Of a stretch of 64,000 nt of DNA, positions 1 through 64,000 are shown piece after piece. A program made the translations under genes and the position numbers. Source of the DNA: Pyrobaculum sp. 3827-6 (GTDB lineage Archaea > Thermoproteota > Thermoprotei > Thermoproteales > Thermoproteaceae); contig NZ_JAOTQN010000003.1 of the NCBI RefSeq assembly GCF_025641885.1, positions 62,001 to 126,000 of the forward strand, in the 5' to 3' direction. Within the stretch, counting starts at the first letter, position 1. Each line of letters begins with the position of its first letter. The notes beneath the pieces were generated by a model. That model made no database searches. It was not told the origin of the DNA and was given only the letters and a program-made list of their open reading frames with translations.

Positions 1-2471
1 TGTTCATAACAGGCCTCTACGACGAGATTAGGCTACCCGGCGATCCAGCCATCTGCGACGTACTCAACGACTTTAACAAGCTCCTCGATGAGGTGGACAT
101 ACTGCAGATCGGCGACGTAATTGGATACATCTACGAAAGGCTGATACCGGCCGAGGAGAGGCACAGACTCGGCCAGTTCTACACGCCCCCCGCCGTGGCC
201 AAGCTGATAGCGAGGTGGACAATCAGGGACTCCAGCGACAAGGTGCTGGACCCGGGGACCGGGTCTGGCACCTTCCTCACAGAGGCATACGCGAGGCTTT
301 ACCTCCTCAAGACGGGGAGGGATCTGCAGACGTCGAGGCCCTCGAAGGAGGTGCACGAGGCAATACTTAGCCAGCTTTATGGAATAGACATCAACGCATT
401 TCCGCTACAGCTCACCGCAGTAAATCTCTCCATGAGAAACGTCAGGGCGCCTAGCACTCAGTTGAAACTTATCCACCAGGATTTTTTCGCCATCATGCCG
501 AATCAACAGGTTTTGTTACCCTACAGGCTTGTCACAGCTAACAAAGTTGTTGACAAAAGCGAGGTGGTGCCCGGAGACTTCGACGCAGTTGTAGGCAATC
601 CGCCCTACACGAGGTGGGTTGAGATACCCGATAGCACTCAAAACCTAATACTCAATACCCTCAGTAACGAGCTTCAGAGGTATGATTTAAGGCCGGATCC
701 GCGCAGGGGAAGGGAGCCCGGCATCTACGTCTACTGGATTATGCACGCCACGAGGTTCCTTAAGGAAGGCGGCAGACTGGGGATGATAATCAGCAATATG
801 TGGCTCCAGACGGACTACGGCGTCGAGTTCGGCAAATTCCTACTCGACAACTACAGGATAAGGGCTCTGATCGACGTCTCCTACAGGCTGTTCACCGCGC
901 TGATATCCACGGTGATAGTCTTGGCCGAAAAGGACGCAAGCAGAAACAAGGACAACGAGGTGTTGCTGGCGAGGGTGCCGCCGATAGACAGCAAGCTAAG
1001 CGATAGAGACGTGGAGAACAAGCTCTCAGAAATCCTTGACTGCATAGGTAGCGCCGTGGACGAAGACAGCTACGAATTCAACAAGGAGAAGCTCAGGGAG
1101 TGTCAGAAGCTGGGCGTGCGGTACCACTTCATAAAGCAGTCAGAAATCCCAAGAGACAGAAAGTGGATAAGCCTCTTCTTCGGCGGTGTTGAGGATGTAG
1201 TCAACAAGCTGGAGGAGCTGGCCAGCGAGGGTAAGCTGATGATCAGGGCTGGCGAGTGGTTTAAGCCCAGTTATGGCAACGCTGTTTACTTATGTTTATC
1301 CAGCTGGGGAAAGGTAGGGGGCGTACGCAATTTAGGCGCCAAGGAGTTCTTCTACTTCAATGAGGATAAGGCCAAGAGGTGGGGGTTCACCCATATCTGC
1401 CATGAGGAGGACGTGAAGGGCCTCCACTGTTGCTTGGCGCCTGCGATAACTAGGTCTCAGTGGGTTAAGACCTTCATATTCTCTAGAGACGACTGGGAGA
1501 GGCTTAGACGCGAGGGTAAGGATGTATACCTATTCATGTGTCACGAGCCGAGTGACAAACTCTCGGAAAACGTGAGGGAGTACATAAAGTGGGGCGAAAG
1601 CGACGAGTGCAGGACGAGGATCAGCGGGACTAGGGGCGGCGGCCGGAGGTGTAGCGAGGCGGTGGCATGTGAAGCAAGACAGAAGGTTGGCAGTCCTTGG
1701 TTCTACGGCTGGTACGATCTAGGCGGCTACATACCCACGCCAATAATGGCTATAAGGCAGGCTGGATACCATCCACAGTTCTTTCTAGCAGAAATGTCTC
1801 TAGTTACTTATGACGCCATCATCACGTTCATACCCAGGGTCAGGGTTAAGGTCGGCAACTGGGTCTTCGATCCGGTTGAGTGGAATAAGAAATATGGCAA
1901 TATTATCGACGGCGTTAAGAGCGGCGTCGAGCTCGACGAGGCCGAGGTCAAGGCCCTGCTGGCCTACCTGAACTCGACGCTTAACTGGCTCTGGCTTGAG
2001 CAGAATGGCAGGAGGACTGGCGGCGGCATTCTAGCCCTTGAGGTCAACACCGCCGAGATGATGCCCATCCTTAACGTCAAGGCTTTGGATGGGGGTGTTG
2101 TCAGCGAGCTGGCTAGGCTCTTTGACGAGCTTGAGGCAGAGGCCAGGAGGCTGATGGGCCTTAAGCCCGCTGGCGATCCTCCCGGCGAGGAGGAAGAGGA
2201 GGAGGTCGGCGGCGCCAAGCTTGAGATGTTTAAGAGGCTTAAGCCCAAGTTTCTGGAGATTGATAAAAAGATTGCTCAAGCGCTGGGCCTCGGCGTCGAT
2301 GTGGAGGAGCTGTGGAGCTACGCGTGGGAGATGATGGAGAGGAGGGTAAAGGGAGCTGAAAGAATCGCGAGACCTGGAGCTAGGCCTCTTGAAAATCGGC
2401 AGGAGTCTTCTAGACGCCGTAGGAGAGGCGGGGGCTCTCCACCTGGTGTCGATCTTACAATGTTTTTCTAA
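1..2471 (+). CDS. N6-adenine DNA methyltransferase, 5'-truncated by the window
   Basis: The reading frame is open from base 3, so the start lies before the window; the GTG at 93 is only an internal codon. The S-adenosylmethionine motif DPGTGSG is at 249-269, preceded by QFYTPP. The amino-methyltransferase catalytic motif NPPYTRW is at 597-617. The long C-terminal half, with a stretch resembling the target-recognition region of type IIG/TaqI-like enzymes (LAYLNSTLNWLW near 1966-2001), should read the DNA site. A Glu-rich patch (near 2187-2206) precedes a helical C-terminus. The family modifies adenine in DNA. No nuclease motif is visible in the part seen, and whether a restriction domain lies upstream cannot be told. 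A stand-alone defence or epigenetic enzyme is likely. Confidence 0.88.
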   Translation, partial: FITGLYDEIRLPGDPAICDVLNDFNKLLDEVDILQIGDVIGYIYERLIPAEERHRLGQFYTPPAVAKLIARWTIRDSSDKVLDPGTGSGTFLTEAYARLYLLKTGRDLQTSRPSKEVHEAILSQLYGIDINAFPLQLTAVNLSMRNVRAPSTQLKLIHQDFFAIMPNQQVLLPYRLVTANKVVDKSEVVPGDFDAVVGNPPYTRWVEIPDSTQNLILNTLSNELQRYDLRPDPRRGREPGIYVYWIMHATRFLKEGGRLGMIISNMWLQTDYGVEFGKFLLDNYRIRALIDVSYRLFTALISTVIVLAEKDASRNKDNEVLLARVPPIDSKLSDRDVENKLSEILDCIGSAVDEDSYEFNKEKLRECQKLGVRYHFIKQSEIPRDRKWISLFFGGVEDVVNKLEELASEGKLMIRAGEWFKPSYGNAVYLCLSSWGKVGGVRNLGAKEFFYFNEDKAKRWGFTHICHEEDVKGLHCCLAPAITRSQWVKTFIFSRDDWERLRREGKDVYLFMCHEPSDKLSENVREYIKWGESDECRTRISGTRGGGRRCSEAVACEARQKVGSPWFYGWYDLGGYIPTPIMAIRQAGYHPQFFLAEMSLVTYDAIITFIPRVRVKVGNWVFDPVEWNKKYGNIIDGVKSGVELDEAEVKALLAYLNSTLNWLWLEQNGRRTGGGILALEVNTAEMMPILNVKALDGGVVSELARLFDELEAEARRLMGLKPAGDPPGEEEEEEVGGAKLEMFKRLKPKFLEIDKKIAQALGLGVDVEELWSYAWEMMERRVKGAERIARPGARPLENRQESSRRRRRGGGSPPGVDLTMFF

Positions 2472-2639
2472 CACGCCCGCGGTTATACCCTCAGCAGAAA
2501 TTCCCACCCCCTACCTGCGTAGTGGCTGAAGAGATCTCTACAATTACAACAGTCATGCGTTGCCCGGCGCCCCGCTTTCGGCGTTAGTTTTCTTATTGTT
2601 TGAATTCCGTATCGGTGGTTTTAGCTAATGTGAAGTTAT

Positions 2640-3575
2640 GTGACCGGAGGGGTGTCGTCGGAGGAGTGTATAAGGAGGGGGTTGCCGTGGTTTTTTCAAC
2701 TACCCCGCCGCTTTGGTGTGGGATTTGGCTGTGTTGTAGAGGTGGGTGGGTCGAGGTGGCTAGTGGCGAGGTTTTCTAAAAGAGGCGTCGCGGGGCGTTA
2801 CAAGATCTCCTTAGATTCTGTAGAGGATATTGAGAGAAGAGCGAGGAGGAGGGTTGAAAGGGGTGGGGAGATTCCCCAGCTTTTTGTAGATAGTTTACTA
2901 GAGCTGGCGGAGAGGCGCAGTGTCGAGCTAGTCAGAGAGTGCGTCCAAGCGCAACGGGTCGGGGTGTATGCCATGGAGCTGGGGAGGTGCCGTGAGTATG
3001 CGCTGATCGACGGCGTGAGGACGGATCCTTTTATCTGCGGCGGCGCTGAAGACGTTAGTAGATGCGTGGCAAGGATACAGCGTTATGTTGAGGCTGAGCT
3101 TCGGCGGAGACGCCGCGAGGAGGAGAAACGCTCCGTGTACGAATTTTTGTATAAAACGTTGCGGAACAGGTGCCCCTCGTACATCTCGGCTCTTGGTGGA
3201 ATTAAGGAATTGGAGGAGTTGATTAGGGACGAGGCAGGTCTCTCTAGGCTAAGCAAGTGGTGTGAATTTGAGGAGGTTTTAAGGCGTGTATTTCCCCCGG
3301 GACCTGTCTGGCTTGTGAAAGGCTGGGTGTCGTGGTTAGAGCCCCCGGCATGGTGGCGCGTGTTGTTAGGCAGTGGCGTTATTTGTGTACAGATTGAGGT
3401 GGGGTGGGCTTACTGCTACGCCAACGATAAAATTGAAAAACTGCAGGTGGTAGAAGAGGGTGGAGAGATCTTAGCTTTTAAAGATAGGTGGGAGCTATGG
3501 TGGGGCACTGCAAAGAGACTACGACCTGCGGCACAAATTCACAGCGCCGACATGTCAGTAAATAAAGATATATAA
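2640..3575 (+). CDS. Hypothetical protein, Arg-rich, unrecognised
   Basis: Up to 311 residues from GTG 2640; GTG 2652 is an alternative in-frame start. I do not recognise a family. The middle carries a highly basic, probably helical segment (VEAELRRRRREEEKRS) and the C-terminal third is rich in Trp and aromatic residues. There are no membrane segments. It lies alone between the methyltransferase and a convergent winged-helix gene, and could be an accessory of the methyltransferase, but nothing in the sequence proves that. Coding status rests on the long open frame. Confidence 0.55.
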   Translation: MTGGVSSEECIRRGLPWFFQLPRRFGVGFGCVVEVGGSRWLVARFSKRGVAGRYKISLDSVEDIERRARRRVERGGEIPQLFVDSLLELAERRSVELVRECVQAQRVGVYAMELGRCREYALIDGVRTDPFICGGAEDVSRCVARIQRYVEAELRRRRREEEKRSVYEFLYKTLRNRCPSYISALGGIKELEELIRDEAGLSRLSKWCEFEEVLRRVFPPGPVWLVKGWVSWLEPPAWWRVLLGSGVICVQIEVGWAYCYANDKIEKLQVVEEGGEILAFKDRWELWWGTAKRLRPAAQIHSADMSVNKDI

Positions 3576-3611
3576 GTAAGCTGACGGTGTTGCAGTTAAT
3601 ATTCACGTTAC

Positions 3612-4079
3612 TCAACCACAGACAGCAGGAGGGGCTCTCTCTGCAATCTTCTTCAGCCTGCCGTACACCTCCCGTCTGTCCTCTCCGCAGGCCTCGGCTA
3701 GCTTCTCGGCCAGAGACAGCAGAGCCGAGGGAGTGTAGTCGATTACGTAAGAGCCGAGTGGGGTTCGGATCAACAGACGGCCCTTCCTCACCTCGGCCTC
3801 CACGGGGCATCTGTCCATTGTCAAGTCGATCATCTCCACCGCCTTCTTCGTGAGGCGGTAGACGATGCGCGTCTTCCCGCCTCTCTCCGTCCTCGTCCAC
3901 TTGAGGAGGCGCAACTCCTGTGCCTTCTCCAGCACGTAGACGGCCTCCTCGCCGAAGGCCCTGTGCAGATCCCAGTAAGACACCTCGCCGCCCAGCCCAA
4001 CCGCGATCTTCACCACGCGCCAAACCTTGCCAAGCTCCACAAAATCCACTCCGCACGTGAAGCACCGCCAAAAATCCAC
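3612..4079 (-). CDS. Winged-helix DNA-binding protein
   Basis: 155 residues from GTG 4079. Residues about 30-80 have a winged-helix pattern: a recognition-helix-like stretch (SYWDLHRAFGEEAVYVLEKA) followed by a basic wing (WTRTERGGKTRIVYRLT). The C-terminal half (from IRTPLGSYVIDYTP) may be a dimerisation or sensing domain. The first residues hold a Cys pair (CFTCG) that could bind metal. A weak TATA-like sequence lies near 4106. It is probably a transcription regulator; the target is unknown. It is convergent with the gene at 2640-3575. Confidence 0.6.
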   Translation of the reverse strand: MDFWRCFTCGVDFVELGKVWRVVKIAVGLGGEVSYWDLHRAFGEEAVYVLEKAQELRLLKWTRTERGGKTRIVYRLTKKAVEMIDLTMDRCPVEAEVRKGRLLIRTPLGSYVIDYTPSALLSLAEKLAEACGEDRREVYGRLKKIAERAPPAVCG

Positions 4080-4172
4080 ATCAGGTATTTTACACAGGTA
4101 TGGGGGTAAACCGAAACTAAAAAATGCGCCTTCTCTTTATAAACAACTGAATGGGAAAGGGTAAAACATGAC

Positions 4173-4337
4173 GTGCGGCTGGCAGTAGGCACTCGCATAC
4201 ACAAGGCGGCGCCGGCCCTGGGCGTGCTGAAGTAGACGAGAGAGGAAAGGCATATACGCCTCACAGGCGGCGCCCTAGACGCCTTCATGCGCCTAGAGCC
4301 GGTGTGCGCCGACCTGGGCATATGCAGAAAAACTTAG
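4173..4337 (+). pseudogene. Relic of a gene family also present near 41.8 kb
   Basis: The plus strand reads as protein from about GTG 4173 to TAG 4335-4337, ending in GGALDAFMRLEPVCADLGI plus a few residues, but an in-frame TAG at 4233-4235 interrupts it. The stretch 4266-4328 matches 41827-41890 in sequence (about three quarters identical by eye) and reading frame, so both are probably remains of the same coding sequence. A TATA-like TTTATAA lies at 4137-4143. The original function is not recognisable. Confidence 0.45.
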
Positions 4338-4475
4338 AAACACACATCTACAAAATGTGGAAGTAGTCCGACCCGGTTTAGGGCTTGCTCTCCACCCTAT
4401 CTGAAGCGCCCAGCTCTCATTTCTCCTATCCATCGCGGCAAACCCCCTTGTTTAATTAAAATCCAAAAATAGTGG

Positions 4476-4560
4476 TGCGGGGGGTGGGATTTGAACCCAC
4501 GCAGGCCTACGCCACAGGGTCTTGAGCCCTGCCCCTTTGGCCTGGCTCGGGCACCCCCGC
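4476..4560 (-). tRNA. tRNA-Leu (CAA)
   Basis: On the minus strand the acceptor stem GCGGGGG pairs with CCCCCGC, followed by discriminator A. The T-arm is GTGGG-TTCAAAT-CCCAC. The anticodon stem-loop is CAGGG-CTCAAGA-CCCTG, giving anticodon CAA. A long variable arm between the anticodon and T stems fits class II leucine tRNA. The CCA end is encoded (4473-4475). No intron is visible. Confidence 0.95.
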
Positions 4561-4667
4561 CTGTATTTACATTATTTTAGAGGTTTTTTAGCTTTTTCGG
4601 CGCCGCGCTGGCATTTATTTAGCGATAGGCGTCGGCCCTGGCTTCGTTAACGGATCCGCCTAGGTCT

Positions 4668-6443
4668 TTACCCCGACCCTCTTCTCCTTGCCTTTAGGTA
4701 CTCCTCTAGAGCCTTGATCTCGTCTTCGCGGAGGTGTTGCTTGTACTGGAATAGCCACTGCCGGGCCTGGTCGTCTGGGATGTATACGTAGAGCACGTCT
4801 CCTTCTTTGATCTGGCGGCCTACTATGACGTCGCCTTGGATGGAGATTGCAACCTCGTCGCCTGCGGCGGCTTCGTTTACCGGCTTTCCCTGCTTCTGGA
4901 TCTGCATAACCCTCCCCACCTCTCTGCCGTCTTTCACGAGGGTGACGCCGGGCTTCAGAGTGCCGGCAAGCACCTTCACCCCAACGATGGCCGGGTCGCT
5001 ACGGCGGAACACGAAGCCGGGGAGTAGCTGTATCTTGGCGGGCCTCGTGAGCTGGGATAGTATCTGCTCCACTGTCTTGGTCTTGACCTCGTGAGACCAC
5101 TTGGTATACTCGTCGAAGATGCGGTAGAGTATCTCCCCCTTGATGATCTTCACACCGGAGGACGCCGCCTCCTTCTCGACGTCGGGCGGCACCTTGACGT
5201 TGAAGGCGAGTATTACGCCGTACGCCGGATTTTTCCTCCTGCTGAGTACTGCTTCGACCACGTCTTTGTGGGTCGGGGGCCCGACGTCGGCCTTCCTCAC
5301 GGGGACGCCTTGCTGTCTGAGGAAGAGGATGGTGCTCTCCAGGGTGCCGAAGGTGTCCGCCCTCACTATGACGCCCTCCCTGTCGGACTCGATTTTTATC
5401 TCGGCTATCTCCTCTTTTATCTGCTTCTGGACGTGGGGGATGGCTTGGGGATCCCACACTGCGTATATCGGCGCGCCGGCCACCACGCCCTCTAGGCCGT
5501 CCGCCACTATGCGGACGCCGGCGGCGGCTCTGACCTCCTCCACCGCCATATACCTGTCCTCGGGGTCTCTCATCTCCTCTAGCGGCTTGGGCATGACGAG
5601 CATCCTGACCCGGGCCTCTCTGGGGCCGTCTAGGCCTGCGGTGACCACCACGTCGCCTTTTCTAATCCTCCCGTCGTATATAATGGCGTCGGCCACCACG
5701 CCGAGGCCCTTCTCCTCCTTTACCTCCATGACGACGCCTCTGGCGGGGCCGTCTGTTACCTGGAGCCTCTCCCGGGGGATGAAGCGCTGGCTCACCCCGG
5801 CCAGGACTACGAGGAGGTCTGCGATTCCCTCACCCGTCACGGCGCTTGTGGGGACGATGGGGACCTGGCGGGAGAAGTCTCTGACGCGGTCGTATCTGTC
5901 GGCCTCTATGCCGAATCGGGAGAGCTCGTCTATCAGCTTGCCTATCCTCTCCTCTAGCGTGGCGACGGCGTGCCACTCCTGCTCCTCCACGGCGAATAGG
6001 AAGGGCCTGTTCTCCACAGACCTCCACCCGTAGATCCTGTCCAGCTTGTTGGCGGCGATTACGAAGGGCACCCCGCGGCTCTGGATTAGCTTAAGCGACT
6101 CGGCGCCCTGGTCCTCGAGGCCGGAGGTTATGTCCACGACGAGAACGGCCAAATCCGCGACGGAGCCGCCCCTCTTCCTCAAGTTTGAAAAAGCGGCGTG
6201 GCCCGGCGTGTCTATGAAGAGGAAGCCGGGGACCCATATCCTCCCCCTAAGCTTTAGGCGGTCCACCAGAGGCCCCGCGAACCTCTCCACCGCCAGCCAC
6301 GGCACCAGACTCATGCCTATGTGCTGTGTAATCATGCCGGGCTCCCGGTAAGCCACAGAGGTGCCCCTGATCTTGTCCAGCAGGAGGGTCTTCCCCACAT
6401 CCACGTGGCCCATCACCACGACGAAAGGAGACCTCACAGACAT
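4668..6443 (-). CDS. infB: Translation initiation factor aIF5B (IF-2 family)
   Basis: 591 residues, the usual length for archaeal aIF5B. The GTPase motifs are all present near the N-terminus: GHVDVGKT (P-loop), DTPGHAAF (switch II) and NKLD (guanine specificity). Domains II-IV follow. The factor joins the ribosomal subunits and promotes initiator tRNA binding in a GTP-dependent way. A GTG at 6455 would add four residues, but the box A TTTTTTAAA (6462-6470) sits 24-25 nt before ATG 6443, so the leaderless ATG is preferred. The gene follows tRNA-Leu on the same strand. Confidence 0.95.
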
Positions 6444-6653
6444 GGCCAAACCCACGTCACTATTTAAAAAAGATTAGCCGCCGAGGGGCCGGGCGACGAC
6501 CTGCCGGAGTCAACCCCCCGCCGCGGATACCCGTTCACGGAGTAGTCCCGCGCCTCCCGGCAACCCGGTGCGGGCCCCCCGGCCCCAAGGCGCCGAAGCA
6601 ACGCTCATCCACACGCAACGAGTGAAGACAACCAGCCGCGTCAGCGCGCCGTG

Positions 6654-6782
6654 TTACCTGAAAAGCAACTCGCCGCTCACAGCCCACGCGGTGACAGAAA
6701 TCCCCTCCCCAGAGGCCTCAATTAGCAAAGACCCGCGATAGCCGCACATTCTACAGGTCGGTTGGAGGGGCCGGGCCTCCAT
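6654..6782 (-). CDS. Possible small protein with one CxxC
   Basis: A 42-residue frame from ATG 6782 containing PTCRMCGYRG and then an alternating hydrophobic stretch (GSLLIEASGEGISVTAWAVS) that could form beta strands, like half of a small zinc ribbon. The promoter signal upstream is weak. Only one Cys pair is present, so metal binding would need a dimer. It could be a chance frame in GC-rich DNA. Confidence 0.3.
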   Translation of the reverse strand: MEARPLQPTCRMCGYRGSLLIEASGEGISVTAWAVSGELLFR

Positions 6783-6925
6783 AAACCCCTTTCCGCCGGT
6801 GGGATTTTCCGCTGGAGGCGCGCGGGGTGCGTGGAGCGCCGTGGATGATACCTCAGCCTCTGGCGCCGGCGGTGGCCGGCGTGCCCAGCGGCACATGTTT
6901 TTTAAAACGAGACGTATGGGCGGTA

Positions 6926-7912
6926 GTGGAGTTTAGGATTAGGGGGTATAGGTGTCTTGAAGATTTCGTCGTAGACGTCGAGGATTTGTTGGTGATCTTG
7001 GGGCCTAATGGCGCTGGGAAGTCTTCTCTTCTTGAGGCCCTCTACCTGGCGGCTTCTGGCGGCGGGGCCACCCCGCCGGGGCCCCAAACGCCCTTGAAAA
7101 TTGTGTTGATGGCGCGGGGGGAGCCTTTCAGCCCGGACTTTGGCCGGGACCGCGCCCAGCTTAACGAGACTGTATTGTCTAGAGTTGAGTGCGCCCCGGG
7201 CGGCGACGCGGAGTTGAACAAGTTGCTACAGGGAATCTCCGTACAGCTTTTCTTCGGGTGGCTGGCCAAATTGTCCGGGTTGCCGGTGTCGGAGTTTGCA
7301 TATCGGGAGCTCGGTAGGCTTTACCTCTGCGGGCCGGGCGGCGCCTCCGCCGCCGCGGTTTTCGCGAACTTCGTGGTGGACTGGCGTACAGGCGGTGTTG
7401 GGGAGGCCCTGCTCGTGACGCCTAGGCTAGCCGCCGAGATGGACTACGTGGCGCCGCTTGTCGACACCATAGCAGTGGGGAACCCCGGCTGGTTTAGCGA
7501 AGCCTTGAGGTTTTTTGAGAAATACGGCGTGAGGGACGTGAGGAATATCAACGGCATACCCCATGTGGTGGGGAGGAGCATCCTGCCGATGAGCGCCGCG
7601 CCGGCAGGTCTTGCGTACGCCCTTGTAGTATCCCTCGCCCTCGGCGGCGGCAGATTCGTCTTCATCGACGAGCCGGAGGCGCATATGCACCCCACGCTTA
7701 TCAACACCGTGCGGGACGCCGTGGAACGCGCCCTCGACGCGGGGAGGAGGGTGGTGGTGGCTACGCAGAGCATTGAGGTAGTTGACAAGCTAGCCTCGAT
7801 AGGGAGGGGGCGGGTGTTGAGGATGCGCGACTGTAAGAAATACGACGAGATAGAAATGCCGGAGGCTAGGAGGCGCCTCGACGAGCTTTATGAAGACCTC
7901 AGATATTACTGA
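6926..7912 (+). CDS. AAA/OLD-like ABC-class ATPase
   Basis: 328 residues from GTG 6926, chosen because the box A TTTTTTAAAA (6899-6908) is 24-25 nt upstream. The N-terminus has the RecF/SMC-like start (FRIRGYRCLEDFVV) followed by Walker A GPNGAGKSS. A signature-like SAAPAGLAYALVVSLAL precedes Walker B FVFIDEPEAHMHP and a VVVATQS sensor strand. This order is typical of the AAA15/AAA21 and OLD-family ATPases. It lacks a long coiled coil and lacks the TOPRIM nuclease domain normally fused in OLD proteins. The next gene overlaps by 23 nt and has TOPRIM-like motifs, so the two probably work as one complex. Confidence 0.8.
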   Translation: MEFRIRGYRCLEDFVVDVEDLLVILGPNGAGKSSLLEALYLAASGGGATPPGPQTPLKIVLMARGEPFSPDFGRDRAQLNETVLSRVECAPGGDAELNKLLQGISVQLFFGWLAKLSGLPVSEFAYRELGRLYLCGPGGASAAAVFANFVVDWRTGGVGEALLVTPRLAAEMDYVAPLVDTIAVGNPGWFSEALRFFEKYGVRDVRNINGIPHVVGRSILPMSAAPAGLAYALVVSLALGGGRFVFIDEPEAHMHPTLINTVRDAVERALDAGRRVVVATQSIEVVDKLASIGRGRVLRMRDCKKYDEIEMPEARRRLDELYEDLRYY

Positions 7913-8465
7913 CATCTGCATATATTTTGTAGAGGGTGACGACGACGAGGAGGCGCTTCTGGCTTGGTGCGGCTGGTCGCGGCCCGAGGCGCCGTTCACA
8001 GGCGAGCTGTCGAGGAGGATCAGCACGGTAGAGGAGCTGTTGGGCAGATACCGACGCATCACAGCGGGTGGGCGCCATTCGGTGAAGAAGTACAATCCTG
8101 TGAAAAAGTACGTCGCCAGCGGCAGGGCTGTCGTGGTGGTCAAATTTGCGCAGATCTCCAACTGGAGAAGCGTGTTTCACTACGTCAGAGAGCGGAGGGA
8201 GAGACTCAACGACTACGCCCGATGCGTCACGATTGTTTTCGACTGCGATGCGCCTGCTGAGTCCTGCGCCAGGTTGAGGGACGGGATTGAGATCTTAAAT
8301 TGCGCCGATCCCCGGCAGTGTTGTGCCGGAGCTAGCGGCGTTGCTCTCCTATCCATATGCGACGGCGTCTCCCTCCTCTCCTTCGCGCCCAGGCTTGAGG
8401 ACTTGTCCAATGTCACGTGTAGCTGTGCCTGTTGTGAACACTGCAAGGGGAGACACATGCCTTAA
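7890..8465 (+). CDS. TOPRIM-like partner of the upstream ATPase
   Basis: 191 residues, starting inside the ATPase gene (ATG 7890, 23-nt overlap), which implies co-translation. Near the N-terminus is FVEGDDDEEALL, matching the conserved Glu motif of TOPRIM domains. Further on, IVFDCDAP resembles the metal-binding DxD motif. The C-terminus is Cys-rich (CSCACCEHCKG) and may bind zinc. In OLD nucleases, and in the PARIS defence pair AriA/AriB, an ABC ATPase works with a TOPRIM protein. The gene size and overlap fit such a two-gene form. The assignment rests on two motifs only; a housekeeping DNA-repair role is also possible. Confidence 0.55.
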   Translation: MKTSDITDICIYFVEGDDDEEALLAWCGWSRPEAPFTGELSRRISTVEELLGRYRRITAGGRHSVKKYNPVKKYVASGRAVVVVKFAQISNWRSVFHYVRERRERLNDYARCVTIVFDCDAPAESCARLRDGIEILNCADPRQCCAGASGVALLSICDGVSLLSFAPRLEDLSNVTCSCACCEHCKGRHMP

Positions 8466-8795
8466 ACGTGGCGCAGACGATCTCCTCTGAGGGGGCGCTA
8501 CGGCGCGCGGCGACTGCCAAAACTCCATGGCAACGGCCGTGGTGGAGTACCTACCACAGAACTAGGGGGCAGATACTTAAGAGCCCGCCGTGCTACCCCG
8601 GGCCAGCCCCATGAACCTACGAGGGGAGGGGGGACCTGGGCCGCCGTAGGGAGCCTCTTCCCCCAGATCGGTGAGGGGCCGACGCGGCTACAGATGGGTG
8701 TCTTGACGTTTGGCAGAAGTTGCGTGGTTAAAAAGCCGCGTGGAAGACTATAGAGAGACCCGCCCCCTCTTCCAGCCGGGGACCTAATAAATAAA
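8466..8795. other. Intergenic region without a clear gene
   Basis: About 330 nt, very GC-rich, between the TOPRIM-like gene and the Cren7 promoter. It has only short open frames. A TTAAAAA box at 8728-8734 could drive a transcript on either strand, but no convincing folded RNA or reading frame follows it. Confidence 0.4.
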
Positions 8796-8822
8796 TTTAT
8801 AAGCTGGCCGCGCTTTCTATAC

Positions 8823-9002
8823 GTGGCTGAGGAGATTTTGAACCGGGAGTACGAGGTGGAGTGGGGGGGCCGCGTCTATAGGCTAAGGCCCGTAAAGGCG
8901 TGGATCCTCCAGCCGCCCGGCAAGCCGGGCGTAGTGGTGGCCTTGTTTAGACTGCCAGACGGCAGAACTGTCAGGAGGGTCATAATGAGGCTACCGCCTT
9001 GA
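8823..9002 (+). CDS. cren7: Chromatin protein Cren7
   Basis: 59 residues from GTG 8823 to TGA 9000-9002. The sequence has the Cren7 pattern: a short N-terminal strand, [20 protein letters not shown] (the VWxLxPKGRKGVxIGLF-like DNA-binding sheet), then [10 protein letters not shown] and a C-terminal RLPP. Cren7 is the conserved crenarchaeal small basic protein that binds and bends double-stranded DNA. A box A TTTATAA (8796-8802) is 24 nt upstream, so the mRNA is leaderless. Confidence 0.88.
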
Positions 9003-9011
9003 GCCGGGGCT

Positions 9012-9389
9012 CTACCTGCGCTCTGTGAGTGCGTTGATTAACATCCTCACCGCTATGTGTGACCTCTCCAGAGACTTCTCCACGGCGGCGACGAGCTCAA
9101 GCTCCAGCGGCGTCTTGGCGGATTCTCTTAGTTTTCTAACCTCGGCGAGGCGCTCCTCGTAGTGTTTACACATCTCCTCAAGCGTCTTCACCACCTCCTC
9201 CAGAGGCTTGGCGTCCGGAGCGCTTAGCGATATGTCGGGGAGAGACAGCAGATCCATCAGCCTAATCCTTAGGTATGTCTCCCTGATTATGCCGTTTATA
9301 AACTCCCTCAGGTATTCGGACTCGACGGCGCCCCTGAGCTTCATGAGCTCCACTAGGTGCAGAAGCTCGTCGCTTGTAAACCTATCCAC
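9012..9389 (-). CDS. Helical hypothetical protein
   Basis: 125 residues from GTG 9389, whose box A is the TATA element at 9411-9422. A longer frame reaches ATG 9443, but that start would overlap the divergent CBS gene and leaves no promoter. The protein is almost entirely helical and heptad-like (KPLEEVVKTLEEMCKHYEER) and probably forms a coiled-coil or helical bundle. No family is recognised. Confidence 0.6.
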   Translation of the reverse strand: MDRFTSDELLHLVELMKLRGAVESEYLREFINGIIRETYLRIRLMDLLSLPDISLSAPDAKPLEEVVKTLEEMCKHYEERLAEVRKLRESAKTPLELELVAAVEKSLERSHIAVRMLINALTERR

Positions 9390-9410
9390 GTAGTCCAGCC
9401 GTTGGCGACA

Positions 9411-9422
9411 TATATATTTTAA
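9411..9422. promoter_or_regulatory. Single TATA box shared by two divergent leaderless genes
   Basis: The nearly symmetrical sequence TATATATTTTAA lies about 25 nt from GTG 9389 on the minus strand and about 25 nt from ATG 9442 on the plus strand. No other A/T-rich box exists between the two starts, which are only 52 nt apart. One element therefore appears to set both start sites. Confidence 0.65.
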
Positions 9423-9441
9423 TCCCCCCGCATCTATACAC

Positions 9442-9867
9442 ATGATTGGGGACTACGCCAAGACAGACGTGGTCAAGGCCTTCCCCACCACGCCTATTAG
9501 AGAGGTGGCGAAGCTGATGGCCGAGAGGAGGGTTGGCCTCGTTGTTCTAGTCGACCCCAGGCAACAGGACAGAGTCGTCGGCGTCGTCTCAGAACGCGAC
9601 GTGGTTAAGGCCGTCGCCTTCGACGCAGACTTGAACTCGCCGGTGGACACCATAGCCACTAAAAACGTGGTCACGCTCGACTACGGCGAAAACGTGGCGA
9701 AGGCCGCCGAGGTGTTTAAGAAGTACGGCATACGCCACGTGGTGGTTACGAAAGACGGCAGGCTGTACGGCGTCTTGTCTATAAGAGACATAATTAGAGA
9801 GGAGGCCATACTAAGGGAGGTGGCTGAGTACTACGAGTGGACTTTCGAGCCCGGCATGTCTGCGTAA
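9442..9867 (+). CDS. CBS-domain pair protein
   Basis: 141 residues, essentially two CBS motifs: residues about 1-60 (VVKAFPTTPIREVAKLMAE, then GVVSERDVVKAV) and 65-125 (NVVTLDYGENVAKAAEVF, then GVLSIRDIIRE). CBS pairs (Bateman modules) bind adenine nucleotides and act as regulatory sensors. It starts leaderless at ATG 9442. Its stop overlaps the start of the next gene by one base (TAATG), so it is co-transcribed with the reductase and may regulate it. Confidence 0.85.
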   Translation: MIGDYAKTDVVKAFPTTPIREVAKLMAERRVGLVVLVDPRQQDRVVGVVSERDVVKAVAFDADLNSPVDTIATKNVVTLDYGENVAKAAEVFKKYGIRHVVVTKDGRLYGVLSIRDIIREEAILREVAEYYEWTFEPGMSA

Positions 9868-10829
9868 TGAAGCCTCGGGCGAAGGTACTGGGTCTAGGCC
9901 CCTCGGGGTCGGCGTTTCTGAGGTTCTACGGCAGGGCGCACGGCGTCGACTGGGCGAGGCGCTACTTCAAGGCCTGCGGTGAGGCGGTCCCCGTCGAGAC
10001 CCCCCTCGTCGACATGAAGTACGTGGTGGATAAGGTGAAGAGGTACAAGTTCTACGGCTGGAGGAGGGAGGTAGGAGAGGTAGCCTATGCAAAGGCTAGG
10101 TGGTACATAGTGGACAAAGGCGCCTGGGTGGAGTCCATGAGAGGCGGCGGGGAGGGCGGCGGGGAGTGGGAGGTCTTGGTCAAGGCGGGCGGTCCGTACC
10201 AAAGCGAGGGGGAGAAGATTACGATAGCCAGGGCGTACGTCGACGGGGTGAAGCTGGAGGAGGAGGCGGCGTACTTCATCTTTCCGGAAAGCGCCGTGGG
10301 GTTCTACTGGGTATTTCCCCACGGCGGGGTCTACAACGTCGGCGGGGGCTTCGTTGGCGTGGCTAACCCAGTCCCCCACGTGCTTCAGTTTGTCGAGAAG
10401 TGGCTGGGCGGGGGGCGGGTTCTGGAGGTGAGAGGCGCCCCCTTCACCGTGGTCCCCAGGGTGGTTCTCCACGACGGCGAGGGGTTTAGAGTTGGCGAGG
10501 CTGCTGGGCTGGTCTACCCCCTCACCGGGGAGGGGATTCGGCCGGGGATACTCTCCGCGAAGGCCCTCGCCGAGGCCCTGGCGACGAAAAACCCGCTGGA
10601 GACGTATAGACGCGCCGTGGAGCCCCTTGTGAGGCAGATAGAGTTTCAGAAGAAGTTGCTGAAAACCGCCGAGAGGCTTGCCGCGAGGGGGGAGGCCCTC
10701 ATCGAGCTGGCCGACGACCGGATACTGAGGGACTACATCGAGGAGAACCTATCGGCGAGGACCCTCTTCACTGTACTGGCCAGGAGGCCAGCCGCGGGGA
10801 TTAGGCTGGTGGCGGCGTTGGTTAAGTAG
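9867..10829 (+). CDS. Geranylgeranyl reductase-like flavoprotein
   Basis: 320 residues from ATG 9867. The N-terminal dinucleotide fold is shortened (KVLGLGPSGSAFLRF, a GxGPSG motif). The second FAD-contact region is clear (EGFRVGEAAGLVYPLTGEGIRPG), as in archaeal geranylgeranyl reductases. These enzymes saturate the isoprenoid chains of membrane lipids or quinones. A central Gly-rich loop (SMRGGGEGGGEWE) replaces part of the usual middle domain, so the exact substrate is uncertain. Translationally coupled to the CBS gene. Confidence 0.7.
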   Translation: MKPRAKVLGLGPSGSAFLRFYGRAHGVDWARRYFKACGEAVPVETPLVDMKYVVDKVKRYKFYGWRREVGEVAYAKARWYIVDKGAWVESMRGGGEGGGEWEVLVKAGGPYQSEGEKITIARAYVDGVKLEEEAAYFIFPESAVGFYWVFPHGGVYNVGGGFVGVANPVPHVLQFVEKWLGGGRVLEVRGAPFTVVPRVVLHDGEGFRVGEAAGLVYPLTGEGIRPGILSAKALAEALATKNPLETYRRAVEPLVRQIEFQKKLLKTAERLAARGEALIELADDRILRDYIEENLSARTLFTVLARRPAAGIRLVAALVK

Positions 10830-10907
10830 TCAGCGGCCTATGTCCTCTGCATATTTCACAGACCCAGGTTCCTCATCACCGCCACAACCGCTCCTCGGGT
10901 TTTTAAA

Positions 10908-11054
10908 TCACGAGGCGTCGCCAAGCCTCTTCGCCAGCTTGGGGGCTATGGTGAAGAGCTTGGGAGTCAGTAAATACGCCGGGTAGTAGGGGTCTATTCC
11001 GAGTTCCTGTAAAATTTTTGATACTGGGCCGAGGATTTCGATAACCGTCCTCAT
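10908..11054 (-). CDS. Small conserved-looking protein (48 aa)
   Basis: From ATG 11054 to TGA 10910-10908. It reads MRTVIEILGPVSKILQELG, followed by IDPYYPAYLLTPKLFTIAPK and a basic end. A box A (AAATATTTTTAAG on the minus strand, 11070-11082) is about 25 nt upstream, which supports a real leaderless gene. No family is recognised; the Pro/Tyr-rich centre and short helix suggest a small partner protein. Confidence 0.5.
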   Translation of the reverse strand: MRTVIEILGPVSKILQELGIDPYYPAYLLTPKLFTIAPKLAKRLGDAS

Positions 11055-11131
11055 GCCCCGCCGAGAGTCCAACTTAAAAATATTTACGTAGCGCCGTTGG
11101 AAAGTATATATCTCAACATCTAAGGGGGGCC

Positions 11132-11998
11132 GTGGTGGTGGTTGCGCTGGCCCTCGTCGCAGTCGCCGTACTGCTGGGGACAGCCCCGCTGTTTTTTGAA
11201 ATAAAGGTGGAGCCGCTCCCCGTCCAGTCGACGCCTTATGTACGCGCGGAGGACGCGGGGGCGACTGTTCACAACCTCCTCATATTTTTCATACTGCTCC
11301 TGGGGGCCACCGCCGCGATTTACATACTGTTCACGAGGAGGAGGTTGCTAAACCTGTTTCTATACTTCGTGTGGTACGTCCTCGCCGTCGGCGTGGTGCA
11401 GTTCTACACGATCCTCTACTACTGGGCGGGGCTTCTCGACGAGGTAAACGCCGTCAGGCTCATGTGGGCGTCTCTCCTATTCGGCCTAGCGGTGGCGCTT
11501 CTAATCCACAGAAGGAAGGGCGACTTGTTGCTGGGCTTCCTCGGCGCCTTGGCCGGGGTGATGTTCGTGTGGCTCCTCCCAGAGCCCACCGTGGCGGCGT
11601 TGCTAGTCGCCCTCCCAGTATACGACTACGTGATGGTAAGCAGAGGCCTCCTAGGCAAGCTAGTTAGGAAATCTAAGGAGGCCGCCGGCGGGGGCGGCGG
11701 GGGGGCCAGGGGCGACACGCCCCTCTTCGGGTTCGTGGTCCGGCTGAGAAACATGTCGCTGGGGGTGGGCGACTTCGTCGTCTACGCCATGGCGCTGTCG
11801 TACGTAGTAACGAAGCTAGTCCACCTGGGGGGCGGCGCGGCCCTACTCTCCCTCGCGGCTGGCGTGGCGTTGATATACCTAGGGCTCCGCCTGACGGTGT
11901 CGGTTTTCCTAAAGCGCTGGGGCTACGGTCCCGCGTTGCCCCTCCCCATCCTCCTGCTCTCCCCCCTGATAGCCGCCGCTTGGTTGCTACCCGCCTAG
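11132..11998 (+). CDS. Presenilin-type intramembrane aspartyl protease
   Basis: 288 residues with about nine hydrophobic segments. The three hallmarks of the presenilin/signal peptide peptidase family are present: YD (Asp165 in LPVYDYVMV), GxGD (Asp214 in LGVGDFVVY) and PAL (267-269 in GPALPLP). A Gly/Lys-rich cytoplasmic loop (about 176-196) separates the two catalytic helices, as in the family. It should cleave substrate helices within the membrane. The TATA box (11105-11111) is 24 nt before GTG 11132. Confidence 0.88.
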   Translation: MVVVALALVAVAVLLGTAPLFFEIKVEPLPVQSTPYVRAEDAGATVHNLLIFFILLLGATAAIYILFTRRRLLNLFLYFVWYVLAVGVVQFYTILYYWAGLLDEVNAVRLMWASLLFGLAVALLIHRRKGDLLLGFLGALAGVMFVWLLPEPTVAALLVALPVYDYVMVSRGLLGKLVRKSKEAAGGGGGGARGDTPLFGFVVRLRNMSLGVGDFVVYAMALSYVVTKLVHLGGGAALLSLAAGVALIYLGLRLTVSVFLKRWGYGPALPLPILLLSPLIAAAWLLPA

Positions 11999-12048
11999 CC
12001 GGCCGCCGGCGCCGGGGCAATTTTATAAACCCCGGCGTGGGTGCCGCC

Positions 12049-12636
12049 ATGCTCGACGTCAAGAAGCTATACGACGAGCTGAGGCGCTACGAGCAAGTCA
12101 AGGACGAGGTTGTCCAGACGTCGATAAAAGTGGCGAGGCTCTCCAAGGCCGTGGTGTACTCCACAATTAGAAAAGACTTCGCGTCTGCCGAGAGGGCTAT
12201 GCGAGACATGGAGGAGGCTGTGGCGAAGTTGAAAAAGCTTATAGAGGAGTGGCCCATGTTCTACGGAAACGCCACCACGGGGCTTCAGGAGTATGTAGAG
12301 GCCACGGCGCTGTACAGATACCTAAAAGAGGGGAGGCTACCCACCAGAGAGGAGCTGGGAGTCGACGTCTACACCTACCTAATGGGCATCGCCGAGATCG
12401 CCGGCGAGCTAGGCAGAACCGCCACAGAGGAGTTGTTGAGGAAAGAGGTGGAGCCGGCGCGGCGGCTTAAAGAAGCCGTTGAGAGGCTGTACCTCGACCT
12501 ATTGGCGCTGGAGCCCAGAGACTTCGAGCTAAGGAAAAAAGTGGACTACGTGGGGTCCCAAGCCAATTGGATCATCGAGAAGCTTTTCTACGCCACCTCA
12601 TGCAGGCGGGAGGAGGGACCACCTGCGACACCTTGA
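12049..12636 (+). CDS. Translin-family protein
   Basis: 195 residues from ATG 12049, with box A TTTTATAAA (12021-12029) about 25 nt upstream. The protein is all-helical with the translin pattern: an N-terminal helix bundle, AGELGRTATEELLRKE in the middle, and KVDYVGSQANWIIEKLFYAT at the end. Translins form ring-shaped oligomers that bind single-stranded nucleic acid. The catalytic Glu/Asp set of TRAX cannot be confirmed by eye. The last residues (from CRREEGPPATP) extend beyond the usual fold. Confidence 0.75.
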   Translation: MLDVKKLYDELRRYEQVKDEVVQTSIKVARLSKAVVYSTIRKDFASAERAMRDMEEAVAKLKKLIEEWPMFYGNATTGLQEYVEATALYRYLKEGRLPTREELGVDVYTYLMGIAEIAGELGRTATEELLRKEVEPARRLKEAVERLYLDLLALEPRDFELRKKVDYVGSQANWIIEKLFYATSCRREEGPPATP

Positions 12637-13419
12637 CGCCGGCAGTGGAGCGGCGGCCATCAGCCGGCGCAGAACTAAGCCTCAGGTGAGGGCCGCACAT
12701 CTGCCAGACGGGGCCTCCCCCGCAGAGCGGCGCCGCAGCATCTACACGCCTCAACCCAACATCACACCGGACCTGCACACATGGCCACATCTACGCGCGC
12801 AGACTCGTAAAGACGCTGGACGGGGCCGTGAGGTGCAGAACCCCTCTACGTAGCTGGCGGTATTACCGACTACGACACCACCGAGATGTTTTACAACGGT
12901 GAGAGGCGGCCAACGCCCCTCCCGGCCGGTAGGCAAGCAGGTGCGGTGGAGAGTCCGCGGAGGCGAGTTTCAAAGGCCAGTGCACAGATCCTTAAGCCCT
13001 GATTCCCCGCCACAGCCTCACCGCTGGACGCGGCGCATAGGGCTGGCTGGCGTGCTGGTTTAAATGTATGGCGCCGCTTTCTAGAAATGCGACTTTTTGG
13101 ATATACTTTGAGTACATCAGATTTTATAGAGGCGGCGCGCGTCAGCGGTATGACGCCTCGGCCGAGGACTATCTCCGAGACGCCGCCACTGAGCATAAGC
13201 GGCAGACCGCGTTTACGTAGAGATGAAATCTGCAATGGGGAGGCGGGTAGTTGCGTTGTACCTCCGCGGCGTGCGAGTCTAGCTAGACAAAGACACAGCG
13301 CCACCCTTCCCGAGAGGGATAGCCCCCGCTTGGAGTTCAGAGCCACAGGCACGTTACCCCTCGTCTTAATACTAATGCTGTGGAGCCACCTAGAAAGACT
13401 GACAATAAACAACGATAAG
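12637..13419. other. Long non-coding stretch with a weak coding relic
   Basis: No complete gene is supported. Around 12850-12930 the plus strand reads LYVAGGITDYDTTEMFYNG, which looks protein-like but has no start and is broken upstream. A TTTAAATG box at 13060-13067 sits before an ATG at 13087 in frame with the downstream protease, but the intervening peptide looks non-coding and the protease has its own promoter. The rest is GC-rich and shows nothing recognisable. Confidence 0.45.
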
Positions 13420-13434
13420 AATACGATTCGTATT
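13420..13434 (+). promoter_or_regulatory. Palindromic operator copy 1, upstream of S1 protease 1
   Basis: AATACGATTCGTATT is a perfect 7-bp inverted repeat around one centre base. Eight bases later comes the TATA box TTTATAT (13443-13449), then ATG 13471. The same palindrome followed by GAGTCAA and a TTTAT box occurs at 18343 and 20061, and inverted at 16328. The position just before box A suggests a regulator site, either an activator or a repressor. Confidence 0.75.
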
Positions 13435-13470
13435 GAGTCAAATTTATATCATAGAATATTTCAAAATCGC

Positions 13471-14382
13471 ATGTCACTAAAAAGTATAATACAAAAAAGT
13501 GTACGTCTCAGAGGTGAGAGGCCTTGGAGGGGAATGTTAGTTGGTAAAGAGGCTTTTAGGAAAGGCGCGCCGGGGCTAGGTGAGCTGGGAGTTGCTGTGG
13601 CGTTGTTTCTCGCGGTGTCTGTATATGGGCTGTCGCTTACAGATAGGTGGGATAACCTCGCTGGAGGTGTCCAAATCGAGGTAGGTTATTACCAGACCCC
13701 CGACCGGTACTTCCTATATGGGTACTGCAGTCTTGGGGCGCCGGTGTATTGGTACGAAGGCGGGGCGCGGGTATTCGGCTACCTCACAGCTGGCCACTGC
13801 ACAAATAGTCAATATCAAGACGTCGTGCGCCAGCCGTACAGAGATTTAAATGCGCCTGACAGCAACTATATTGGAGATGTGATTAAAGACAGCTACTATA
13901 CAGGCCCTACTCCGGTGGTGGACGCAGCTCTAATAAAAATAACAACATCAAGCAGAACTGTAAAGCCGTGGATCGCCACCTCCGCAGTGGGATTCCAGAC
14001 AGACGCGCTCGTAAACTGGTACTACACAGTGACTAATGCGCCACGAGACCCGGGAGGTAGCGGATATTCAAAACTCGGATTTAGATGCCAATACGACTCA
14101 AGTCTCATTATCTACGATCTTTACATAACGCAGGACAATGCCTTGGTCTATAGAGTAATTAAAAGAGGCGGAGGAATTATAAATGCTTGCCCAGGTGATA
14201 GCGGAGGCCCTGTGTTCTACATGTGGAGCCAAAGAATCGACTCTATGACTGTGTATTATGCAAATATACTTGGTATCGTAAAGGGCGGCAACGCATACGC
14301 ATATCCTACAGTGCTATTTGTAACTCCCATTGACGAATCTTTAAATAGGTTACAAGTATATCTATATACGTATAGGTCATGA
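13471..14382 (+). CDS. Trypsin-like (S1) serine protease, membrane-anchored or secreted
   Basis: 303 residues from leaderless ATG 13471. A basic N-terminus precedes one hydrophobic helix (about 38-56), so the protease domain lies outside the cell. The catalytic triad is visible: His109 in LTAGHC, Asp151 in VVDAALIKI and Ser244 in CPGDSGGPVF. Cys86/Cys110 and Cys206/Cys240 could form the streptogrisin-type disulfides. The gene is AT-richer than the flanking housekeeping genes, which suggests transfer. It overlaps the next gene by ATGA. S1 proteases are uncommon in archaea. It is paralogous to the protease at 20112-20909. Confidence 0.88.
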   Translation: MSLKSIIQKSVRLRGERPWRGMLVGKEAFRKGAPGLGELGVAVALFLAVSVYGLSLTDRWDNLAGGVQIEVGYYQTPDRYFLYGYCSLGAPVYWYEGGARVFGYLTAGHCTNSQYQDVVRQPYRDLNAPDSNYIGDVIKDSYYTGPTPVVDAALIKITTSSRTVKPWIATSAVGFQTDALVNWYYTVTNAPRDPGGSGYSKLGFRCQYDSSLIIYDLYITQDNALVYRVIKRGGGIINACPGDSGGPVFYMWSQRIDSMTVYYANILGIVKGGNAYAYPTVLFVTPIDESLNRLQVYLYTYRS

Positions 14383-16307
14383 GATCAGTATTATTTTTAC
14401 TAATTATAACAGTGATGGTATTAGCGGCGCCTCAGATTAAAGTCGTATATGACTTCAATGGCGTGGTTGTAAACAAAACGTGTTATTTGGTCAAAACACA
14501 AGGTCTACCTGTATATATCATCGTCTCCTCAGTGAATGTTAACGAATCTGCTAAAATATCACTCGTAAGGTCCTTTATAAGTGAGTTGAAGAAAATGCCG
14601 GGGGTATACATTCGAGGAGATGAGACACTCAGCGAAGACGTCTTGCGGAGACTAAAGGAAGAGAGCAGCAGGGCAGAGGTATGGCTTGAAGTGTACGTAT
14701 TTAGTAACAGGTCGTTGGTGAACCATATTGCGGAGAGGGCTAGAGGACTAGGCGTCGGGCTGACTATTTACTACATCGACGCCGCAGATCCGGGCCCGTG
14801 GCAAGGCCGTGAAAAAGCTATTGAAATGATGAGCTCCTGGGTAAATGAGTATGTTAAGAGATATGGAAAAGACGCCTACTTCGGCATTGGGTTTATACTA
14901 GATATGCCTATAGTAACTCTCACAATCTTTAACGCCACTGAGGAACAGGCCGATAAAGTTGCGACACGAGTCAGAGAGATCGTGCCGTGTAGATACCCTG
15001 TGGTGTACTTTACAGACAAGCTATTTCTATTGCGAACCGCATCTATAGGCGAGGCGACTGCCGCCGCCCCCCAGGGGCGCGGGGAAAACGCCACCGCGGC
15101 TCCCACCTCAGATGTGAATGACGCCAATATGAACGTCATCTCGGGTATTTATATATGGCCAATAGCGCTGTTGGCAATTTCAGCCACATTGATAATACTG
15201 CTATTGCATAAGAGAACGAAGATTAAGTCAGGCGTAGTAATGAGATCTCTTTTCGTCTCGCTCCTACTGGCGTTATTTGCACTGGCGGCGCCGCCTGTGT
15301 TGGTGTTTCCAGATGATTTCAACATAACGGCGGCGGGGAATTACTTAATCATCGAGCCTAAGTATCCGGAGGGCATCTGGCTAGTCATGGGCGGCTTGGA
15401 GGGCGCAGTGGAGTCGTATATGGGGGTTGTGTTTAACTACACAGATCCACGCCTCTCCTACTGGCTCAAGGGGGTTGTGGACGACTTGTTCCCAGACGCC
15501 TTAAGCACCGGCGTCTTTTCTCACAAGCCGCCGGTGGCCTACGCCGTGGTTAAAAAGAGGCCGAGCGAACTTAAGCCGGTTAACGCCACCATAGTCGTGG
15601 TAGTAGTGCCGTGGGCAGACAGGAGGCCGGAGAACGCCACGAAGTACCTCGATACGGTGCTGAAGAGACTCTATAACACGAGGTGGGGAAACGAGACGAG
15701 GAAGATCACCGACAAGATAAACCTAGCCCTATTCAGGCAGCTGTGTGAAGAGAGGCGGGAGCACGTAGAGAGGATAATAGAAAAGTCTGACAAGCCCCAG
15801 CGCATTAAATGCGGCGGGGATCTAGATATAAACGACACAGAGACGAGAAGAGAGCTAGTACTCCTTCTCTCTCTGCTTGAGTGGAGCGCCGCGTCGATAG
15901 GGGCTGTGTCTGAAAAAGGCGACTGGGGCGTCCCGACGGTTAGTGTGGGGTTTGCCAAATCTGTCTGCCGCGGGATGAACAAGACGGAACTTGCCGAGGC
16001 CGTTGCTAAAATTGCCGAGGAGGCGGGAGGCTACCCCTTCATACTAGAAGTGGGATGCGGCGTGGGGCCCTTCAGGTTCTTGGCAAAAATCATAGGCTAT
16101 TCGCCCCTATACTCCGACCTGCCCCGGGACCCTGAGGAGTGGCTCGCCTCTGTCGGCGCGGCGTATTTAGACGAGGCGCACGGCGTAGGGGCAGTGGAGG
16201 GGGGCACGTGGAGCCCCGCCGCGGCCGCAAGCCTTGCGTCTACAGCCGCCCTGGCGGCGATGGGCGTCTTGGCGGCGAAAGCCCGGCGCAGAAGGCAGAG
16301 CCCCTAA
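14379..16307 (+). CDS. Duplicated type I membrane surface protein fused in one frame
   Basis: 642 residues made of two similar units. Unit 1 (about 1-287) has a signal peptide (MRSVLFLLIITVMVLAAP), an extracellular domain with several NxS/T sites, and a membrane helix (about 257-276) followed by basic residues. Unit 2 starts at Met288 (ATG 15240) with another signal peptide (MRSLFVSLLLALFALAAPP), another exterior domain and a C-terminal helix ending in RRRRQSP. The bases before ATG 15240 read TAGTA out of frame, as expected if a stop once separated two overlapping genes. It is translationally coupled to protease 1. Its repeated lumenal pattern also resembles the protein at 20906-21763. Function unknown: anchor, inhibitor, foldase or substrate of the protease. 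Confidence 0.7.
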   Translation: MRSVLFLLIITVMVLAAPQIKVVYDFNGVVVNKTCYLVKTQGLPVYIIVSSVNVNESAKISLVRSFISELKKMPGVYIRGDETLSEDVLRRLKEESSRAEVWLEVYVFSNRSLVNHIAERARGLGVGLTIYYIDAADPGPWQGREKAIEMMSSWVNEYVKRYGKDAYFGIGFILDMPIVTLTIFNATEEQADKVATRVREIVPCRYPVVYFTDKLFLLRTASIGEATAAAPQGRGENATAAPTSDVNDANMNVISGIYIWPIALLAISATLIILLLHKRTKIKSGVVMRSLFVSLLLALFALAAPPVLVFPDDFNITAAGNYLIIEPKYPEGIWLVMGGLEGAVESYMGVVFNYTDPRLSYWLKGVVDDLFPDALSTGVFSHKPPVAYAVVKKRPSELKPVNATIVVVVVPWADRRPENATKYLDTVLKRLYNTRWGNETRKITDKINLALFRQLCEERREHVERIIEKSDKPQRIKCGGDLDINDTETRRELVLLLSLLEWSAASIGAVSEKGDWGVPTVSVGFAKSVCRGMNKTELAEAVAKIAEEAGGYPFILEVGCGVGPFRFLAKIIGYSPLYSDLPRDPEEWLASVGAAYLDEAHGVGAVEGGTWSPAAAASLASTAALAAMGVLAAKARRRRQSP

Positions 16308-16327
16308 AAACTAGTTTTTCCATACTC

Positions 16328-16342
16328 AATACGAATCGTATT
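16328..16342 (-). promoter_or_regulatory. Palindromic operator copy 2 (inverted)
   Basis: AATACGAATCGTATT on the plus strand is the reverse complement of the copies at 13420, 18343 and 20061, including the flanking ACTC (GAGT reversed). It lies about 27 nt upstream of the TATA box near 16369-16377 that serves ATG 16397, so spacing and orientation differ from the other copies. Confidence 0.65.
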
Positions 16343-16396
16343 CCTATCCCTACAAATGGATGTAGCAACTTATATATTCGTTCTTAGCCTTTCCAT

Positions 16397-16753
16397 ATGA
16401 GTAGGATATTGCTGTTGTTTATCGTCTTGACATTTTTAATAATAGCGGCAGAGCCAGACATCACGAGGGTTGAGGTGCCTATCTCCGGAACCTTAAGCGC
16501 GTCAGCGTCGCGGCTCTACGGGCCTTATAGTAGCGTAACCGCTGTCACAATTTCGCTAGATTTCAAGGGCGGAGAGTTGTGCGCCGGGTACGTGTATGCC
16601 GATGACTTCAAGGGGAAGTATAGTTGCTCCACCTCCGGTCGCCTCTACGTCTCGTATTCTGTGGACTGGACTAGGGATATATACATCCTCGTCTACAACC
16701 CCTCCTCCAGCTCGGTGAGCTACAGCGGCACGGCGACGTTGTACATATGGTAG
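16397..16753 (+). CDS. Small secreted beta-rich protein
   Basis: 118 residues from ATG 16397, with the TATATATT box about 25 nt upstream. A signal peptide (MSRILLLFIVLTFLIIAAEP) is followed by about 95 residues of alternating strands with Ser/Tyr-rich turns and one Cys pair (LCAG and YSCS), ending in TATLYIW. This looks like a small beta sandwich of the PPC/GOLD type. It overlaps the next gene by 7 nt. Function unknown; it belongs to the protease island by promoter and genomic context. Confidence 0.65.
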   Translation: MSRILLLFIVLTFLIIAAEPDITRVEVPISGTLSASASRLYGPYSSVTAVTISLDFKGGELCAGYVYADDFKGKYSCSTSGRLYVSYSVDWTRDIYILVYNPSSSSVSYSGTATLYIW

Positions 16754-17307
16754 ACGTATTTAAGGCGTATAGGATGTGCGTAGGCGGCTTTGCCTCATAT
16801 ATCGCCTCAGCGGCGTGGCTGTGGCTTGCGGCGTTTTTGGCGTATCTAGGTCTGTGGGGGATCAGGCTGGCGGTGGTGCTGGCGGCTGGCCTTGCCGTAG
16901 CCGCGGCCCTCGGCCGCGTCTGGCGGGTGGAGCGTAGCGTGTTGGGGGTACTAAAAGCGGCGAGCCTCTTCGCGAACCACGGCGATATCTGCATCGCGGC
17001 GCCTTTAGCTAGACGCTTCGCCTTGGCCGTCATGGCGGTGGCCTTGGCATACGCCCTTTACGAAAGCTACTTGTTAGCGTCTATAGGGGCAACCGTGACT
17101 GTCGCCACCACGTCAGACGGGCGGGCTGTGCCGCTGGTGGTCGACGGCGGCGTCGTGTTGGGGATGTGGCAAGGCCCTCTTTTATACGTCGCCTTCGCCA
17201 GCGCGGCTACGCTCTCCGCGTTTGTTTTTAGGGGGGTCTCCGCCTACGTCGAGTCTTATGTAAAGCTGAGAGAGGTTTATGGAAGGGCGAAGGAAATTCT
17301 TACCTGA
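16747..17307 (+). CDS. Membrane protein of the protease island
   Basis: 186 residues with hydrophobic segments at about 14-35, 38-56, 89-111 and 134-158, and a charged C-terminal tail (VKLREVYGRAKEI) probably in the cytoplasm. It overlaps the secreted-protein gene before it (7 nt) and the winged-helix gene after it (29 nt), so the three form one operon. No family is recognised. The arrangement of secreted protein, membrane protein and DNA-binding protein could be a signalling relay, but that is inference. Confidence 0.6.
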   Translation: MVDVFKAYRMCVGGFASYIASAAWLWLAAFLAYLGLWGIRLAVVLAAGLAVAAALGRVWRVERSVLGVLKAASLFANHGDICIAAPLARRFALAVMAVALAYALYESYLLASIGATVTVATTSDGRAVPLVVDGGVVLGMWQGPLLYVAFASAATLSAFVFRGVSAYVESYVKLREVYGRAKEILT

Positions 17308-17566
17308 CGTATACACGGCGGCTAGGATTCTACACGTCCTTAGCCAAAGCCCTCTGCCAACCGCCGGCGTAGCCGCCGCGGCTAGGACAAGCTACGAAAA
17401 GGCTCTCCAGTACCTAACCCACCTGGCGCAGAGAGGCTTGGTGGCCAGCGTAGACGGCAGATGGCACCTAACAAAAGAGGGGCAAGCCGCCCTACTAAAA
17501 CTTGAAGAGGTGGTAAAAACGCTAGCCGGCATAAACCTCAGCGACGCGGTAAGAAAGAGACGCTAG
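17279..17566 (+). CDS. Winged-helix regulator, candidate binder of the palindrome
   Basis: 95 residues. The sequence ARILHVLSQSPLPTAGVAAA, then SYEKALQYLTHLAQRGLVAS and DGRWHLTKEGQAAL is a standard winged-helix fold with recognition helix and wing, ending in a basic tail. It is the last gene of the operon that starts at 16397 and is the only DNA-binding gene in the island. That makes it the natural candidate for the operator shared by the four island promoters. A strong hairpin follows its stop. Confidence 0.7.
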   Translation: MEGRRKFLPDVYTAARILHVLSQSPLPTAGVAAAARTSYEKALQYLTHLAQRGLVASVDGRWHLTKEGQAALLKLEEVVKTLAGINLSDAVRKRR

Positions 17567-17573
17567 ATATGTC

Positions 17574-17609
17574 TGACCCGCCCCGCTCCCCGGCGCTCGG
17601 GGCGGGTCA
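17574..17609 (+). terminator. GC-rich hairpin after the winged-helix gene
   Basis: TGACCCGCCCCG (17574-17585) pairs perfectly with CGGGGCGGGTCA (17598-17609) across a 12-base loop, 7 nt past the stop codon. It lacks a T-run, so it may be a 3'-end stabiliser or transcription-end structure rather than a classical terminator. Confidence 0.5.
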
Positions 17610-17666
17610 TAGACGCCCTCTTCCCCTTGGCGGGGTCATGGGGCCGGCCCGGCACGGCGGGCTCTT

Positions 17667-18190
17667 TCAGCTCCCTGGGCTCCATTTCGTAGGTGAAGAT
17701 AGCATATAACCTTGCTTCACTCTTCTCAACCTAATTGTCGACGATCTCTCGGCCTTGCCCATTCTGACAAGCCACTCGAATTTCCAGAACCGCCTGTGGG
17801 GCCAGAGCTCCGCGGCGTGCCTCCCAGACATGAGGCGTATGGACACCTCCGTGAGGGAGCTGAGGTGCCACGCGGTTTCGACAACGTATGGCGCCACACG
17901 CCTCACCTCCGGGGGCTTCCCTCCAGTTTCAACCCAGGCATTGTAGGTCTCGACAGCATCTTTCACTGTTTATTGCTGGTAGGCGAAGGGGGGCCGAGCC
18001 GACTCACGGCCTCCTCGCCTAGTGCCATACGCTGAAGTAGCTGGCTCTCCTCCCTCCGTAGTTCTGCACTAAGGAGTCCACCACGGCCTTCTTAGCCAGC
18101 CTATAAGCCCCTCCAGCTCAAGGTATTCCAGTAGCTGGTTGCCGTCCAGCAGAAGCGGTACCGCGACAGACCCCGTTGCCGCCACGTCTA
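17667..18190 (-). pseudogene. Degraded gene between two parts of the island
   Basis: Minus-strand coding-like pieces in different frames: about 18190-18020 gives LLLDGNQLLEYLELEGL and SLVQNYGGRRASYFSVWH, and 17966-17667 gives a 99-residue frame containing VETAWHLSSLTEVSIRLMSG. No single frame joins them. The original family is not recognised. The region ends beside a hairpin that may mark a former mobile element. Confidence 0.4.
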
Positions 18191-18213
18191 AATTGAAGCC
18201 TGCTAAAAACCTT

Positions 18214-18235
18214 ACCCCGCCCTAAAGGGCGGGGT
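18214..18235. repeat. Perfect GC hairpin ACCCCGCCC-TAAA-GGGCGGGGT
   Basis: A 9-bp perfect stem with a TAAA loop. Hairpins of this form occur near the ends of IS200/IS605-type elements and their TnpB genes in thermophiles. No transposase remains here, so this is at most an end relic. It could alternatively be a transcription-end structure. Confidence 0.4.
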
Positions 18236-18342
18236 TTATAGTCGCCCTATCAAGGCCTACACGGCCCCCATTTTTAACGTAGAAGTGGCCCGGGCAACCC
18301 GCAACCGTGACGCCGAAGAAACTGATGATGGACGGCAATGCG

Positions 18343-18357
18343 AATACGATTCGTATT
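18343..18357 (+). promoter_or_regulatory. Palindromic operator copy 3
   Basis: AATACGATTCGTATT, followed by GAGTCAAA and the TATA box TTTATTA (18366-18372), then ATG 18395 about 26 nt on. The match to copy 1 covers the palindrome, the GAGTCAAATTTAT flank and the preceding GA. Confidence 0.75.
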
Positions 18358-18394
18358 GAGTCAAATTTATTACAGATAACTTTCAAAAGCTATC

Positions 18395-19170
18395 ATGGAA
18401 CACCACAGATCAGATAGAAATAGTTCCAGTAGAGTTAAAGTTGTTGCAATGCGGATAATTGCGCTCGTAATCTTGGCGCTCAGCGCGGCCCAGCTATATG
18501 CTGACACTTGGCAGAACTGCAATAATATATACATAGTAAATAAAGAGCGGTATGACTCCTATGGGAATTATATGAAAATTGATTATGGAATTTGTTTACA
18601 GATCCAGTACTATGACTACGTGAACGGGATGAAGATGTATCCGTGGATATTTGTAATGGCTGTGCATACAGATCCCAATGAGTTGGCTGGATGGAGGGTA
18701 ACCGCCTCGGGAGTAACGACAGATGCGGCGCCACAATGCAAGACGTCAGGATAGACCTTATGTCTTCAAACGCCCTATACTCCGGGCTTCTAGGCACATA
18801 CTACGCTCCGGTGCCCGGGAGGACAATAGACGACACGTCAAGAAAATGGCAGTCATTTGAAGTCTACGTAATACTGCGAAATGTTCAAATCGGTATCAAA
18901 TACTCATGGGAAGATTTGATCACAAAGAACGAAACTAGAGTGTCTGCCCTCACCACCACGAGGACCATGTGGGATAGGGCGCTGGCTACGGGCGGTTTAT
19001 ATTCAGACAGCGCATGGGCTTGGAAATTCGCGGCGGCTGCCTACGTAGATCCCTCGCCCGGAAGCGTGAGGGTGGTATACGCCGCGAGAACCAACTACTG
19101 GAAGGATGAGTGGCCGTCGTATCCATGTACCTATATGGCATATGCATACGACGTCACGTGGACAGTATGA
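18395..19170 (+). pseudogene. Secreted protein gene split by a frameshift
   Basis: The leaderless ATG 18395 opens a 119-residue frame with a signal peptide (MRIIALVILALSAAQLYA, residues 19-36). It stops at 18752-18754, just after TTDAAPQCKTSG. The protein-like sequence continues in another frame (from about 18735: MQDVRIDLMSSNALYSGLLG) to TGA 19168-19170. The two frames overlap (18691-18754). The second half has no promoter and no signal peptide of its own, so one gene of about 255 residues seems broken by a one-base change. Two separate coupled genes, or frameshifting, are less likely. The next gene starts in ATGA overlap. Confidence 0.6.
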
Positions 19171-19772
19171 GAACCGCGGTGTTGTTAATCGCCGTCGTCG
19201 CTGTTGTGTTCGTTGCCATATACACCTCCGGCTATCTACAGCCCCAGGCCCCCAAGCCTTCCATCGGCGAGCTGGAGGAGCTCCGCCTCTTCATAACCCC
19301 TGAAAACGGCACCAAGACCTCGAAATGGGAGCTCTGCGGCATGAAAATCTACGGCAAGGGGGCGTACTATAAGAAGGGCGACATCATAACGTCGCCTATC
19401 AAAGACATAGAAGAGCTACCGGAGAAAATTAGAAAGGACTACTCGGATCCAGTGAGGGCATACGTCGCGGGGGGTATAAGAGCGGATAAAGACGGCTATA
19501 TCTACTCCATATACTTCCACAGGCCGGAGGGAGGTGCGGGTCTGGCAAGTACGTCCGTACTGATAGAAGAGCGTAACGTAACGGCGATAGGGTCGGGCGG
19601 CGTAGAGTCAGCTACGCTGAGGGTACGCGGCGTTGAGTACAGCTTCTGGCTAGGCACGGTGGAGAAGATCACGTCTAAAAATGCCACTGTGTACATAGTC
19701 TGCGGCATAGATAAGGAAAAGGTGGAGAAAAGGCTAGGAGAGATAAGAAACGAGCTAGAAAGCAAGAAGTAA
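19167..19772 (+). CDS. Membrane-anchored surface protein
   Basis: 201 residues from ATG 19167 (overlap with the preceding stop). One N-terminal helix (MRTAVLLIAVVAVVFVAIYT) anchors an exterior domain of mixed strands and helices with NGT and NAT sites and a Cys pair (ELCGMK and IVCGID). It ends in a charged helix (EKRLGEIRNELESKK). A T-run follows the stop at about 19785-19790. No family is recognised; it completes the third operon of the protease island. Confidence 0.6.
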   Translation: MRTAVLLIAVVAVVFVAIYTSGYLQPQAPKPSIGELEELRLFITPENGTKTSKWELCGMKIYGKGAYYKKGDIITSPIKDIEELPEKIRKDYSDPVRAYVAGGIRADKDGYIYSIYFHRPEGGAGLASTSVLIEERNVTAIGSGGVESATLRVRGVEYSFWLGTVEKITSKNATVYIVCGIDKEKVEKRLGEIRNELESKK

Positions 19773-20060
19773 GCCTAAAATCCTTTTTTAAACCTCCTTC
19801 TCCCCCTTCCCCCGTATACCACAGAAGTGACTGCGCATTCGCAACGCCGCTGTTGCAGAATTCCAGAGCGGAGCGCTGGGTTGTGCTGGAGGAATCTATC
19901 TGCGAGGGTCAGATTCGCCGGTAGGCGCGGATTTTACATCCTGTCGGGGGGGGGGCGTCGGATCCGCTACATCTTCACGAGGCTATTTACCCCACCCAAA
20001 CACCCCCCTATACGTGACGGGCATAGCCGCATTTGCGATCATATGGCAAATGGCGAGACG

Positions 20061-20075
20061 AATACGATTCGTATT
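20061..20075 (+). promoter_or_regulatory. Palindromic operator copy 4, upstream of S1 protease 2
   Basis: AATACGATTCGTATT followed by GAGTCAAG and the TATA box TTTATATTA (20084-20092); ATG 20112 is about 25 nt from the box. Spacing from palindrome to TATA box is the same as in copies 1 and 3. Confidence 0.75.
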
Positions 20076-20111
20076 GAGTCAAGTTTATATTATAGAGTGT
20101 TCTAAGATCAC

Positions 20112-20909
20112 ATGTCTGAAAAAAGAATATATCAAATAATAGTTATAGCCGGCTTAATAGGTGTAATATTGTTTGTATACGCCGCAACATACCCGAATCA
20201 GAAGTTTAGACCCCTCGTCGCTGGCGTTCAATATGAGGCGAGATGGGGACTGTTTGAAATCTTCGGAGGGATATGTAGTCTAGGTTACCCCGTAGCCTTA
20301 CCCACGTCGCCAAATCAGCCATGGGGTTACGTTTCAGCGTCGCATTGTATTGAGTCAAGAATAGGTGTAAGTATTTATCAGCCCTCGAAAGGGTCAGATA
20401 CCTACATAGGGACGTCGAGATCAGATAAAATTTCCGTATCTCTCGACGTTTATGCCATAGATATTGTGAACAAATCTATTATTAGCAATAAAATAATTGT
20501 TCTACCAGTTGGGACTACATATACAATATCAAAATATTATACAAACTCTGAATTGGGAAATATGATAGGAAGTACTATATGCAAAACAGGTAGAACAACA
20601 TTGACGACGTGTGGAGATTTTGCAGATTTTAGATCAAGCGATGGACGGGGATGGGTAGTAGCTTCCAGTCCTTATTCATCATGTGACTATAGGCCAATAA
20701 TCGCCGGGGAGGGTGACAGCGGGGGAGTAGTTTGGTATTTTTATGGTGACGGCACAGCAGTAGCCGGAGTGCTCTACAGCATGGACACTGGAAAATGTTG
20801 TAGGACGTTTACGACGTGGGACGGAAGTCAAGTTTATGGTTGTGATAATTTCTTCTTCCGTAGTGTTGATACTGTTAATCAAGCTCTCGGAGTAGTGGGG
20901 TGGAGATGA
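20112..20909 (+). CDS. Trypsin-like (S1) serine protease, second paralogue
   Basis: 265 residues from leaderless ATG 20112. One hydrophobic helix (about 8-25) exports or anchors the protein. Triad residues: His79 in VSASHC, Ser203 in AGEGDSGG, and Asp112 or Asp117 in LDVYAID. Cys55/Cys79-region and the later Cys157, Cys167, Cys191, Cys229/230 and Cys244 suggest disulfides. AT-rich and with rare-looking codons compared with its neighbours, pointing to transfer. It has the same operator and promoter as protease 1 and, like it, is coupled by ATGA to a membrane-anchored partner. Confidence 0.85.
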   Translation: MSEKRIYQIIVIAGLIGVILFVYAATYPNQKFRPLVAGVQYEARWGLFEIFGGICSLGYPVALPTSPNQPWGYVSASHCIESRIGVSIYQPSKGSDTYIGTSRSDKISVSLDVYAIDIVNKSIISNKIIVLPVGTTYTISKYYTNSELGNMIGSTICKTGRTTLTTCGDFADFRSSDGRGWVVASSPYSSCDYRPIIAGEGDSGGVVWYFYGDGTAVAGVLYSMDTGKCCRTFTTWDGSQVYGCDNFFFRSVDTVNQALGVVGWR

Positions 20910-21763
20910 GGTTTTTGGTTTTGTTGGTTTTGGGTGGCGTGTTGCTCAGCGCGGGTGTGTTGTATGTAGACATGTCTAGGTATGTGGTTGAGGTTGAGAC
21001 GGCGGGCGGCCCCTCCTACATATTTACGGCGCCGATAGACGACTACGTTAATCTCCACAAGTGGCTTGAAGAAGTTGGCCTTGTGGAGAGGTACGACAGC
21101 CCTATTCGCAAAAAGGCCAGGGAGGCGCTCGGCATAAGATCGGAGGAGAATGCAACTCCAGAGCAGTGGAATGCCCTTGTTAACCTCAGCCTCTACATGA
21201 TGGGCGACAAGCTGAATGCGGTGGAGGAGGCGCTGAGGAAAGCCGGCGTCGAGGTTTTGGGAGTAGGCCCCGGCTCCGGCAAGCCGCCTATAGACAAGGC
21301 AAACAACGGCACTGTAGTCGCCTTTGTCAGGCTGGGCGGGAGGGGGGAGGTTTTAAAAGAGCTGGAGGGGGTGGCCGCCGCATACAACATATCTATAGTC
21401 GTGGTGGATCTGCCTAGAGTTAGGGCTTTTGAAGGGAATAAGACTGTGGACTCGGTGCCCGGCCTCGGCGCGCCTGCACACGGCCTGGTTTCCATCACGA
21501 TCTTTGGCCGTTTTGGCGACGTGGCCTACTATGTAGGGAAGCCGGACGAGGAGACGGTTAGGTCTGTGGCTAGGTATCTACGGGAGAGGAAGCTCTGCGG
21601 TGTCGCCGTGGTGTTTGTCCCCAGCGAGAGGTACATCCCACGCCTAGCCCCCGCAAGCGGAGGCGGCCCCGGAGAACGCCAAAGCCTCCTCCTAGCCGCA
21701 CTTGCCGCAGTGGCCACACTAGCGGCCGCCGCCCTCCTACTACACAGAGGCTCTAGACGTTAA
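20906..21763 (+). CDS. Type I membrane partner of S1 protease 2
   Basis: 285 residues from ATG 20906 (ATGA overlap with the protease). An N-terminal signal helix (MRFLVLLVLGGVLLSAGVLY), an exterior alpha/beta domain with N-glycosylation-type sites, and a C-terminal membrane helix (LLLAALAAVATLAAAALLL) ending in RGSRR. The segment ITIFGRFGDVAYYVGKPDEE, followed by CGVAVVFVPS, resembles units of the 14379-16307 protein (LTIFNATEEQADKV, then CRYPVVYFTD). The pairing with each protease points to a protease anchor, inhibitor, foldase or substrate. Base composition becomes GC-rich again within this gene. Confidence 0.65.
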   Translation: MRFLVLLVLGGVLLSAGVLYVDMSRYVVEVETAGGPSYIFTAPIDDYVNLHKWLEEVGLVERYDSPIRKKAREALGIRSEENATPEQWNALVNLSLYMMGDKLNAVEEALRKAGVEVLGVGPGSGKPPIDKANNGTVVAFVRLGGRGEVLKELEGVAAAYNISIVVVDLPRVRAFEGNKTVDSVPGLGAPAHGLVSITIFGRFGDVAYYVGKPDEETVRSVARYLRERKLCGVAVVFVPSERYIPRLAPASGGGPGERQSLLLAALAAVATLAAAALLLHRGSRR

Positions 21764-22132
21764 ATCGTCACTCTTTTTCCTACTTTAGGCTTTCTCGTCT
21801 CTCAGGCTGGTATATGCGGCGTATCAATACTTAATGGGGCTATAGGGGTGGACACATCGATTATAGACATGTAGCCCCCCATCTCCCCGGCACTACAAAT
21901 GTCTGAGCACCTCCTCTCGTCTGCAAGCCCCGCCGCGGGAAATTTGCCTACTCCACAACGGGGGGCTGAGGGGCGTCGTCCCTTCGCTATGTTAATTCGC
22001 TGAGTTGCTTGACATGTGAGAACTGCCTCGAGCTCCACGGCGCCCCGTTCTCACCGCCCGCGTGTGTGGGCCGTGTTGATTTTTATATTAATTGCTATTA
22101 AAATAGTTAAAAACCCGCACTGAGGCCTACCT
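21764..22132. other. Intergenic region without a clear gene
   Basis: About 370 nt between the protease island and the amidase operon. There is no open frame with a promoter at the right distance. The last 60 bases are A/T-rich and hold the box A (GTTAAAAA, 22106-22113) for the ATG at 22133. Confidence 0.4.
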
Positions 22133-22240
22133 ATGGACTACGTGGAGGCATTGCTTCGTAGCCTCAACATCCCGGTTGTCAACGCCGAGGAGGTCAAGAG
22201 ACAGGTAGAGAAGATTTTGAGAGGTCTACAGCTGGTATGA
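22133..22240 (+). CDS. 35-aa protein coupled to the amidase, possibly GatC-like
   Basis: MDYVEALLRSLNIPVVNAE followed by a helix EVKRQVEKILRGLQLV; ATG 22133 is about 25 nt from box A and its TGA overlaps the amidase ATG (ATGA). Position and amphipathic helix suggest a minimal GatC-like partner of GatA, but it is only about a third of normal GatC length, so this is a guess. Confidence 0.5.
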   Translation: MDYVEALLRSLNIPVVNAEEVKRQVEKILRGLQLV

Positions 22241-23445
22241 ACGAGGTGGAGAAGAAGATAGCGGAGGCTAGGCGGCGCGCCGACCTGAACTACTTTATCT
22301 ACCTAAACGAGGGGGCGGCGCGGGAGCTGGAGTCTCTGCAGAGGGCTGGTAGATGCGGGGCGCTGTGCGGCCTCGCCGTCGCCGTCAAGGACAACATCGA
22401 GGTGGCGGGGATGCCCATCACAAACGGGGCGCCGTATATGAAGAGGGTTTCTGACAAGACGGCGCCGGTGGTCAGGAGGCTGATGGCCGAGGGGGCCGTG
22501 GTGATCGGCAAGACTAATATGCACGAGCTGGCCCTAGGCGCCACCAACCTCAACCCCCACTTCGGCCCCACCAGAAACCCGCACGACCCCAGCCGCATAA
22601 CCGGCGGGTCCAGCGGCGGCAGCGCCGGGGCGGTGGCCGCCGGGATGGCCGACTTGGGCATTGGGACGGACACCGGGGGGTCTGTCAGGATTCCGGCCGC
22701 CCTCTGCGGTGTCGTGGGCTACAAGCCGCCTTACGGCAAGATACCCACCGAGGGCGTCCTCCCCCTAGCCCAGTCCCTGGACCACGTCGGCTTCATCACG
22801 AAGACAGTTGCCGACCTTGTAAGCGTGCTGGCGGCGGTGGGCTGGGGGCCCCGGGAGCTCCCCACTCTCAAGAGGTTTAGATTCGCCGTCTTGATGGGGG
22901 TCACGGAAAACACTCGGCACGTGGAGAAGGCGTTCTGGAGGGCCGTCGCCGTCCTCGAGGCCGTGGGGGGCCTGCGGGACGAGGTCTTTATAGATGCGGG
23001 GAGGTACTCGGCGGCCCGCGCAGCGATACTCCTCTCAGAAGCCGCCGCGAATTACTACGACTATTTGAGGAGCTCGGCGGAGCAGATGGGCCGCGACGTC
23101 GCCGTCCTCCTAAGCGCGGGGGCCGCCCTCCCCGCAGTGGCCTACGTCACCGCGAAGAGGGTAAAGGAGGAGGCTGTCAGATTTTTCGAAACTCTCTTCA
23201 AGAAATACGACGTCGTGGTCACCCCCACCACCGCCACCGAGGCGGTTGAGATTGAGGAGGCCGCCTCCATAGCCGTGAGGCCGAAGCTCCTCGCCTACAC
23301 AGAGCTCTTCAACCTCACCGGCCACCCCGCCGTCTCCGTGCCGGCCCCCACCTCCGGCCTGCCCGCAGGCCTCCAGATAGCCGCCAGAGACGAGGAGGTT
23401 CTGCTAGCCGTGGCCAGGGCCTACGAAGAGGAGACAGGCAGGTAG
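22237..23445 (+). CDS. gatA: Amidase, GatA-like
   Basis: 402 residues with the amidase-signature core: Lys51 (VAVKDNIE), cis-Ser125 (GGSSGGSAG) and nucleophile Ser149 (GTDTGGSVR), spaced exactly as in the Ser-cisSer-Lys triad. It is short for GatA (about 480) but carries the conserved PAALCGVVGYKPPYG and LTGHPAVSVPAP regions. Likely role: glutaminase subunit of the tRNA-dependent amidotransferase making Asn-tRNA (and Gln-tRNA). GatB is not in the window. A free-standing amidase is the alternative. The tiny upstream gene is coupled to it. Confidence 0.75.
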   Translation: MNEVEKKIAEARRRADLNYFIYLNEGAARELESLQRAGRCGALCGLAVAVKDNIEVAGMPITNGAPYMKRVSDKTAPVVRRLMAEGAVVIGKTNMHELALGATNLNPHFGPTRNPHDPSRITGGSSGGSAGAVAAGMADLGIGTDTGGSVRIPAALCGVVGYKPPYGKIPTEGVLPLAQSLDHVGFITKTVADLVSVLAAVGWGPRELPTLKRFRFAVLMGVTENTRHVEKAFWRAVAVLEAVGGLRDEVFIDAGRYSAARAAILLSEAAANYYDYLRSSAEQMGRDVAVLLSAGAALPAVAYVTAKRVKEEAVRFFETLFKKYDVVVTPTTATEAVEIEEAASIAVRPKLLAYTELFNLTGHPAVSVPAPTSGLPAGLQIAARDEEVLLAVARAYEEETGR

Positions 23446-23448
23446 CGC

Positions 23449-24252
23449 TCACCCCGGCTTTCCCACGCCGCGTAGATACTCCAAGAAGCCCAGCACCGTG
23501 AACCTTAGGTAGAACTCTAGGTAGAGGCCCCCCACCTCCAGCACCCTCGCGACGTTTTCATCCGCCCTCGCCAACATCCGCAACGCCTCGTCGACGGAGA
23601 GGTCCAGCCTCCCCTCCAGCGCCTCCACCCACGACTTCACCTGCTCCACGTGCCTCCTCAAAACCTCCACATCCCTCGTACAGCCGTAGTGCGGGAAGCA
23701 CACAGCCTCGGCGCCGAGGCCCGCGACGCGGCTAAGCGACTGGAGGTAGGCGTCCAGCCTAAAGGGCGGGGGCGTGGTGGGTATAACCACGCTCAGCTCC
23801 GGGATGTGCACCCCCCCGCCGTCCCCCGCGAAGAGGATTTTCTCATCTCTGTAGAAGTACATCACGTGGTGCGGCGCGTGCCCCGGCGTGTGAAACGCGT
23901 CAAACGCGTCGAAAAGCCTCGCCCCGTCGGCCACGCCCACCGCCTGCCCATTAGGCAGAGGCCTGCCGAACTTCTCCGCAAACACCCCCAGCACGGACCT
24001 GCTCGACTCGTACAGCTTGGAGGGGTCAACCACATGCTTCACATACCGCTCGTGGACGTAAGTCGGCCTGCCTATGTGGCCCGCCGAGCCGCAGTGGTCA
24101 AGGTGGAGGTGGGTGCAAACCACAGCGTCCACGTCAAGAGGCTCGTGTAGAGAGGCGGGGCCTGGGTCGACCACCACCCTCACCCCACCCACGTCGAGAA
24201 TATACGAAGTCACCAACGGCGCCCCCTCCAAATACTTCGTAACAATCCTCAT
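23449..24252 (-). CDS. Metallo-beta-lactamase-fold hydrolase
   Basis: 267 residues from ATG 24252 (TATA box GTATTAATAC 24271-24280 upstream). The metal motif THLHLDHCG (HxHxDH) is near residue 70, followed by HTPGHAPHH, FAGDGGG and CFPHYGC, which supply further His and Asp ligands. It resembles archaeal glyoxalase II-like or SoxH-type hydrolases; the substrate is not inferable. It is convergent with the amidase, with only 3 nt between the stops. Confidence 0.8.
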   Translation of the reverse strand: MRIVTKYLEGAPLVTSYILDVGGVRVVVDPGPASLHEPLDVDAVVCTHLHLDHCGSAGHIGRPTYVHERYVKHVVDPSKLYESSRSVLGVFAEKFGRPLPNGQAVGVADGARLFDAFDAFHTPGHAPHHVMYFYRDEKILFAGDGGGVHIPELSVVIPTTPPPFRLDAYLQSLSRVAGLGAEAVCFPHYGCTRDVEVLRRHVEQVKSWVEALEGRLDLSVDEALRMLARADENVARVLEVGGLYLEFYLRFTVLGFLEYLRGVGKPG

Positions 24253-24500
24253 AAGCAAAATCGCACATCAGTATTAATACGTTACCCACAACCGGGGCGC
24301 CGGCGGCAGACCCGCGGCGCGACGCCGCAGTCCACATATGCCCCGAGATGGCAGAAGCGGTGCGGCTGGCGATTGAGCGACACAGACGGCGGGCTTGCCT
24401 CAGGCGCCAAGATTTAAAACACTTTCTCTCATTAGTGGATCTAGGTATATTAATACTCCAGTGAAGTGGATAAAAGAGGAAAAAGAGGCTCTTGGGGTTG

Positions 24501-25889
24501 CTACTCTAATTTAGTAACCCCGTCGATGTATATAACATTGAAAGCAGTGGTGATTTCAAGCCCCCTATCGACAACTCTTACAACGTTGTACGTGTCGATT
24601 AATACATAGATATCATAGATTGCGAATATTTTTGATTGATATGTCATTATATGCATCCAACCTGTCGGAAGCCTCCCGAAATATTCATAAATAGTGTAGT
24701 TGGCTAGTGATGCCGATGTGAATTTGACGCTGACTATTGCCGAGTGCGGCGTAAATGGATCTTTCCAGTCGGTGCCTATGGCGGCGAAAGATACGTCAAA
24801 GCCGGCGTCTTTAAGAAGGGCGGCCAGGCTAAGGGCGTAGAGGGTGTGTTTGTCCAGGCTCCCGACAGTCGGTTGAAATGCTATCTTGCCCGAGGCGCCT
24901 AGCTGTTTTTCAACCTCGGCGGCCAGTGCCTCTCTATTCTCTAGCCAGTAGTTGTATATGGCGTACATCCGGAATATATCTCTACTAGGTACACCAGGAG
25001 TACCTACTACGTACGGCCTCTGTGGGAAAGGCGGCGGCGTGTCGTAGTAGCGCCACGTCTCTATATACCTAACGCGGTAACTGTACACGACGTCGCGTCC
25101 CAGATCGTTGTATATAACGTAGACGTAGGTGCCGTTTGAAGGGGCGACGAATCTTAAAGAGCCTCTACCCTGGGCCAGCGGCGTCGCGGAGTAGCCTCCG
25201 CGCCATTTATCGTATTCAGATTGGGTAAATACTGCAAGCCACAGATCTTGAGAGGTCTGTAGCTCTAACACCTCTCCAGCGATTAGCTCCACCTGCCCAT
25301 ATCGGTAGTAACCACTACGTAAAGTCAAATCATTATACACATAGGTTGTTGTAAAGCTCCAGTTGTCGCCGATTTGCGGGGCCTTTAGTGTGATTCTGCT
25401 GAGCGTTGTTTTTAGCCTCTCCACGAGGTCGCGCCCGCCGTACACCTTTTCTTTCAGCGTCTGTATAGTGGTGTTGAGCGCCTTTATCTCTGCTTCTAGG
25501 GCGTCTCTCTGTCTAATCAGCTGGTCTCTCTGCCGTGTCAGGTCTTGTATCTGGGCTTGGGCATCTCTCAGCCGGTTTTGCACATCTTGGAGCTGGGCTG
25601 TGGCGCTTTCTAGCTCGCGCCTAGTCTGCTCTAGCCTTCTATTAGCCTCGTCTAATTGCTGTTGTGTTGTCTGTAGCTTGCCTTGGACGTCTAGTAGCTG
25701 GGCCGTGGTTTTCTGCAACTCCTCGCTCCTCGCAGTAAGCTGACGCTGAAGGTCTTGAATCTGGCCCCTAGCCGCGTCCAGCTCCTTCCTCAAAAACCCA
25801 TTCTCAACATAGGTCCCATACCAAAGCACTGCAAACACCGCGGCAACCAGCGCAACTACTGCGATTGTTACTACCGCGAGCTTATTCAT
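24501..25889 (-). CDS. Membrane-anchored coiled-coil protein with transglutaminase-like tail
   Basis: 462 residues from ATG 25889, with box A TATAAATA (25911-25918) about 25 nt upstream. One membrane helix (4-24) is followed by about 130 residues of Gln-rich coiled coil (25-155). Next comes a beta domain (about 170-290) like PPC/GOLD sandwiches. The C-terminal part (KHTLYALSLAALLKDAGFDV, later FTPHSAIVSVKF) has the helix and His-strand layout of transglutaminase-like domains, but the catalytic Cys position is not a Cys. It is probably a structural stalk or adhesion protein outside the cell. First of three large envelope genes on this strand. Confidence 0.7.
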   Translation of the reverse strand: MNKLAVVTIAVVALVAAVFAVLWYGTYVENGFLRKELDAARGQIQDLQRQLTARSEELQKTTAQLLDVQGKLQTTQQQLDEANRRLEQTRRELESATAQLQDVQNRLRDAQAQIQDLTRQRDQLIRQRDALEAEIKALNTTIQTLKEKVYGGRDLVERLKTTLSRITLKAPQIGDNWSFTTTYVYNDLTLRSGYYRYGQVELIAGEVLELQTSQDLWLAVFTQSEYDKWRGGYSATPLAQGRGSLRFVAPSNGTYVYVIYNDLGRDVVYSYRVRYIETWRYYDTPPPFPQRPYVVGTPGVPSRDIFRMYAIYNYWLENREALAAEVEKQLGASGKIAFQPTVGSLDKHTLYALSLAALLKDAGFDVSFAAIGTDWKDPFTPHSAIVSVKFTSASLANYTIYEYFGRLPTGWMHIMTYQSKIFAIYDIYVLIDTYNVVRVVDRGLEITTAFNVIYIDGVTKLE

Positions 25890-25944
25890 ATGTTACAGCA
25901 GAAAAAGGGCTATAAATATTAGAGGCTCTAAAAGCGCGATTAAA

Positions 25945-28900
25945 TTACTGCGTGGTTTTCATAAACTTAAGCAAAGACGCAAGGGAGAGCATTAAGTATC
26001 CTATACCTAAGATACCGAGTTTGACGCCTCTCCTCTCGGCGGGAGATATGTAGCGATTTTCAAAACCGTATTGTATATTCAGGACAATCCACGTAATTAT
26101 CCACGCAGACATAAAAACTATTATATCATAATATGGATAGCCAAGAGCAGATGCTAAGAACTTCTCTACTAAGTTTTGTAGAGCTAATAAAACCACAACA
26201 CCCGCCACACCTGCAGAGGCTGATTTAATAGATCCTTCATCTCTTCTAGTCGCAAGTAGATAAAAGGGCGCCGCTAGAGAGGTGAGGAAGTATCCCAACT
26301 CAACCAGCAGTAGACTTGAGTAAAACATGTTGAGAGTAATCAACACCAGGGATATTGCCAGAAATAAAACTGCAGAGCCAAGCCCCCTCATTAATTCATC
26401 AACCGGCCACCTCCCCCCTCCGCTGTTTGGCTTTGGCGGCGCGCCGTAATTTTTGTCTCCCACATTTTGTGTAATTTGAGGTTTTATCAAGTTTGGACTC
26501 CCCATTCTTACATGATCTATCTGTTTCACATCTTTCTTTCCGTTTTGTACATCAACTTCGGTATCAATTGAGACATATGCCGGATCTGGCTGTACTTGGA
26601 CTACCACGAATCTTATGGCGCCTCCGTAGAAGGGTACGTCTATGGCTTGTCCTCTGGCTACTGGCTTGCCTAGTAGTATCTGTTTTTTGAGGTATTCGGG
26701 GTCTACCCGGACCGGCTCTGTGGGGGCTAGCACCACTCTCTGGGCGGCTTTAAGCACGGCTTTCCTCACCTTGACTGTGTCGCCTATCCCCACCCCGGCG
26801 TTTTGTCTAATAATACCGTCCATCCTGATGACCTCCTTATCCTCATCCTCGGGGTAGGCGGGCCACACCTGGGCGTAGGCAGACTTCCTCCCAATAATCT
26901 CCACATAATCCCCAGGCTCAATCCCCAACTTCTTCATCACCCTAACAGGAACCCTCACAATAGAGCGGCCGACATCCCGCGGTCTGGCATCGGCAACCAT
27001 TAGGAAATGGCCAAGTGGCTCCTTGGCCTCAGCAGAAGCGTCGGCGACTTCCAGTGCTTTATCAGCTTGCTTTCCAGCAACTGCCTCTTCCTTTTGAATA
27101 ACGACTTCTGTGCTATGCGAGACGTATGCCGGGTTAGGCTCAACATGTGTTACTAAGAACCTAAACGCTCCGCCTCGAAACGGGATTTCTATCTTTTGAT
27201 TTAGATACACCGCCTTGCCAAGCAACGCATCTCTTATGGATTCGGCATCTACCGCGCCAAGTCCCTTTTGCTTCAGCACGACTTTTACGGCAGGCCCCAA
27301 GACGGCCCTTTTCACTTCCACCGTGTCGCCTATTTTAACTCCTAGGTTTTGTCTCATAACGTAGTCCATTCTAATGACTTCTCTACCTTCGTCGCTAGTA
27401 TAGGCTTTCTGAGCTTGCGCATAGACGACCTTTTTTCCAGCGATAGCCACGTAATCGCCTGGCTTGATTTTCAGCTTTTCCATTATGTAAGAGGGTATCA
27501 ACACCACGTTGCCGCCCACGTGGTGTGACTCAACGTCGGCAACAGCTAGCTCCACTACTTCATCTCCGTCGCCGCGAGGGTGCTGGCTCTGCGCATGTAG
27601 ATGGAGAGTGGACGACTCCTTGCTTGTGTGTTTAGAATCTTGCTGGACTCTACTCAGCTGTTGACTAAGTTGCGGTATGTCCCTTAGTATGTCGAGTATT
27701 TCTGGGGGCTTTATTTCTCTAGTGTCTATGTCCACTGCGGTGGCTGTGTACTTCAGCTTCTCCCTAAGCACGGCGGCTACGTAGCTCTTGGCTTTTTCAT
27801 AATCGTCAAGTCCTCTCAGTGCCTTTGAGAAGCCAAGCCACGTCAGCGAAGCCACGTGGGCAGGGAGTAGCCTCCCCCTCTGGTACTGAGCGGCAAAGTA
27901 GGCGTACTCACGCAGGAAATCCGCGTCGCGAGACAAGTCAACTCCGCGGGCCGCTCTCGGCCTCGCCCCGCCGATCCGCCTAGAGAAGAGTCTTAGGAGG
28001 ACGTCTGCCAGTAGTGGAGATCTCCTCTCGGCGTATAGATGGACTATGTTGTGGAGCATGGTGAGACCTGGGGGCAACTCCCCAAGCCCTCGGTAGTACT
28101 GCGCCCATGCTGGGATCGCCTTGAGGCTGACCCCCTCCAATGTGTAGTTAAGCGCGGCGATATCCACACCTGAGCCGGCAAAAGCCTCTCTCACCCCGTC
28201 CACAGTTATTGAGGCTATGTAGGAACCCATGTCTCCTTTTACAGCCTCGGCAATTTTCCGGGCGGTTTCGTCGCCCCCCAGCGCCAGCATCACCAGCTTC
28301 TCCACTAAATGAGCCTCTAGCTCCATGGCGGCTCTGTCGGCCACTCTGCCCTCGGCCTGCTGGGCGCAGTGGATAAGCTCGTGGGCGAAGACCGCCGGGG
28401 AGTACGTCTTGTAGGCGACGCCGCACCCCTCCCCCAAGCCCTCCGCCGACATATCCACGGCGTAGCCCTCCACCACCGCCACGTCGAAACTTGTAAACCG
28501 CCGCCAGTTCTGCCACTGGTAATCTACGATGTATATGGGATACCTCTTCACGCTCTCGTACAGCTGAGCCACTGCCGAGAAGACGCGCCACTTGTCCTCC
28601 TCGACAAAAACCATGCCGATGGGCTGGTAAAGCGCGGCGCGGGACAAGACGTTGACAACGGCGGCGCCCGAGGCAACCAACCCACCCTCCTCCACCACCA
28701 GCTCCAAGTCGGCTGTGTCCCACGGCGCCAGCTCCTTAAGAACTCTATTCACCCCCTCGTCACACGTCTCCTCCACACCCCAGCTCCTAAGCAAAACCGC
28801 CACCTCACCCGTCCCAAGCAACTCCACAGCTCTTTCTAGATAGGCACACGGCCCGCCACCAACATAGGACTGAAGCATTATGTACACATCATGTGAAAGC

Positions 28901-29220
28901 ACTACCCGCCTCCGCCCAGCCCTCCCCCTCGGCACGTCGACGTGGGGGCGCGGCGCCAGGACGCCGGCCCTGGCGGCTGTCTTAACAGCAGTAAGGACCT
29001 CTTCTTCAGAGGCCTTAACGCGATTTAGATCCAGTATACCCTTGATTCTAGAAGCGATGTAGCTCAACAACCTCTCATCGACACCGCAACCCTCCCGCAG
29101 AGCCTCCTCGATATAGAGCCTTGCGATGTAAGAAAGTTCCGAGAAGTCGGGGACGCCGCTCCTCCACCTAGCCACAGCACTAATCAAATACTGGTCGCCA
29201 GAGCTGGGCAGACAAGACAT
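25945..29220 (-). CDS. HELIH metalloprotease-like protein with two CDC48 N-domains and membrane helices
   Basis: 1091 residues from leaderless ATG 29220 (box A TTTAAAAAA, 29242-29250). The first about 540 residues are helical and contain HELIH (280-284), a zincin zinc motif, with a downstream ELEAH that may give the third ligand. A linker of about 20 His/Ser/Gln-rich residues leads to two tandem copies of the CDC48/VAT N-terminal module (double-psi barrel plus second subdomain) at about 554-735 and 737-895. The second copy keeps the CDC48 hallmark stretches (LGIEPGDYVEIIGR, KEVIRMDGIIRQNAGV, GKPVARGQAIDVPFYGGA); the first is diverged. About four or five membrane helices close the protein (about 950-1090). 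No AAA ATPase domain is present. I know of no family with this architecture. Confidence 0.75.
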   Translation of the reverse strand: MSCLPSSGDQYLISAVARWRSGVPDFSELSYIARLYIEEALREGCGVDERLLSYIASRIKGILDLNRVKASEEEVLTAVKTAARAGVLAPRPHVDVPRGRAGRRRVVLSHDVYIMLQSYVGGGPCAYLERAVELLGTGEVAVLLRSWGVEETCDEGVNRVLKELAPWDTADLELVVEEGGLVASGAAVVNVLSRAALYQPIGMVFVEEDKWRVFSAVAQLYESVKRYPIYIVDYQWQNWRRFTSFDVAVVEGYAVDMSAEGLGEGCGVAYKTYSPAVFAHELIHCAQQAEGRVADRAAMELEAHLVEKLVMLALGGDETARKIAEAVKGDMGSYIASITVDGVREAFAGSGVDIAALNYTLEGVSLKAIPAWAQYYRGLGELPPGLTMLHNIVHLYAERRSPLLADVLLRLFSRRIGGARPRAARGVDLSRDADFLREYAYFAAQYQRGRLLPAHVASLTWLGFSKALRGLDDYEKAKSYVAAVLREKLKYTATAVDIDTREIKPPEILDILRDIPQLSQQLSRVQQDSKHTSKESSTLHLHAQSQHPRGDGDEVVELAVADVESHHVGGNVVLIPSYIMEKLKIKPGDYVAIAGKKVVYAQAQKAYTSDEGREVIRMDYVMRQNLGVKIGDTVEVKRAVLGPAVKVVLKQKGLGAVDAESIRDALLGKAVYLNQKIEIPFRGGAFRFLVTHVEPNPAYVSHSTEVVIQKEEAVAGKQADKALEVADASAEAKEPLGHFLMVADARPRDVGRSIVRVPVRVMKKLGIEPGDYVEIIGRKSAYAQVWPAYPEDEDKEVIRMDGIIRQNAGVGIGDTVKVRKAVLKAAQRVVLAPTEPVRVDPEYLKKQILLGKPVARGQAIDVPFYGGAIRFVVVQVQPDPAYVSIDTEVDVQNGKKDVKQIDHVRMGSPNLIKPQITQNVGDKNYGAPPKPNSGGGRWPVDELMRGLGSAVLFLAISLVLITLNMFYSSLLLVELGYFLTSLAAPFYLLATRRDEGSIKSASAGVAGVVVLLALQNLVEKFLASALGYPYYDIIVFMSAWIITWIVLNIQYGFENRYISPAERRGVKLGILGIGYLMLSLASLLKFMKTTQ

Positions 29221-29289
29221 TGTATTAAGGCAACACGCCGGTTTAAAAAAGTCGCCAGCACGGTACACAGAGGACGGCGGCGAAGCGGC

Positions 29290-31113
29290 TTATCCCTCTA
29301 TGGCGTAGTTCAGCACTTCACAGTGCTTCAGTCTGTTTTCTCCCCCGGGCGCCATCGGGCTCCACTTAACGCCGGTGGGGGCGGCGAATATGACCACCGT
29401 GGCTATATAGCCAGGGGGCGGTCTGTACTTGAATTTGAGGTCGACGAGCCAGCCGTTGCTGGTCTTCACTACGGTGTACGTGTCTGCGTAGATCGTCTGC
29501 ACGTCTGGGTAGTATGCCCCTGCGTTCGGCGGAAGCACGCCTGCGCAGATCTTCCCCACGCTGTAGGACCGCTTGTTGTAGTTTGCCGGGTTTGGCTTGT
29601 CACAGTAGATAAAGACTGGGTAGAGCTGTCTGCCGTCGGACAGCGCGTCCGGCGGGGGGAGCTTGACGTATCCCTTGACGCGGAACACGCCATCAGCGTA
29701 GACAGGCCCCTCTATCCAGGACGCCCACCATGAGATCATGTACACAACTGCGTATACGTTAGAGCCGTTTCTCGCCACTGCCACCGCCACGTAGTTATTG
29801 CACGGGTCAAGGAGGGAGTCTCTGTGGCCCCACTGGGAGTCGGCGTCGTCGTAGATCATGGACCTTATCATGCGCTCGCCCTCCTCGGCATTTAGGCTCC
29901 TGCACCCGTAGCACGCATAGATGTTCTCCTCAACGGCGTAGAGGCCGCCGTCGAGCCTAGTGTAGTAGTACACGGGGTGCCGCCCCTCGCGGTCGTAGTG
30001 AGATAGGTAGTTTTTCTCCGCCATGTACCCAGCCCTGAAGCCGGGCACCTTCAGAGTATATAGAGGCGCGGCCGGCGGTATACCCACTGACGCCCGCTCT
30101 CTGTTAAGCGCCTCCACTGCGCCTCTTATGAACCCATACACGTCGTCGAAGAGCCCCGCCCCACTGGCTTGTTGAGTTGCTGTTGCGGCGGAGTGTCCGC
30201 CGGTTTGGGTGGGCGTTGTCGCGGCGACAGTTGCCTCTGGAGCAGAAGCGCCGACACCGCTTGTGAGGAGCCTCAGAGGGAGGCCGCCGGTGAAGATGAT
30301 GACCAGCGCTAAAAACGCTAAAACTATAAAAGCGGCGGCTAAGGCGCTGGCGTGCCGCACGGTTTTTGTCATCGGCGGAGCTCTCCGCGGCTCTTTCCGG
30401 CTGACGGCCTCGGCCGCAACTGGCCGCCTAATCCTGACCAAGTTGGGGAAAATTTGGCGCAACACCTGCAACACGTCGTCTCTGGTGCCGTGGAGGTATG
30501 CGCGGTAGGTCTTGAACCTGTCTATGCCCGCCCTCTCCAGGGCCTCTGTTATGTAAGTAAAGGCGGCTGACGCCCCGTCGCACCCCCTTTCCTTCCCCTC
30601 TTCAATAAATGTGTAGACGACGTGGGCAATTCTGCTGACCAACTGCCAGTCGTCTAGCAGATGCGCCTTGGCCATGACCTCTCTAAGCTCCATAATAGCC
30701 CTGACGAAGCAACTCTCCGCGTCGGCCGCCGCTGGCCTCTTGACGGCGGCCTGCCGGACGTTCGGCTCGCCGTACGTCCCCCTCTTCGCCTCTTCTACAG
30801 AGACGGGCCTCCTCAGCTCTATCAGGTGGGGAAATATGTCGCGGAGAATTTCTACAACCTCCTCCCTCGTCCCGTGAAGATACGCCCGGTACGGCTTGAA
30901 AAGATCTACGCCGGCTTTTTTCAGCGCCTCCGCCACATAGTGCCTGGCCGCGGAGGCCCCGTCGCAACCCCCCTCCCTCCCCTCCTCAATAAATGTCCAG
31001 ACAACCGACGCCACTCTGCTAACCAACTGCCAATCCTCCAAAGCGTGTATCTTAGCAACTACGCTGTCTAGCTCTGCAAACGCCCTTGTAAAACAGCCGT
31101 CGAACTGACCCAC
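29290..31113 (-). CDS. CAP-domain surface protein with tandem cytoplasmic repeats
   Basis: 607 residues from GTG 31113. Two tandem repeats of about 95 residues (about 1-95 and 130-230) share DWQLVSR, TFIEEG, GCDGASAA, KxYRAYLHGTR and EILRxIFPxL; they precede the membrane helix (about 260-282) and so should be cytoplasmic. A Thr/Ala/Ser-rich stalk leads to an exterior CAP/SCP-like domain (YMAEKNYLSHYDREG, VEENIYACYGC, WGHRDSLLDPCNNYVAVAVA). A final beta region follows. CAP domains are secreted modules of diverse function. The repeats look like a protein-binding module. The promoter is shared with the divergent gene at 31158. Confidence 0.72.
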   Translation of the reverse strand: MGQFDGCFTRAFAELDSVVAKIHALEDWQLVSRVASVVWTFIEEGREGGCDGASAARHYVAEALKKAGVDLFKPYRAYLHGTREEVVEILRDIFPHLIELRRPVSVEEAKRGTYGEPNVRQAAVKRPAAADAESCFVRAIMELREVMAKAHLLDDWQLVSRIAHVVYTFIEEGKERGCDGASAAFTYITEALERAGIDRFKTYRAYLHGTRDDVLQVLRQIFPNLVRIRRPVAAEAVSRKEPRRAPPMTKTVRHASALAAAFIVLAFLALVIIFTGGLPLRLLTSGVGASAPEATVAATTPTQTGGHSAATATQQASGAGLFDDVYGFIRGAVEALNRERASVGIPPAAPLYTLKVPGFRAGYMAEKNYLSHYDREGRHPVYYYTRLDGGLYAVEENIYACYGCRSLNAEEGERMIRSMIYDDADSQWGHRDSLLDPCNNYVAVAVARNGSNVYAVVYMISWWASWIEGPVYADGVFRVKGYVKLPPPDALSDGRQLYPVFIYCDKPNPANYNKRSYSVGKICAGVLPPNAGAYYPDVQTIYADTYTVVKTSNGWLVDLKFKYRPPPGYIATVVIFAAPTGVKWSPMAPGGENRLKHCEVLNYAIEG

Positions 31114-31130
31114 TACGCGCAGTAGCAACA

Positions 31131-31140
31131 GTTTTAAAAT
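31131..31140. promoter_or_regulatory. TATA element shared by divergent genes
   Basis: GTTTTAAAAT is nearly self-complementary and is the only box A between GTG 31113 (minus) and ATG 31158 (plus); each start is about 22-24 nt from its centre. This repeats the arrangement seen at 9411-9422. Confidence 0.55.
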
Positions 31141-31157
31141 GTTGTTCTATAGACATT

Positions 31158-32048
31158 ATGGCAAACTACGTCGAACTCGGATCGCTGGTAATTATCGTGG
31201 GATTCGTCCTGGGCTTGGTCGTAGCGGTAGGCGTATTGCTAAGCCCGACGTCGGCTGTGGTACCGGCGATTTCGGTAGCCGCGCTACTAACCGGAGTACT
31301 TTTTGTGGCAGGCTTCATCCTCCTGGCGCTGGGCCTGAGGGGCTACGGAAGGATAGGCGCAGCCCTCTCCGCAATTGGCATGTCGTCAATTCCGCTAGCG
31401 CTCTCCGCCCCGCCGAACGTACCTCTGTTAATTCTCCTACTGGCGCTGGGCCTAGCCTGGCTCGTAGGCATGGCCCTCACTGGCGTGGCCCTTATAAAAA
31501 CCGGGGGGGCGGCCACTGCCGCAGGCATAGTGCTCCTAATAACGCTTTCTTTCATCATATTTGCCGAAACAGGCTACATACTCGGGACAACCGGCCTAAT
31601 GGGCATAATCTTTCCGGGTGTCCGTGGTGCTTCTGTGGGTTTTAGTGATGTTGTTGGGGTGTCTACTGCCTATGTCTTCTTCAATGGGTCTGTTACGCGG
31701 GGGGTGTCTCAGCTGTATGGCGATGCCTATGTCTACGTCGTGGCTTACCAGCCCGGCGTGGCGCTTCCAGACGCCGTAGCTAGGCAGATAGCACTAGACG
31801 CCGGGGAGAAGCCAGTGTACATACTACCCATCCCCATCTACAACACACCCATCAACCCAGAAGACTACGTAGGCACACTCCCCACCAACACCAAAAACCC
31901 AGTGATACTGCTCACATATCCACTAAACAAATTTGCGACGGTGCAGGAATGGCTTCGGCAGTTACAGAGCAAATTCGGCCAGCTACAAAGCAACTACATC
32001 AGAATAGAACTAAGCGGAGGACAGCCAAAAAGCATTAGGTTCTTCTGA
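31158..32048 (+). CDS. Polytopic membrane protein with soluble C-terminal domain
   Basis: 296 residues. Five or so membrane helices fill residues 8-150, then a soluble alpha/beta part of about 145 residues ends the protein (VYVVAYQPGVALPDAVAR, later VQEWLRQLQSKFGQLQSNY). Base composition changes abruptly near 31615-31740, where codons become T-rich (for example GTTGTTGGGGTG), suggesting a recombined or mosaic segment. No family is recognised. It is divergent from the CAP-domain gene and likely part of the same envelope system. Confidence 0.65.
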   Translation: MANYVELGSLVIIVGFVLGLVVAVGVLLSPTSAVVPAISVAALLTGVLFVAGFILLALGLRGYGRIGAALSAIGMSSIPLALSAPPNVPLLILLLALGLAWLVGMALTGVALIKTGGAATAAGIVLLITLSFIIFAETGYILGTTGLMGIIFPGVRGASVGFSDVVGVSTAYVFFNGSVTRGVSQLYGDAYVYVVAYQPGVALPDAVARQIALDAGEKPVYILPIPIYNTPINPEDYVGTLPTNTKNPVILLTYPLNKFATVQEWLRQLQSKFGQLQSNYIRIELSGGQPKSIRFF

Positions 32049-32240
32049 TAGCGCCGTGTGCAGTCGTCCCCCTTACTCGATCCGGTTGAAGAGGTGTCGA
32101 CCATGTAAAAATTTCCATAGCGCTAGAAACGTTCAGTATAGTGAGGCATAACGCATCTCTTGAACGGCGTCCCAGCCGAATTGCAAGTCATCAGATGAGC
32201 GCCAAGAAAAAGCTTATAAATAACCAAAATAGGCAACTCA

Positions 32241-32357
32241 GCCCCGGCGAAGAATCGGGGAGCCGCGGCTTGCCGGCCGCTCCAGCCGGTAGTCTAGCCC
32301 GGTCAAGGATGCGGGCCTCTCGAGCCCGTGACCCGGGTTCAAATCCCGGCCGGGGCA
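32241..32357 (+). tRNA. tRNA-Glu (CTC) with intron after the acceptor stem
   Basis: Exons are about 32241-32247 (GCCCCGG, 5' acceptor strand) and 32290-32357. The anticodon loop CTCTCGA gives anticodon CTC; the T-arm is CCGGG-TTCAAAT-CCCGG; the 3' acceptor strand CCGGGGC and discriminator A end at 32357. A 42-nt intron (about 32248-32289, boundary ambiguous by the shared CCGG) contains a GGAGC/GCTCC stem. It sits at tRNA position 7/8 rather than in the anticodon loop. No CCA is encoded. A TATA box (TTATAAATAA) lies near 32212-32221. Confidence 0.9.
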
Positions 32358-32427
32358 CTCCTCCCAGTTCATATCTCAGACGCCGTAATCTATATAGAAG
32401 CTCGGTAGCAGGACGCTAGAAAAAATT

Positions 32428-33201
32428 TCAGACGTAGGTGTTTGGTGGGCCTTCGCAATTCATAACAGGTTTTGCCCGCCTTGGTTTTAGGCATAGGGCC
32501 CCTCCGCGCATGGCGATGATGTAGTCGCGGGGGGTCCAGGCGACGGCGGCTAGCAACGCGGCGGCTCCTATCAAGGTGAGGAGTAGGGAGGCGTGTGTGG
32601 CCAAGGCGACGCCCGCGGCGGCTGCGGCGGCGCCGGCTAGGGCTAGGTAGATTTTCTTCTTTAGTCCGCGGAGGCGGTAGGCGCGGGCGGCGTCGGGGGT
32701 GACGGCCTCTTGGGCGAATCTGGCTAGGAGGGTTTTTGTCTGTTGGTAGGCGTGGCAGAGGGCGTTTACCGGGTTGTTGGATCTGCCGGGCTTCGCCTCT
32801 CTGCATATGTGGGGTAGCTCTGCGGCCAGCGCATCCATCTTCTGCTCTACTTCGTCGTGTACGTCTAGGATGAGCCACTTCCTGGTCTTCACCGCGCCGT
32901 CGTGGACGTAGTGCAACGCCCTGCCGAGGGCCCTGCCTGAGTTGTAGAGATCGCCGCGGGCCCGGTGGTAGTGGGCTAGGTTGTAGTAGTACTCGACTAG
33001 GTCGGGCTGGGGCTTGTGATGCGCCGGCCTGGCCTCCGACCTGCGGCACCTCCCCCCTCTGCATCTCTCCACGTATACCCTGTCTTCCTCTACGTCGGGC
33101 TCCACGACGCCCCTCATGACGCCTCTGTACAGCTCGCCTCTGGGGAGGCTCTCGGGCCAGGCCTTGTCCACAAGGACGCGGTGCGTTTTCCACGTGGGCA
33201 C
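32428..33201 (-). CDS. Zn-dependent phospholipase C/P1-nuclease-like membrane protein
   Basis: 257 residues from GTG 33201 (GTG 33207 also possible; box A TTTAAA at 33222-33227 favours the former). The N-terminal half has the layout of the phospholipase C/P1 nuclease fold: an early Trp-His (TWKTHR), an Asp-rich loop, YYYNLAHYHRARGD, ALGRALHYVHDGAV and HDEVEQKM, supplying the usual His/Asp zinc ligands. Two membrane helices follow (about 188-230) and a short tail. Substrate and side of the membrane are uncertain. Confidence 0.55.
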   Translation of the reverse strand: MPTWKTHRVLVDKAWPESLPRGELYRGVMRGVVEPDVEEDRVYVERCRGGRCRRSEARPAHHKPQPDLVEYYYNLAHYHRARGDLYNSGRALGRALHYVHDGAVKTRKWLILDVHDEVEQKMDALAAELPHICREAKPGRSNNPVNALCHAYQQTKTLLARFAQEAVTPDAARAYRLRGLKKKIYLALAGAAAAAAGVALATHASLLLTLIGAAALLAAVAWTPRDYIIAMRGGALCLKPRRAKPVMNCEGPPNTYV

Positions 33202-33376
33202 GTACACCTCCGCTTCTAGTGTTTAAAGAGTTGTGGCGCCGGCCCGGCCGTCGTGGGGCTGACGGTGCCGGGCTTTGACGTGTTTTACAGTTTTGTCTTA
33301 TTTATAATTTGTCTCGTATCTTTATATATGGCGATGTCGTTGGAAAGATTTATATATGTGTATGTATCTTATAATT

Positions 33377-33518
33377 GCCCGGTGGGCGGGCTAGGTCTAG
33401 TAACTCTCACGTGTCTAATAATGGGCGGTCTGCCGTGAGGGGCTCGGGAAACGCCTCGCGGCTTGGAGAGACGTGGCTGGTAGGTGGCTGGGGCGAGCCC
33501 CTCGAGACCCGCCGGGCC
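33377..33518 (+). ncRNA. Candidate structured RNA of unknown family
   Basis: A TATA box TTTATATA (33349-33356) is 24 nt before G33377, where GCCCGGTGGG begins. That sequence pairs with CCCGCCGGGC (33508-33517), closing a 10-bp terminal helix with one G-U. Inside, CTCTC pairs with GAGAG. An 8-bp hairpin CCGTGAGG/CCTCGCGG encloses a loop containing CGGGAAACG, and GGGG-CGAG-CCCC forms a tetraloop hairpin near the 3' end. The exact placement of promoter and terminal helix makes a real transcript likely. It lacks the RNase P and SRP consensus motifs I could check. Confidence 0.55.
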
Positions 33519-33603
33519 TATCTCTATCAAATTGGTTGTTTAGGCCTTTGGGGGCTAGCGGAGTTTCTGGAGCGGGTGTTTGTAGATGGGGGTTGGGGGT
33601 GCC

Positions 33604-34107
33604 TCACGTGCGGGGGGTTTGGCCTCCTCCGCAGTGGTCTCTATGTGCGGCTTCGATTTCGAGCAGGGCGTAGTACTGCTCGTCGGTGAGGGAGACGGCT
33701 GGGTTTACCTTCTCTACCTCTCTTATTGCGTCGTCTGCCTTTATGCATTTCGTGACTATTAGGTAGGCCGCGAGTGTTGTGGGGGTCCTCCCCATGCCCC
33801 CCACGCAGTGGACCACGACTGCGCCTCTGGCGGCCTCCTTTTTGATTGTCTCTACCAGCTCGTCGAGTCTCCGGGGCGGGTACCCGTCGGGGGTTGGCCA
33901 GTGGATCCACTCCATGCCCCTCTCGGCCAGGGCCCTGCGGAGCTCCGCCAGCCCCCAGCGGCCGTAGTACTCGATTTCCCAGGCCTCGGCCAGCGAGATC
34001 ACCGTCCTTATCCCCAGCTCCCCCCACTTATCTAAGTCTTCTCTTCTAGGCATGCACGACCCCGCCAGCTTGGGGGTGACCCAGTAGGGGCACTCTATCT
34101 TCGCCAC
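33604..34107 (-). CDS. Dual-specificity/tyrosine protein phosphatase
   Basis: 167 residues from GTG 34107 (box A TTTTAA at 34128-34133). The signature HCVGGMGRT gives catalytic Cys101 and Arg107; Asp74 in TPDGYPP is a likely general acid. It is a single-domain, short DUSP-type phosphatase like those known from hyperthermophilic archaea. Its target is unknown, and no kinase is nearby. Confidence 0.88.
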   Translation of the reverse strand: MAKIECPYWVTPKLAGSCMPRREDLDKWGELGIRTVISLAEAWEIEYYGRWGLAELRRALAERGMEWIHWPTPDGYPPRRLDELVETIKKEAARGAVVVHCVGGMGRTPTTLAAYLIVTKCIKADDAIREVEKVNPAVSLTDEQYYALLEIEAAHRDHCGGGQTPRT

Positions 34108-34144
34108 GGCGGGTTTGCTACGTGTGGTTTTAACTGTTTGTCTG

Positions 34145-34867
34145 CTAGAGCCACTCTGTTAATTTTTTCTCTAGGGCCGACATTGCGGCGTAGGTGAGGA
34201 CCCCGGCGGCGCTTAGGGTGAGGATGGCGGCGTACATCTCTGTGAAGTCTAGCCTGTGCCAGCTGTCGTATATCAAGGCGCCGAGTCCGTCGGTCAGCGC
34301 CAGGCTCTCTGCTATGAAGGAGACTGAGTAGGCGGTGTTTAGGGCTATTTTCAGCCCCGTTATTATGCCGGGGAGGGCGGAGGGGAGGACTACGTACCTC
34401 ACTACGGCCAGCCTCCCGCCGCCCATGGTGTAGATCAGCGCGGCGAGATCCCGGGGGAATCTCTGCGTCCACTCCATCACCGAGAGGGCCACCGGGTAGA
34501 AGGCTATTAGCGACATCAGCGCCACTTTACTGGCCTCGACGCCGAATAGGTGTAGGAGGATGGGAAGGAGGGCGACGTGGGGTATTGGGTAGGTCAAGAG
34601 CACCGCGGCTCTAAGCAGATTTGCGCTTACCCGCTCGGAGAGCCAGCTCGCCGCTAGCCCCGCCGCCATGCCGCTCGCCAGCGCTATCGACGCCGCGGCG
34701 CCCACCCTGGCCAGCGTCGCGGCTAGGTTCTTCGCCAGCGTCGGGCCGTCGCTGAGGGCCCGGGCTACGACGTCGGTGAGGGGCGGTAGGTAGGGCTTGT
34801 TCACCACATACGCAGCCGCCTGCCAAAGGGCTAGGAGTATTACGAGGGCCGCTAGGTAGTACCTCAC
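34145..34867 (-). CDS. ABC importer permease (SsuC/TauC type)
   Basis: 240 residues from GTG 34867, overlapping the ATPase stop (GTGA). About six membrane helices; the cytoplasmic EAA-like loop is GGGRLAVVRYVVLPSALPGI. It fits the nitrate/sulfonate/taurine/thiamine-precursor class of permeases. The only upstream promoter is that of the substrate-binding gene or earlier. Confidence 0.85.
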   Translation of the reverse strand: MRYYLAALVILLALWQAAAYVVNKPYLPPLTDVVARALSDGPTLAKNLAATLARVGAAASIALASGMAAGLAASWLSERVSANLLRAAVLLTYPIPHVALLPILLHLFGVEASKVALMSLIAFYPVALSVMEWTQRFPRDLAALIYTMGGGRLAVVRYVVLPSALPGIITGLKIALNTAYSVSFIAESLALTDGLGALIYDSWHRLDFTEMYAAILTLSAAGVLTYAAMSALEKKLTEWL

Positions 34868-35559
34868 GGCTTGTACGCCTGCCTGACGGCGTCTGCCAGC
34901 TCTGCCGCGTCTCTGCTGTACTGGCCGGGCGCCAGGCTTGACACCACAGTCAGCGGGGGGCCCCGCACGATGTATATATGGCCCCCGAGGTCTACTGCGT
35001 CTTGTACATTGTGGGTGATTACAAGCATCGTCTTGCCGAGTTTCCGCAGGGCCTCTATGACTTCGCGTCTGTAGTCTATGTCGATCATGGAGAGCGGCTC
35101 GTCTAGCAGCCACACGTCTGCGCCTGAGGCCACAGCCCTTGCTATTAGGACTTTCTGTTGCTCTCCCCCGGAGACCTCCCTGGGGTATCTGTCTAGTAGG
35201 TGGCTTATCCCCAGCGCCTCGGCGACGTCTCTAACTACTTGGCTTATTTCGGCGGGCTGGAGGCCCCTAATCTTTAGGGGTATGGCGATGTTGTCCCGTA
35301 TCTTCATCCACGGGTAGAGGCCGCCGGTCTGGGGTATGTAGGCTATCCTCCCTCTGAGCTCGGCGGGGGGCCTCCCCATCACCTCTACGTGGCCTCTCTG
35401 GGGGGCCAGCACGCCGGCTACTAGCTTTAGGAGCGTCGTCTTGCCGCTTCCGTTGGGGCCGAGTATGGTTGTGATGCCCTTGGGGAACTCGGCGGTGAAG
35501 TTGTCTAAAATAGCTGGGCCTCTTCTATACCTGAAGTACACCGCGCGCAGGGCGATCAC
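34864..35559 (-). CDS. ABC importer ATPase
   Basis: 231 residues from GTG 35559, overlapping the binding-protein stop (GTGA). Walker A GPNGSGKTT, Q-loop IPQTGGLYPW, signature VSGGEQQK, Walker B DVWLLDEP and switch His in VITHNVQD are all intact. It powers the adjacent permease. A longer open frame upstream has no function because it lies within the binding-protein gene. Confidence 0.9.
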   Translation of the reverse strand: MIALRAVYFRYRRGPAILDNFTAEFPKGITTILGPNGSGKTTLLKLVAGVLAPQRGHVEVMGRPPAELRGRIAYIPQTGGLYPWMKIRDNIAIPLKIRGLQPAEISQVVRDVAEALGISHLLDRYPREVSGGEQQKVLIARAVASGADVWLLDEPLSMIDIDYRREVIEALRKLGKTMLVITHNVQDAVDLGGHIYIVRGPPLTVVSSLAPGQYSRDAAELADAVRQAYKP

Positions 35560-36464
35560 GAGACGCAGTCTTCGTATCTCAGTTGCTGTTTTACGAGGCC
35601 TTTCTGGAGCAACCAGCTGGAGGCGTCGTTGAATACATCCCGGGGGAGCTGGGCGATGTGCGCCCTCCATACTATCTGGTACCTCTGCCTAAGGGGCGCT
35701 GGCAGGTTGAGCCTCTCGGCGAGTATATCTCTGTACTTTGCCGGGTCTGTGTTGTAGATATCTACTGCCTTGTTGAGGGCTGTGATTAATTTCTCCAGAG
35801 CCCGCCTCCCCTCGGGGGTGCTTGTTATTGAGTTGCTTGCCACCAGCACCACGAGATCTCTGTGCTTGGCGAGCAACGTGGCGTTGTTTAGCAAGGCGAG
35901 GGTACCCCAGGGGTCGGGCATCACGGCGGCGTCCACCTTCCCCTCTATCAAGAGCTGGTATCTATTGGCTATGCTGGGCACGTCGACGAACTCCACGTCG
36001 CCCTTCACGAGCTTGGAGGCGACGTATTCAATAATGGTATTTTTCGAAATGGCCACCTTCCTAACCTGCGCGGCGCCGGGGGCCTTTACGTAGTAAAACC
36101 CCACGTTTGACTCGTTCTCGGAGAGGCAACAGACAAAGCCCACTATCTTGATGGACACGCCGTTGCCGATCAACATGAGGGCGCCCACGGGGTCGTGTAT
36201 AGCCACGTCTATCTGCCCGCTGGCAATGGCGGCGTCGCGATCCCTAGCTGAGCCGAAGTATGTAATCTCTACAGCGACGCCTTCCTTTTGAAAAAGCCCC
36301 TCCCTCTCGGCAACCACGAAGGGGAGGGCGTCGACTATGGGCAGGAGCCCGACTCGTATCTTTACCGTGGGGGCCTCCCCGGCCTGTTGCGGCTTTAGCA
36401 TGAAAAACATGGAGATTGCGAGGACTACTATCAACACAGCCAACGCTATGAGAAGCCGCCTCAC
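35556..36464 (-). CDS. ABC importer substrate-binding protein (SsuA/NMT1-like)
   Basis: 302 residues from GTG 36464. An N-terminal membrane helix (RRLLIALAVLIVVLAISMFF) anchors an exterior two-lobed domain: IRVGLLPIVDALPFVVAEREG, then GQIDVAIHDPVGALMLIGNG, VDAAVMPDPWGT and a helical end. The family binds sulfonates, nitrate or pyrimidine/thiamine precursors; the ligand cannot be told. It begins 36 nt after the CcdA gene and leads the importer genes, all overlapping. Confidence 0.82.
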   Translation of the reverse strand: MRRLLIALAVLIVVLAISMFFMLKPQQAGEAPTVKIRVGLLPIVDALPFVVAEREGLFQKEGVAVEITYFGSARDRDAAIASGQIDVAIHDPVGALMLIGNGVSIKIVGFVCCLSENESNVGFYYVKAPGAAQVRKVAISKNTIIEYVASKLVKGDVEFVDVPSIANRYQLLIEGKVDAAVMPDPWGTLALLNNATLLAKHRDLVVLVASNSITSTPEGRRALEKLITALNKAVDIYNTDPAKYRDILAERLNLPAPLRQRYQIVWRAHIAQLPRDVFNDASSWLLQKGLVKQQLRYEDCVS

Positions 36465-36499
36465 GCTGGAGGGTTTTTGCTGAGATAAAAATTTGAGTT

Positions 36500-37156
36500 C
36501 TACAGCTTGAAGAGGGCTGAGAAGGTGCCTAGGCCCAGGGCCTCGCCGATGAGCAGTATGCCGAAGGCTATGGATAGGATGCCCACTATGTACTCCACCC
36601 GCCTGCCCCACATGCTCCACTTCATGCTTCTAGAGGCCTTGAGGGCTCCTCTCCTCGCCACGTTGATTAGGGCGTATACCACGGCGGCGAGCCCCGCGGC
36701 GTAGGCGAGCGTGGAGGCGAAGAGGGCTAGGTAGTTCCCCGTCACCGCCGACGCCACGAGGTTGGCCACGACCACGGCCCCAAACAACGGCGCTATGCAG
36801 GGGGTCCACACGGCGCCTAGGGATAGGCCAAGGGCCACGTCGCTTAGCTTGCCCAGCTGTAGCTTCGAGGCTTTGTAGGCAGAGGTCTGGAATCTCGACG
36901 CCCACACCACGAAGGCTCTGTTCAGCCTCTCCACCACGAGGAGGGCGCCCATGGCTATTAGGACGGCGCCTCCCACGGCGTACAGGACGGTGTTTACAAC
37001 TGACCCAGCCCATGAGGCCGCTACGGTTACTACAGTGGCTATCGCGGCGAAGGACAGCGTCATGCCAGCCAGCACCAGGGCGAGGCTACGGCGGGCTAGG
37101 TAGGTGGTGGCGGCGATTGTGAGAACTGGCAGTACACATGGCGAGAATACGCTCAC
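36500..37156 (-). CDS. ccdA: CcdA-like thiol-disulfide membrane transporter
   Basis: 218 residues if started at GTG 37156, but the frame continues upstream through AYLQLLASFAAGAV, which is the missing first membrane helix, and a Pro/Ala-rich linker back to a TAG at 37303-37301. The redox cysteines are in FSPCVLP and VWTPCIAP. CcdA/DsbD-type proteins move reducing power across the membrane for cytochrome or disulfide maturation. Beyond that TAG the same frame is a thioredoxin-like domain, so this looks like the membrane half of a thioredoxin-CcdA fusion. Confidence 0.75.
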   Translation of the reverse strand: MSVFSPCVLPVLTIAATTYLARRSLALVLAGMTLSFAAIATVVTVAASWAGSVVNTVLYAVGGAVLIAMGALLVVERLNRAFVVWASRFQTSAYKASKLQLGKLSDVALGLSLGAVWTPCIAPLFGAVVVANLVASAVTGNYLALFASTLAYAAGLAAVVYALINVARRGALKASRSMKWSMWGRRVEYIVGILSIAFGILLIGEALGLGTFSALFKL

Positions 37157-37300
37157 GGCGCCCGCGGCGAAGGAGGCGAGCAGCTGGAGGTAGGCGCCAG
37201 GCGTAAGCGGAGGCGTCTCCGTGCTGGAGGCGGGTTGCGCCGCCTGTGCGGCGCCTCTCTCTGGGCTAGGCGGAGGCGTATTGGCGGGTTGCGGCGCCTG

Positions 37301-37789
37301 CTAAGTCTGGACGTTGGCGTAGGCCGTCTTAACGAGCTGTAGGAATACGTCGGGAGGGGCGGCGCCTACCATTATGAGGGTGACGTGTATCTCGCCGTTT
37401 TTTACGTAGCCCATTACCACGGTGGGGGTGCCTATCACCGGCACGTTCTGCCTCCCGCTCGCCTTGGCGACGCGTAGAGCTCCCTCGCTGTAGATATAAA
37501 CCTGGCCGTCAGCCACCACCTCGAGACCCCGTATGAGGTACTTGGCGAGATCTATCGAAATTAGGTTGACGCCGCTTAGGGCCGACGCCACCTGCGGCTG
37601 GGTGAAGACCTGTGTTTTTAGGTACTAGCAACCGGGGCAGTCGGGCTGGTGTATAAAGATGAGCAACGGCCCGTCTCTCAACGCCGAGGCCAAGTCCTGC
37701 GCTGAGCTGACATCGGTGAACTGTAGCTACCCAATCTGCAAGGCGAGGACCAGCGGCGCGAGGAGTAGTAGCGGCGCTAGGCGAGTCAT
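37301..37789 (-). pseudogene. Secreted thioredoxin-like domain interrupted by TAG codons
   Basis: From ATG 37789, correctly spaced from the TATA box at 37812-37818, the frame encodes a signal peptide (MTRLAPLLLLAPLVLALQIG) and a TAG (37729-37727). It then encodes LLIFIHQPDCPGC with the redox CxxC at 51-54, a second TAG (37627-37625), and YLKTQVFTQPQVASAL. The conserved cis-Pro region (NVPVIGTPTVV) follows, up to a third TAG (37303-37301). No frameshift occurs over 430 codons, including the CcdA part. The three TAGs could each derive from a CAG codon by one C-to-T change. Confidence 0.65.
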
Positions 37790-37820
37790 GTTTTATTTGC
37801 GTAGTGTTGCATATAAAAGC

Positions 37821-38444
37821 GTGGAGGTGGTCAAAGTCGTCGTGGGTCCGCTGGCCACGAATTCGTACGTAGCGTGCCAGGACGAGGAGTGTGTGGTGGT
37901 GGACCCCGGCGACGAGGGCGAGAGATTGCTTAGGGCTCTGAGCGGGAGGTCTCTGGTGGCCGTCGTGGCGACGCACCTCCACTTCGACCACGTGGGAGCT
38001 GTGGCGCATCTCGTAGAGGCCGCCGGGGCGCCTTTCTACGCCCACCCAGCCGACTGGCGTATCTACAAGGCGCTTAACGAGGTGGCGCCTCACTGGGGCT
38101 TTAAGGTGCCCGAGCTACCTACCCCTAGAGATCCCGGCGAGAGGCTGTGGCTCTTCGACGTGCTACACACCCCGGGGCACACCCCAGGCTCCATATCCCT
38201 CGTCGCCAGCGACGCGGTCTTCACGGGGGACACGCTGTTCCGCGGATCGGTGGGGAGAACGGACTTGCCCTACGGCGACTGGGAGGCGTTGACGCGCTCA
38301 GTCTGCCGCCTATACCAGCTCCCCAGCCACCTGGTTGTGTACCCCGGCCACGGGCCCCCAACTACGATCGGCGCCGAGGCCGCCGGTAACCCCTTTATCA
38401 ACGCCGATGTTTGTGACGGCGTGCGGCAAAGCAACGTATATTAA
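37821..38444 (+). CDS. MBL-fold hydrolase, glyoxalase II-like
   Basis: 207 residues from GTG 37821, with box A TTTTATTT (37791-37798) about 26 nt upstream. The family motif THLHFDHVGAV is followed by HTPGHTPGS, FTGDTLF and VYPGHGPPT, which together provide the two-metal ligand set of hydroxyacylglutathione hydrolase-like enzymes. It diverges from the thioredoxin-CcdA gene with separate, overlapping promoters. Confidence 0.85.
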   Translation: MEVVKVVVGPLATNSYVACQDEECVVVDPGDEGERLLRALSGRSLVAVVATHLHFDHVGAVAHLVEAAGAPFYAHPADWRIYKALNEVAPHWGFKVPELPTPRDPGERLWLFDVLHTPGHTPGSISLVASDAVFTGDTLFRGSVGRTDLPYGDWEALTRSVCRLYQLPSHLVVYPGHGPPTTIGAEAAGNPFINADVCDGVRQSNVY

Positions 38445-38463
38445 CAGCCTACCGGTGTTGGAT

Positions 38464-39132
38464 GTGCAGACTTCTGGAAGAGCTAAGCTACTGCAGTACC
38501 CGCCGCCCCCCGTGCTCACGCCGCAACTTATCACTACCGTTTCGCTGATCTCAACGCGGTTGTATGGGCTCTTCGACCTTGGGATGTTCATCGCGAAGCT
38601 CGTGGAGGCCGGCGTGCAGAAGTACGGCGAGCACCTGGACCCCTGTTGGCTGTACGTAGTGCTCCCAAATGGGTATAAACACTTCGCCTACTTCTCCGCA
38701 GACGTGCCCCACGGCGACGAGTTCGCATCGCTTTACCCAGACCCCTACCTCGGGGCTTTGTTCATAGCGGCGTCAGGCAGGAGGGCGGCCTTCAGGCCGC
38801 TTGGAAACGACTACCTAGACGGCCTCTTCGAGACCTTGGCCCAGGCCGAGGGGTGGAATATCCACATCTCGAACTACCTAGAGTTTGAACACCACCAAAA
38901 CAGCCACATGGTGAACGAGCAGTGCATAATCGAGAAGCTGAAGACTGTGCTCCCCAGAGAGGCTACATATGAAAAAGACGCGTTGCTCTCAATACTGGTG
39001 CCGACGATGCCTCAGGCCTTTCTCACAGATCCCCACCTCACGAAGCTGATAGCGCTGGGGTTGATGGAGTACCGGGAGACGACGATTGTCCCCACCCAGC
39101 TCCTGGTTTCGTTGCTCGGGATGCTTTTTTAA
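38464..39132 (+). CDS. Hypothetical protein
   Basis: 222 residues from GTG 38464, placed by the TATATTA box at 38437-38443; an ATG at 38407 would overlap the previous gene by 38 nt. No family recognised. It has a globular mix of helices and strands with conserved-looking patches (CWLYVVLPNGYKHFAYFSAD, LEFEHHQNSHMVNEQCIIEK) rich in His. It is not membrane-bound. Possibly a lineage-specific protein. Confidence 0.55.
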   Translation: MQTSGRAKLLQYPPPPVLTPQLITTVSLISTRLYGLFDLGMFIAKLVEAGVQKYGEHLDPCWLYVVLPNGYKHFAYFSADVPHGDEFASLYPDPYLGALFIAASGRRAAFRPLGNDYLDGLFETLAQAEGWNIHISNYLEFEHHQNSHMVNEQCIIEKLKTVLPREATYEKDALLSILVPTMPQAFLTDPHLTKLIALGLMEYRETTIVPTQLLVSLLGMLF

Positions 39133-39155
39133 ACCCGGCCGCACCCGCCGGTAAC

Positions 39156-40187
39156 GTGAAGGTGGTGGTGCTCGGGGGAGGCATAGCGGGGGTCTTCACA
39201 GCCTACTTCCTGAGAGAGCGCGGTTTCGACGTAGTTGGGGTCGGCGGCGAGTTGACCTACCCCCTGACCTCGCTAGTCCTCACAACTTCCATGCCGCATG
39301 TAGAAGATGTGGAGCTCGCCCGGGAAAGCTTGGAGATTTACAGGCGATTTACATATCTCAGGGAGGTGACGTCTGTCGACATACTCCCCAGGTGGGTCGA
39401 CCTGTCGCCGCTCAGCCGCGTGCCGCACGACGTGGTGGATAGAGTGGAGGGACTGCGGCTTGACCCCGACGAAATTGCCGTCATCACCACCGACTACCTA
39501 GTGCCGGTGAGGCGCGTGGTCCGCACGTTGCGGAAGATGTTGGGCTTCTCGGAGGACTACGGACTACTTAAAGTGGAGGGGGAGAGGGCATACGTGGTGG
39601 CGAACGGCAGAAAGATTGAGGGGGATGTGGTGGTGCTCGCCGCCGGGTATAGAAACAGCCTAATAGCAAGGGACGCCGGCTTGGAGGTCCCCCTGGCGCC
39701 CTACGAGTGCTACGCCGTGCTTTCCCTCGTCAGCTGGAAGGCGAGGCGCTACAGCATCGGCGACTACGTGCTCGGCTGGTACGGGAGGCCCGCCGCGCCG
39801 CCGTTCTACATTGCGGGGGACGGTTGCGGGAGGTACGGCGAGGGGCCGCCCCCCAACTACGCCGACAGGATGAGAAACTTAATGTCGAAGAGGCTCGGCG
39901 TGGCTGTGCCTCTCTACGTGAAGACGGGGTACTGCGAGGTGGGGCCCCACGGCGGGCCGCTGTACGGCAAGTACCCGGGCCTGGAGAATCTATACGTTAT
40001 AGGGGGGTTCAACGGCTACGGGAGCATGGTCGGCCCCGCCCTCGCGCGGCGTCTGGCGGATCTCTTGGCGGGGGGCGGCGCAGACGACGTTTTTAGACTT
40101 GAAAAAATGCCCCTCCAGAGGCGGTTCAACCCATGTGAGGTGGCCGAGAGGCACGACTGGGGCGGCGTGCTACTACGCAACAGTTAA
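39156..40187 (+). CDS. FAD-dependent oxidoreductase (DAO family)
   Basis: 343 residues from GTG 39156; box A TTTTTTAAA (39124-39132) is about 26 nt upstream. The N-terminal FAD fold is VVVLGGGIAGVFTAYFLRERG (GxGxxG). The C-terminal FAD contact region is GLENLYVIGGFNGYGSMVGP. The architecture matches glycine oxidase or sarcosine/D-amino-acid oxidase-like enzymes. The substrate cannot be fixed. Confidence 0.8.
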   Translation: MKVVVLGGGIAGVFTAYFLRERGFDVVGVGGELTYPLTSLVLTTSMPHVEDVELARESLEIYRRFTYLREVTSVDILPRWVDLSPLSRVPHDVVDRVEGLRLDPDEIAVITTDYLVPVRRVVRTLRKMLGFSEDYGLLKVEGERAYVVANGRKIEGDVVVLAAGYRNSLIARDAGLEVPLAPYECYAVLSLVSWKARRYSIGDYVLGWYGRPAAPPFYIAGDGCGRYGEGPPPNYADRMRNLMSKRLGVAVPLYVKTGYCEVGPHGGPLYGKYPGLENLYVIGGFNGYGSMVGPALARRLADLLAGGGADDVFRLEKMPLQRRFNPCEVAERHDWGGVLLRNS

Positions 40188-40209
40188 AAATTGAGTAATC
40201 TGACGAAAC

Positions 40210-40377
40210 GTGGACAAGGCAAAGGAGAAAATGATCCTCATATCTTTTCACATACCCCAGCCGTATCTAGAGGCGCTGGACGAGCTTGTGAAAGCCGGGG
40301 CCTACCCCAGCCGTAGCGAGGCCATCAGGTCGGCGCTTAGAGAGCTACCGGCTAGGTATAAGCTAGACGGAGTCTAG
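40210..40377 (+). CDS. Ribbon-helix-helix (CopG-like) regulator
   Basis: 55 residues from GTG 40210. MILISFHIPQPYLEALDELV supplies the ribbon and first helix, and YPSRSEAIRSALRELPARY the typical second helix with the SRSEAIR motif. Box A TTAAAAA (40184-40190) is about 24 nt upstream. It probably autoregulates or controls a neighbour such as the DMT exporter that starts 30 nt further on. Confidence 0.82.
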   Translation: MDKAKEKMILISFHIPQPYLEALDELVKAGAYPSRSEAIRSALRELPARYKLDGV

Positions 40378-40406
40378 ATTTATATCAAACACTCTACTGG
40401 GGAGCC

Positions 40407-41219
40407 ATGTTTGGTCTACTCTCCGCGTTGGTCGCTACTCTCGCTTTTTCTGTCAACGCGCCGCTGGCATACGCCGCGTCTAGGAGGGGGGTGTCTTCAC
40501 AAGCTCTGGTGGCTGTGCGCAACGCCGTGGCTCTGCTAGCGCTCCTCCCACTGGCTGATTTCAAAATAGGCGCCGCGACGGCGATGTTGGTGGCGGCCTC
40601 GGCGCTTCTAGGCCCCGGCCTGGGGGACTACGCCTACTTCAAGGCGTTGACGCACAGCGGCGTGGCCACCGCGGTGACTGTGAGCTACACCTACATATTC
40701 ACAGCGCAGCTATTCGCAACGGCGCTGGGCCTAGAGGGCGCGAGGCTTGGGGCCGCGGCGGGCGCCTTGCTGGCGTTTGCAGGTATATACATAGCCCTTG
40801 GCGGGAGGCCTAGGGGGGTCGGCGTCTTGTACGGGGCCGCGGCCTCCCTGAGCTGGGGAGTTGCCTCCGCGTTGCTCGGCGTCGCGTCTAGGGAGGCAAG
40901 TCCCTATACCATCGCCGTAGTTAGGTCGGCCGTGTTGGCCCCCCTCTTCTCGCTATTCACCAATTTCAACGGGGCTCAGAGGCTGGGTATCTTATACGCG
41001 GTTTTGTCAGGAGTGGTGGGCCTAGCCCTTGGATCCGCCGCGTTTATATACGCCATGTCGCAGATAGGAGTAGCCGCCACCGTAATAGCAACCTCCCTAA
41101 CCCCAATACTCTCCCAGATACTCGACAGAGTCGTTAACAAGTCGGAGATCTCTCCGAAACACATATTAGGAGCGGCTCTGGTGGGGCTTGGCATAGCGAT
41201 TAGTGTGATGAGTAACTAG
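40407..41219 (+). CDS. DMT/EamA-family transporter
   Basis: 270 residues, about ten membrane helices in two EamA-like halves, each ending with an ATVIATSLTPI-like or AVTVSYTYIF-like conserved helix. Box A TTTATAT (40379-40385) is 25 nt before ATG 40407. Family members export metabolites, nucleotide sugars or drugs; the substrate is unknown. Its last coding part is repeated in degraded form at about 41268-41345. Confidence 0.8.
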   Translation: MFGLLSALVATLAFSVNAPLAYAASRRGVSSQALVAVRNAVALLALLPLADFKIGAATAMLVAASALLGPGLGDYAYFKALTHSGVATAVTVSYTYIFTAQLFATALGLEGARLGAAAGALLAFAGIYIALGGRPRGVGVLYGAAASLSWGVASALLGVASREASPYTIAVVRSAVLAPLFSLFTNFNGAQRLGILYAVLSGVVGLALGSAAFIYAMSQIGVAATVIATSLTPILSQILDRVVNKSEISPKHILGAALVGLGIAISVMSN

Positions 41220-41957
41220 ACACCGGAAAAATGAAGACCTGACGACGGTCTGACTAGCTTCTTTAACTCGATACGCCGTGTCGCTGATGGGAGTAGCCTC
41301 CACAACAATAGCAACCTCCCAAGCCTCACTGTTCCAACAGCGTGTGAGAACCACGCCGTTACATAACTTCATATATGGGGGGAGTTTTCTAGAAGCGACT
41401 GCTCCACTATAGAGACTGGCTGATTATGGAGGGCCGAGCGGGGTCTGTAGACTCCCTGACTTACTAGCCGGGGCGGTGGCTAACCCCCCTTCCCCTCCTC
41501 CTCTTGACTCCCAGCTTCCCCCCGCCCTCCGCCGCGGCTTTGTACATCAGGACTGCGGCTTTTAGAGAGGGGAGTTGGCACAAGCCAGCCGCTGGCCGGC
41601 TCCGCCACACCCTCCACAAGGCCCCTATCAACGGCCCACTTCACCGCGCCGCGTGTCGCCCCTCTGCACGAGCCGGCGCCTCCACAGATCATACACTCTA
41701 AACGCAGACCCCCTAGGCGAAATCGAGGAGAGCCGTTCCAGAAAGGCCTCTAGAGGCCGCGGCGCCGATGCCTTGAAGACCCCGCGCCGAGACGTTTATA
41801 GCACTCAGCAACGCGGCCCGGCGCGAGGCGGCGCCCTAGATGCGCTAATGATGCTGGAACTGGTGTGCACCGCTTTGGGCGTATGCCAGAGAAACGGCAA
41901 AAACAGATGAAGTTTTCCGCCCAGACAGGGTTTCGTTTTTCCCTAGATGATGACGAT
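41220..41957. pseudogene. Relic region: EamA fragment and repeated gene fragment
   Basis: No intact gene. Bases 41268-41345 match the sequence near 41045-41120 of the DMT transporter (shared TAGCCTCC/TAATAGCAACCTCCC-like stretches), so they are a decayed paralogue or duplicate of its end. Bases 41700-41910 read in one frame to a C-terminus GGALDALMMLELVCTALGV followed by CQRN, homologous to the relic at 4266-4328. A 70-codon minus frame at 41480-41692 has no promoter and is not supported. Confidence 0.5.
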
Positions 41958-42260
41958 CTAATTAGTCTTCTTCAACTCGGCGAGCTTCTTATTCACCTCG
42001 TCGAGAATCTGCTCCCTGGTCTTCCCCTCGGTGGAGATCCCCAGCGACTTGGCCAACTCAATTATTTTCTGGTCTACCTCCTCCTTCTTCTCCGCCCTCC
42101 TCGGCTCTTCCTCAATCCCGGACGCCGCCTTCCTAAACTCCCTTATTGCCTCGCCCATGCCCCGCGCCAGAGAAGGCAGTTTTGATGGTCCCCAGAGCAA
42201 AATAATAACTATTGCGATGAGAATTACAATCCACTCCTGTCCTCCGAGTAGTAGATACAT
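41958..42260 (-). CDS. tatA: Sec-independent translocase TatA
   Basis: 100 residues: a short exterior N-terminus, one membrane helix (WIVILIAIVIILLWGPSKLP) ending in the GPSKLP hinge, then the amphipathic helix LARGMGEAIREFRKA and an acidic/basic tail. This is the TatA/E layout. Leaderless ATG 42260, box A AATTAATAAA near 42282-42291. Divergent from tatC. Confidence 0.9.
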   Translation of the reverse strand: MYLLLGGQEWIVILIAIVIILLWGPSKLPSLARGMGEAIREFRKAASGIEEEPRRAEKKEEVDQKIIELAKSLGISTEGKTREQILDEVNKKLAELKKTN

Positions 42261-42330
42261 AGGGACTAGGTGGTGTGGATTTATTAATTTTTTCCTCTAG
42301 AGAGATTTTTATACCGGCTTAGTACATGAC

Positions 42331-43179
42331 GTGGATAAGCCCCCGAGGGATAAGGAGATGCCGCTGTGGGAGCATCTCGCCGAGCTTGGACAACGCCTCA
42401 AGCGGGTAATCATCGTCTTTGTCATCGTCTTCTTTATTATGTGGATGCCGGCGCCAGACCTCTCCAGCGGCAACCTATTGAGCATCTTAACCTCCTTTTT
42501 CGTCACGGGGGAGTACAACCCATTCGCCTACTGGCTGTTTATGCAGACGCTACACCCCATGCTACAAGATTTAAACAAGACGGGGAGGATAACCATCGCC
42601 ATAATACCAAGCGACGTCTTCAACCCGCTGGCCGCCGTCATGTACGCCTCTCTCTACCTGGCGTTTCTAGTGGTATTCCCCTACATAGTGTATGAGATAT
42701 GGCTCTACGTCCGGCCCGCGCTGTATCCACACGAGGAGAGAGCAGTCAAGAAGTACCTCTGGGTAGCCCTACTTCTATTCTACGCCGGCAACCTCTTCGG
42801 AATCTACGTCATCTACCCAGCGCTGTTTAGATTCGTCGTTGGTCTCGGCAACATTTTAAGACTACAGCAGATATTCAACATAGCCTCCGTAGTGGGCACC
42901 TGGATAAGCGTGGCTTTCTGGGCCGGCGTCGTGTTCCAAACACCCATCGTGGTGGCAATTCTGTCCGAGCTCTGCCTCCTCAACCCCTGGAGCGTAGCCA
43001 GCTACAGACCCCTCATCTACGCAGTGGCCCTCATCCTAATCGCCGTAGTGACGCCGGACGTGACGCTGGTGAGCACCTTCCTCACCTTTATACCATTCGC
43101 GGTGCTGTTCGAAGTAGGCCTAGTCTGGAGTAGACGCATAGTTAGAAAGTGCCCCGACGTCAAGCCCCCGCGGGGGTAG
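42331..43179 (+). CDS. tatC: Sec-independent translocase TatC
   Basis: 282 residues with six membrane helices and the conserved N-terminal cytoplasmic MPLWEHLAELGQRL (receptor site for the twin-arginine signal). The family FxxxxY-IVYEIWLYVRPAL region after helix 2 and the VVAILSELCLL region are clear. Leaderless GTG 42331 with box A TTTTTATA (42306-42313). It exports folded proteins with TatA, for example redox enzymes. Confidence 0.93.
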   Translation: MDKPPRDKEMPLWEHLAELGQRLKRVIIVFVIVFFIMWMPAPDLSSGNLLSILTSFFVTGEYNPFAYWLFMQTLHPMLQDLNKTGRITIAIIPSDVFNPLAAVMYASLYLAFLVVFPYIVYEIWLYVRPALYPHEERAVKKYLWVALLLFYAGNLFGIYVIYPALFRFVVGLGNILRLQQIFNIASVVGTWISVAFWAGVVFQTPIVVAILSELCLLNPWSVASYRPLIYAVALILIAVVTPDVTLVSTFLTFIPFAVLFEVGLVWSRRIVRKCPDVKPPRG

Positions 43180-43183
43180 CCCG

Positions 43184-44029
43184 CTACGCCGGCCTGCCGC
43201 GGCAAAGCCCATGGAGGTACACGAGCTTGTGTGTCGCGGACCAGCCGCCGGGGACCTGCCGGGCGAGTTCCCACTTGGCGAGGTAGCCCAGTTGCCACGG
43301 CGTTGCGTGGTCCAAAACGTAGCCGTGGCTCAAGACGCCTTGAGCCACCAGGTCGTCAAACAAGCCCATATCTAGACCGAGCAACTCGGCGACTCTCTCC
43401 AACGTCTTTGTATAGTCAACACCCGCCCCCTCGCAGACCCCGCCGCCTGGCGAAACGTCGACTAGTTGCACGGCTCCCCGCCTCACGGAGACATCCCCCA
43501 CAGCCTTGACATATCTCTCTCTGATGTACGGCGGCGCCGAGGAGTGGAAAACCAAGTCGCCCGGGAGGCGGAGGGGGGCAGACACGACGATCTGCAACTC
43601 AGAGCCGGTGTGCTCCGCGTATTGAGCCAGCACATCTACGTATTTTGTATATCCAAGACGGAGATCCACCGCCACGGACCGCGCGCCGGCTGATACCACT
43701 GCGATAGCCGCCGTGACGGGGTCTGGATCTGGGGCGACACACCTCGCCACGGCTTCTCCGGTGGGCATTAACCTAGCTATCCAAGACGCCTCTAGGGGGA
43801 GCTGGCCTTGAAGTAGCACAGGGTCGAGTATCTGGAGGCCTAGATCTAGCTGATCTACCAGGGCGCTGTATATCTCAACGCCGTATATCCGCCGCACCGC
43901 CACGGCGAGGTGGCGAAAGGAGACGAGTCGCGGGGCCGGCGGGGGGCATCCACAACGCGGAGACACCACCGTGGAGACCTCGCCCAGCGTGTGAAGCGCC
44001 TCGCTGTGGTCAACTATCTGCGTCACCAC
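43184..44029 (-). CDS. Hypothetical protein
   Basis: 281 residues from GTG 44029 (box TTATTTAA 44050-44057). Only general features are visible: an alternating helix/strand pattern, a CGCPPPAPR loop, PDPDPVTAAIAVVSAG and a C-terminal Trp/His-rich part (HATPWQLGYLAKWELARQV). No membrane helices. The stop lies 5 nt from the end of tatC, convergent. No function is assigned. Confidence 0.55.
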   Translation of the reverse strand: MVTQIVDHSEALHTLGEVSTVVSPRCGCPPPAPRLVSFRHLAVAVRRIYGVEIYSALVDQLDLGLQILDPVLLQGQLPLEASWIARLMPTGEAVARCVAPDPDPVTAAIAVVSAGARSVAVDLRLGYTKYVDVLAQYAEHTGSELQIVVSAPLRLPGDLVFHSSAPPYIRERYVKAVGDVSVRRGAVQLVDVSPGGGVCEGAGVDYTKTLERVAELLGLDMGLFDDLVAQGVLSHGYVLDHATPWQLGYLAKWELARQVPGGWSATHKLVYLHGLCRGRPA

Positions 44030-44062
44030 GTCAGGTTTATATAAAGGGATTATTTAAGGGAC

Positions 44063-44428
44063 ATGAGCGTCGCTGGCATTAGGTTTGACTACATCCACGC
44101 AGAGAGGCTGGGGATCCCGCCCCCCGGCGCCCAGCTACAGATGAATATGCAGGTGATGATCGAGGGCGAAAGGGCGGTTAAGAGAAGCGGAGTGACGGAG
44201 ATCCCCTTCACTGTGAGCATCTCCTCAACCCCCGGCGTGGTGACTGTCACTATCAGAGGAGTCGCGGCGGTGCAGGGCGAGGTAGACGTGAAGAACCTCC
44301 CGCCCCAGGTGGCGGGGCCGATCATGCAGGCAGCCCTTTTCGAAGCCGCCCTCATAATGAGGGAGCTGGGATTCCCGCCGCCCCTGCCAGTGCAGCCACA
44401 GCCCCCGCAGACGCCCCATTACGCGTGA
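44063..44428 (+). CDS. Small protein with a SecB-like pattern
   Basis: 121 residues from leaderless ATG 44063 (TATA box TTTATATAAA 44036-44045). Strand-rich middle (ITIPFTVS-like, GVVTVTIRGVAAVQG), then LPPQVAGPIMQAALFEAALI and a helix ending in FPPPLPVQP. The last part resembles the conserved C-terminus of SecB-like chaperones found in some archaea. Its place near the Tat genes would suit an export chaperone, but the link is inference from a short pattern. Confidence 0.45.
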   Translation: MSVAGIRFDYIHAERLGIPPPGAQLQMNMQVMIEGERAVKRSGVTEIPFTVSISSTPGVVTVTIRGVAAVQGEVDVKNLPPQVAGPIMQAALFEAALIMRELGFPPPLPVQPQPPQTPHYA

Positions 44429-44476
44429 TGAGCCAACCCCGGCATTGATCGGTGACGTAGTTGCTCGAGTGCTGAT

Positions 44477-45568
44477 ATGAACCTCTTCGCATTGGTCCTC
44501 TTGTCGAGGGCCGTGTATTCACTTATGTGGTTCTTCACAGCCCCTGTCCTGCCGGCGGTTCTGCGGGATTTCGAGGTGGACCCGGCCCAGGCCGGCCTGC
44601 TTCCTGCCGTCTTTATAATTGGGGCGGCGGTTACGCAGATTCCGGCCAGCTACCTAGGTGCCTTATATGGCCACGACAAGGTGGCGGGGCTAGGCATGGT
44701 TATCTTCGGCGCGTCGTCTATACTGCTGAGCCTCTCCCCGGGGTGGATCTGGCTCCTGCTGTTCAGAGCCCTGGGGGGCGTAGGCGCTGGGCTTTTCTTC
44801 TCCACCGCGGGGGCCGTCCTCGTGGCTCTCAGACCCAACGCCGTGGGGTCCGCCCTTGGTTGGTACAACGCCTCTTTCAACATAGGGGCCTTTGCGGGGT
44901 ACTACTGGGGCTTCGTGGCGGCTGTGCTGGGCTGGAGGGCGGCGCTCGCCGCGCCGGGGGCGCTCTCCATCGCGCTTGGCACCCTGTTGCTAAGGGGCAG
45001 GGGTTTGAGAAGCCCTGCCTCCATCAGCCACGGCGCCGTCGCCTACGGACTGGCCTCCTTCCCCTTCTGGGGCGCCGTCTACGCGGCTAACAACCTAACG
45101 GCCACGTGGCTCCACCTGTTTAGAAACTTGAGTGAGGGCGTCGCCGGGGCAATATCCTCCGCCGCCATGGTGTCCGGCTTCTTCGGCGGCCTTTTGGGAA
45201 GGCTGTACGACAGGTTGAGGAGGAAGCACGTGCTACTCCTAGGAGCCCCTCTTGTCTCTACGCTGGTGTACCTAGCCATTCCCGGCGCGCCGCTGTGGGC
45301 AACGCCGTTGCTCGTCTTCCTATACGGCATGTCTTTCAACGCCTACATCACCTCCGTCTACGCCGCGGCGTCTAGGAGGGCGGAGAACCCAGCCTCAGCC
45401 CTCGCCATAATCAACATAGTCAATATGGCGCTTGGCCTCCACTTCAGCTACGCCTTCTCGTGGCTCATGACGCAGTCGCCAGAGTACCCGTGGCACATGC
45501 TGTCACTCCTCACGTTTATATCAGCCCTCTCCACATATATAGTGGCAAATAGACTAAAGATTTATTAA
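44477..45568 (+). CDS. MFS transporter
   Basis: 363 residues, about 12 hydrophobic segments. Motif-A-like loop SYLGALYGHDKVAGLG after helix 2 and its repeat GRLYDRLRRKHVLLLG in the second half identify the major facilitator superfamily. Substrate unknown. The start codon ATG 44477 has no clear TATA box. It runs into the carbamate kinase gene with 3 nt between, so they may be co-transcribed. Confidence 0.85.
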   Translation: MNLFALVLLSRAVYSLMWFFTAPVLPAVLRDFEVDPAQAGLLPAVFIIGAAVTQIPASYLGALYGHDKVAGLGMVIFGASSILLSLSPGWIWLLLFRALGGVGAGLFFSTAGAVLVALRPNAVGSALGWYNASFNIGAFAGYYWGFVAAVLGWRAALAAPGALSIALGTLLLRGRGLRSPASISHGAVAYGLASFPFWGAVYAANNLTATWLHLFRNLSEGVAGAISSAAMVSGFFGGLLGRLYDRLRRKHVLLLGAPLVSTLVYLAIPGAPLWATPLLVFLYGMSFNAYITSVYAAASRRAENPASALAIINIVNMALGLHFSYAFSWLMTQSPEYPWHMLSLLTFISALSTYIVANRLKIY

Positions 45569-45571
45569 TAA

Positions 45572-46486
45572 ATGTATTTGGACAAGGGGGTGAAGGCGGT
45601 TGTGGCCCTGGGGGGAAACGCCTTTAACAAACCCGGCGAGCCGATTAGCCAAGACACCCATTTAAAAAACGTAGACACGGCGGCCAGGGTCATAAGCAGA
45701 ATGGTAGACGAGGGGTACAGAGTGGTGGTGACCCACGGCAACGGCCCACAGGTGGGCTTCCTCGCGGAGCTCCAGAGAGACAAGCCGGCTTTTATGCTAG
45801 ACGCCCTCAACGCCGCGACCCAGGGCCTCCTGGGCTACCTCCTGATCTCGGCCATAGACCGGTACCTAGGCACGGGGCGCTCAGTCGCCGTGGTGACCAG
45901 GGTAGAGGTAGACTGCGGCGACCCCGCCTTCAAGAACCCCACGAAGTACATCGGGCCTCTCTACAAGGAGAGGGAGGCGGAGGAGCTGTCTAAGCGGTAT
46001 GGGTGGCAATTTAGGCAGGACCCCAGAGGCGGCTGGCGCCGGGTCGTGCCGTCCCCCACGCCTAGGAGAATTATAGAGCTAGAGGCGGTGAGGCGGCTCT
46101 CCGACGCCGGCTACGTAGTGGTGGCCTCGGGGGGCGGCGGCGTGCCCACATGCAATGGACAGGGCGTAGAGGGCGTGGTGGATAAAGACCTCGCCGCGGC
46201 GCTCCTAGCAGTGGAGCTGGGAGCAGATCTCCTCCTCATCCTCACCGACGTAGACGGAGTCTACATAAACTACGGGAAGCCTAACCAGCGAAGGCTGGGG
46301 ACTGTACACGTCGACGAGCTGGAGAGGTATTATGCGGAAGGGCACTTCCCGCCGGGGTCAATGGGGCCGAAGGTCCTCGCCGCGGTTGAATTCGTTAGGC
46401 GAGGCGGCGGTAGGGCGGCCATCGGGGCGCTGGAGGAGGGGTACGAAGTTTTTAGAGGTCTGAGGGGCACACAGGTGGTGCCCTAG
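45572..46486 (+). CDS. arcC: Carbamate kinase
   Basis: 304 residues. The amino-acid-kinase motifs are present: ALGGNAF (phosphate loop), THGNGPQVG, VASGGGGVP and LTDVDGVYINYG. It interconverts carbamoyl phosphate + ADP and ATP + carbamate, in arginine/purine degradation or carbamoyl-phosphate supply. The last 4 bases overlap hisS, which is convergent. Confidence 0.92.
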   Translation: MYLDKGVKAVVALGGNAFNKPGEPISQDTHLKNVDTAARVISRMVDEGYRVVVTHGNGPQVGFLAELQRDKPAFMLDALNAATQGLLGYLLISAIDRYLGTGRSVAVVTRVEVDCGDPAFKNPTKYIGPLYKEREAEELSKRYGWQFRQDPRGGWRRVVPSPTPRRIIELEAVRRLSDAGYVVVASGGGGVPTCNGQGVEGVVDKDLAAALLAVELGADLLLILTDVDGVYINYGKPNQRRLGTVHVDELERYYAEGHFPPGSMGPKVLAAVEFVRRGGGRAAIGALEEGYEVFRGLRGTQVVP

Positions 46487-47742
46487 GCAATGAACTCGGA
46501 TAGGGGCCTCTCCACCTCCTCCCTCTTCTCCAAGTCTCTTATCTTCACCACGCCTTTTTCCAACTCCCTGCGGCCTATAATTACCAGGTGTCTAGCTCCT
46601 GTCTTCAGCGCGTATTCAAAAGCGTCTTTTAGACTCTTCTCCCCGAGCTCCACCACGGCGCTGTGGCCTCCGGCCCGTAGCTTTCTGGCCACGGCTACGG
46701 CGTATTTATACGCGTCGTCGTCAAAGATGTATATGTAATAGTCGAGGGGCTTCTCAACCGCCTGGAGGCCAACGGCCTCCATTAACCTCTCCACGCCGAC
46801 GGCGAAGCCCAGGGCGGGCGTCGGGACGCCGCTGTAGAGCCCCAGCAGGTCGTCGTACCGCCCACCGCCGCCCACCGCCAGTCTGTACTCCCCCACGAAG
46901 GCCTCGAAGACGATCCCCGTGTAGTAGTCGAGCCCCCTCACTATAGACATGTCAAACCTCATCTTCTCCAGCGGCACAGACGCCTCTAGATAATTTACAA
47001 ACTTGCCGTAGGCGGCTCCCAGCTTGGGGTCGAGCTTCGACAGCACGTCCACCGCCTCCTCTAGAGAGAGCTCCCCCGCGGCGTCGTATATCTTCTCAGC
47101 CACCTCTCTAGAAAGCCCGCCCTCTGTCATTATGCCCACCACCTCCTCCCTCGGGAGCTTGAGCTTCTTGTCCAACGCTTTATACACCACGTCTCTGTAC
47201 GGGGCGGCTCCGAGACTCTCCAGAAGCTTATCCACAGCTCTGCGGTCGTTTATCTTCACGAGGTAGTTAGAGGCGCCGGCCGCCTCCAGCGACGCCGCCA
47301 GCACCTGCACCACCTCGGCGTCGGCCCGGGGGCTGGAGGAGCCTATCAGCTCCACCCCAAACTGGTAGAACTCGCGGTACCTCCCGTGCTGAGGCTCGTC
47401 GTATCTAAACACCTTGGTGAAGTAGTACCACCGGACGGGCCTCGGGAGGTCTAGGTTGTAGGAGAGCACCCGCGCCACGGGGACAGTCATGTCGAACCTC
47501 AGCCCCAGCTCCCTCCCCGCCTTGTCCCTGAAGTAGTAGATCTCCTCCACCACCTCCTCCCCAGCCTTCTTTGCCAACACCTCGAAGTGCTCCACCACCG
47601 GCGTCTCCACCCTCCTGTAGCCGAAGGACTCTGCCACCGCCCCCAGAACCTCCTCCATGCGCCTTAGCGCGTAGAACTGCGGGGGGAGCCAGTCCCGCAT
47701 CCCCCTGACGGGCCTCCTCAGGTGGTCTGGCACGCCGCTCAT
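46483..47742 (-). CDS. hisS: Histidyl-tRNA synthetase
   Basis: 419 residues with class II motifs: motif 2 region (FTKVFRYDEPQHGRYREFYQFG), His-specific LVKINDRR and VRGLDYYTGIVFE, and motif 3 LGFAVGVERL. A C-terminal anticodon-binding domain follows. ATG 47742 overlaps the stop of the preceding saccharopine-dehydrogenase-like gene (ATGA), so translation is coupled. Confidence 0.95.
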   Translation of the reverse strand: MSGVPDHLRRPVRGMRDWLPPQFYALRRMEEVLGAVAESFGYRRVETPVVEHFEVLAKKAGEEVVEEIYYFRDKAGRELGLRFDMTVPVARVLSYNLDLPRPVRWYYFTKVFRYDEPQHGRYREFYQFGVELIGSSSPRADAEVVQVLAASLEAAGASNYLVKINDRRAVDKLLESLGAAPYRDVVYKALDKKLKLPREEVVGIMTEGGLSREVAEKIYDAAGELSLEEAVDVLSKLDPKLGAAYGKFVNYLEASVPLEKMRFDMSIVRGLDYYTGIVFEAFVGEYRLAVGGGGRYDDLLGLYSGVPTPALGFAVGVERLMEAVGLQAVEKPLDYYIYIFDDDAYKYAVAVARKLRAGGHSAVVELGEKSLKDAFEYALKTGARHLVIIGRRELEKGVVKIRDLEKREEVERPLSEFIA

Positions 47743-48779
47743 AACGCCCTCCTCTCCACCACCTCCTGGACGATCTCCACGCCCTGTTGCTTCAGCGTGG
47801 CGATGAGCCTCGGGAATAGCCTATTAGACATCCCGATGTACTCAGGCGGCGTGACGCCGGGCTCGAGATCCTTCACGACGTATATCATCCCAACGGCGAC
47901 GCTACCCGTGGCGATCTGCATCGCCGTCCACCTCCCCCGCGGCCTCGCCAACACCTCGTACTGGATCTTCCTCTCACCACCAGCCCCCACGACTCTCATA
48001 TACACCACGTCTCTCACGTCGAACTTCAGCCTGGCGAGAAGCCTGGCCGTCACGAGGCGGGGCTGGGGGTCCCCCTCCTCAGACATAAAGCCCAGGTCCC
48101 TGAGGAGCTTGATCTTCTCCAAGTGGCCGGGCCACCTCAGCGTCTTTTCGTACATATTCGGCACGTCCAGCGTCTTGAGGAGCGTCCGGAGGCCGTCTGT
48201 GTAGAAAGCCTCCAGCAACCCCAGCGGCGAGTGCACCAACTCAACGTCGCTCAGGGGGTCAACCGCCGCCACCTGGCCCCCCCTCTTGACCCTAGCCGGC
48301 CTTGTGTACTCCTCGATGAGGTCGGTGGGGCTCCACGTGATTGAGTAGCCAAGGGGCCCCACGGGCCGCTCCGGAATCCCCCCCACGTATATCCCCAGCT
48401 CGTCCACGCGGCCCAGATCAGCCACGATCCTCCCGGCCAACACGTTGCTCAGCCCCGGGGCGACGCCGGCGTCTGGAATGTAGCGAGCCCCCGCCCTCCT
48501 AGCAACCTCGTCCAGAGCGAAGGAGTCCTCGGCGTAGAAAGAGACGTCGACCACGTCGACCCCAGCCTCCAGCGCCCTCCTCGACGCTTTGTAAGACACG
48601 TTGCCCGGCAAGGCGTTGATAACCAGGTCATATCCCCCCACCGCTACCTCCAAGGCGTCTTGGGCAAGCGCCTTGGGGCACGCGCCGCCCTTGTCCACCG
48701 CCACCACCTCGTGCCTAGGCGAGAGCGCCTCGTAGATATACCTCCCAATGTGTCCACAGCCCATTAGCAGAACTTTCAC
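47739..48779 (-). CDS. Saccharopine-dehydrogenase-like NAD(P) enzyme
   Basis: 346 residues from GTG 48779 (box A ATTATATAAA-like, 48801-48808; a GTG at 48791 is less well placed). The Rossmann start is VLLMGCGHIGRYI, with INALPGN and GAGVAPGLSN-type loops (YIPDAGVAPGLSN) typical of the saccharopine dehydrogenase/lysine-ketoglutarate reductase family. The exact substrate is uncertain. Its stop overlaps hisS. Confidence 0.8.
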   Translation of the reverse strand: MKVLLMGCGHIGRYIYEALSPRHEVVAVDKGGACPKALAQDALEVAVGGYDLVINALPGNVSYKASRRALEAGVDVVDVSFYAEDSFALDEVARRAGARYIPDAGVAPGLSNVLAGRIVADLGRVDELGIYVGGIPERPVGPLGYSITWSPTDLIEEYTRPARVKRGGQVAAVDPLSDVELVHSPLGLLEAFYTDGLRTLLKTLDVPNMYEKTLRWPGHLEKIKLLRDLGFMSEEGDPQPRLVTARLLARLKFDVRDVVYMRVVGAGGERKIQYEVLARPRGRWTAMQIATGSVAVGMIYVVKDLEPGVTPPEYIGMSNRLFPRLIATLKQQGVEIVQEVVERRAL

Positions 48780-48806
48780 AGACCGCCCCACACCTGTGTA
48801 TTTATA

Positions 48807-49832
48807 TTATTTGAACACCTCAAGCTCGGAAAATATGTAATTAGCAGCGTATCCACTCACCACACCTGCCAAATACGCCAAGTACACCAACACGCCCAGA
48901 AGGCTTAAGACGTTTGTCACTAGGTAGTTTGTCAAGTTGCCGACCGCCGTGGCGGCGTGGTACCTAATCCATCCGCCTAAAAGGGGGGTGCCGCGATCGG
49001 CAAAGGTCCACATGCGGTTTAGTAGGTAGTTGGTAGTCAAGCTGACCTCAATTGCCGCGGCTGTGGAGAACACGGTGGGCAGCCAGCCTAATAGATACAA
49101 GACAGCCCAGGCGACTCCCACGCCTGTGGCCCCCACTGCGGCGAATTTCAAAGGCCTCCACCTCGACAGCACAAGGACCTGCCTCACGAAGTCTACTATG
49201 TGCCGCCTCCCCAGCTTAGAACGGCCCCGCGTCCTCTGGCCGAAGACGAAGGGGATCTCCTCGACGCAACCCGGCTTGCACTGCACCAAGACGTCTAGCA
49301 GAATTTTGTAGAGGCCCGTGGGCTTGACCCCGGCCACGCAGTCCCTCCTATAGGCGAAGAAGCCCGAGACGGGGTCTCTGACCCCCCTCGCCTCGCGGAG
49401 CAGAAGCCTCGCCAAGAGGACGGCCCCCCTCGACGTCACCCTCCTCGCGAGAGGCCAGCCGGCCACCCGGCCCCCCTGGACGTATCTAGAAGCCACCGCC
49501 AGACAGCCCCGCTTAGCCGCCTCCACGAGCCTGGGGACTAGCTCCGGGGGGTGCTGGAGATCTGCGTCCATGACGACAACCACCTCGCCGGAGGCGGCCC
49601 GGGCCCCCTCGACAACCGCGCTGGACAGCCCCCTCCGCCCCTCCCTCACAACTACGCGGACCGGGAAGCGCTCCGCCAGCCGCCTTGCCACCTCCGCCGT
49701 GCCGTCGGGGCTGTTGTCGTCCACCACCACCACCTCGTAGCCGCCGCCAAGCGCCCTGTCCAGCCTCTCCACAAGCTCCGGGAGGTTCTCCGCCTCGTTG
49801 TAGGTAGGCAAGATCACCGACACGCTAGACAC
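48807..49832 (-). CDS. Dolichyl-phosphate mannose synthase-like GT2 fused to GtrA
   Basis: 341 residues from GTG 49832 (box A TTTTAAA 49854-49860). The GT-A domain has ILPTYNEAENL at the N-terminus, the DDNSPDGT donor loop, and the DxD-type MDADLQHPPEL. The C-terminal 120 residues form four membrane helices of the GtrA family. The enzyme should transfer a sugar, probably mannose or glucose, to a polyprenyl phosphate for glycolipid or protein glycosylation. Confidence 0.88.
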   Translation of the reverse strand: MSSVSVILPTYNEAENLPELVERLDRALGGGYEVVVVDDNSPDGTAEVARRLAERFPVRVVVREGRRGLSSAVVEGARAASGEVVVVMDADLQHPPELVPRLVEAAKRGCLAVASRYVQGGRVAGWPLARRVTSRGAVLLARLLLREARGVRDPVSGFFAYRRDCVAGVKPTGLYKILLDVLVQCKPGCVEEIPFVFGQRTRGRSKLGRRHIVDFVRQVLVLSRWRPLKFAAVGATGVGVAWAVLYLLGWLPTVFSTAAAIEVSLTTNYLLNRMWTFADRGTPLLGGWIRYHAATAVGNLTNYLVTNVLSLLGVLVYLAYLAGVVSGYAANYIFSELEVFK

Positions 49833-49913
49833 CGCCGCGTACTACTCATCCACTTTTAAACATGCAATACTTCTGAAAACGCAAAGCATAAATAGTAGTT
49901 TTAAGTGTGAGAC

Positions 49914-50930
49914 GTGGAGCTGAAGCGGCTTTTTGACGAGCGTGTGTCTTTCGTCTACGGCCCCAGCGGCGCAGGTAAGACGGTGCTGGTCTCCAGAGCC
50001 GCCTTTGAGCTGGCGAAGGAGGGGCTGAGGGTGGTCTGGGTCTCCTTTAACGAGGGGAAGGAGTCTCTCCACAACACGTGGACTAGCTTCGGGTGGGACC
50101 CCAGACAGATCTCTGTTTTCGACTACCCATACGTCCCCCAGTACAAGGAGACCCTCTTCAACCAGGTAATCGACTTAGCCTATAGAGAAAAAGCCGACGT
50201 CTTTATCGTCGACGGGGTAGAGGCCATAGTATTCGACCGGGCGACTGCGGACGCCTTTGTGAAGATGGGCATACGTACAATAGTCGGCATAGAAACTAGG
50301 TACAACCCAATGGCGGACATTGCAGACGTCATTATAAGGCTTACTGCAAAATATACAAGCCACGCCACGATTAGAAGAGTTGAGATAAGAAAAGCCCGCG
50401 GCGTCGGCGTAACGACGCCGGTTTACTACATGGCCATACTCCCCAGCGGCCCCGTCTTGCTAACAGACGAGCAGACGCCCACCCTGGAGGAGAGGAGGAT
50501 CCCGCCGCCCGGCTTGCTTGCTAATATAATAAGAGAGGTGCCTCTCGGTACGCAGATAGCCCTCTACGGCCCCTACCAGAGAGTCTCGGCTACGGTGGTA
50601 GACGCCCCCAACTCCATCGCCTACGTCCACAGATCATACCAGTGGACCTACTTCAAAAAAGCCAAGCCGAAGCTGGTCTCCATATATGAACACAGGAGGC
50701 TGGAGCACTACGCCGAGAAGCTACTGTCGAGATACGTCATCACGCTAGACGCCGAGCTGGTACCCCGCGCCTACAGAAGATTTAGGAGCCACAACGCCGT
50801 TTGGGTGGACATATACACAGCGCCGCCGAACCCCTCCGAATACGACTACGTGCTGTATGTAGACAGCAGAAGGATAAAAGTAGAGCACTCCCCAGAGCCT
50901 GTGGAGACGCCGGAGCTACCCCTTCAGTAG
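49914..50930 (+). CDS. KaiC/RadA-like ATPase
   Basis: 338 residues from leaderless GTG 49914. The first 180 residues are a RecA-type core: Walker A GPSGAGKT near residue 20 and Walker B VFIVDGVEAI. The later half (from about 195) lacks a second ATPase motif and looks unrelated, with Pro-rich loops and Arg-rich patches (RAYRRFRSHN), perhaps nucleic-acid binding. Archaeal stand-alone RecA-fold proteins act in recombination or signalling; the exact role is unclear. Convergent with the decayed oxidoreductase gene. Confidence 0.7.
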   Translation: MELKRLFDERVSFVYGPSGAGKTVLVSRAAFELAKEGLRVVWVSFNEGKESLHNTWTSFGWDPRQISVFDYPYVPQYKETLFNQVIDLAYREKADVFIVDGVEAIVFDRATADAFVKMGIRTIVGIETRYNPMADIADVIIRLTAKYTSHATIRRVEIRKARGVGVTTPVYYMAILPSGPVLLTDEQTPTLEERRIPPPGLLANIIREVPLGTQIALYGPYQRVSATVVDAPNSIAYVHRSYQWTYFKKAKPKLVSIYEHRRLEHYAEKLLSRYVITLDAELVPRAYRRFRSHNAVWVDIYTAPPNPSEYDYVLYVDSRRIKVEHSPEPVETPELPLQ

Positions 50931-51442
50931 CGCGGCGACGGCCTCGGCGCTGGGCTGGAGATCCGCCTCTATAGGCGCCCTCCCGCCCAGCAACTCCACA
51001 CCTCCTCCTCGTAGGCCGGCCTGTCCTCATTCCTGTAAAACAGGCCGAGGGGAGCCCACGGGGTCCAGCGTCGGCCACTCCAGCGCCTTTCTATAAGCCT
51101 GGAGGTAATCCCCAGGTCATGGCCGGCCTCCTCCAGCTTATAAACCCTAGCCCTAAACCAGTCGTATGTATTCACTCTATTAAACGTGACGCATGGACTC
51201 AGCACGTCCACAAGCGCGAAGCCCCGGTGCCTAAGCGCATCCCCAATGAGTTTGGCCAGGTGCGCCACTTCGCCGCTGGACCCCTAATCTCCCTGTCGGA
51301 AACCCTAATCTGGTAAAACACCCTTGATAATCGAGCCGTACTGCCTATATCCAAAGACGTGGTACCCCAGCCGCGCAAACACAGACGCCAGAGATCTGCC
51401 GATCGTCTCGACGCCCTCGCCCTGGGCCCCGCTGATTCTCAT
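50916..51442 (-). pseudogene. Decayed 2-oxoacid:ferredoxin oxidoreductase (alpha start joined to beta end)
   Basis: Two pieces of one operon remain. The 5' piece (51442 to about 51320) reads RISGAQGEGVETIGRSLASV, then YHVFGYRQYGSIIKGV, the start of the alpha subunit; it is followed by a frame change and YQIRVSDREIRG. The 3' piece (51268-50916) reads ALVDVLSPCVTFNRVNTYDW, then LGLFYRNEDRPAYEE and an end ALLKG-stop, the beta-subunit C-terminus. The middle of both subunits is missing and frames are broken. An internal deletion plus mutation is the simplest history. Confidence 0.8.
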
Positions 51443-51543
51443 CGTTTAATCCATGAAACCCACTTCGATTTCTACATAAAAACCTCAATGATATATCATG
51501 TAAGGGGTGCGCGAACCATTTAAAAAATTTACACCCCGCCCAG

Positions 51544-51590
51544 GTTCCACGCAGTGAACCAACGTTCACCACGTAAAAAACGTCGTGAAC
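51544..51590. promoter_or_regulatory. Candidate operator with GTGAAC half-sites
   Basis: GTGAAC (51554-51559) and GTTCAC (51564-51569) form an inverted repeat with a 4-base spacer, and another GTGAAC lies at 51585-51590, next to an ACGT-N5-ACGT pair. The element is just upstream of box A (CTTAAAAAA 51602-51610) for the gene at 51630, the usual place for a regulator site. Confidence 0.4.
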
Positions 51591-51629
51591 CACGCTTATC
51601 CCTTAAAAAAGCCCAGAAACAAGAAGCCA

Positions 51630-52034
51630 ATGGAAGTAATCGCCATCGCCAGAGGCCCAGCCCCAGGCCTCTACTACATAGCCACAGCCCCACCCCGCTG
51701 CGGGCTCCTAAGGATAAAACTCGCCGAGCTCCCCACAGACGCAGAGCCCCCCTTCAAAGCCACCTACATAAAAACCAGACACGGAACGGCCCTCCTCAAC
51801 ATCTCCAAAATTAACATAGACAAATACCTACTAGATCACCTAGACCAAGTCATAGAGGGCGAGGTGAGAGACGGCGTGTTGGAGGGGGTGGCCTGCAACA
51901 AAAAAATAACTATAAGAGTACTCGATAGGTCATTAAGTGGGCCGGTAATCGCCGTGGTGCCCGTCTATTACAGACGTAGAAAAATTCCACAAGCCGTGTT
52001 CACTCTCCTAGCCTACAGACTGCAACTAGTCTAA
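51630..52034 (+). CDS. Hypothetical protein
   Basis: 134 residues from ATG 51630, fixed by the box A at 51602-51610. A compact beta-rich pattern (IAIARGPAPGLYYIATAP, then RCGLLRIKLAEL, ITIRVLDRSLSGPVIAVVPV) with no membrane helix and no recognised family. The last 9 nt overlap the end of ndk. Confidence 0.55.
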   Translation: MEVIAIARGPAPGLYYIATAPPRCGLLRIKLAELPTDAEPPFKATYIKTRHGTALLNISKINIDKYLLDHLDQVIEGEVRDGVLEGVACNKKITIRVLDRSLSGPVIAVVPVYYRRRKIPQAVFTLLAYRLQLV

Positions 52035-52577
52035 AACCTCACCCTCCCTAAACCAAAACCTTATCTCCCTCTCAGCCTCCTCCCGGCTGTCGGAGGCGTG
52101 CACCAAGTTGTACACAACCCTGCCCTCCTCAGCCGCTAAGTCAGGCGAGTCTATCGAGAAGTCGCCCCTTATGGTCCCCGGAGGCGCCGAGTGCGGCGCC
52201 GTCGGCCCCACGAGCTTCCTCACCACCTCCACAGCCCTATTCCCCTTCAAAACCATCACCACAATAGGACCCGAAGTCATGTACCTAACCAAGCTACGCT
52301 TAATCATACGCCCAACCTCAACCGGGTCCCCGGTGCCCAGCCGAGAGACCGGGTCAATCCCCAGCTCCTGATAAGCCTTCAAAAGCTTGGAGCCAGCCGA
52401 CTTAAGCCACTCCTCCGACGAGGGATAAAACCTCTCCACCTCCTCCGGAGAAGCCCTCACCATCTTCATAGCCACAATCCTAAGACCAGCCCTCTCAAAC
52501 CTCGAGATGATCTCCCCCACCAGCCCACGCGCCACGGCGTCGGGCTTTAAAATGACCAGAGTGCGCTCAACCGGCAC
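52026..52577 (-). CDS. ndk: Nucleoside diphosphate kinase
   Basis: 183 residues from GTG 52577 (box A TATAAAAA near 52598-52605). Motifs: RTLVILKPDAVARGLVGEII at the start, the active-site loop NLVHASDS with the phosphate-accepting His, and the ending EIRFWF. It balances NTP pools by phosphate transfer. An insertion (FYPSSEEWLKSAG ... VSRLGTGD) makes it longer than bacterial Ndk (about 140), as seen in other archaeal forms. Confidence 0.93.
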   Translation of the reverse strand: MPVERTLVILKPDAVARGLVGEIISRFERAGLRIVAMKMVRASPEEVERFYPSSEEWLKSAGSKLLKAYQELGIDPVSRLGTGDPVEVGRMIKRSLVRYMTSGPIVVMVLKGNRAVEVVRKLVGPTAPHSAPPGTIRGDFSIDSPDLAAEEGRVVYNLVHASDSREEAEREIRFWFREGEVLD

Positions 52578-52622
52578 ACCCCACAAGACAGCCCCCCTAT
52601 AAAAACCTAACAAACAAAATCG

Positions 52623-53861
52623 CTACAGGAGTAGGTAAGCCACTAGGGGCAGAACCACACCCAGCGCGACAGCCGCAAACGCCGTGTAGGAAGACGTCAC
52701 GTTGTCTCCCACAGGCCCCGGCGCCTCCACAAGCCACCTAACTGCCCTGAGGTAGTAGGGCGTCGCCAAGGCGCTGTTGACGACAACCCACACAACTAGG
52801 AACACAGCCAGCTGGACATTTGGATACGACAGAATTAGAAGCGCCAGGATGAGCTTCGGCCAGAAGCCCAGAAGAGGCGGCAACCCCAGCAGAGAAAACA
52901 CATTCAGCACATTCAACACGCTCCTCCTCGGCGGGAGTAGGTCGGAAAAAGCGGCCCGCAAGTAGCCGAAAACCCCAGCCTTAGCAAGCCCCGACGCAAG
53001 CCCCTCAAGCACAACCACGAGGATTGCCAAATCGGCGGCCGACACCGGCGCGCCAAATAGGCTAGGCCGCTTTTCGGGTTCCCCGAGCCACCACACCAAG
53101 GACACGGCCGCGAGGGCGTACGACATGTGGGCGATGGAGGAGTAGGCCATAACCCTGCCCAGCGTCTTCGCCGTGAGGCCAGCCACGTTGGCGACGAGCA
53201 TGGAGACAAGCGCCACCACCAGCGCCACAAGCCCCACCTCGCCAGGCGCCTTCAAGCTCTTGAAAATCGCCAAGAGGACGAAGAGGGCGGTCACTTTGCT
53301 AAACGCCGCGAGAGACGCCGCGCCGCCCGGCGACCCCAGGGCGTAGGCGTCTACAACCCACGCGTGGAAAGGCGCAATACCCAGCTCAAACATAAAGCCA
53401 AGCACCGCCAGGTACAGCCCCCACGGCCACCCAGCCGCCGCCGTAAAGTAACCCACGACGATGAGCACCTTCCCCACCCCGGAGAACACCAGGTACTTCA
53501 CAGCCCCCTCCACGTTCTCCCTCCCCCTACCCATGGCCAGGAGGCCGTACACAGCCGCAGTGGCCAGCGCCAGCGCTATGAGCCCATACACCACCGGCTG
53601 CGCGGCGTAGTATACATACACCGCCAGAGCCGCCGCCACCGCCGCAAACGAAAGAGCAAGGCCGAAGGATCCCACCCTCCAGTCGAGAGCTAGGGCCAGC
53701 GCCACCAGCGCTACCAAAACCCCCACCGGCGTGCCAGCCGCCGCGGTGAGGGCCACAAGCGCCAGAGAAGTCGCCACCGCCACGTACCGCCCATCTACCC
53801 TCACCAACAGCGGCGCCGCCAGAGACAGCGCCAAGACTAGATAGGCGAAGTAGGCGATCAT
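52623..53861 (-). CDS. nuoN: Complex I-like antiporter subunit NuoN
   Basis: 412 residues, about 13-14 membrane helices. The conserved core region around LGIAPFHAWVVDAYALGSPG and MAYSSIAHMSYALAA matches NuoN/NdhB-type proton-channel subunits. It is last in the J-K-M-L-N unit, overlapping nuoL by 4 nt, and is short for NuoN (about 480). Confidence 0.85.
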   Translation of the reverse strand: MIAYFAYLVLALSLAAPLLVRVDGRYVAVATSLALVALTAAAGTPVGVLVALVALALALDWRVGSFGLALSFAAVAAALAVYVYYAAQPVVYGLIALALATAAVYGLLAMGRGRENVEGAVKYLVFSGVGKVLIVVGYFTAAAGWPWGLYLAVLGFMFELGIAPFHAWVVDAYALGSPGGAASLAAFSKVTALFVLLAIFKSLKAPGEVGLVALVVALVSMLVANVAGLTAKTLGRVMAYSSIAHMSYALAAVSLVWWLGEPEKRPSLFGAPVSAADLAILVVVLEGLASGLAKAGVFGYLRAAFSDLLPPRRSVLNVLNVFSLLGLPPLLGFWPKLILALLILSYPNVQLAVFLVVWVVVNSALATPYYLRAVRWLVEAPGPVGDNVTSSYTAFAAVALGVVLPLVAYLLL

Positions 53862-55732
53862 AACAACACCAGCAGTAGAAGAATTACAAACACCCCCACA
53901 ACCGCGTAGAACATGTACATGCTAATATTGCCGGTTACCAGCCTCCTAGCCCAATTCGACACGGCGCCGAACACCCCCGGCAACACGTTGTGATACAGCC
54001 CGTCGAAAAGCCCCCTGTCAAACACCACGTAGATAAACTTGGCGAGCCATGTGTACAGCAGAGGGAGCACCCCGTCGTATAGGATAGGCAGATAGAACCT
54101 GCGGTACAGCGCCTCCCACAGAGGCTTGAGAGTCTCCGAGCGGAAGCCGGGGAGCCATATATACAGCACAAACCCTGTCAAGAAGCCGGCCAGCACCGCC
54201 ACAAGCGCCTCGGTTAAGGGGAACTTCACAGTCGCGGCGAAGTACACGCCCAGCGCGACGGTGGCCGCGGCCAGCGCCGTGTAGGGAAGCCACATCAACA
54301 CAGGCGCCTCGTGCACCTCCTCCGGCTCTCTCCCGTGGACAAACGTCAAGCCGATGAGCCGCAGGCCGTAGATCGGCGTTATGAACAACAACACGTACAG
54401 CACAGGCGCCAGCCACTCCACGTGGTACACATGCCCAGCCTCAAAGACGTTCTCCAACGCAAGTTCCTTGGTGATGTAGCCGACAAAGGGCGGGATGCCC
54501 ACAAGGCTAAGCATAGACAGCGCCATGGCCGCCGTGGTGATCTTCATATGCCTCGCCAGCCTGCCCACTTCCCCAATGAACCTAGTACCTGCCTCGTGTA
54601 TCACCGCGCCGAAGCCCATGAAGAGGCTGGCCTTAGACACCGCGTGCCCCACGATGTGGAGAAAAGCAAAGAAGAGTAACGCACCGAGCAGATGCTCCTC
54701 GTGCAGGCCGAGCAACCCAGCCGCGCCAGCTGCCGCCGCGATGATGCCGAGGTTAGCCGCCGTGGAGCCGGCGAGGACAAGCTTGAACTCCATAGCGGTC
54801 AGCGCGATGAGTGTCGCTACCAGAGCCGTCACGACGCCTACGACAGTAACCACCCAGAAATACAGCTCGGCGCCCTTCACCAGGAGGAAAATCGGCGTTG
54901 TGACAATCAGCACGTAAACCCCCGCCTTAACCATCGTCGCTGCGTGTATCAGCGCAGATACGCTCGTCGGACCGGTCATCGCGGTGAGAAGCCACTCGTG
55001 GAACGGGAACTGGGCGCTCTTGGTAAACGGCCCCATGGCGAAGAACAGAAGCGGCACCACGCCCAGAGCCCTCAACGCCTCGGAGCCGCTCAGCTTTGAG
55101 AGAGACACCGTCCCCACCAGCGCGTAGAACAGGGCGATGGCTACTAGGAAGAAGGCGTCGCCGAAGCGCACCGTGAGGATGGCGCGCAGGCTGGCCTTGC
55201 TGGGTGTCCACCAGTAGGGTACCCCCGCCACTTTCTCCTCTCCTCTGCCGACCCACTTGTCGTACTCGTCGCGGTACCAGTGGCCTATGAGAGCCCACGA
55301 GGCGAGGCCGACTCCCTCCCACCCCACGAGGAGGAGCCAGAGGTTCTCCGCGTAGACGATTATGAGCATGGAGGTGGCGAAGAAGCCGAAGAAGAACCAG
55401 TACCAGCCGGATCTGTAGTCTCCCTCCATGTACTTGACGGAGTACAGCGAGATGGCGGCGACTAGCCACGCCACGAGGACTCCCATCGGCAGGCTGAAGT
55501 TGCTCAGCCTCACCTCGACGCTGGCGCCGACGGCTTGGATCCACGGGAAGCCGTAGATAATTGGCTTGTCGGGCGGCGGCGCGGGCACTGTGAGGTATAT
55601 GTAGGTGGCGAGTAGCGCCGATAGAAACGTCCCCAGAGTGACGACCCACGCCTTGAACTTCTCCGAAGCGCTAAACAGCGAGGCGATTGATGTGATCAAC
55701 GGCAGGAAAATAGTAAGGAGTACTACCTCCAT
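53858..55732 (-). CDS. nuoL: Complex I-like antiporter subunit NuoL
   Basis: 624 residues with about 15-16 helices. Conserved NuoL elements: LLLVGWEGVGLASWALIGHW, KSAQFPFHEWLLTAMTGPTSVSALIH and HIVGHAVSKASLFMG. The long C-terminal amphipathic region (from FLYIWLP-like to YFMFYAVVG) fits the lateral helix. A proton pump of the membrane arm. Overlaps nuoM by 10 nt and nuoN by 4 nt. Confidence 0.93.
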   Translation of the reverse strand: MEVVLLTIFLPLITSIASLFSASEKFKAWVVTLGTFLSALLATYIYLTVPAPPPDKPIIYGFPWIQAVGASVEVRLSNFSLPMGVLVAWLVAAISLYSVKYMEGDYRSGWYWFFFGFFATSMLIIVYAENLWLLLVGWEGVGLASWALIGHWYRDEYDKWVGRGEEKVAGVPYWWTPSKASLRAILTVRFGDAFFLVAIALFYALVGTVSLSKLSGSEALRALGVVPLLFFAMGPFTKSAQFPFHEWLLTAMTGPTSVSALIHAATMVKAGVYVLIVTTPIFLLVKGAELYFWVVTVVGVVTALVATLIALTAMEFKLVLAGSTAANLGIIAAAAGAAGLLGLHEEHLLGALLFFAFLHIVGHAVSKASLFMGFGAVIHEAGTRFIGEVGRLARHMKITTAAMALSMLSLVGIPPFVGYITKELALENVFEAGHVYHVEWLAPVLYVLLFITPIYGLRLIGLTFVHGREPEEVHEAPVLMWLPYTALAAATVALGVYFAATVKFPLTEALVAVLAGFLTGFVLYIWLPGFRSETLKPLWEALYRRFYLPILYDGVLPLLYTWLAKFIYVVFDRGLFDGLYHNVLPGVFGAVSNWARRLVTGNISMYMFYAVVGVFVILLLLVLL

Positions 55733-57168
55733 AGCCTAGCCGCCTCTATAGTTTTATATACGTTGTCTGCGAGTGCGCTGGAGAAGGGCGGTATGAAGAG
55801 CAGAAGCGATATGAAGGCCGTCGCGACTATGGCCAGCAGGGCCATGTCGACGGGGCCCTTGTCCTCTCTCTTGTGGGGGCCGAAGAACACCACGCGGATG
55901 GTGTTGAAGGCGTAGATGCCGGTCACCAGGAGGACAGCTGCGTAGGGTATGTAGTAGAGGTACTGCTTGCCGAAGTACCTCGCGTAGGCCACCGTGAGCA
56001 CTATCTCCGACACCATACCCACGCTCAGGATGCCCGCCAGGTTGAGGAACCCCACCACGGCGGCTCCTGCCAGCTCGGGGCGCCAGCCGTAGAGCCCGCC
56101 CATTTTCTCAATGTCGCGGGTGTGGAGGTGCATTATGAAGTAGCCGGCGGTCATGAATAGGACGGCCTTGCCTAGGCCGTGGCTTAGGTAGAACAGCGCC
56201 GCCGCGGTGTAGCCGTGGGGGTTGAGGAGGGCTACGCCGAGGAGTAGATAGCCCATCTGCGACACGGTTGAGTAGGCGAAGAGCCTCTTCACGTCTTTCT
56301 GTAGATACGCCATTAGGCCGCCGTATATGGCTGTGGCTATGGCGTAGTAGACGAGCCACCGGGCCCACTCGGAGTCTGCTGGCAGGACGTACATCGCCGT
56401 GGCCGCTATTAAATACCCCCCTATGCCCACTAGGACGGGGGACAGGAGGGCGGACAGCGGCGTGGGGGCCTCTGCGTGGACGTAGGGGAGCCACATGTGG
56501 ACGCCGAGGGCCGCCATCTTGATTAGGGAGCCGACTAGAATTAGGAGGAAGGCAACGGCATTGGGCCCAGGGAACTTGGCGTTTTCGACGCCCTCTAGGA
56601 GGAGGGGTACGTAGTAGGTCCCATCTAGATAGAGGAGGAGGAAGCCGGCTAGGACGAGGAAGGCCCCTACGTGGGACCAGACGAGGTACATGACTGTAAT
56701 CCTTACGCGGTCTCCGTATCCGTAGTACAGTACCTGGAAGAGGGAGGCTATGAGGGCTATTTCTATGAATACGTACACCATGATGAGGTTGGCGGCGACG
56801 AAGGCGCCGGCGAGTCCGCCTAGGAAGAAGCCGTATGTGAGGTAGAATAGGGAGGTGTCTCTGCCCACTTCTTGGCTCCTGTGTTCCATGTACGGCGGTG
56901 AGTATATGGCGACGAGGATGCCTACGAGGGCTACTGTGAAGGCGAAGAGTCCGTTGAAGGGGGTTATGCGGAACGCCAATATATCAAAGCCCTTGAAGGT
57001 CGCCTCCGTGATGTCGACGCCGCCGAACGCCGAGTAGGCGGAGACGACTAGTAGGGGTATCAGCGCCAGCGCCGATATGTAGCCCGCCGTGTATGGCGAC
57101 TTCTTCGCGGCGACGTAGGCGGCTAGGGAGAGGGCCATTGGTATTAGGACCGCGGCTAGGATGATCAT
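55723..57168 (-). CDS. nuoM: Complex I-like antiporter subunit NuoM
   Basis: 481 residues with about 14 helices. The conserved KMAALGVHMWLPYVHAEAPT and AYSTVSQMGYLLLGVALL, plus the Lys/Glu charged residues of the antiporter family, mark NuoM. Overlaps nuoK by 4 nt. Confidence 0.92.
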   Translation of the reverse strand: MIILAAVLIPMALSLAAYVAAKKSPYTAGYISALALIPLLVVSAYSAFGGVDITEATFKGFDILAFRITPFNGLFAFTVALVGILVAIYSPPYMEHRSQEVGRDTSLFYLTYGFFLGGLAGAFVAANLIMVYVFIEIALIASLFQVLYYGYGDRVRITVMYLVWSHVGAFLVLAGFLLLYLDGTYYVPLLLEGVENAKFPGPNAVAFLLILVGSLIKMAALGVHMWLPYVHAEAPTPLSALLSPVLVGIGGYLIAATAMYVLPADSEWARWLVYYAIATAIYGGLMAYLQKDVKRLFAYSTVSQMGYLLLGVALLNPHGYTAAALFYLSHGLGKAVLFMTAGYFIMHLHTRDIEKMGGLYGWRPELAGAAVVGFLNLAGILSVGMVSEIVLTVAYARYFGKQYLYYIPYAAVLLVTGIYAFNTIRVVFFGPHKREDKGPVDMALLAIVATAFISLLLFIPPFSSALADNVYKTIEAARLWR

Positions 57169-57458
57169 GTCTCCCTCCCCCTTGTCATCGTGGACATGTC
57201 TGTTTCCTTGGTCATGGTGTAGTTGCGGTATATCAAGGCGGCTAGTATAGAGGCCTCGGAGACGGAGATCATTACCAGTATCAAGACGCCGTAGAAGACC
57301 AGGGTTGGGTCTACCGCCGAGGCCGGCGCCAGGGCGGCGAAGGCGCCTACCGTCACCAGCTCAAGGGAGATGAGTAGCCTCACCAAGTTTCGGGTCACGG
57401 CTATGCTGTAGAGGCCGAGGAGTATCAACACCACGCCTACCGCCACTGCGGGGGTCAT
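57165..57458 (-). CDS. nuoK: Complex I-like subunit NuoK
   Basis: 97 residues from ATG 57458 (ATGA overlap with nuoJ stop). Three membrane helices with the conserved Glu residues in ISLELVTVGAF and ISVSEASILAALI (positions that carry protons in NuoK). A longer frame upstream belongs to nuoJ antisense-frame reading and is not coding. Confidence 0.9.
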   Translation of the reverse strand: MTPAVAVGVVLILLGLYSIAVTRNLVRLLISLELVTVGAFAALAPASAVDPTLVFYGVLILVMISVSEASILAALIYRNYTMTKETDMSTMTRGRET

Positions 57459-57880
57459 GTTCTCCTCCCCGTCTCGATGGCCACTACGAGAGAGGCGGCG
57501 GCGACGCCTACCAGCATAACCACGGCGTTTAGAAGGTCTGGAGGCTGGGCGGAGGGGGGCGCCCTCTGCGGGGCGGCCGTGGCCAGCACGCCGAGGGCGG
57601 CGGCGGCGAGGGTGAAGAGGGTGGCGGCGAGGAGGTAGCGGCCGCCCCATCTCTGGGCTCCTCCGTACATGGCGGCGGTGATTATGACGAGGAGCATGAC
57701 GGCGCCTATGTATATGACGAAGATTAGGAAGGCGGGGGCGAACTGGGCTAGGTAGGCGTAGTAGGCGCCTACGGCGCCCGCCGAGGCGGCGAGGCTCGTG
57801 GCGGAGTAGACGTTGTCGCGGGAGTATACTGTTAGGATTCCGAAAAAGAGGGCGGCTGAGAGGATTATTATATCTATCAT
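57455..57880 (-). CDS. nuoJ: Complex I-like subunit NuoJ
   Basis: 141 residues, four to five helices: FGILTVYSRDNVYSATSLAA and the conserved FLIFVIYIGAVMLLVII. Leaderless start ATG 57880 (box A TTTTAAAATA near 57900-57908). The 260 nt before it are A/T-rich, with no clear gene, and separate this unit from nuoI. Confidence 0.9.
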   Translation of the reverse strand: MIDIIILSAALFFGILTVYSRDNVYSATSLAASAGAVGAYYAYLAQFAPAFLIFVIYIGAVMLLVIITAAMYGGAQRWGGRYLLAATLFTLAAAALGVLATAAPQRAPPSAQPPDLLNAVVMLVGVAAASLVVAIETGRRT

Positions 57881-58142
57881 GACGATTAGTAAAGACGTAT
57901 TTTAAAATATTACCTCCATCACCTTGCAGTGTATATTTACTGCATAAATTTATTTTATATTTATATATTCACATAAATAAGCTACATAGTTATTAAAATG
58001 AACATATTCCTAAAAACGAAAAACACAAGGAAGCACGCCGCACCTAGGGGCTTAGATAACGCGGTACGTATTGGCGGGGGCGCCTGCCGCGGCTGGTGTG
58101 TGGACGGGGCGCCGCTGTTACAGACGGCGTATGTGTGGGCGG

Positions 58143-58616
58143 CTACTCAAGTCTTACTTTTTTGGGTATGCCGCCTTCGTATTTTATTGCTACCTTGACG
58201 GATTTGTAGGGTTCTTGGATTTTTGGGGGTTCGCGTTCCCTGTCGGGGGTGTAGATCATCTCTTTGTAGTCGTAAAAGGCCAGTTCTTTTATGGGGGTTG
58301 GGTAGAGGGCGTCTGTGGGGCATACGTCGATGCAGAAGTGGCACATGATGCACCTGCCGTAGTCTATGCCGGGGTATCTCTTGGTGTTGGGTGCTGGGTA
58401 CATCTTGATGGCGTTGGTGGGGCATATCCTGGCGCAGAGCATGCACGAGGTGCACTTCTCTGTCAATAGGCCTATCCAGCCTCTCATCCTGCCGTATTCC
58501 AGCTTTTCGTATGGGTAGTATATGGTGATGCGCTCCGGCTTTATGAAGTTCCTGGCGGCTACCGCCAGAGCGTCTACCGTCGCCTTGACTATCGTGCTTA
58601 GCTTGGCGTTGCTCAT
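58143..58616 (-). CDS. nuoI: Complex I-like subunit NuoI (2x[4Fe-4S])
   Basis: 157 residues from ATG 58616 (ATGA overlap with nuoH). Two ferredoxin motifs, CTSCMLCARICP and CIMCHFCIDVCP, bind clusters N6a/N6b. The C-terminal tail is charged (KVRLE end). It passes electrons toward the quinone site. Because NuoE, F and G are absent, the electron donor is probably ferredoxin or another carrier. Confidence 0.93.
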   Translation of the reverse strand: MSNAKLSTIVKATVDALAVAARNFIKPERITIYYPYEKLEYGRMRGWIGLLTEKCTSCMLCARICPTNAIKMYPAPNTKRYPGIDYGRCIMCHFCIDVCPTDALYPTPIKELAFYDYKEMIYTPDREREPPKIQEPYKSVKVAIKYEGGIPKKVRLE

Positions 58617-59644
58617 GGCGCCACTCCGAGGGCTCTTAGGGCGGCTGACCACGCCACTGCGGCTACTCCCAGCGCCAGGAGCCCGCGCCAGCCGAGGACG
58701 AGGGTGTGGTCTAGCCGGAGGACGGGCATGGCGGCTCTCAGGAAGGCGTAGAACAGCATGAGGGCTGTGGTTTTCGCCAGCACCCACGCGGCGAGTATGA
58801 GGTGGCCGATTATGTCGTGTGGCCAGGGCCCCGGCGCGTAGCCCGGCAGGGCCCACCCGCCGAGGAAGAGTATGGTGGCGAGGAGGGAGTAGGAGAAGGT
58901 GGCGTAGTAGGTGCCGCCGGCGAAGGAGAGAACCAGAAACACGCCTCCGTAGTCGCTGTACGGCCCCGTGGCGACGTCGCCTTCGTAGTCGGCTATTTCG
59001 AAGGGGAATCTGGCGGTGGCCATTGCGGCAACTATTATGAAGACTAGGAAGGCCAGGGGGTTAAGCAACGCGCCTGTGAGGGCTGTCTGCTTATTCACAA
59101 TTTCCAGGGGGTTTAGGGTGCCGTATAGGAGGGCCATGGCGAGGAAGGAGAGGATGAGGGGTAGCTCGTAGGCGGCGACGAGCAGGGCTTCGCGGGCGGC
59201 GCCTATGTAGGCGAATTTATTGTTGACGGACCACCCGATGATGACGACTGATATGGAGACTAGGAGGAGTATGACTAGGGAGAAGACGAGGCCGTATGGG
59301 AGGAGGGCGGGGTCTTTTATCAGTCTGAGGTCTGGGGTTAGGGGCAGGAGCAATGATGCGCCGAAGGCGAGGGTTACGAATATTGGGGGGCCCCATACGA
59401 ATAGTATTCTGTGGGCGCCGCGGGGCACTATCGGCTCGCTTATGATGAATTTGAAGGCGTCTGCAAGTAGCTGGAGGTAGCCGCCGAGCCGCGGGGAGAC
59501 ATGGAGGGGGCCTACCCGCATTTGGACCCTCGCAGCGGCCTTTCTCTCGAACCACACTACTGTCAGCAGTATGACGCTCGACACCGCGAAGAGTATAATG
59601 AAAAACCAGAGGCGGGGGGAGAGGATTAGGGACGAGAGATCCAT
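58613..59644 (-). CDS. nuoH: Complex I-like subunit NuoH
   Basis: 343 residues with about eight helices. The signature regions VWFERKAAARVQMRVGPLH and ALLVAAYELPLILS (quinone-binding Glu/Arg loop) and PFEIADYEGDVATGPYSDYG are intact. It forms the quinone channel with NuoD. Leaderless ATG 59644 with box AATTAATAAT near 59663-59672. Confidence 0.93.
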   Translation of the reverse strand: MDLSSLILSPRLWFFIILFAVSSVILLTVVWFERKAAARVQMRVGPLHVSPRLGGYLQLLADAFKFIISEPIVPRGAHRILFVWGPPIFVTLAFGASLLLPLTPDLRLIKDPALLPYGLVFSLVILLLVSISVVIIGWSVNNKFAYIGAAREALLVAAYELPLILSFLAMALLYGTLNPLEIVNKQTALTGALLNPLAFLVFIIVAAMATARFPFEIADYEGDVATGPYSDYGGVFLVLSFAGGTYYATFSYSLLATILFLGGWALPGYAPGPWPHDIIGHLILAAWVLAKTTALMLFYAFLRAAMPVLRLDHTLVLGWRGLLALGVAAVAWSAALRALGVAP

Positions 59645-59711
59645 GATTTTACGAACTCTCGTTATTATTAATTTTGTTGTCCCTCTAGGCCGCTGACGTG
59701 GCGCTGCGTCG

Positions 59712-60920
59712 TCACCGGTCCTGCTCCGGCGGGAAGTAGCCGAAGGATCCGTATATTGCTGGGAGATCCATGAGGCGGGAGCCTATAAATGCCTTGATCA
59801 TGGCTCTGAGGTTTTGCCAAGAGGGTGTAGATATCCTCACTCTGTAGGGCTTCTCAGTGCCGTCGCCGAGTACGTGGAAGTAGTACCTCCCCCTGCCTCC
59901 CTCTGTGACGCCGGTGCCCTCTGCCTGTGGTAGCATGGTGGTGAATAGGGCGCCTAGTCTAATGTGCTCGTTTGCCTTCTCCCTCTGCTTGGGGGGCAGT
60001 CTGTGCAGTACCGCCTCGCCGACGAGGGGGCCGTCTTTGGGGACTCTGTCCAGAGCCTGCCTTATGATCCTGGCGCTCTGCCTAATTTCGCAGAGCCTCA
60101 CCATTGTCCTGGCGAGGGCGTCCCCGCCGTCTTCTACACAGACGTCCCACTCCAGCTCGTGATACACGCCGTATTTATAGGCGCGGCGGGCGTCCCAGTC
60201 TATGCCGGAGCCCCTGGCGCCGGGGCCCGTGGCCATTAACTTGGCGGCGTCCTCCTTGCTGAGGTACCCGACGTCTCTAAGGCGGTAGTAGCCCACGGGG
60301 TTTTTGACAACGACTCTGACAAATTCATCTATCTTCTTCTCGAGGTAGTCGAGGAAGCCCTTGGTCTGTTCGTAGAAGGCGTCGGGGGGCGCGGTGCGGA
60401 CTCCGCCGGGGAGGATCCAGGTGGGGGTGGTTCTGGAGCCCGAGACCATGGCCCACAGCTGTACTAAAAGCTCGCGCAGACCGAAGCCCCACATGAAGCC
60501 TGTAGACGAGCCTATCATAATGGCGTGTAGGCCGAGGTCGTATAGGTGTGTGGAGATGCGGCTGAGCTCCCCCATGATGACTCTCAGATACTCGGCGCGG
60601 GGAGAGACGTCAAATTTGGCGAGCCTCTCTATGGACATGGAGTAGGCCCAGGTGACGTTTATGGCGTCTGGAAGCGAGAGCCTCTCGAAAAGGGGTATGT
60701 TCTGGATCCAGTGCCGGGTCTCGCCGAGCTTCTCCATCGTCCTATGCACGTAGCCGGGGTCAGGCGTGACGTTTACCACAACGTCGCCGTCTACCTCGAC
60801 TATGAAGCGGGTGTGGCCGCTGGAGGGGTGCTGGGGCCCCCAGAAAATGTCAAGAACGCGGCGGCCGCCCTCAAGGCGCTCCTCTTTTAATACAAGTCCG
60901 TACTCCTCGACCCTCATCAT
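59712..60920 (-). CDS. nuoD: Complex I-like subunit NuoD (49-kDa)
   Basis: 403 residues from ATG 60920 (box A ATAAATA 60941-60947; an upstream GTG-type frame to 60998 has no promoter). WGPQHPSSGHTRFIVEVDGD and the GPGARGSGIDWDARR region identify the 49-kDa/NiFe-hydrogenase-derived subunit at the quinone site. It is its own transcription unit, 67 nt before nuoH. NuoA, NuoB and NuoC are not next to it, unlike the common gene order. Confidence 0.93.
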   Translation of the reverse strand: MMRVEEYGLVLKEERLEGGRRVLDIFWGPQHPSSGHTRFIVEVDGDVVVNVTPDPGYVHRTMEKLGETRHWIQNIPLFERLSLPDAINVTWAYSMSIERLAKFDVSPRAEYLRVIMGELSRISTHLYDLGLHAIMIGSSTGFMWGFGLRELLVQLWAMVSGSRTTPTWILPGGVRTAPPDAFYEQTKGFLDYLEKKIDEFVRVVVKNPVGYYRLRDVGYLSKEDAAKLMATGPGARGSGIDWDARRAYKYGVYHELEWDVCVEDGGDALARTMVRLCEIRQSARIIRQALDRVPKDGPLVGEAVLHRLPPKQREKANEHIRLGALFTTMLPQAEGTGVTEGGRGRYYFHVLGDGTEKPYRVRISTPSWQNLRAMIKAFIGSRLMDLPAIYGSFGYFPPEQDR

Positions 60921-61110
60921 ATATGTAAAGACAGTATGCCTATTTATCATATACGTTCCCGTAGGCGCCGTATGGCCTAAATTCCCTTGGGCTGGCATCT
61001 GTTAATGTGGATTTTTTGAATCTTTGCCGCCTTTATCGCGGCGTACGAGGTGGCGCATCTGGCGGCCGAGCTGAGAATTGGCGGCGCCCGCCCGCGGCTC
61101 GTGTAGGGCG

Positions 61111-61910
61111 GTGGTGGTGCCTACCCGCGGCGGCAGGGATCTGGCTAGGTTCGCCGGCTATGTCGACTACGTGGTTGTCGACGGGGCTGAGGGGGCTAAG
61201 GCGGCTGAGGCAGCGGGGGTGAGGTGGGTTGCTAATCGCTATGTGGAGCTCGGCAAGTCGGGGGCTTTGGCCACTGCTCTTGAGGCAGTCGACGCGGATC
61301 TCTATGTTTTTATCGACGACGCGCATCCGGGGCCTTGGCTAGAGGCTCTTAGGGGTATGTGCGGGAGGTTCGCCACGGCGTACCGCTGGGTTTTGGGGAG
61401 GCTTCAGAACGCCTTCTCGCTTGGAGGCCTCGACTGGATGGTATGGAGGCGCACCCGGTTTCTCTACGGCGGCGCCATGACGGTGCCCGGGGAGCGGAGG
61501 CGCGAGGCCGTGGAGGCGCTCAGGAGGTGCCCCGTCGACGACATGGCTCTGACTAAAATAGCCGGCGACATCGCGGCGCTCCCCCTGCTGGTGCCTATGG
61601 ACCCGGCGCCTCGGACGTGGGAGTTTTTCATAAGGCAGGCGGTGGCGGCGAGGCTGGGCAACCCCTTCTCTGGGGGGTGGAGCTGGCTTTCTACTGGGTG
61701 TGGGTGGCGGCGGCCCTGCTCTTCCCGCCTCTATTCCTCTTGCACGGGGCGAGGACCGCGTTGCGGTCGCGGCGGGCGCTGGGTAGGGTGGACTGGGCGC
61801 AGGTGCTTCTCTCGCCTCTGGAGAGGCCTCTGGAGGCTTTTGTATTCCTAGCCTCGGCGTTTAGGCGGTGTTTCAAGTGGGGGGCGAGGGAGGTCTGCGG
61901 CGGGTGCTAG
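61111..61910 (+). pseudogene. Glycosyltransferase with a frameshift in a G-run
   Basis: From about GTG 61111 (TTG 61078 possible) the frame encodes a GT2-like core: VVVPTRGGRDLARFAGYVDY, VDADLYVFIDDAHPGPW, RTRFLYGGAMTV and AARLGNPFSGG. The coding pattern then jumps to another frame with WGVELAFYWVWVAAALLFPP and later membrane segments to TAG 61908-61910. The shift lies in a run of six G (about 61673-61678), where one extra G would restore the frame. Assembly error, a real mutation or slippage during transcription are all possible. The function would be a membrane glycosyltransferase. Confidence 0.6.
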
Positions 61911-61940
61911 TTTTAAATATGGCTAACGGGGGTGTGTGGC

Positions 61941-62504
61941 GTGATTACCGAGAAGAGGGCCAAGGCGAGGCCTGAGAAGGGCGTCGAGGACCTCCTTCTC
62001 CACCTCGGCGAGGACCTCTCCCGGCCGGGGGTGGCTAATACGCCTAGGCGCTTTGTGAAGGCTATGGAGGAGCTGACGCGGGGGCTTAGGGAGCCTCCCC
62101 CCGAGGTGGTCTTCTTCCCACTGGAATACGAGGCGCAGGTGGGGCCTGTGGTTATTGAGAATATAAGCGCCGTGTCTGTCTGCGAGCACCACCTACTCCC
62201 CATCCTCCTCCGGGTGTCAGTGGCGTACATCCCGGGGGACGGGGTGCCGGGGCTGAGCAAGGTTATTAAGCTTGTTAAGTGGGCCGCGGCGAGGCCAATT
62301 ATGCAGGAGCGCTTCACCGAGTGGCTGGCTGATCTCTTAATGGAGAGGCTGAGGGCGCGGGCCGTCAAAGTTAGGGTGTGTGGAGTGCATATGTGCTCCT
62401 TCATCCGGGGTGCGAGGGACGAACACCACAACATGGTGACCGAGGCGAGGCGTGGCGACATCGACGTGAGGCTGAGCTGCCGCAGGCCCCTGTCCTGTAG
62501 ATGA
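61941..62504 (+). CDS. folE: GTP cyclohydrolase I (FolE type)
   Basis: 187 residues from GTG 61941 (box A TTTAAATA 61912-61919; GTG 61932 is less well placed). The zinc and active-site motifs are present: SVCEHHLLP (Cys and two His), LSKVIKLVKWAAARPIMQE, and VCGVHMCSFIRG. It converts GTP to dihydroneopterin triphosphate for tetrahydropterin or archaeosine precursors. Many archaea use the unrelated MptA instead, so FolE is notable. Coupled by ATGA to the SDR gene. Confidence 0.92.
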   Translation: MITEKRAKARPEKGVEDLLLHLGEDLSRPGVANTPRRFVKAMEELTRGLREPPPEVVFFPLEYEAQVGPVVIENISAVSVCEHHLLPILLRVSVAYIPGDGVPGLSKVIKLVKWAAARPIMQERFTEWLADLLMERLRARAVKVRVCGVHMCSFIRGARDEHHNMVTEARRGDIDVRLSCRRPLSCR

Positions 62505-63175
62505 GGCTAGTCGTCACGGGGGCCAGCGGCGGCATAGGGGCGGCGCTGGTACGTATCGCCAAGTCCAGGGGGGACTTCACCGTCGGCATCTCGAGGCGGC
62601 CCTCCGAGGCAGACGTCCACCACAACTGCGACGTCCTCGACCTGCACTGCCTCAGAAAGGCGGCGGCTGAGGCGGGGCGGGTGGACGGCTTAGCTCTGCT
62701 CCACGGCCACGGAGACCCGGGGCTGTGGGTCAAGCCGATTTCCGAGCTAGACGGAGACGACTTCCTCGACGTCTTCAGAGTCGACGTGGTGGGCTCGTTT
62801 AACGTGGTGAAGGCCTTTCTCCCGGCCTTGTCGAGAGACGCCTCCGTGGTGCTTGTCTCCTCTACGCCGGGCCTCGTCGGCGACAGCTACGGCATCCCCT
62901 ACGCCGCGGCTAAGAGAGCCCTGGCGGCGCTGGCTAGGAGCTTGGCTAAGGCGCCGGCCCCGGTGAGGGTAAACGCCGTGGCCTTCGGCCCAATCGCCAC
63001 TAGGTGGACCACGTGGACTAGCGAGGAGGAGCTGGAGGGGTTTAGGGGGAGGACTTTGTTGAAGAGGCTGGGGTCCCCCGAGGAGGCGGCTGAGGCTGTG
63101 TACTGGCTCCTCTCACCTGCCTCTAGCTACGTGACCGGCCATGTGCTAATCGTCGACGGCGGGGAGTCCCTTTGA
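62501..63175 (+). CDS. SDR-family reductase, candidate pterin reductase
   Basis: 224 residues starting in the folE stop (ATGA). TGASGGIG (NADP-binding), catalytic Ser in VLVSSTPG and YxxxK in YGIPYAAAKRAL, and the ending ASSYVTGHVLIVDGG are classical short-chain dehydrogenase marks. Coupling to folE suggests a role in pterin metabolism, like pteridine or sepiapterin reductase, but that rests on position. The last 53 nt overlap the convergent surface-protein gene. Confidence 0.82.
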   Translation: MRLVVTGASGGIGAALVRIAKSRGDFTVGISRRPSEADVHHNCDVLDLHCLRKAAAEAGRVDGLALLHGHGDPGLWVKPISELDGDDFLDVFRVDVVGSFNVVKAFLPALSRDASVVLVSSTPGLVGDSYGIPYAAAKRALAALARSLAKAPAPVRVNAVAFGPIATRWTTWTSEEELEGFRGRTLLKRLGSPEEAAEAVYWLLSPASSYVTGHVLIVDGGESL

Positions 63176-64000
63176 CCACTATGTAGAGCGCCGCCGCGGC
63201 CATGACCGCCGCCACAGCAAGGAAGGCGTAGAGGGCGGGCCCCCCACCACCCGAAGCCGGAGTCTGCGTCACGACGCCGGCGGCGGGGGGCTGGCCTATG
63301 ACGAGCTGAGCGGTCTGTCCGGGGGCCAGCGTGACTGTGTACGTCAGATTTCTATCTCCCATGTCCGCCACCACTGTGTAGGTGCCGGGGGGTAGCTCGA
63401 CGCGTCTCGGCATGGTTGCGCTGGTGGTGTAGTTGCCTATAATGTACACCCTCCTAGCTGGCTGTAGATATGTTATGACTAGATACGCATTTTCCACCGT
63501 GACGATCAGCGCCTCTGAGAGGTGGCTCGCGGCCACTGTAAAGGTCTTCTTCGCGAAGCCGGCGTCCACCGTGACGGTGTACGGGACGCCGGGTAGCACC
63601 CACAGCTCGGCTTGGCCTTTGTATACCTGCCCCGCGACCACCACAGCCCAGTCGGTTCTAACAGCTCCAAAGGAGTCCACCGCCCGGATTACTAACCTAG
63701 TGGCGTTTACCACGAGGGTGCTGTTGCAGAGGCTCCACGGGTTGAAGACGTATCTATACGGCTCGCCAGTGGGGGTGCGCACCTCGGTCGCGGCGGCCCC
63801 AGTGTAGTTGACCATTGGGAGCATGTATGTAACGACCTCCCCCGCGCCGGCGACTACCGGAGTCCGCCCGCTGTATATCGCCACCTCGGTGACGGGAGGC
63901 CTTGCCCTGAAGATACATGTCTTTACCAGCCCGAGTTTAACAAGGTCGACCTGGGGTTGCCATATTGTGGTTTTTACATGTAGTGGCTTCTCCAGTATAT
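63123..64000 (-). CDS. Secreted surface protein with C-terminal membrane anchor, partial
   Basis: The frame is open to the window edge, so the start is beyond 64000. At least 290 residues of strand-rich repeats (PYTVTVDAGFAKKTFTVAA, PPGTYTVVADMGDRNLTYTV) similar to Ig-like or carboxypeptidase-regulatory folds, with several NxS/T sites. They end in a Gly-rich linker, a membrane helix (ALYAFLAVAAVMAAAALYIV) and a basic tail (RRRRLAHGRSRS). This is the layout of archaeal S-layer-associated or binding proteins. No catalytic motif is seen. Confidence 0.65.
   Translation of the reverse strand, partial: ILEKPLHVKTTIWQPQVDLVKLGLVKTCIFRARPPVTEVAIYSGRTPVVAGAGEVVTYMLPMVNYTGAAATEVRTPTGEPYRYVFNPWSLCNSTLVVNATRLVIRAVDSFGAVRTDWAVVVAGQVYKGQAELWVLPGVPYTVTVDAGFAKKTFTVAASHLSEALIVTVENAYLVITYLQPARRVYIIGNYTTSATMPRRVELPPGTYTVVADMGDRNLTYTVTLAPGQTAQLVIGQPPAAGVVTQTPASGGGGPALYAFLAVAAVMAAAALYIVVKGTPRRRRLAHGRSRS

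Follow-up and report, generated by a model that had tools for sequence, protein, structure and literature searches.

A conserved palindromic promoter element before genes for exported proteins in an archaeon of the Thermoproteales, with a linked winged-helix protein as its probable regulator

The archaeal regulators TrmB, Ptr2 and TFB-RF1 use motifs upstream of BRE/TATA, a position that marks activation, and the motif of haloarchaeal TrmB is TACT-N7-8-GAGTA (PMC4158304). Semi-palindromic cis-elements upstream of the TATA box control a secreted serine protease at the sptA halolysin promoter of Natrinema (PMC6085418), and relatives of Sso10a can act as chromatin proteins (PMC4941522). For the Thermoproteales, secretion control and the relay of outside signals to promoters are poorly described, and the literature searches made for this analysis yielded no matching report. 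In membrane-linked one-component regulators, a DNA-binding protein is produced together with a membrane protein for external sensing.

The locus described here, from a hyperthermophilic archaeon, lies in a 64-kb stretch of DNA that was analysed as a whole (the window). The initial annotation had placed a 15-mer, AATACGATTCGTATT, at 13420, 18343 and 20061 on the forward strand and at 16328 on the reverse strand; all four copies proved exact, and no other match at up to one mismatch was found in the window, where no further copy had been noticed earlier. The island comprises the following features.

13250..13281, forward strand: probable decayed block of a second type (type 2), upstream of the S1 gene
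13419..13438, forward strand: putative operator, copy 1, before the S1 protease operon; TATA from 13443, start codon 13471
13471..14382, forward strand: secreted S1 (trypsin-fold) serine protease (PF00089, motifs)
14379..16307, forward strand: 642-aa exported protein with two secreted modules read in a single frame; the gene overlaps the stop codon of the protease gene
16324..16343, reverse strand: inverted copy of the putative operator (copy 2), lying upstream of the operon of the cassette; TATA from 16371, ATG 16397
16397..16753, forward strand: first gene of the cassette, encoding a small beta-rich protein that is exported; homologues in other cassettes
16747..17307, forward strand: cassette gene 2, multi-TM membrane protein with four hydrophobic segments; homologous in all cassettes
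17279..17566, forward strand: cassette gene 3, winged helix proposed as the regulator; about 28 nt shared with gene 2
18342..18361, forward strand: putative operator, copy 3, preceding the 18395 gene for a secreted protein; TATA from 18366
18395..19170, forward strand: exported protein; the gene has a frameshift in this genome and encodes an intact product of 258 aa in the sister species
19167..19772, forward strand: exported or membrane-anchored protein with an N-terminal hydrophobic segment, second gene of the 18395 unit
20060..20079, forward strand: putative operator, copy 4, preceding the 20112 gene for the second protease-like protein; TATA from 20084
20112..20909, forward strand: second secreted protease-like protein with GDSGG and His motifs, largely deleted in the sister species
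20906..21763, forward strand: second gene of the 20112 unit, encoding an exported protein anchored in the membrane at its C-terminus

At up to three mismatches to the 15-mer, the count in the window was 10 (five places, each on both strands) against 0.54 expected; the weak match at 59394 lies inside an NuoH-like coding sequence and was taken as chance. Five exact copies are present in the whole 2.30-Mb genome, where 0.0007–0.001 would be expected. The fifth was found at C3:188281 by the whole-genome scan, and a sixth, degenerate copy at C3:183520 has the same layout as the exact ones, its in-register ATG being out of frame with the long ORF there; both lie more than 100 kb from the island. All copies, including the fifth and sixth, precede units for exported proteins, as had been claimed for the first four, and the abundance of copies in unrelated contexts that had been named as evidence against a regulon did not occur in 2.3 Mb. 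The proposal of a dedicated regulon is supported as regards its targets (five exact copies and one degenerate copy, at exported-protein genes only), and the predicted regulon, of at least six units, extends beyond the island. The fixed element comprises 20 bp, GAATACGATTCGTATTGAGT, consisting of G, the palindrome and GAGT, and is longer than 15 bp because GAGT is also kept at the inverted copy, where BRE/TATA is not adjacent. GAGT was considered as a motif common to other islands and dropped, as there it is mostly the operator centre and right arm, a different part.

The three direct copies in the island have the context reported earlier, GAGTCAA followed by TTTAT; the corresponding start codons are those at 13471, 18395 and 20112. 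In direct copies the palindrome centre lies 16–18 bp from TATA and 43–45 bp from the start codon, and this one geometry applies to the five direct copies in the genome and to an extra (seventh) copy in the sister species; the inverted copy is more distal, its centre lying 36–38 bp from TATA. All direct copies are situated upstream of BRE/TATA, as are archaeal activator-type sites, and we predict, with some preference, that the net effect is activation. A bound repressor that blocks TFB/TBP from just upstream of BRE, with weaker self-repression from the distal inverted copy, is not very likely but deserves serious consideration: only about 8 bp separate the end of the palindrome from TATA, so that it may reach BRE, and the greater distance of the regulator's own copy would suit a partly self-limiting repressor. 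Against this, in published archaeal cases activators have their sites upstream of BRE/TATA and repressors have theirs downstream (PMC4158304), and the direct copies stand at one fixed helical phase to TATA, which is typical of recruitment.

When six pairs of copies from the two species were compared, the element core showed 0 substitutions in 120 positions, as opposed to 40/883 upstream and 75/765 downstream (flanks about 5% different). Copy 2 is identical letter for letter in the sister species, and the order and orientation of the copies in the island are the same. This sameness speaks against a shufflon-like switch in which recombination at the 20-mers would invert the intervening segments, an idea suggested by one inverted copy among four clustered identical ones and extremely improbable in our view: the two unlinked copies keep the same promoter register, the TATA distance is fixed, and no recombinase was recognised among the neighbouring ORFs. 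That the copies are the mere trace of a recent promoter duplication, with no protein bound, would agree with the first codons after the start being common to two island-1 targets and with the duplicated promoter and start regions of a second island described below. It is nevertheless very improbable, given that the similarity within island 1 largely ends at TATA, whereas five copies and both species have an identical 20-mer, that the inverted copy has only the 20-mer in common, and that the sister species has retained the operator before the 20112 counterpart although the protease-like gene itself is largely deleted. The element is over-represented, conserved and fixed in position, and the genes that it precedes are related in function; as judged from sequence, the operator and its regulon are very probably real.

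Two S1 proteases had been annotated among the targets, of which one is clear. The product of the gene at 13471 belongs to the S1 family (PF00089, 29.7 bits against a cut-off of 20.6) and contains LTAGHC, DAAL and GDSGGP. The 20112 gene has weak similarity to the first protease (BLAST E = 2e-4); it gave no Pfam match, and its score for the NCBIfam Rv1815 family was below the cut-off. The ORF at 14379..16307 is intact in both species and encodes hydrophobic segments, and no family scored above the cut-off in profile searches with it. Neither of the two proteases nor the beta-rich protein had relatives in the PDB by sequence search, and defence-system models revealed nothing of note.

The inverted copy stands before a conserved three-gene cassette that encodes an exported beta-rich protein, a multi-TM protein and an HTH_45/Sso10a-like winged helix, the last being the 17279–17566 gene at the end of the operon. 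Aligned with its homologues from four further cassettes, the first protein shares 21 invariant columns. Cassettes are found across the family, and strong gene-1 homologues adjoin TM and winged-helix genes. The 17279–17566 product is a member of HTH_45 (PF14947, 32.3 bits against a gathering cut-off of 25.5, E = 1e-7) and falls short of the Sso10a family NF053610 (27.3 bits, cut-off 60), although the best PDB match of the winged-helix profile is Sso10a 1r7j (E = 3e-6). The structure predicted for the winged helix from its sequence alone had low confidence (pLDDT 61) and was set aside as a basis for fold searches.

A close orthologue of the winged-helix protein occurs only in the sister species, the one other species with the element, a shared phylogeny that is not independent evidence because the two are linked in one island. 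When all genome contigs were scanned for the exact 15-mer, the matches listed were scattered chance ones in unrelated taxa and thus uninformative. Counts in a scan of the genus at up to three mismatches were overall no higher than in a reversed control, and therefore only near-exact copies are meaningful; a near-match in G006 (C2, 1414) was rejected, lying inside the coding sequence of a small element. In G001 and G006, the S1 orthologues have promoters that lack the 15-mer. Repeats of GAATAGGAATTGTATTGTGT are present in G012–G015.

In related cassettes, operators of the same class, xTAC-N5-GTAx', were found just upstream of TATA at the regulator operon and at secreted neighbours. At spacer 5, a scan of 13 cassette loci excluding island 1 gave 10 matches with TATA and start in register, compared with 2.1 expected from a 511-kb sampled genomic control (Poisson 7e-5), the class having been derived partly by eye from the counted loci and only the L229 and L222 matches coming purely from the later scan. 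Spacers 2, 3, 4 and 7 gave no match and spacer 6 gave three (0.42 expected). Nine of the 10 spacer-5 matches lie at promoters of cassette, TM–winged-helix or neighbouring secreted genes. In G003 (L229) the motif stands before the regulator operon as well as a secreted neighbour, in G006 (L222) before the regulator operon and an adjacent S1 protease gene, and in G038 before cassette gene 1 and one secreted gene.

The 17279–17566 protein, already named as candidate regulator by the initial annotation, has gained from these comparisons, as its orthologue tracks the element and homologous gene pairs adjoin operators of the same class; we consider it quite likely that it binds the element. Another possibility is a genuine operator and regulon served by a regulator encoded elsewhere (for instance of TrmB, Lrp or MarR type), with the cassette winged helix a regulon member or a chromatin protein. 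The TrmB motif TACT-N7-8-GAGTA superficially resembles the xTACT..GAGTA form of the relatives (PMC4158304), and Sso10a, the best structural relative, has been studied as a chromatin protein. This is unlikely, however, as the operator class tracks the TM–winged-helix pair across divergent lineages (L222, L229, L227) and orthologue and element are limited to the same two species; for TrmB in particular the spacing differs, the arms here being separated by a favoured spacer of 5.

The predicted regulon is duplicated: island 1, in the window, and island 2 (C1:895–918k) have paralogous regulators and targets and different promoter elements. The promoter block of this other cassette clade (type 2) marks 11 copies or units in this genome, among which are the paralogous cassette and genes for S1 proteases and further exported proteins, and also precedes the cassette in G001, G003, G004 and G005 and, as the winged-helix tree had predicted, in another genus. 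Type-2 blocks fit the operator class poorly because the left arm is weak and there is an extra upstream element. The probable decayed block at 13250..13281 matches the 18-mer with one mismatch (0.13 expected at up to three mismatches) and has two mismatches in the sister species.

The best reading of these data is that each cassette would encode a membrane-linked regulator that is autoregulated and has an operator of its own, and the element in the window would be one diverged operator type. It is reasonably likely that a dedicated factor for an exported-protein regulon has the element as its operator, this factor most likely being the 17279–17566 winged helix. A dimer of it would occupy the half-sites AATAC and GTATT, whose centres are about one helical turn apart, sitting upstream of BRE/TATA at target promoters and probably aiding TBP/TFB recruitment, while the inverted, more distal copy at its own promoter would provide autoregulation. 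The co-translated membrane protein would sense conditions outside the cell, perhaps by reading the exported beta-rich protein, and gate the regulator, a step for which we see an even balance of chances. Tentatively, the cassettes may represent an unrecognised archaeal family of membrane-linked regulators that control themselves as well as secreted proteases and surface proteins via a TATA-proximal xTAC-N5-GTAx'; the duplicates would have diverged in operator specificity, so that one cell would run two insulated secreted-protein regulons. The module is compact, with one candidate regulator, one membrane partner, one operator and six target units; a natural paralogue with a different promoter element in the same genome allows specificity to be swapped and mapped, and the operator layout supplies a rule for locating the regulon in other species.

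The candidate regulator is of the same fold family as Sso10a (NF053610; PDB 1r7j) and HTH_45 (PF14947), but its gene stands in conserved overlap with a multi-TM gene and is associated with a fixed promoter palindrome. TrmB/Tgr, Ptr2 and TFB-RF1 resemble the system in the window in having the activating site just upstream of BRE/TATA, whereas the motifs differ, as do the protein families as far as profiles show, and the regulon is without sugar-metabolism targets. To our knowledge, no membrane partner is known for these activators. The sptA promoter also has cis-elements upstream of TATA at an archaeal secreted serine protease gene, but this is a single gene for a subtilisin-type protease in a haloarchaeon, and its abstract reports neither a regulon of several units nor a linked regulator cassette (PMC6085418). 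Compared with membrane-linked one-component regulators, the module described here consists of two separate, translationally overlapping genes together with an exported beta-rich protein, the regulator being possibly gated by its membrane partner.

The 15-bp palindrome was found in the window at exactly the four positions of the initial annotation, direct at 13420, 18343 and 20061 and inverted at 16328, and the genome of Pyrobaculum sp. 3827-6 (G000, 2,302,599 bp; C, contig), in which the window spans C3:62001-126000, carried a fifth exact copy at C3:188281. These five copies stand against an expectation of 0.0007–0.001 from Markov models of the window (orders 1–3), and allowing one mismatch yielded no further site in the whole genome, as did a reversed-pattern control at the same tolerance, which returned none. 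The full unit of the element is a fixed 20-mer, GAATACGATTCGTATTGAGT, in which the palindrome is preceded by G and followed by GAGT. GAGT is also retained at the inverted copy (16324-16343), at a distance from the BRE/TATA, and is therefore part of the element and not of the core promoter. A search of the genome with up to three mismatches in the 20-mer added one site, C3:183520 (GAATAGGATTCGTACTGCGTCAATTATATATT), a degenerate sixth copy.

The element is operator-like, and its register is rigid. In the five direct G000 copies (the degenerate one included) and an extra copy of the sister species G003, the palindrome centre lies 16–18 bp from the TATA start and 43–45 bp from the start codon; at the inverted copy the same distances are 36–38 and 62 bp. 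All six copies are present in G003, which is ∼95% identical to G000 over the island, together with one more at C1:111478. Over the six orthologous pairs 0/120 bases of the 20-mer had changed, compared with 40/883 in the upstream and 75/765 in the downstream flanks (42 of these 75 from a single pair with a large deletion); by our own arithmetic, 120 bases would stay unchanged at 4.5% divergence with a probability of ∼0.004. Deletion has removed most of the protease gene downstream of the fourth copy in G003 (L175:13486-13711), yet operator and TATA are still there. Exact or one-mismatch copies of the 20-mer were confined to G000 and G003 among 45 genomes of the order, all others lacking them. 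In another family of the order, represented by G012, G013, G014 and G015, each genome carries one to four repeats of a separate sequence, GAATAGGAATTGTATTGTGT (L145-L148, L158, L160, L164-L166, L170).

All four copies in the window had been placed before units for secreted or membrane proteins, two of them S1 proteases. Behind each copy, the first product contains a hydrophobic stretch close to its N-terminus (at the sixth this is unclear, the in-register ATG being out of frame); of the two proteases, one is a trypsin-fold S1 enzyme and the other a weaker protease-like relative. The following products were assigned in the window:

13471-14382, trypsin-fold S1 protease
14379-16307, exported or anchored protein, no family match above cut-off
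19167-19772, exported or anchored protein, no family match above cut-off
20112-20909, weaker protease-like relative
20906-21763, exported or anchored protein, no family match above cut-off

The fifth unit encodes a 571-aa protein without family match and the sixth a 737-aa protein. In both species the sixth unit (L013:573-620 and the L176 orthologue) has its in-register ATG in a different frame from the 737-aa ORF, just before a six-T run; slippage, translation from a start farther downstream or a break in the frame could account for this. The exported-protein gene at 18395-19170 has a frameshift in G000, whereas the sister species keeps an intact frame of 258 aa; the G000 copy is either a pseudogene or the product of an assembly error at a short run of A. 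The 14379-16307 region is a single 642-aa frame in both species, apparently of two secreted modules with signal-peptide-like starts (MRSVLF... and MRSLFV...).

The element is also linked to a regulator cassette bearing the same element. Three genes, for an exported beta-rich protein (16397-16753), a multi-TM protein (16747-17307) and a winged-helix protein (17279-17566), overlap as an operon, and strong homologues of the first in the family adjoin homologues of the other two in unchanged gene order, except in G038, where the arrangement is divergent. The winged helix is an HTH_45 protein, nearest in the PDB to Sso10a; its only close orthologue is that of G003 (99%), paralogues in other genomes reaching at most 46% identity. 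Besides the distal inverted copy, the cassette promoter carries a weaker inverted repeat, CTACA-N6-TGTAG (16347-16367), at the usual operator place, which merely hints at a second site.

The palindrome can be read as AATAC-GATTC-GTATT, and the same form lies just upstream of TATA in the cassette promoters of G042 (GCATAC-TTTGA-GTATGC), G038 (ATGTAC-TTTTA-GTACAT) and G008 (GTAC-TCCGA-GTAC). We scanned 13 cassette loci, island 1 left out, for xTAC-Nn-GTAx' that stood in register with both a TATA and a start codon. With n=5 there were 10 matches, nine of them at the right promoters, where a 511-kb genomic sample predicts 2.1 (Poisson 7e-5, which is optimistic because the pattern was inspired by some of the counted loci). 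Among the other spacers in these loci, n=6 gave three matches (0.42 expected), n=8 one, and n=2, 3, 4 and 7 none. The fairest tests are L229 (G003), with TTAC-N5-GTAA at the TM-winged-helix operon and at a convergent secreted gene, and L222 (G006), with the n=5 form at the TM-winged-helix operon and at an S1 protease; the n=5 form also occurs at a secreted gene in L227, which belongs to the same clade. At L222:5345-8835 the reading frame of the TM gene that precedes the winged helix seems to be interrupted, and the nearby S1 protease lacks an intact in-frame N-terminus; the G006 regulon may be in decay.

A second cassette occurs at C1:895-918k of G000, accompanied by more genes for exported proteins and by an S1 protease that shares ∼28% identity with that of island 1. 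A promoter block unlike the 20-mer, TTTACGTTGTAYCTCCGCCGCTAT...GAGTAYRYAARNYYTATA (conserved over 66 bp), is common to the units of this locus and occurs 11 times in the genome; two copies are unlinked to the locus and likewise precede genes for exported proteins, one of which encodes an S1-like protease:

G000:C1:895618-917569 (L223, L304), C1:601321 and C2:15257, second regulon, 11 units

This type-2 block also precedes the cassette in four other members of the genus, G003, G004, G005 and, in diverged form, G001; G007 has its own repeated block. The winged-helix tree placed G041, of another genus, in the type-2 clade, and the block was afterwards found before its cassette; as cassette and promoter are adjacent there, they may have been transferred jointly. 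Upstream of the island-1 protease, 13250-13281 probably represents a decayed type-2 block, which suggests that the protease gene once belonged to the other regulon and switched regulator.

The dedicated secreted-protein regulon first proposed, with the winged helix as candidate regulator, is supported and extended at the sequence level: the cell has two paralogous regulons, of which the putative island-1 regulon is one, and island 1 represents a single lineage of a regulator cassette that occurs across the family. In the mechanism we propose, a dimer would bind the operator, the targets would be activated, and the membrane protein would gate the regulator. No description of the cassette or operator was found in the part of the literature searched. 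Activation would be favoured by the place of the element upstream of BRE/TATA, as in TrmB, Ptr2 and TFB-RF1, which activate from sites so placed (PMC4158304), and the nearest published parallel found is the promoter of a haloarchaeal protease, which has semi-palindromes upstream of its TATA (PMC6085418).
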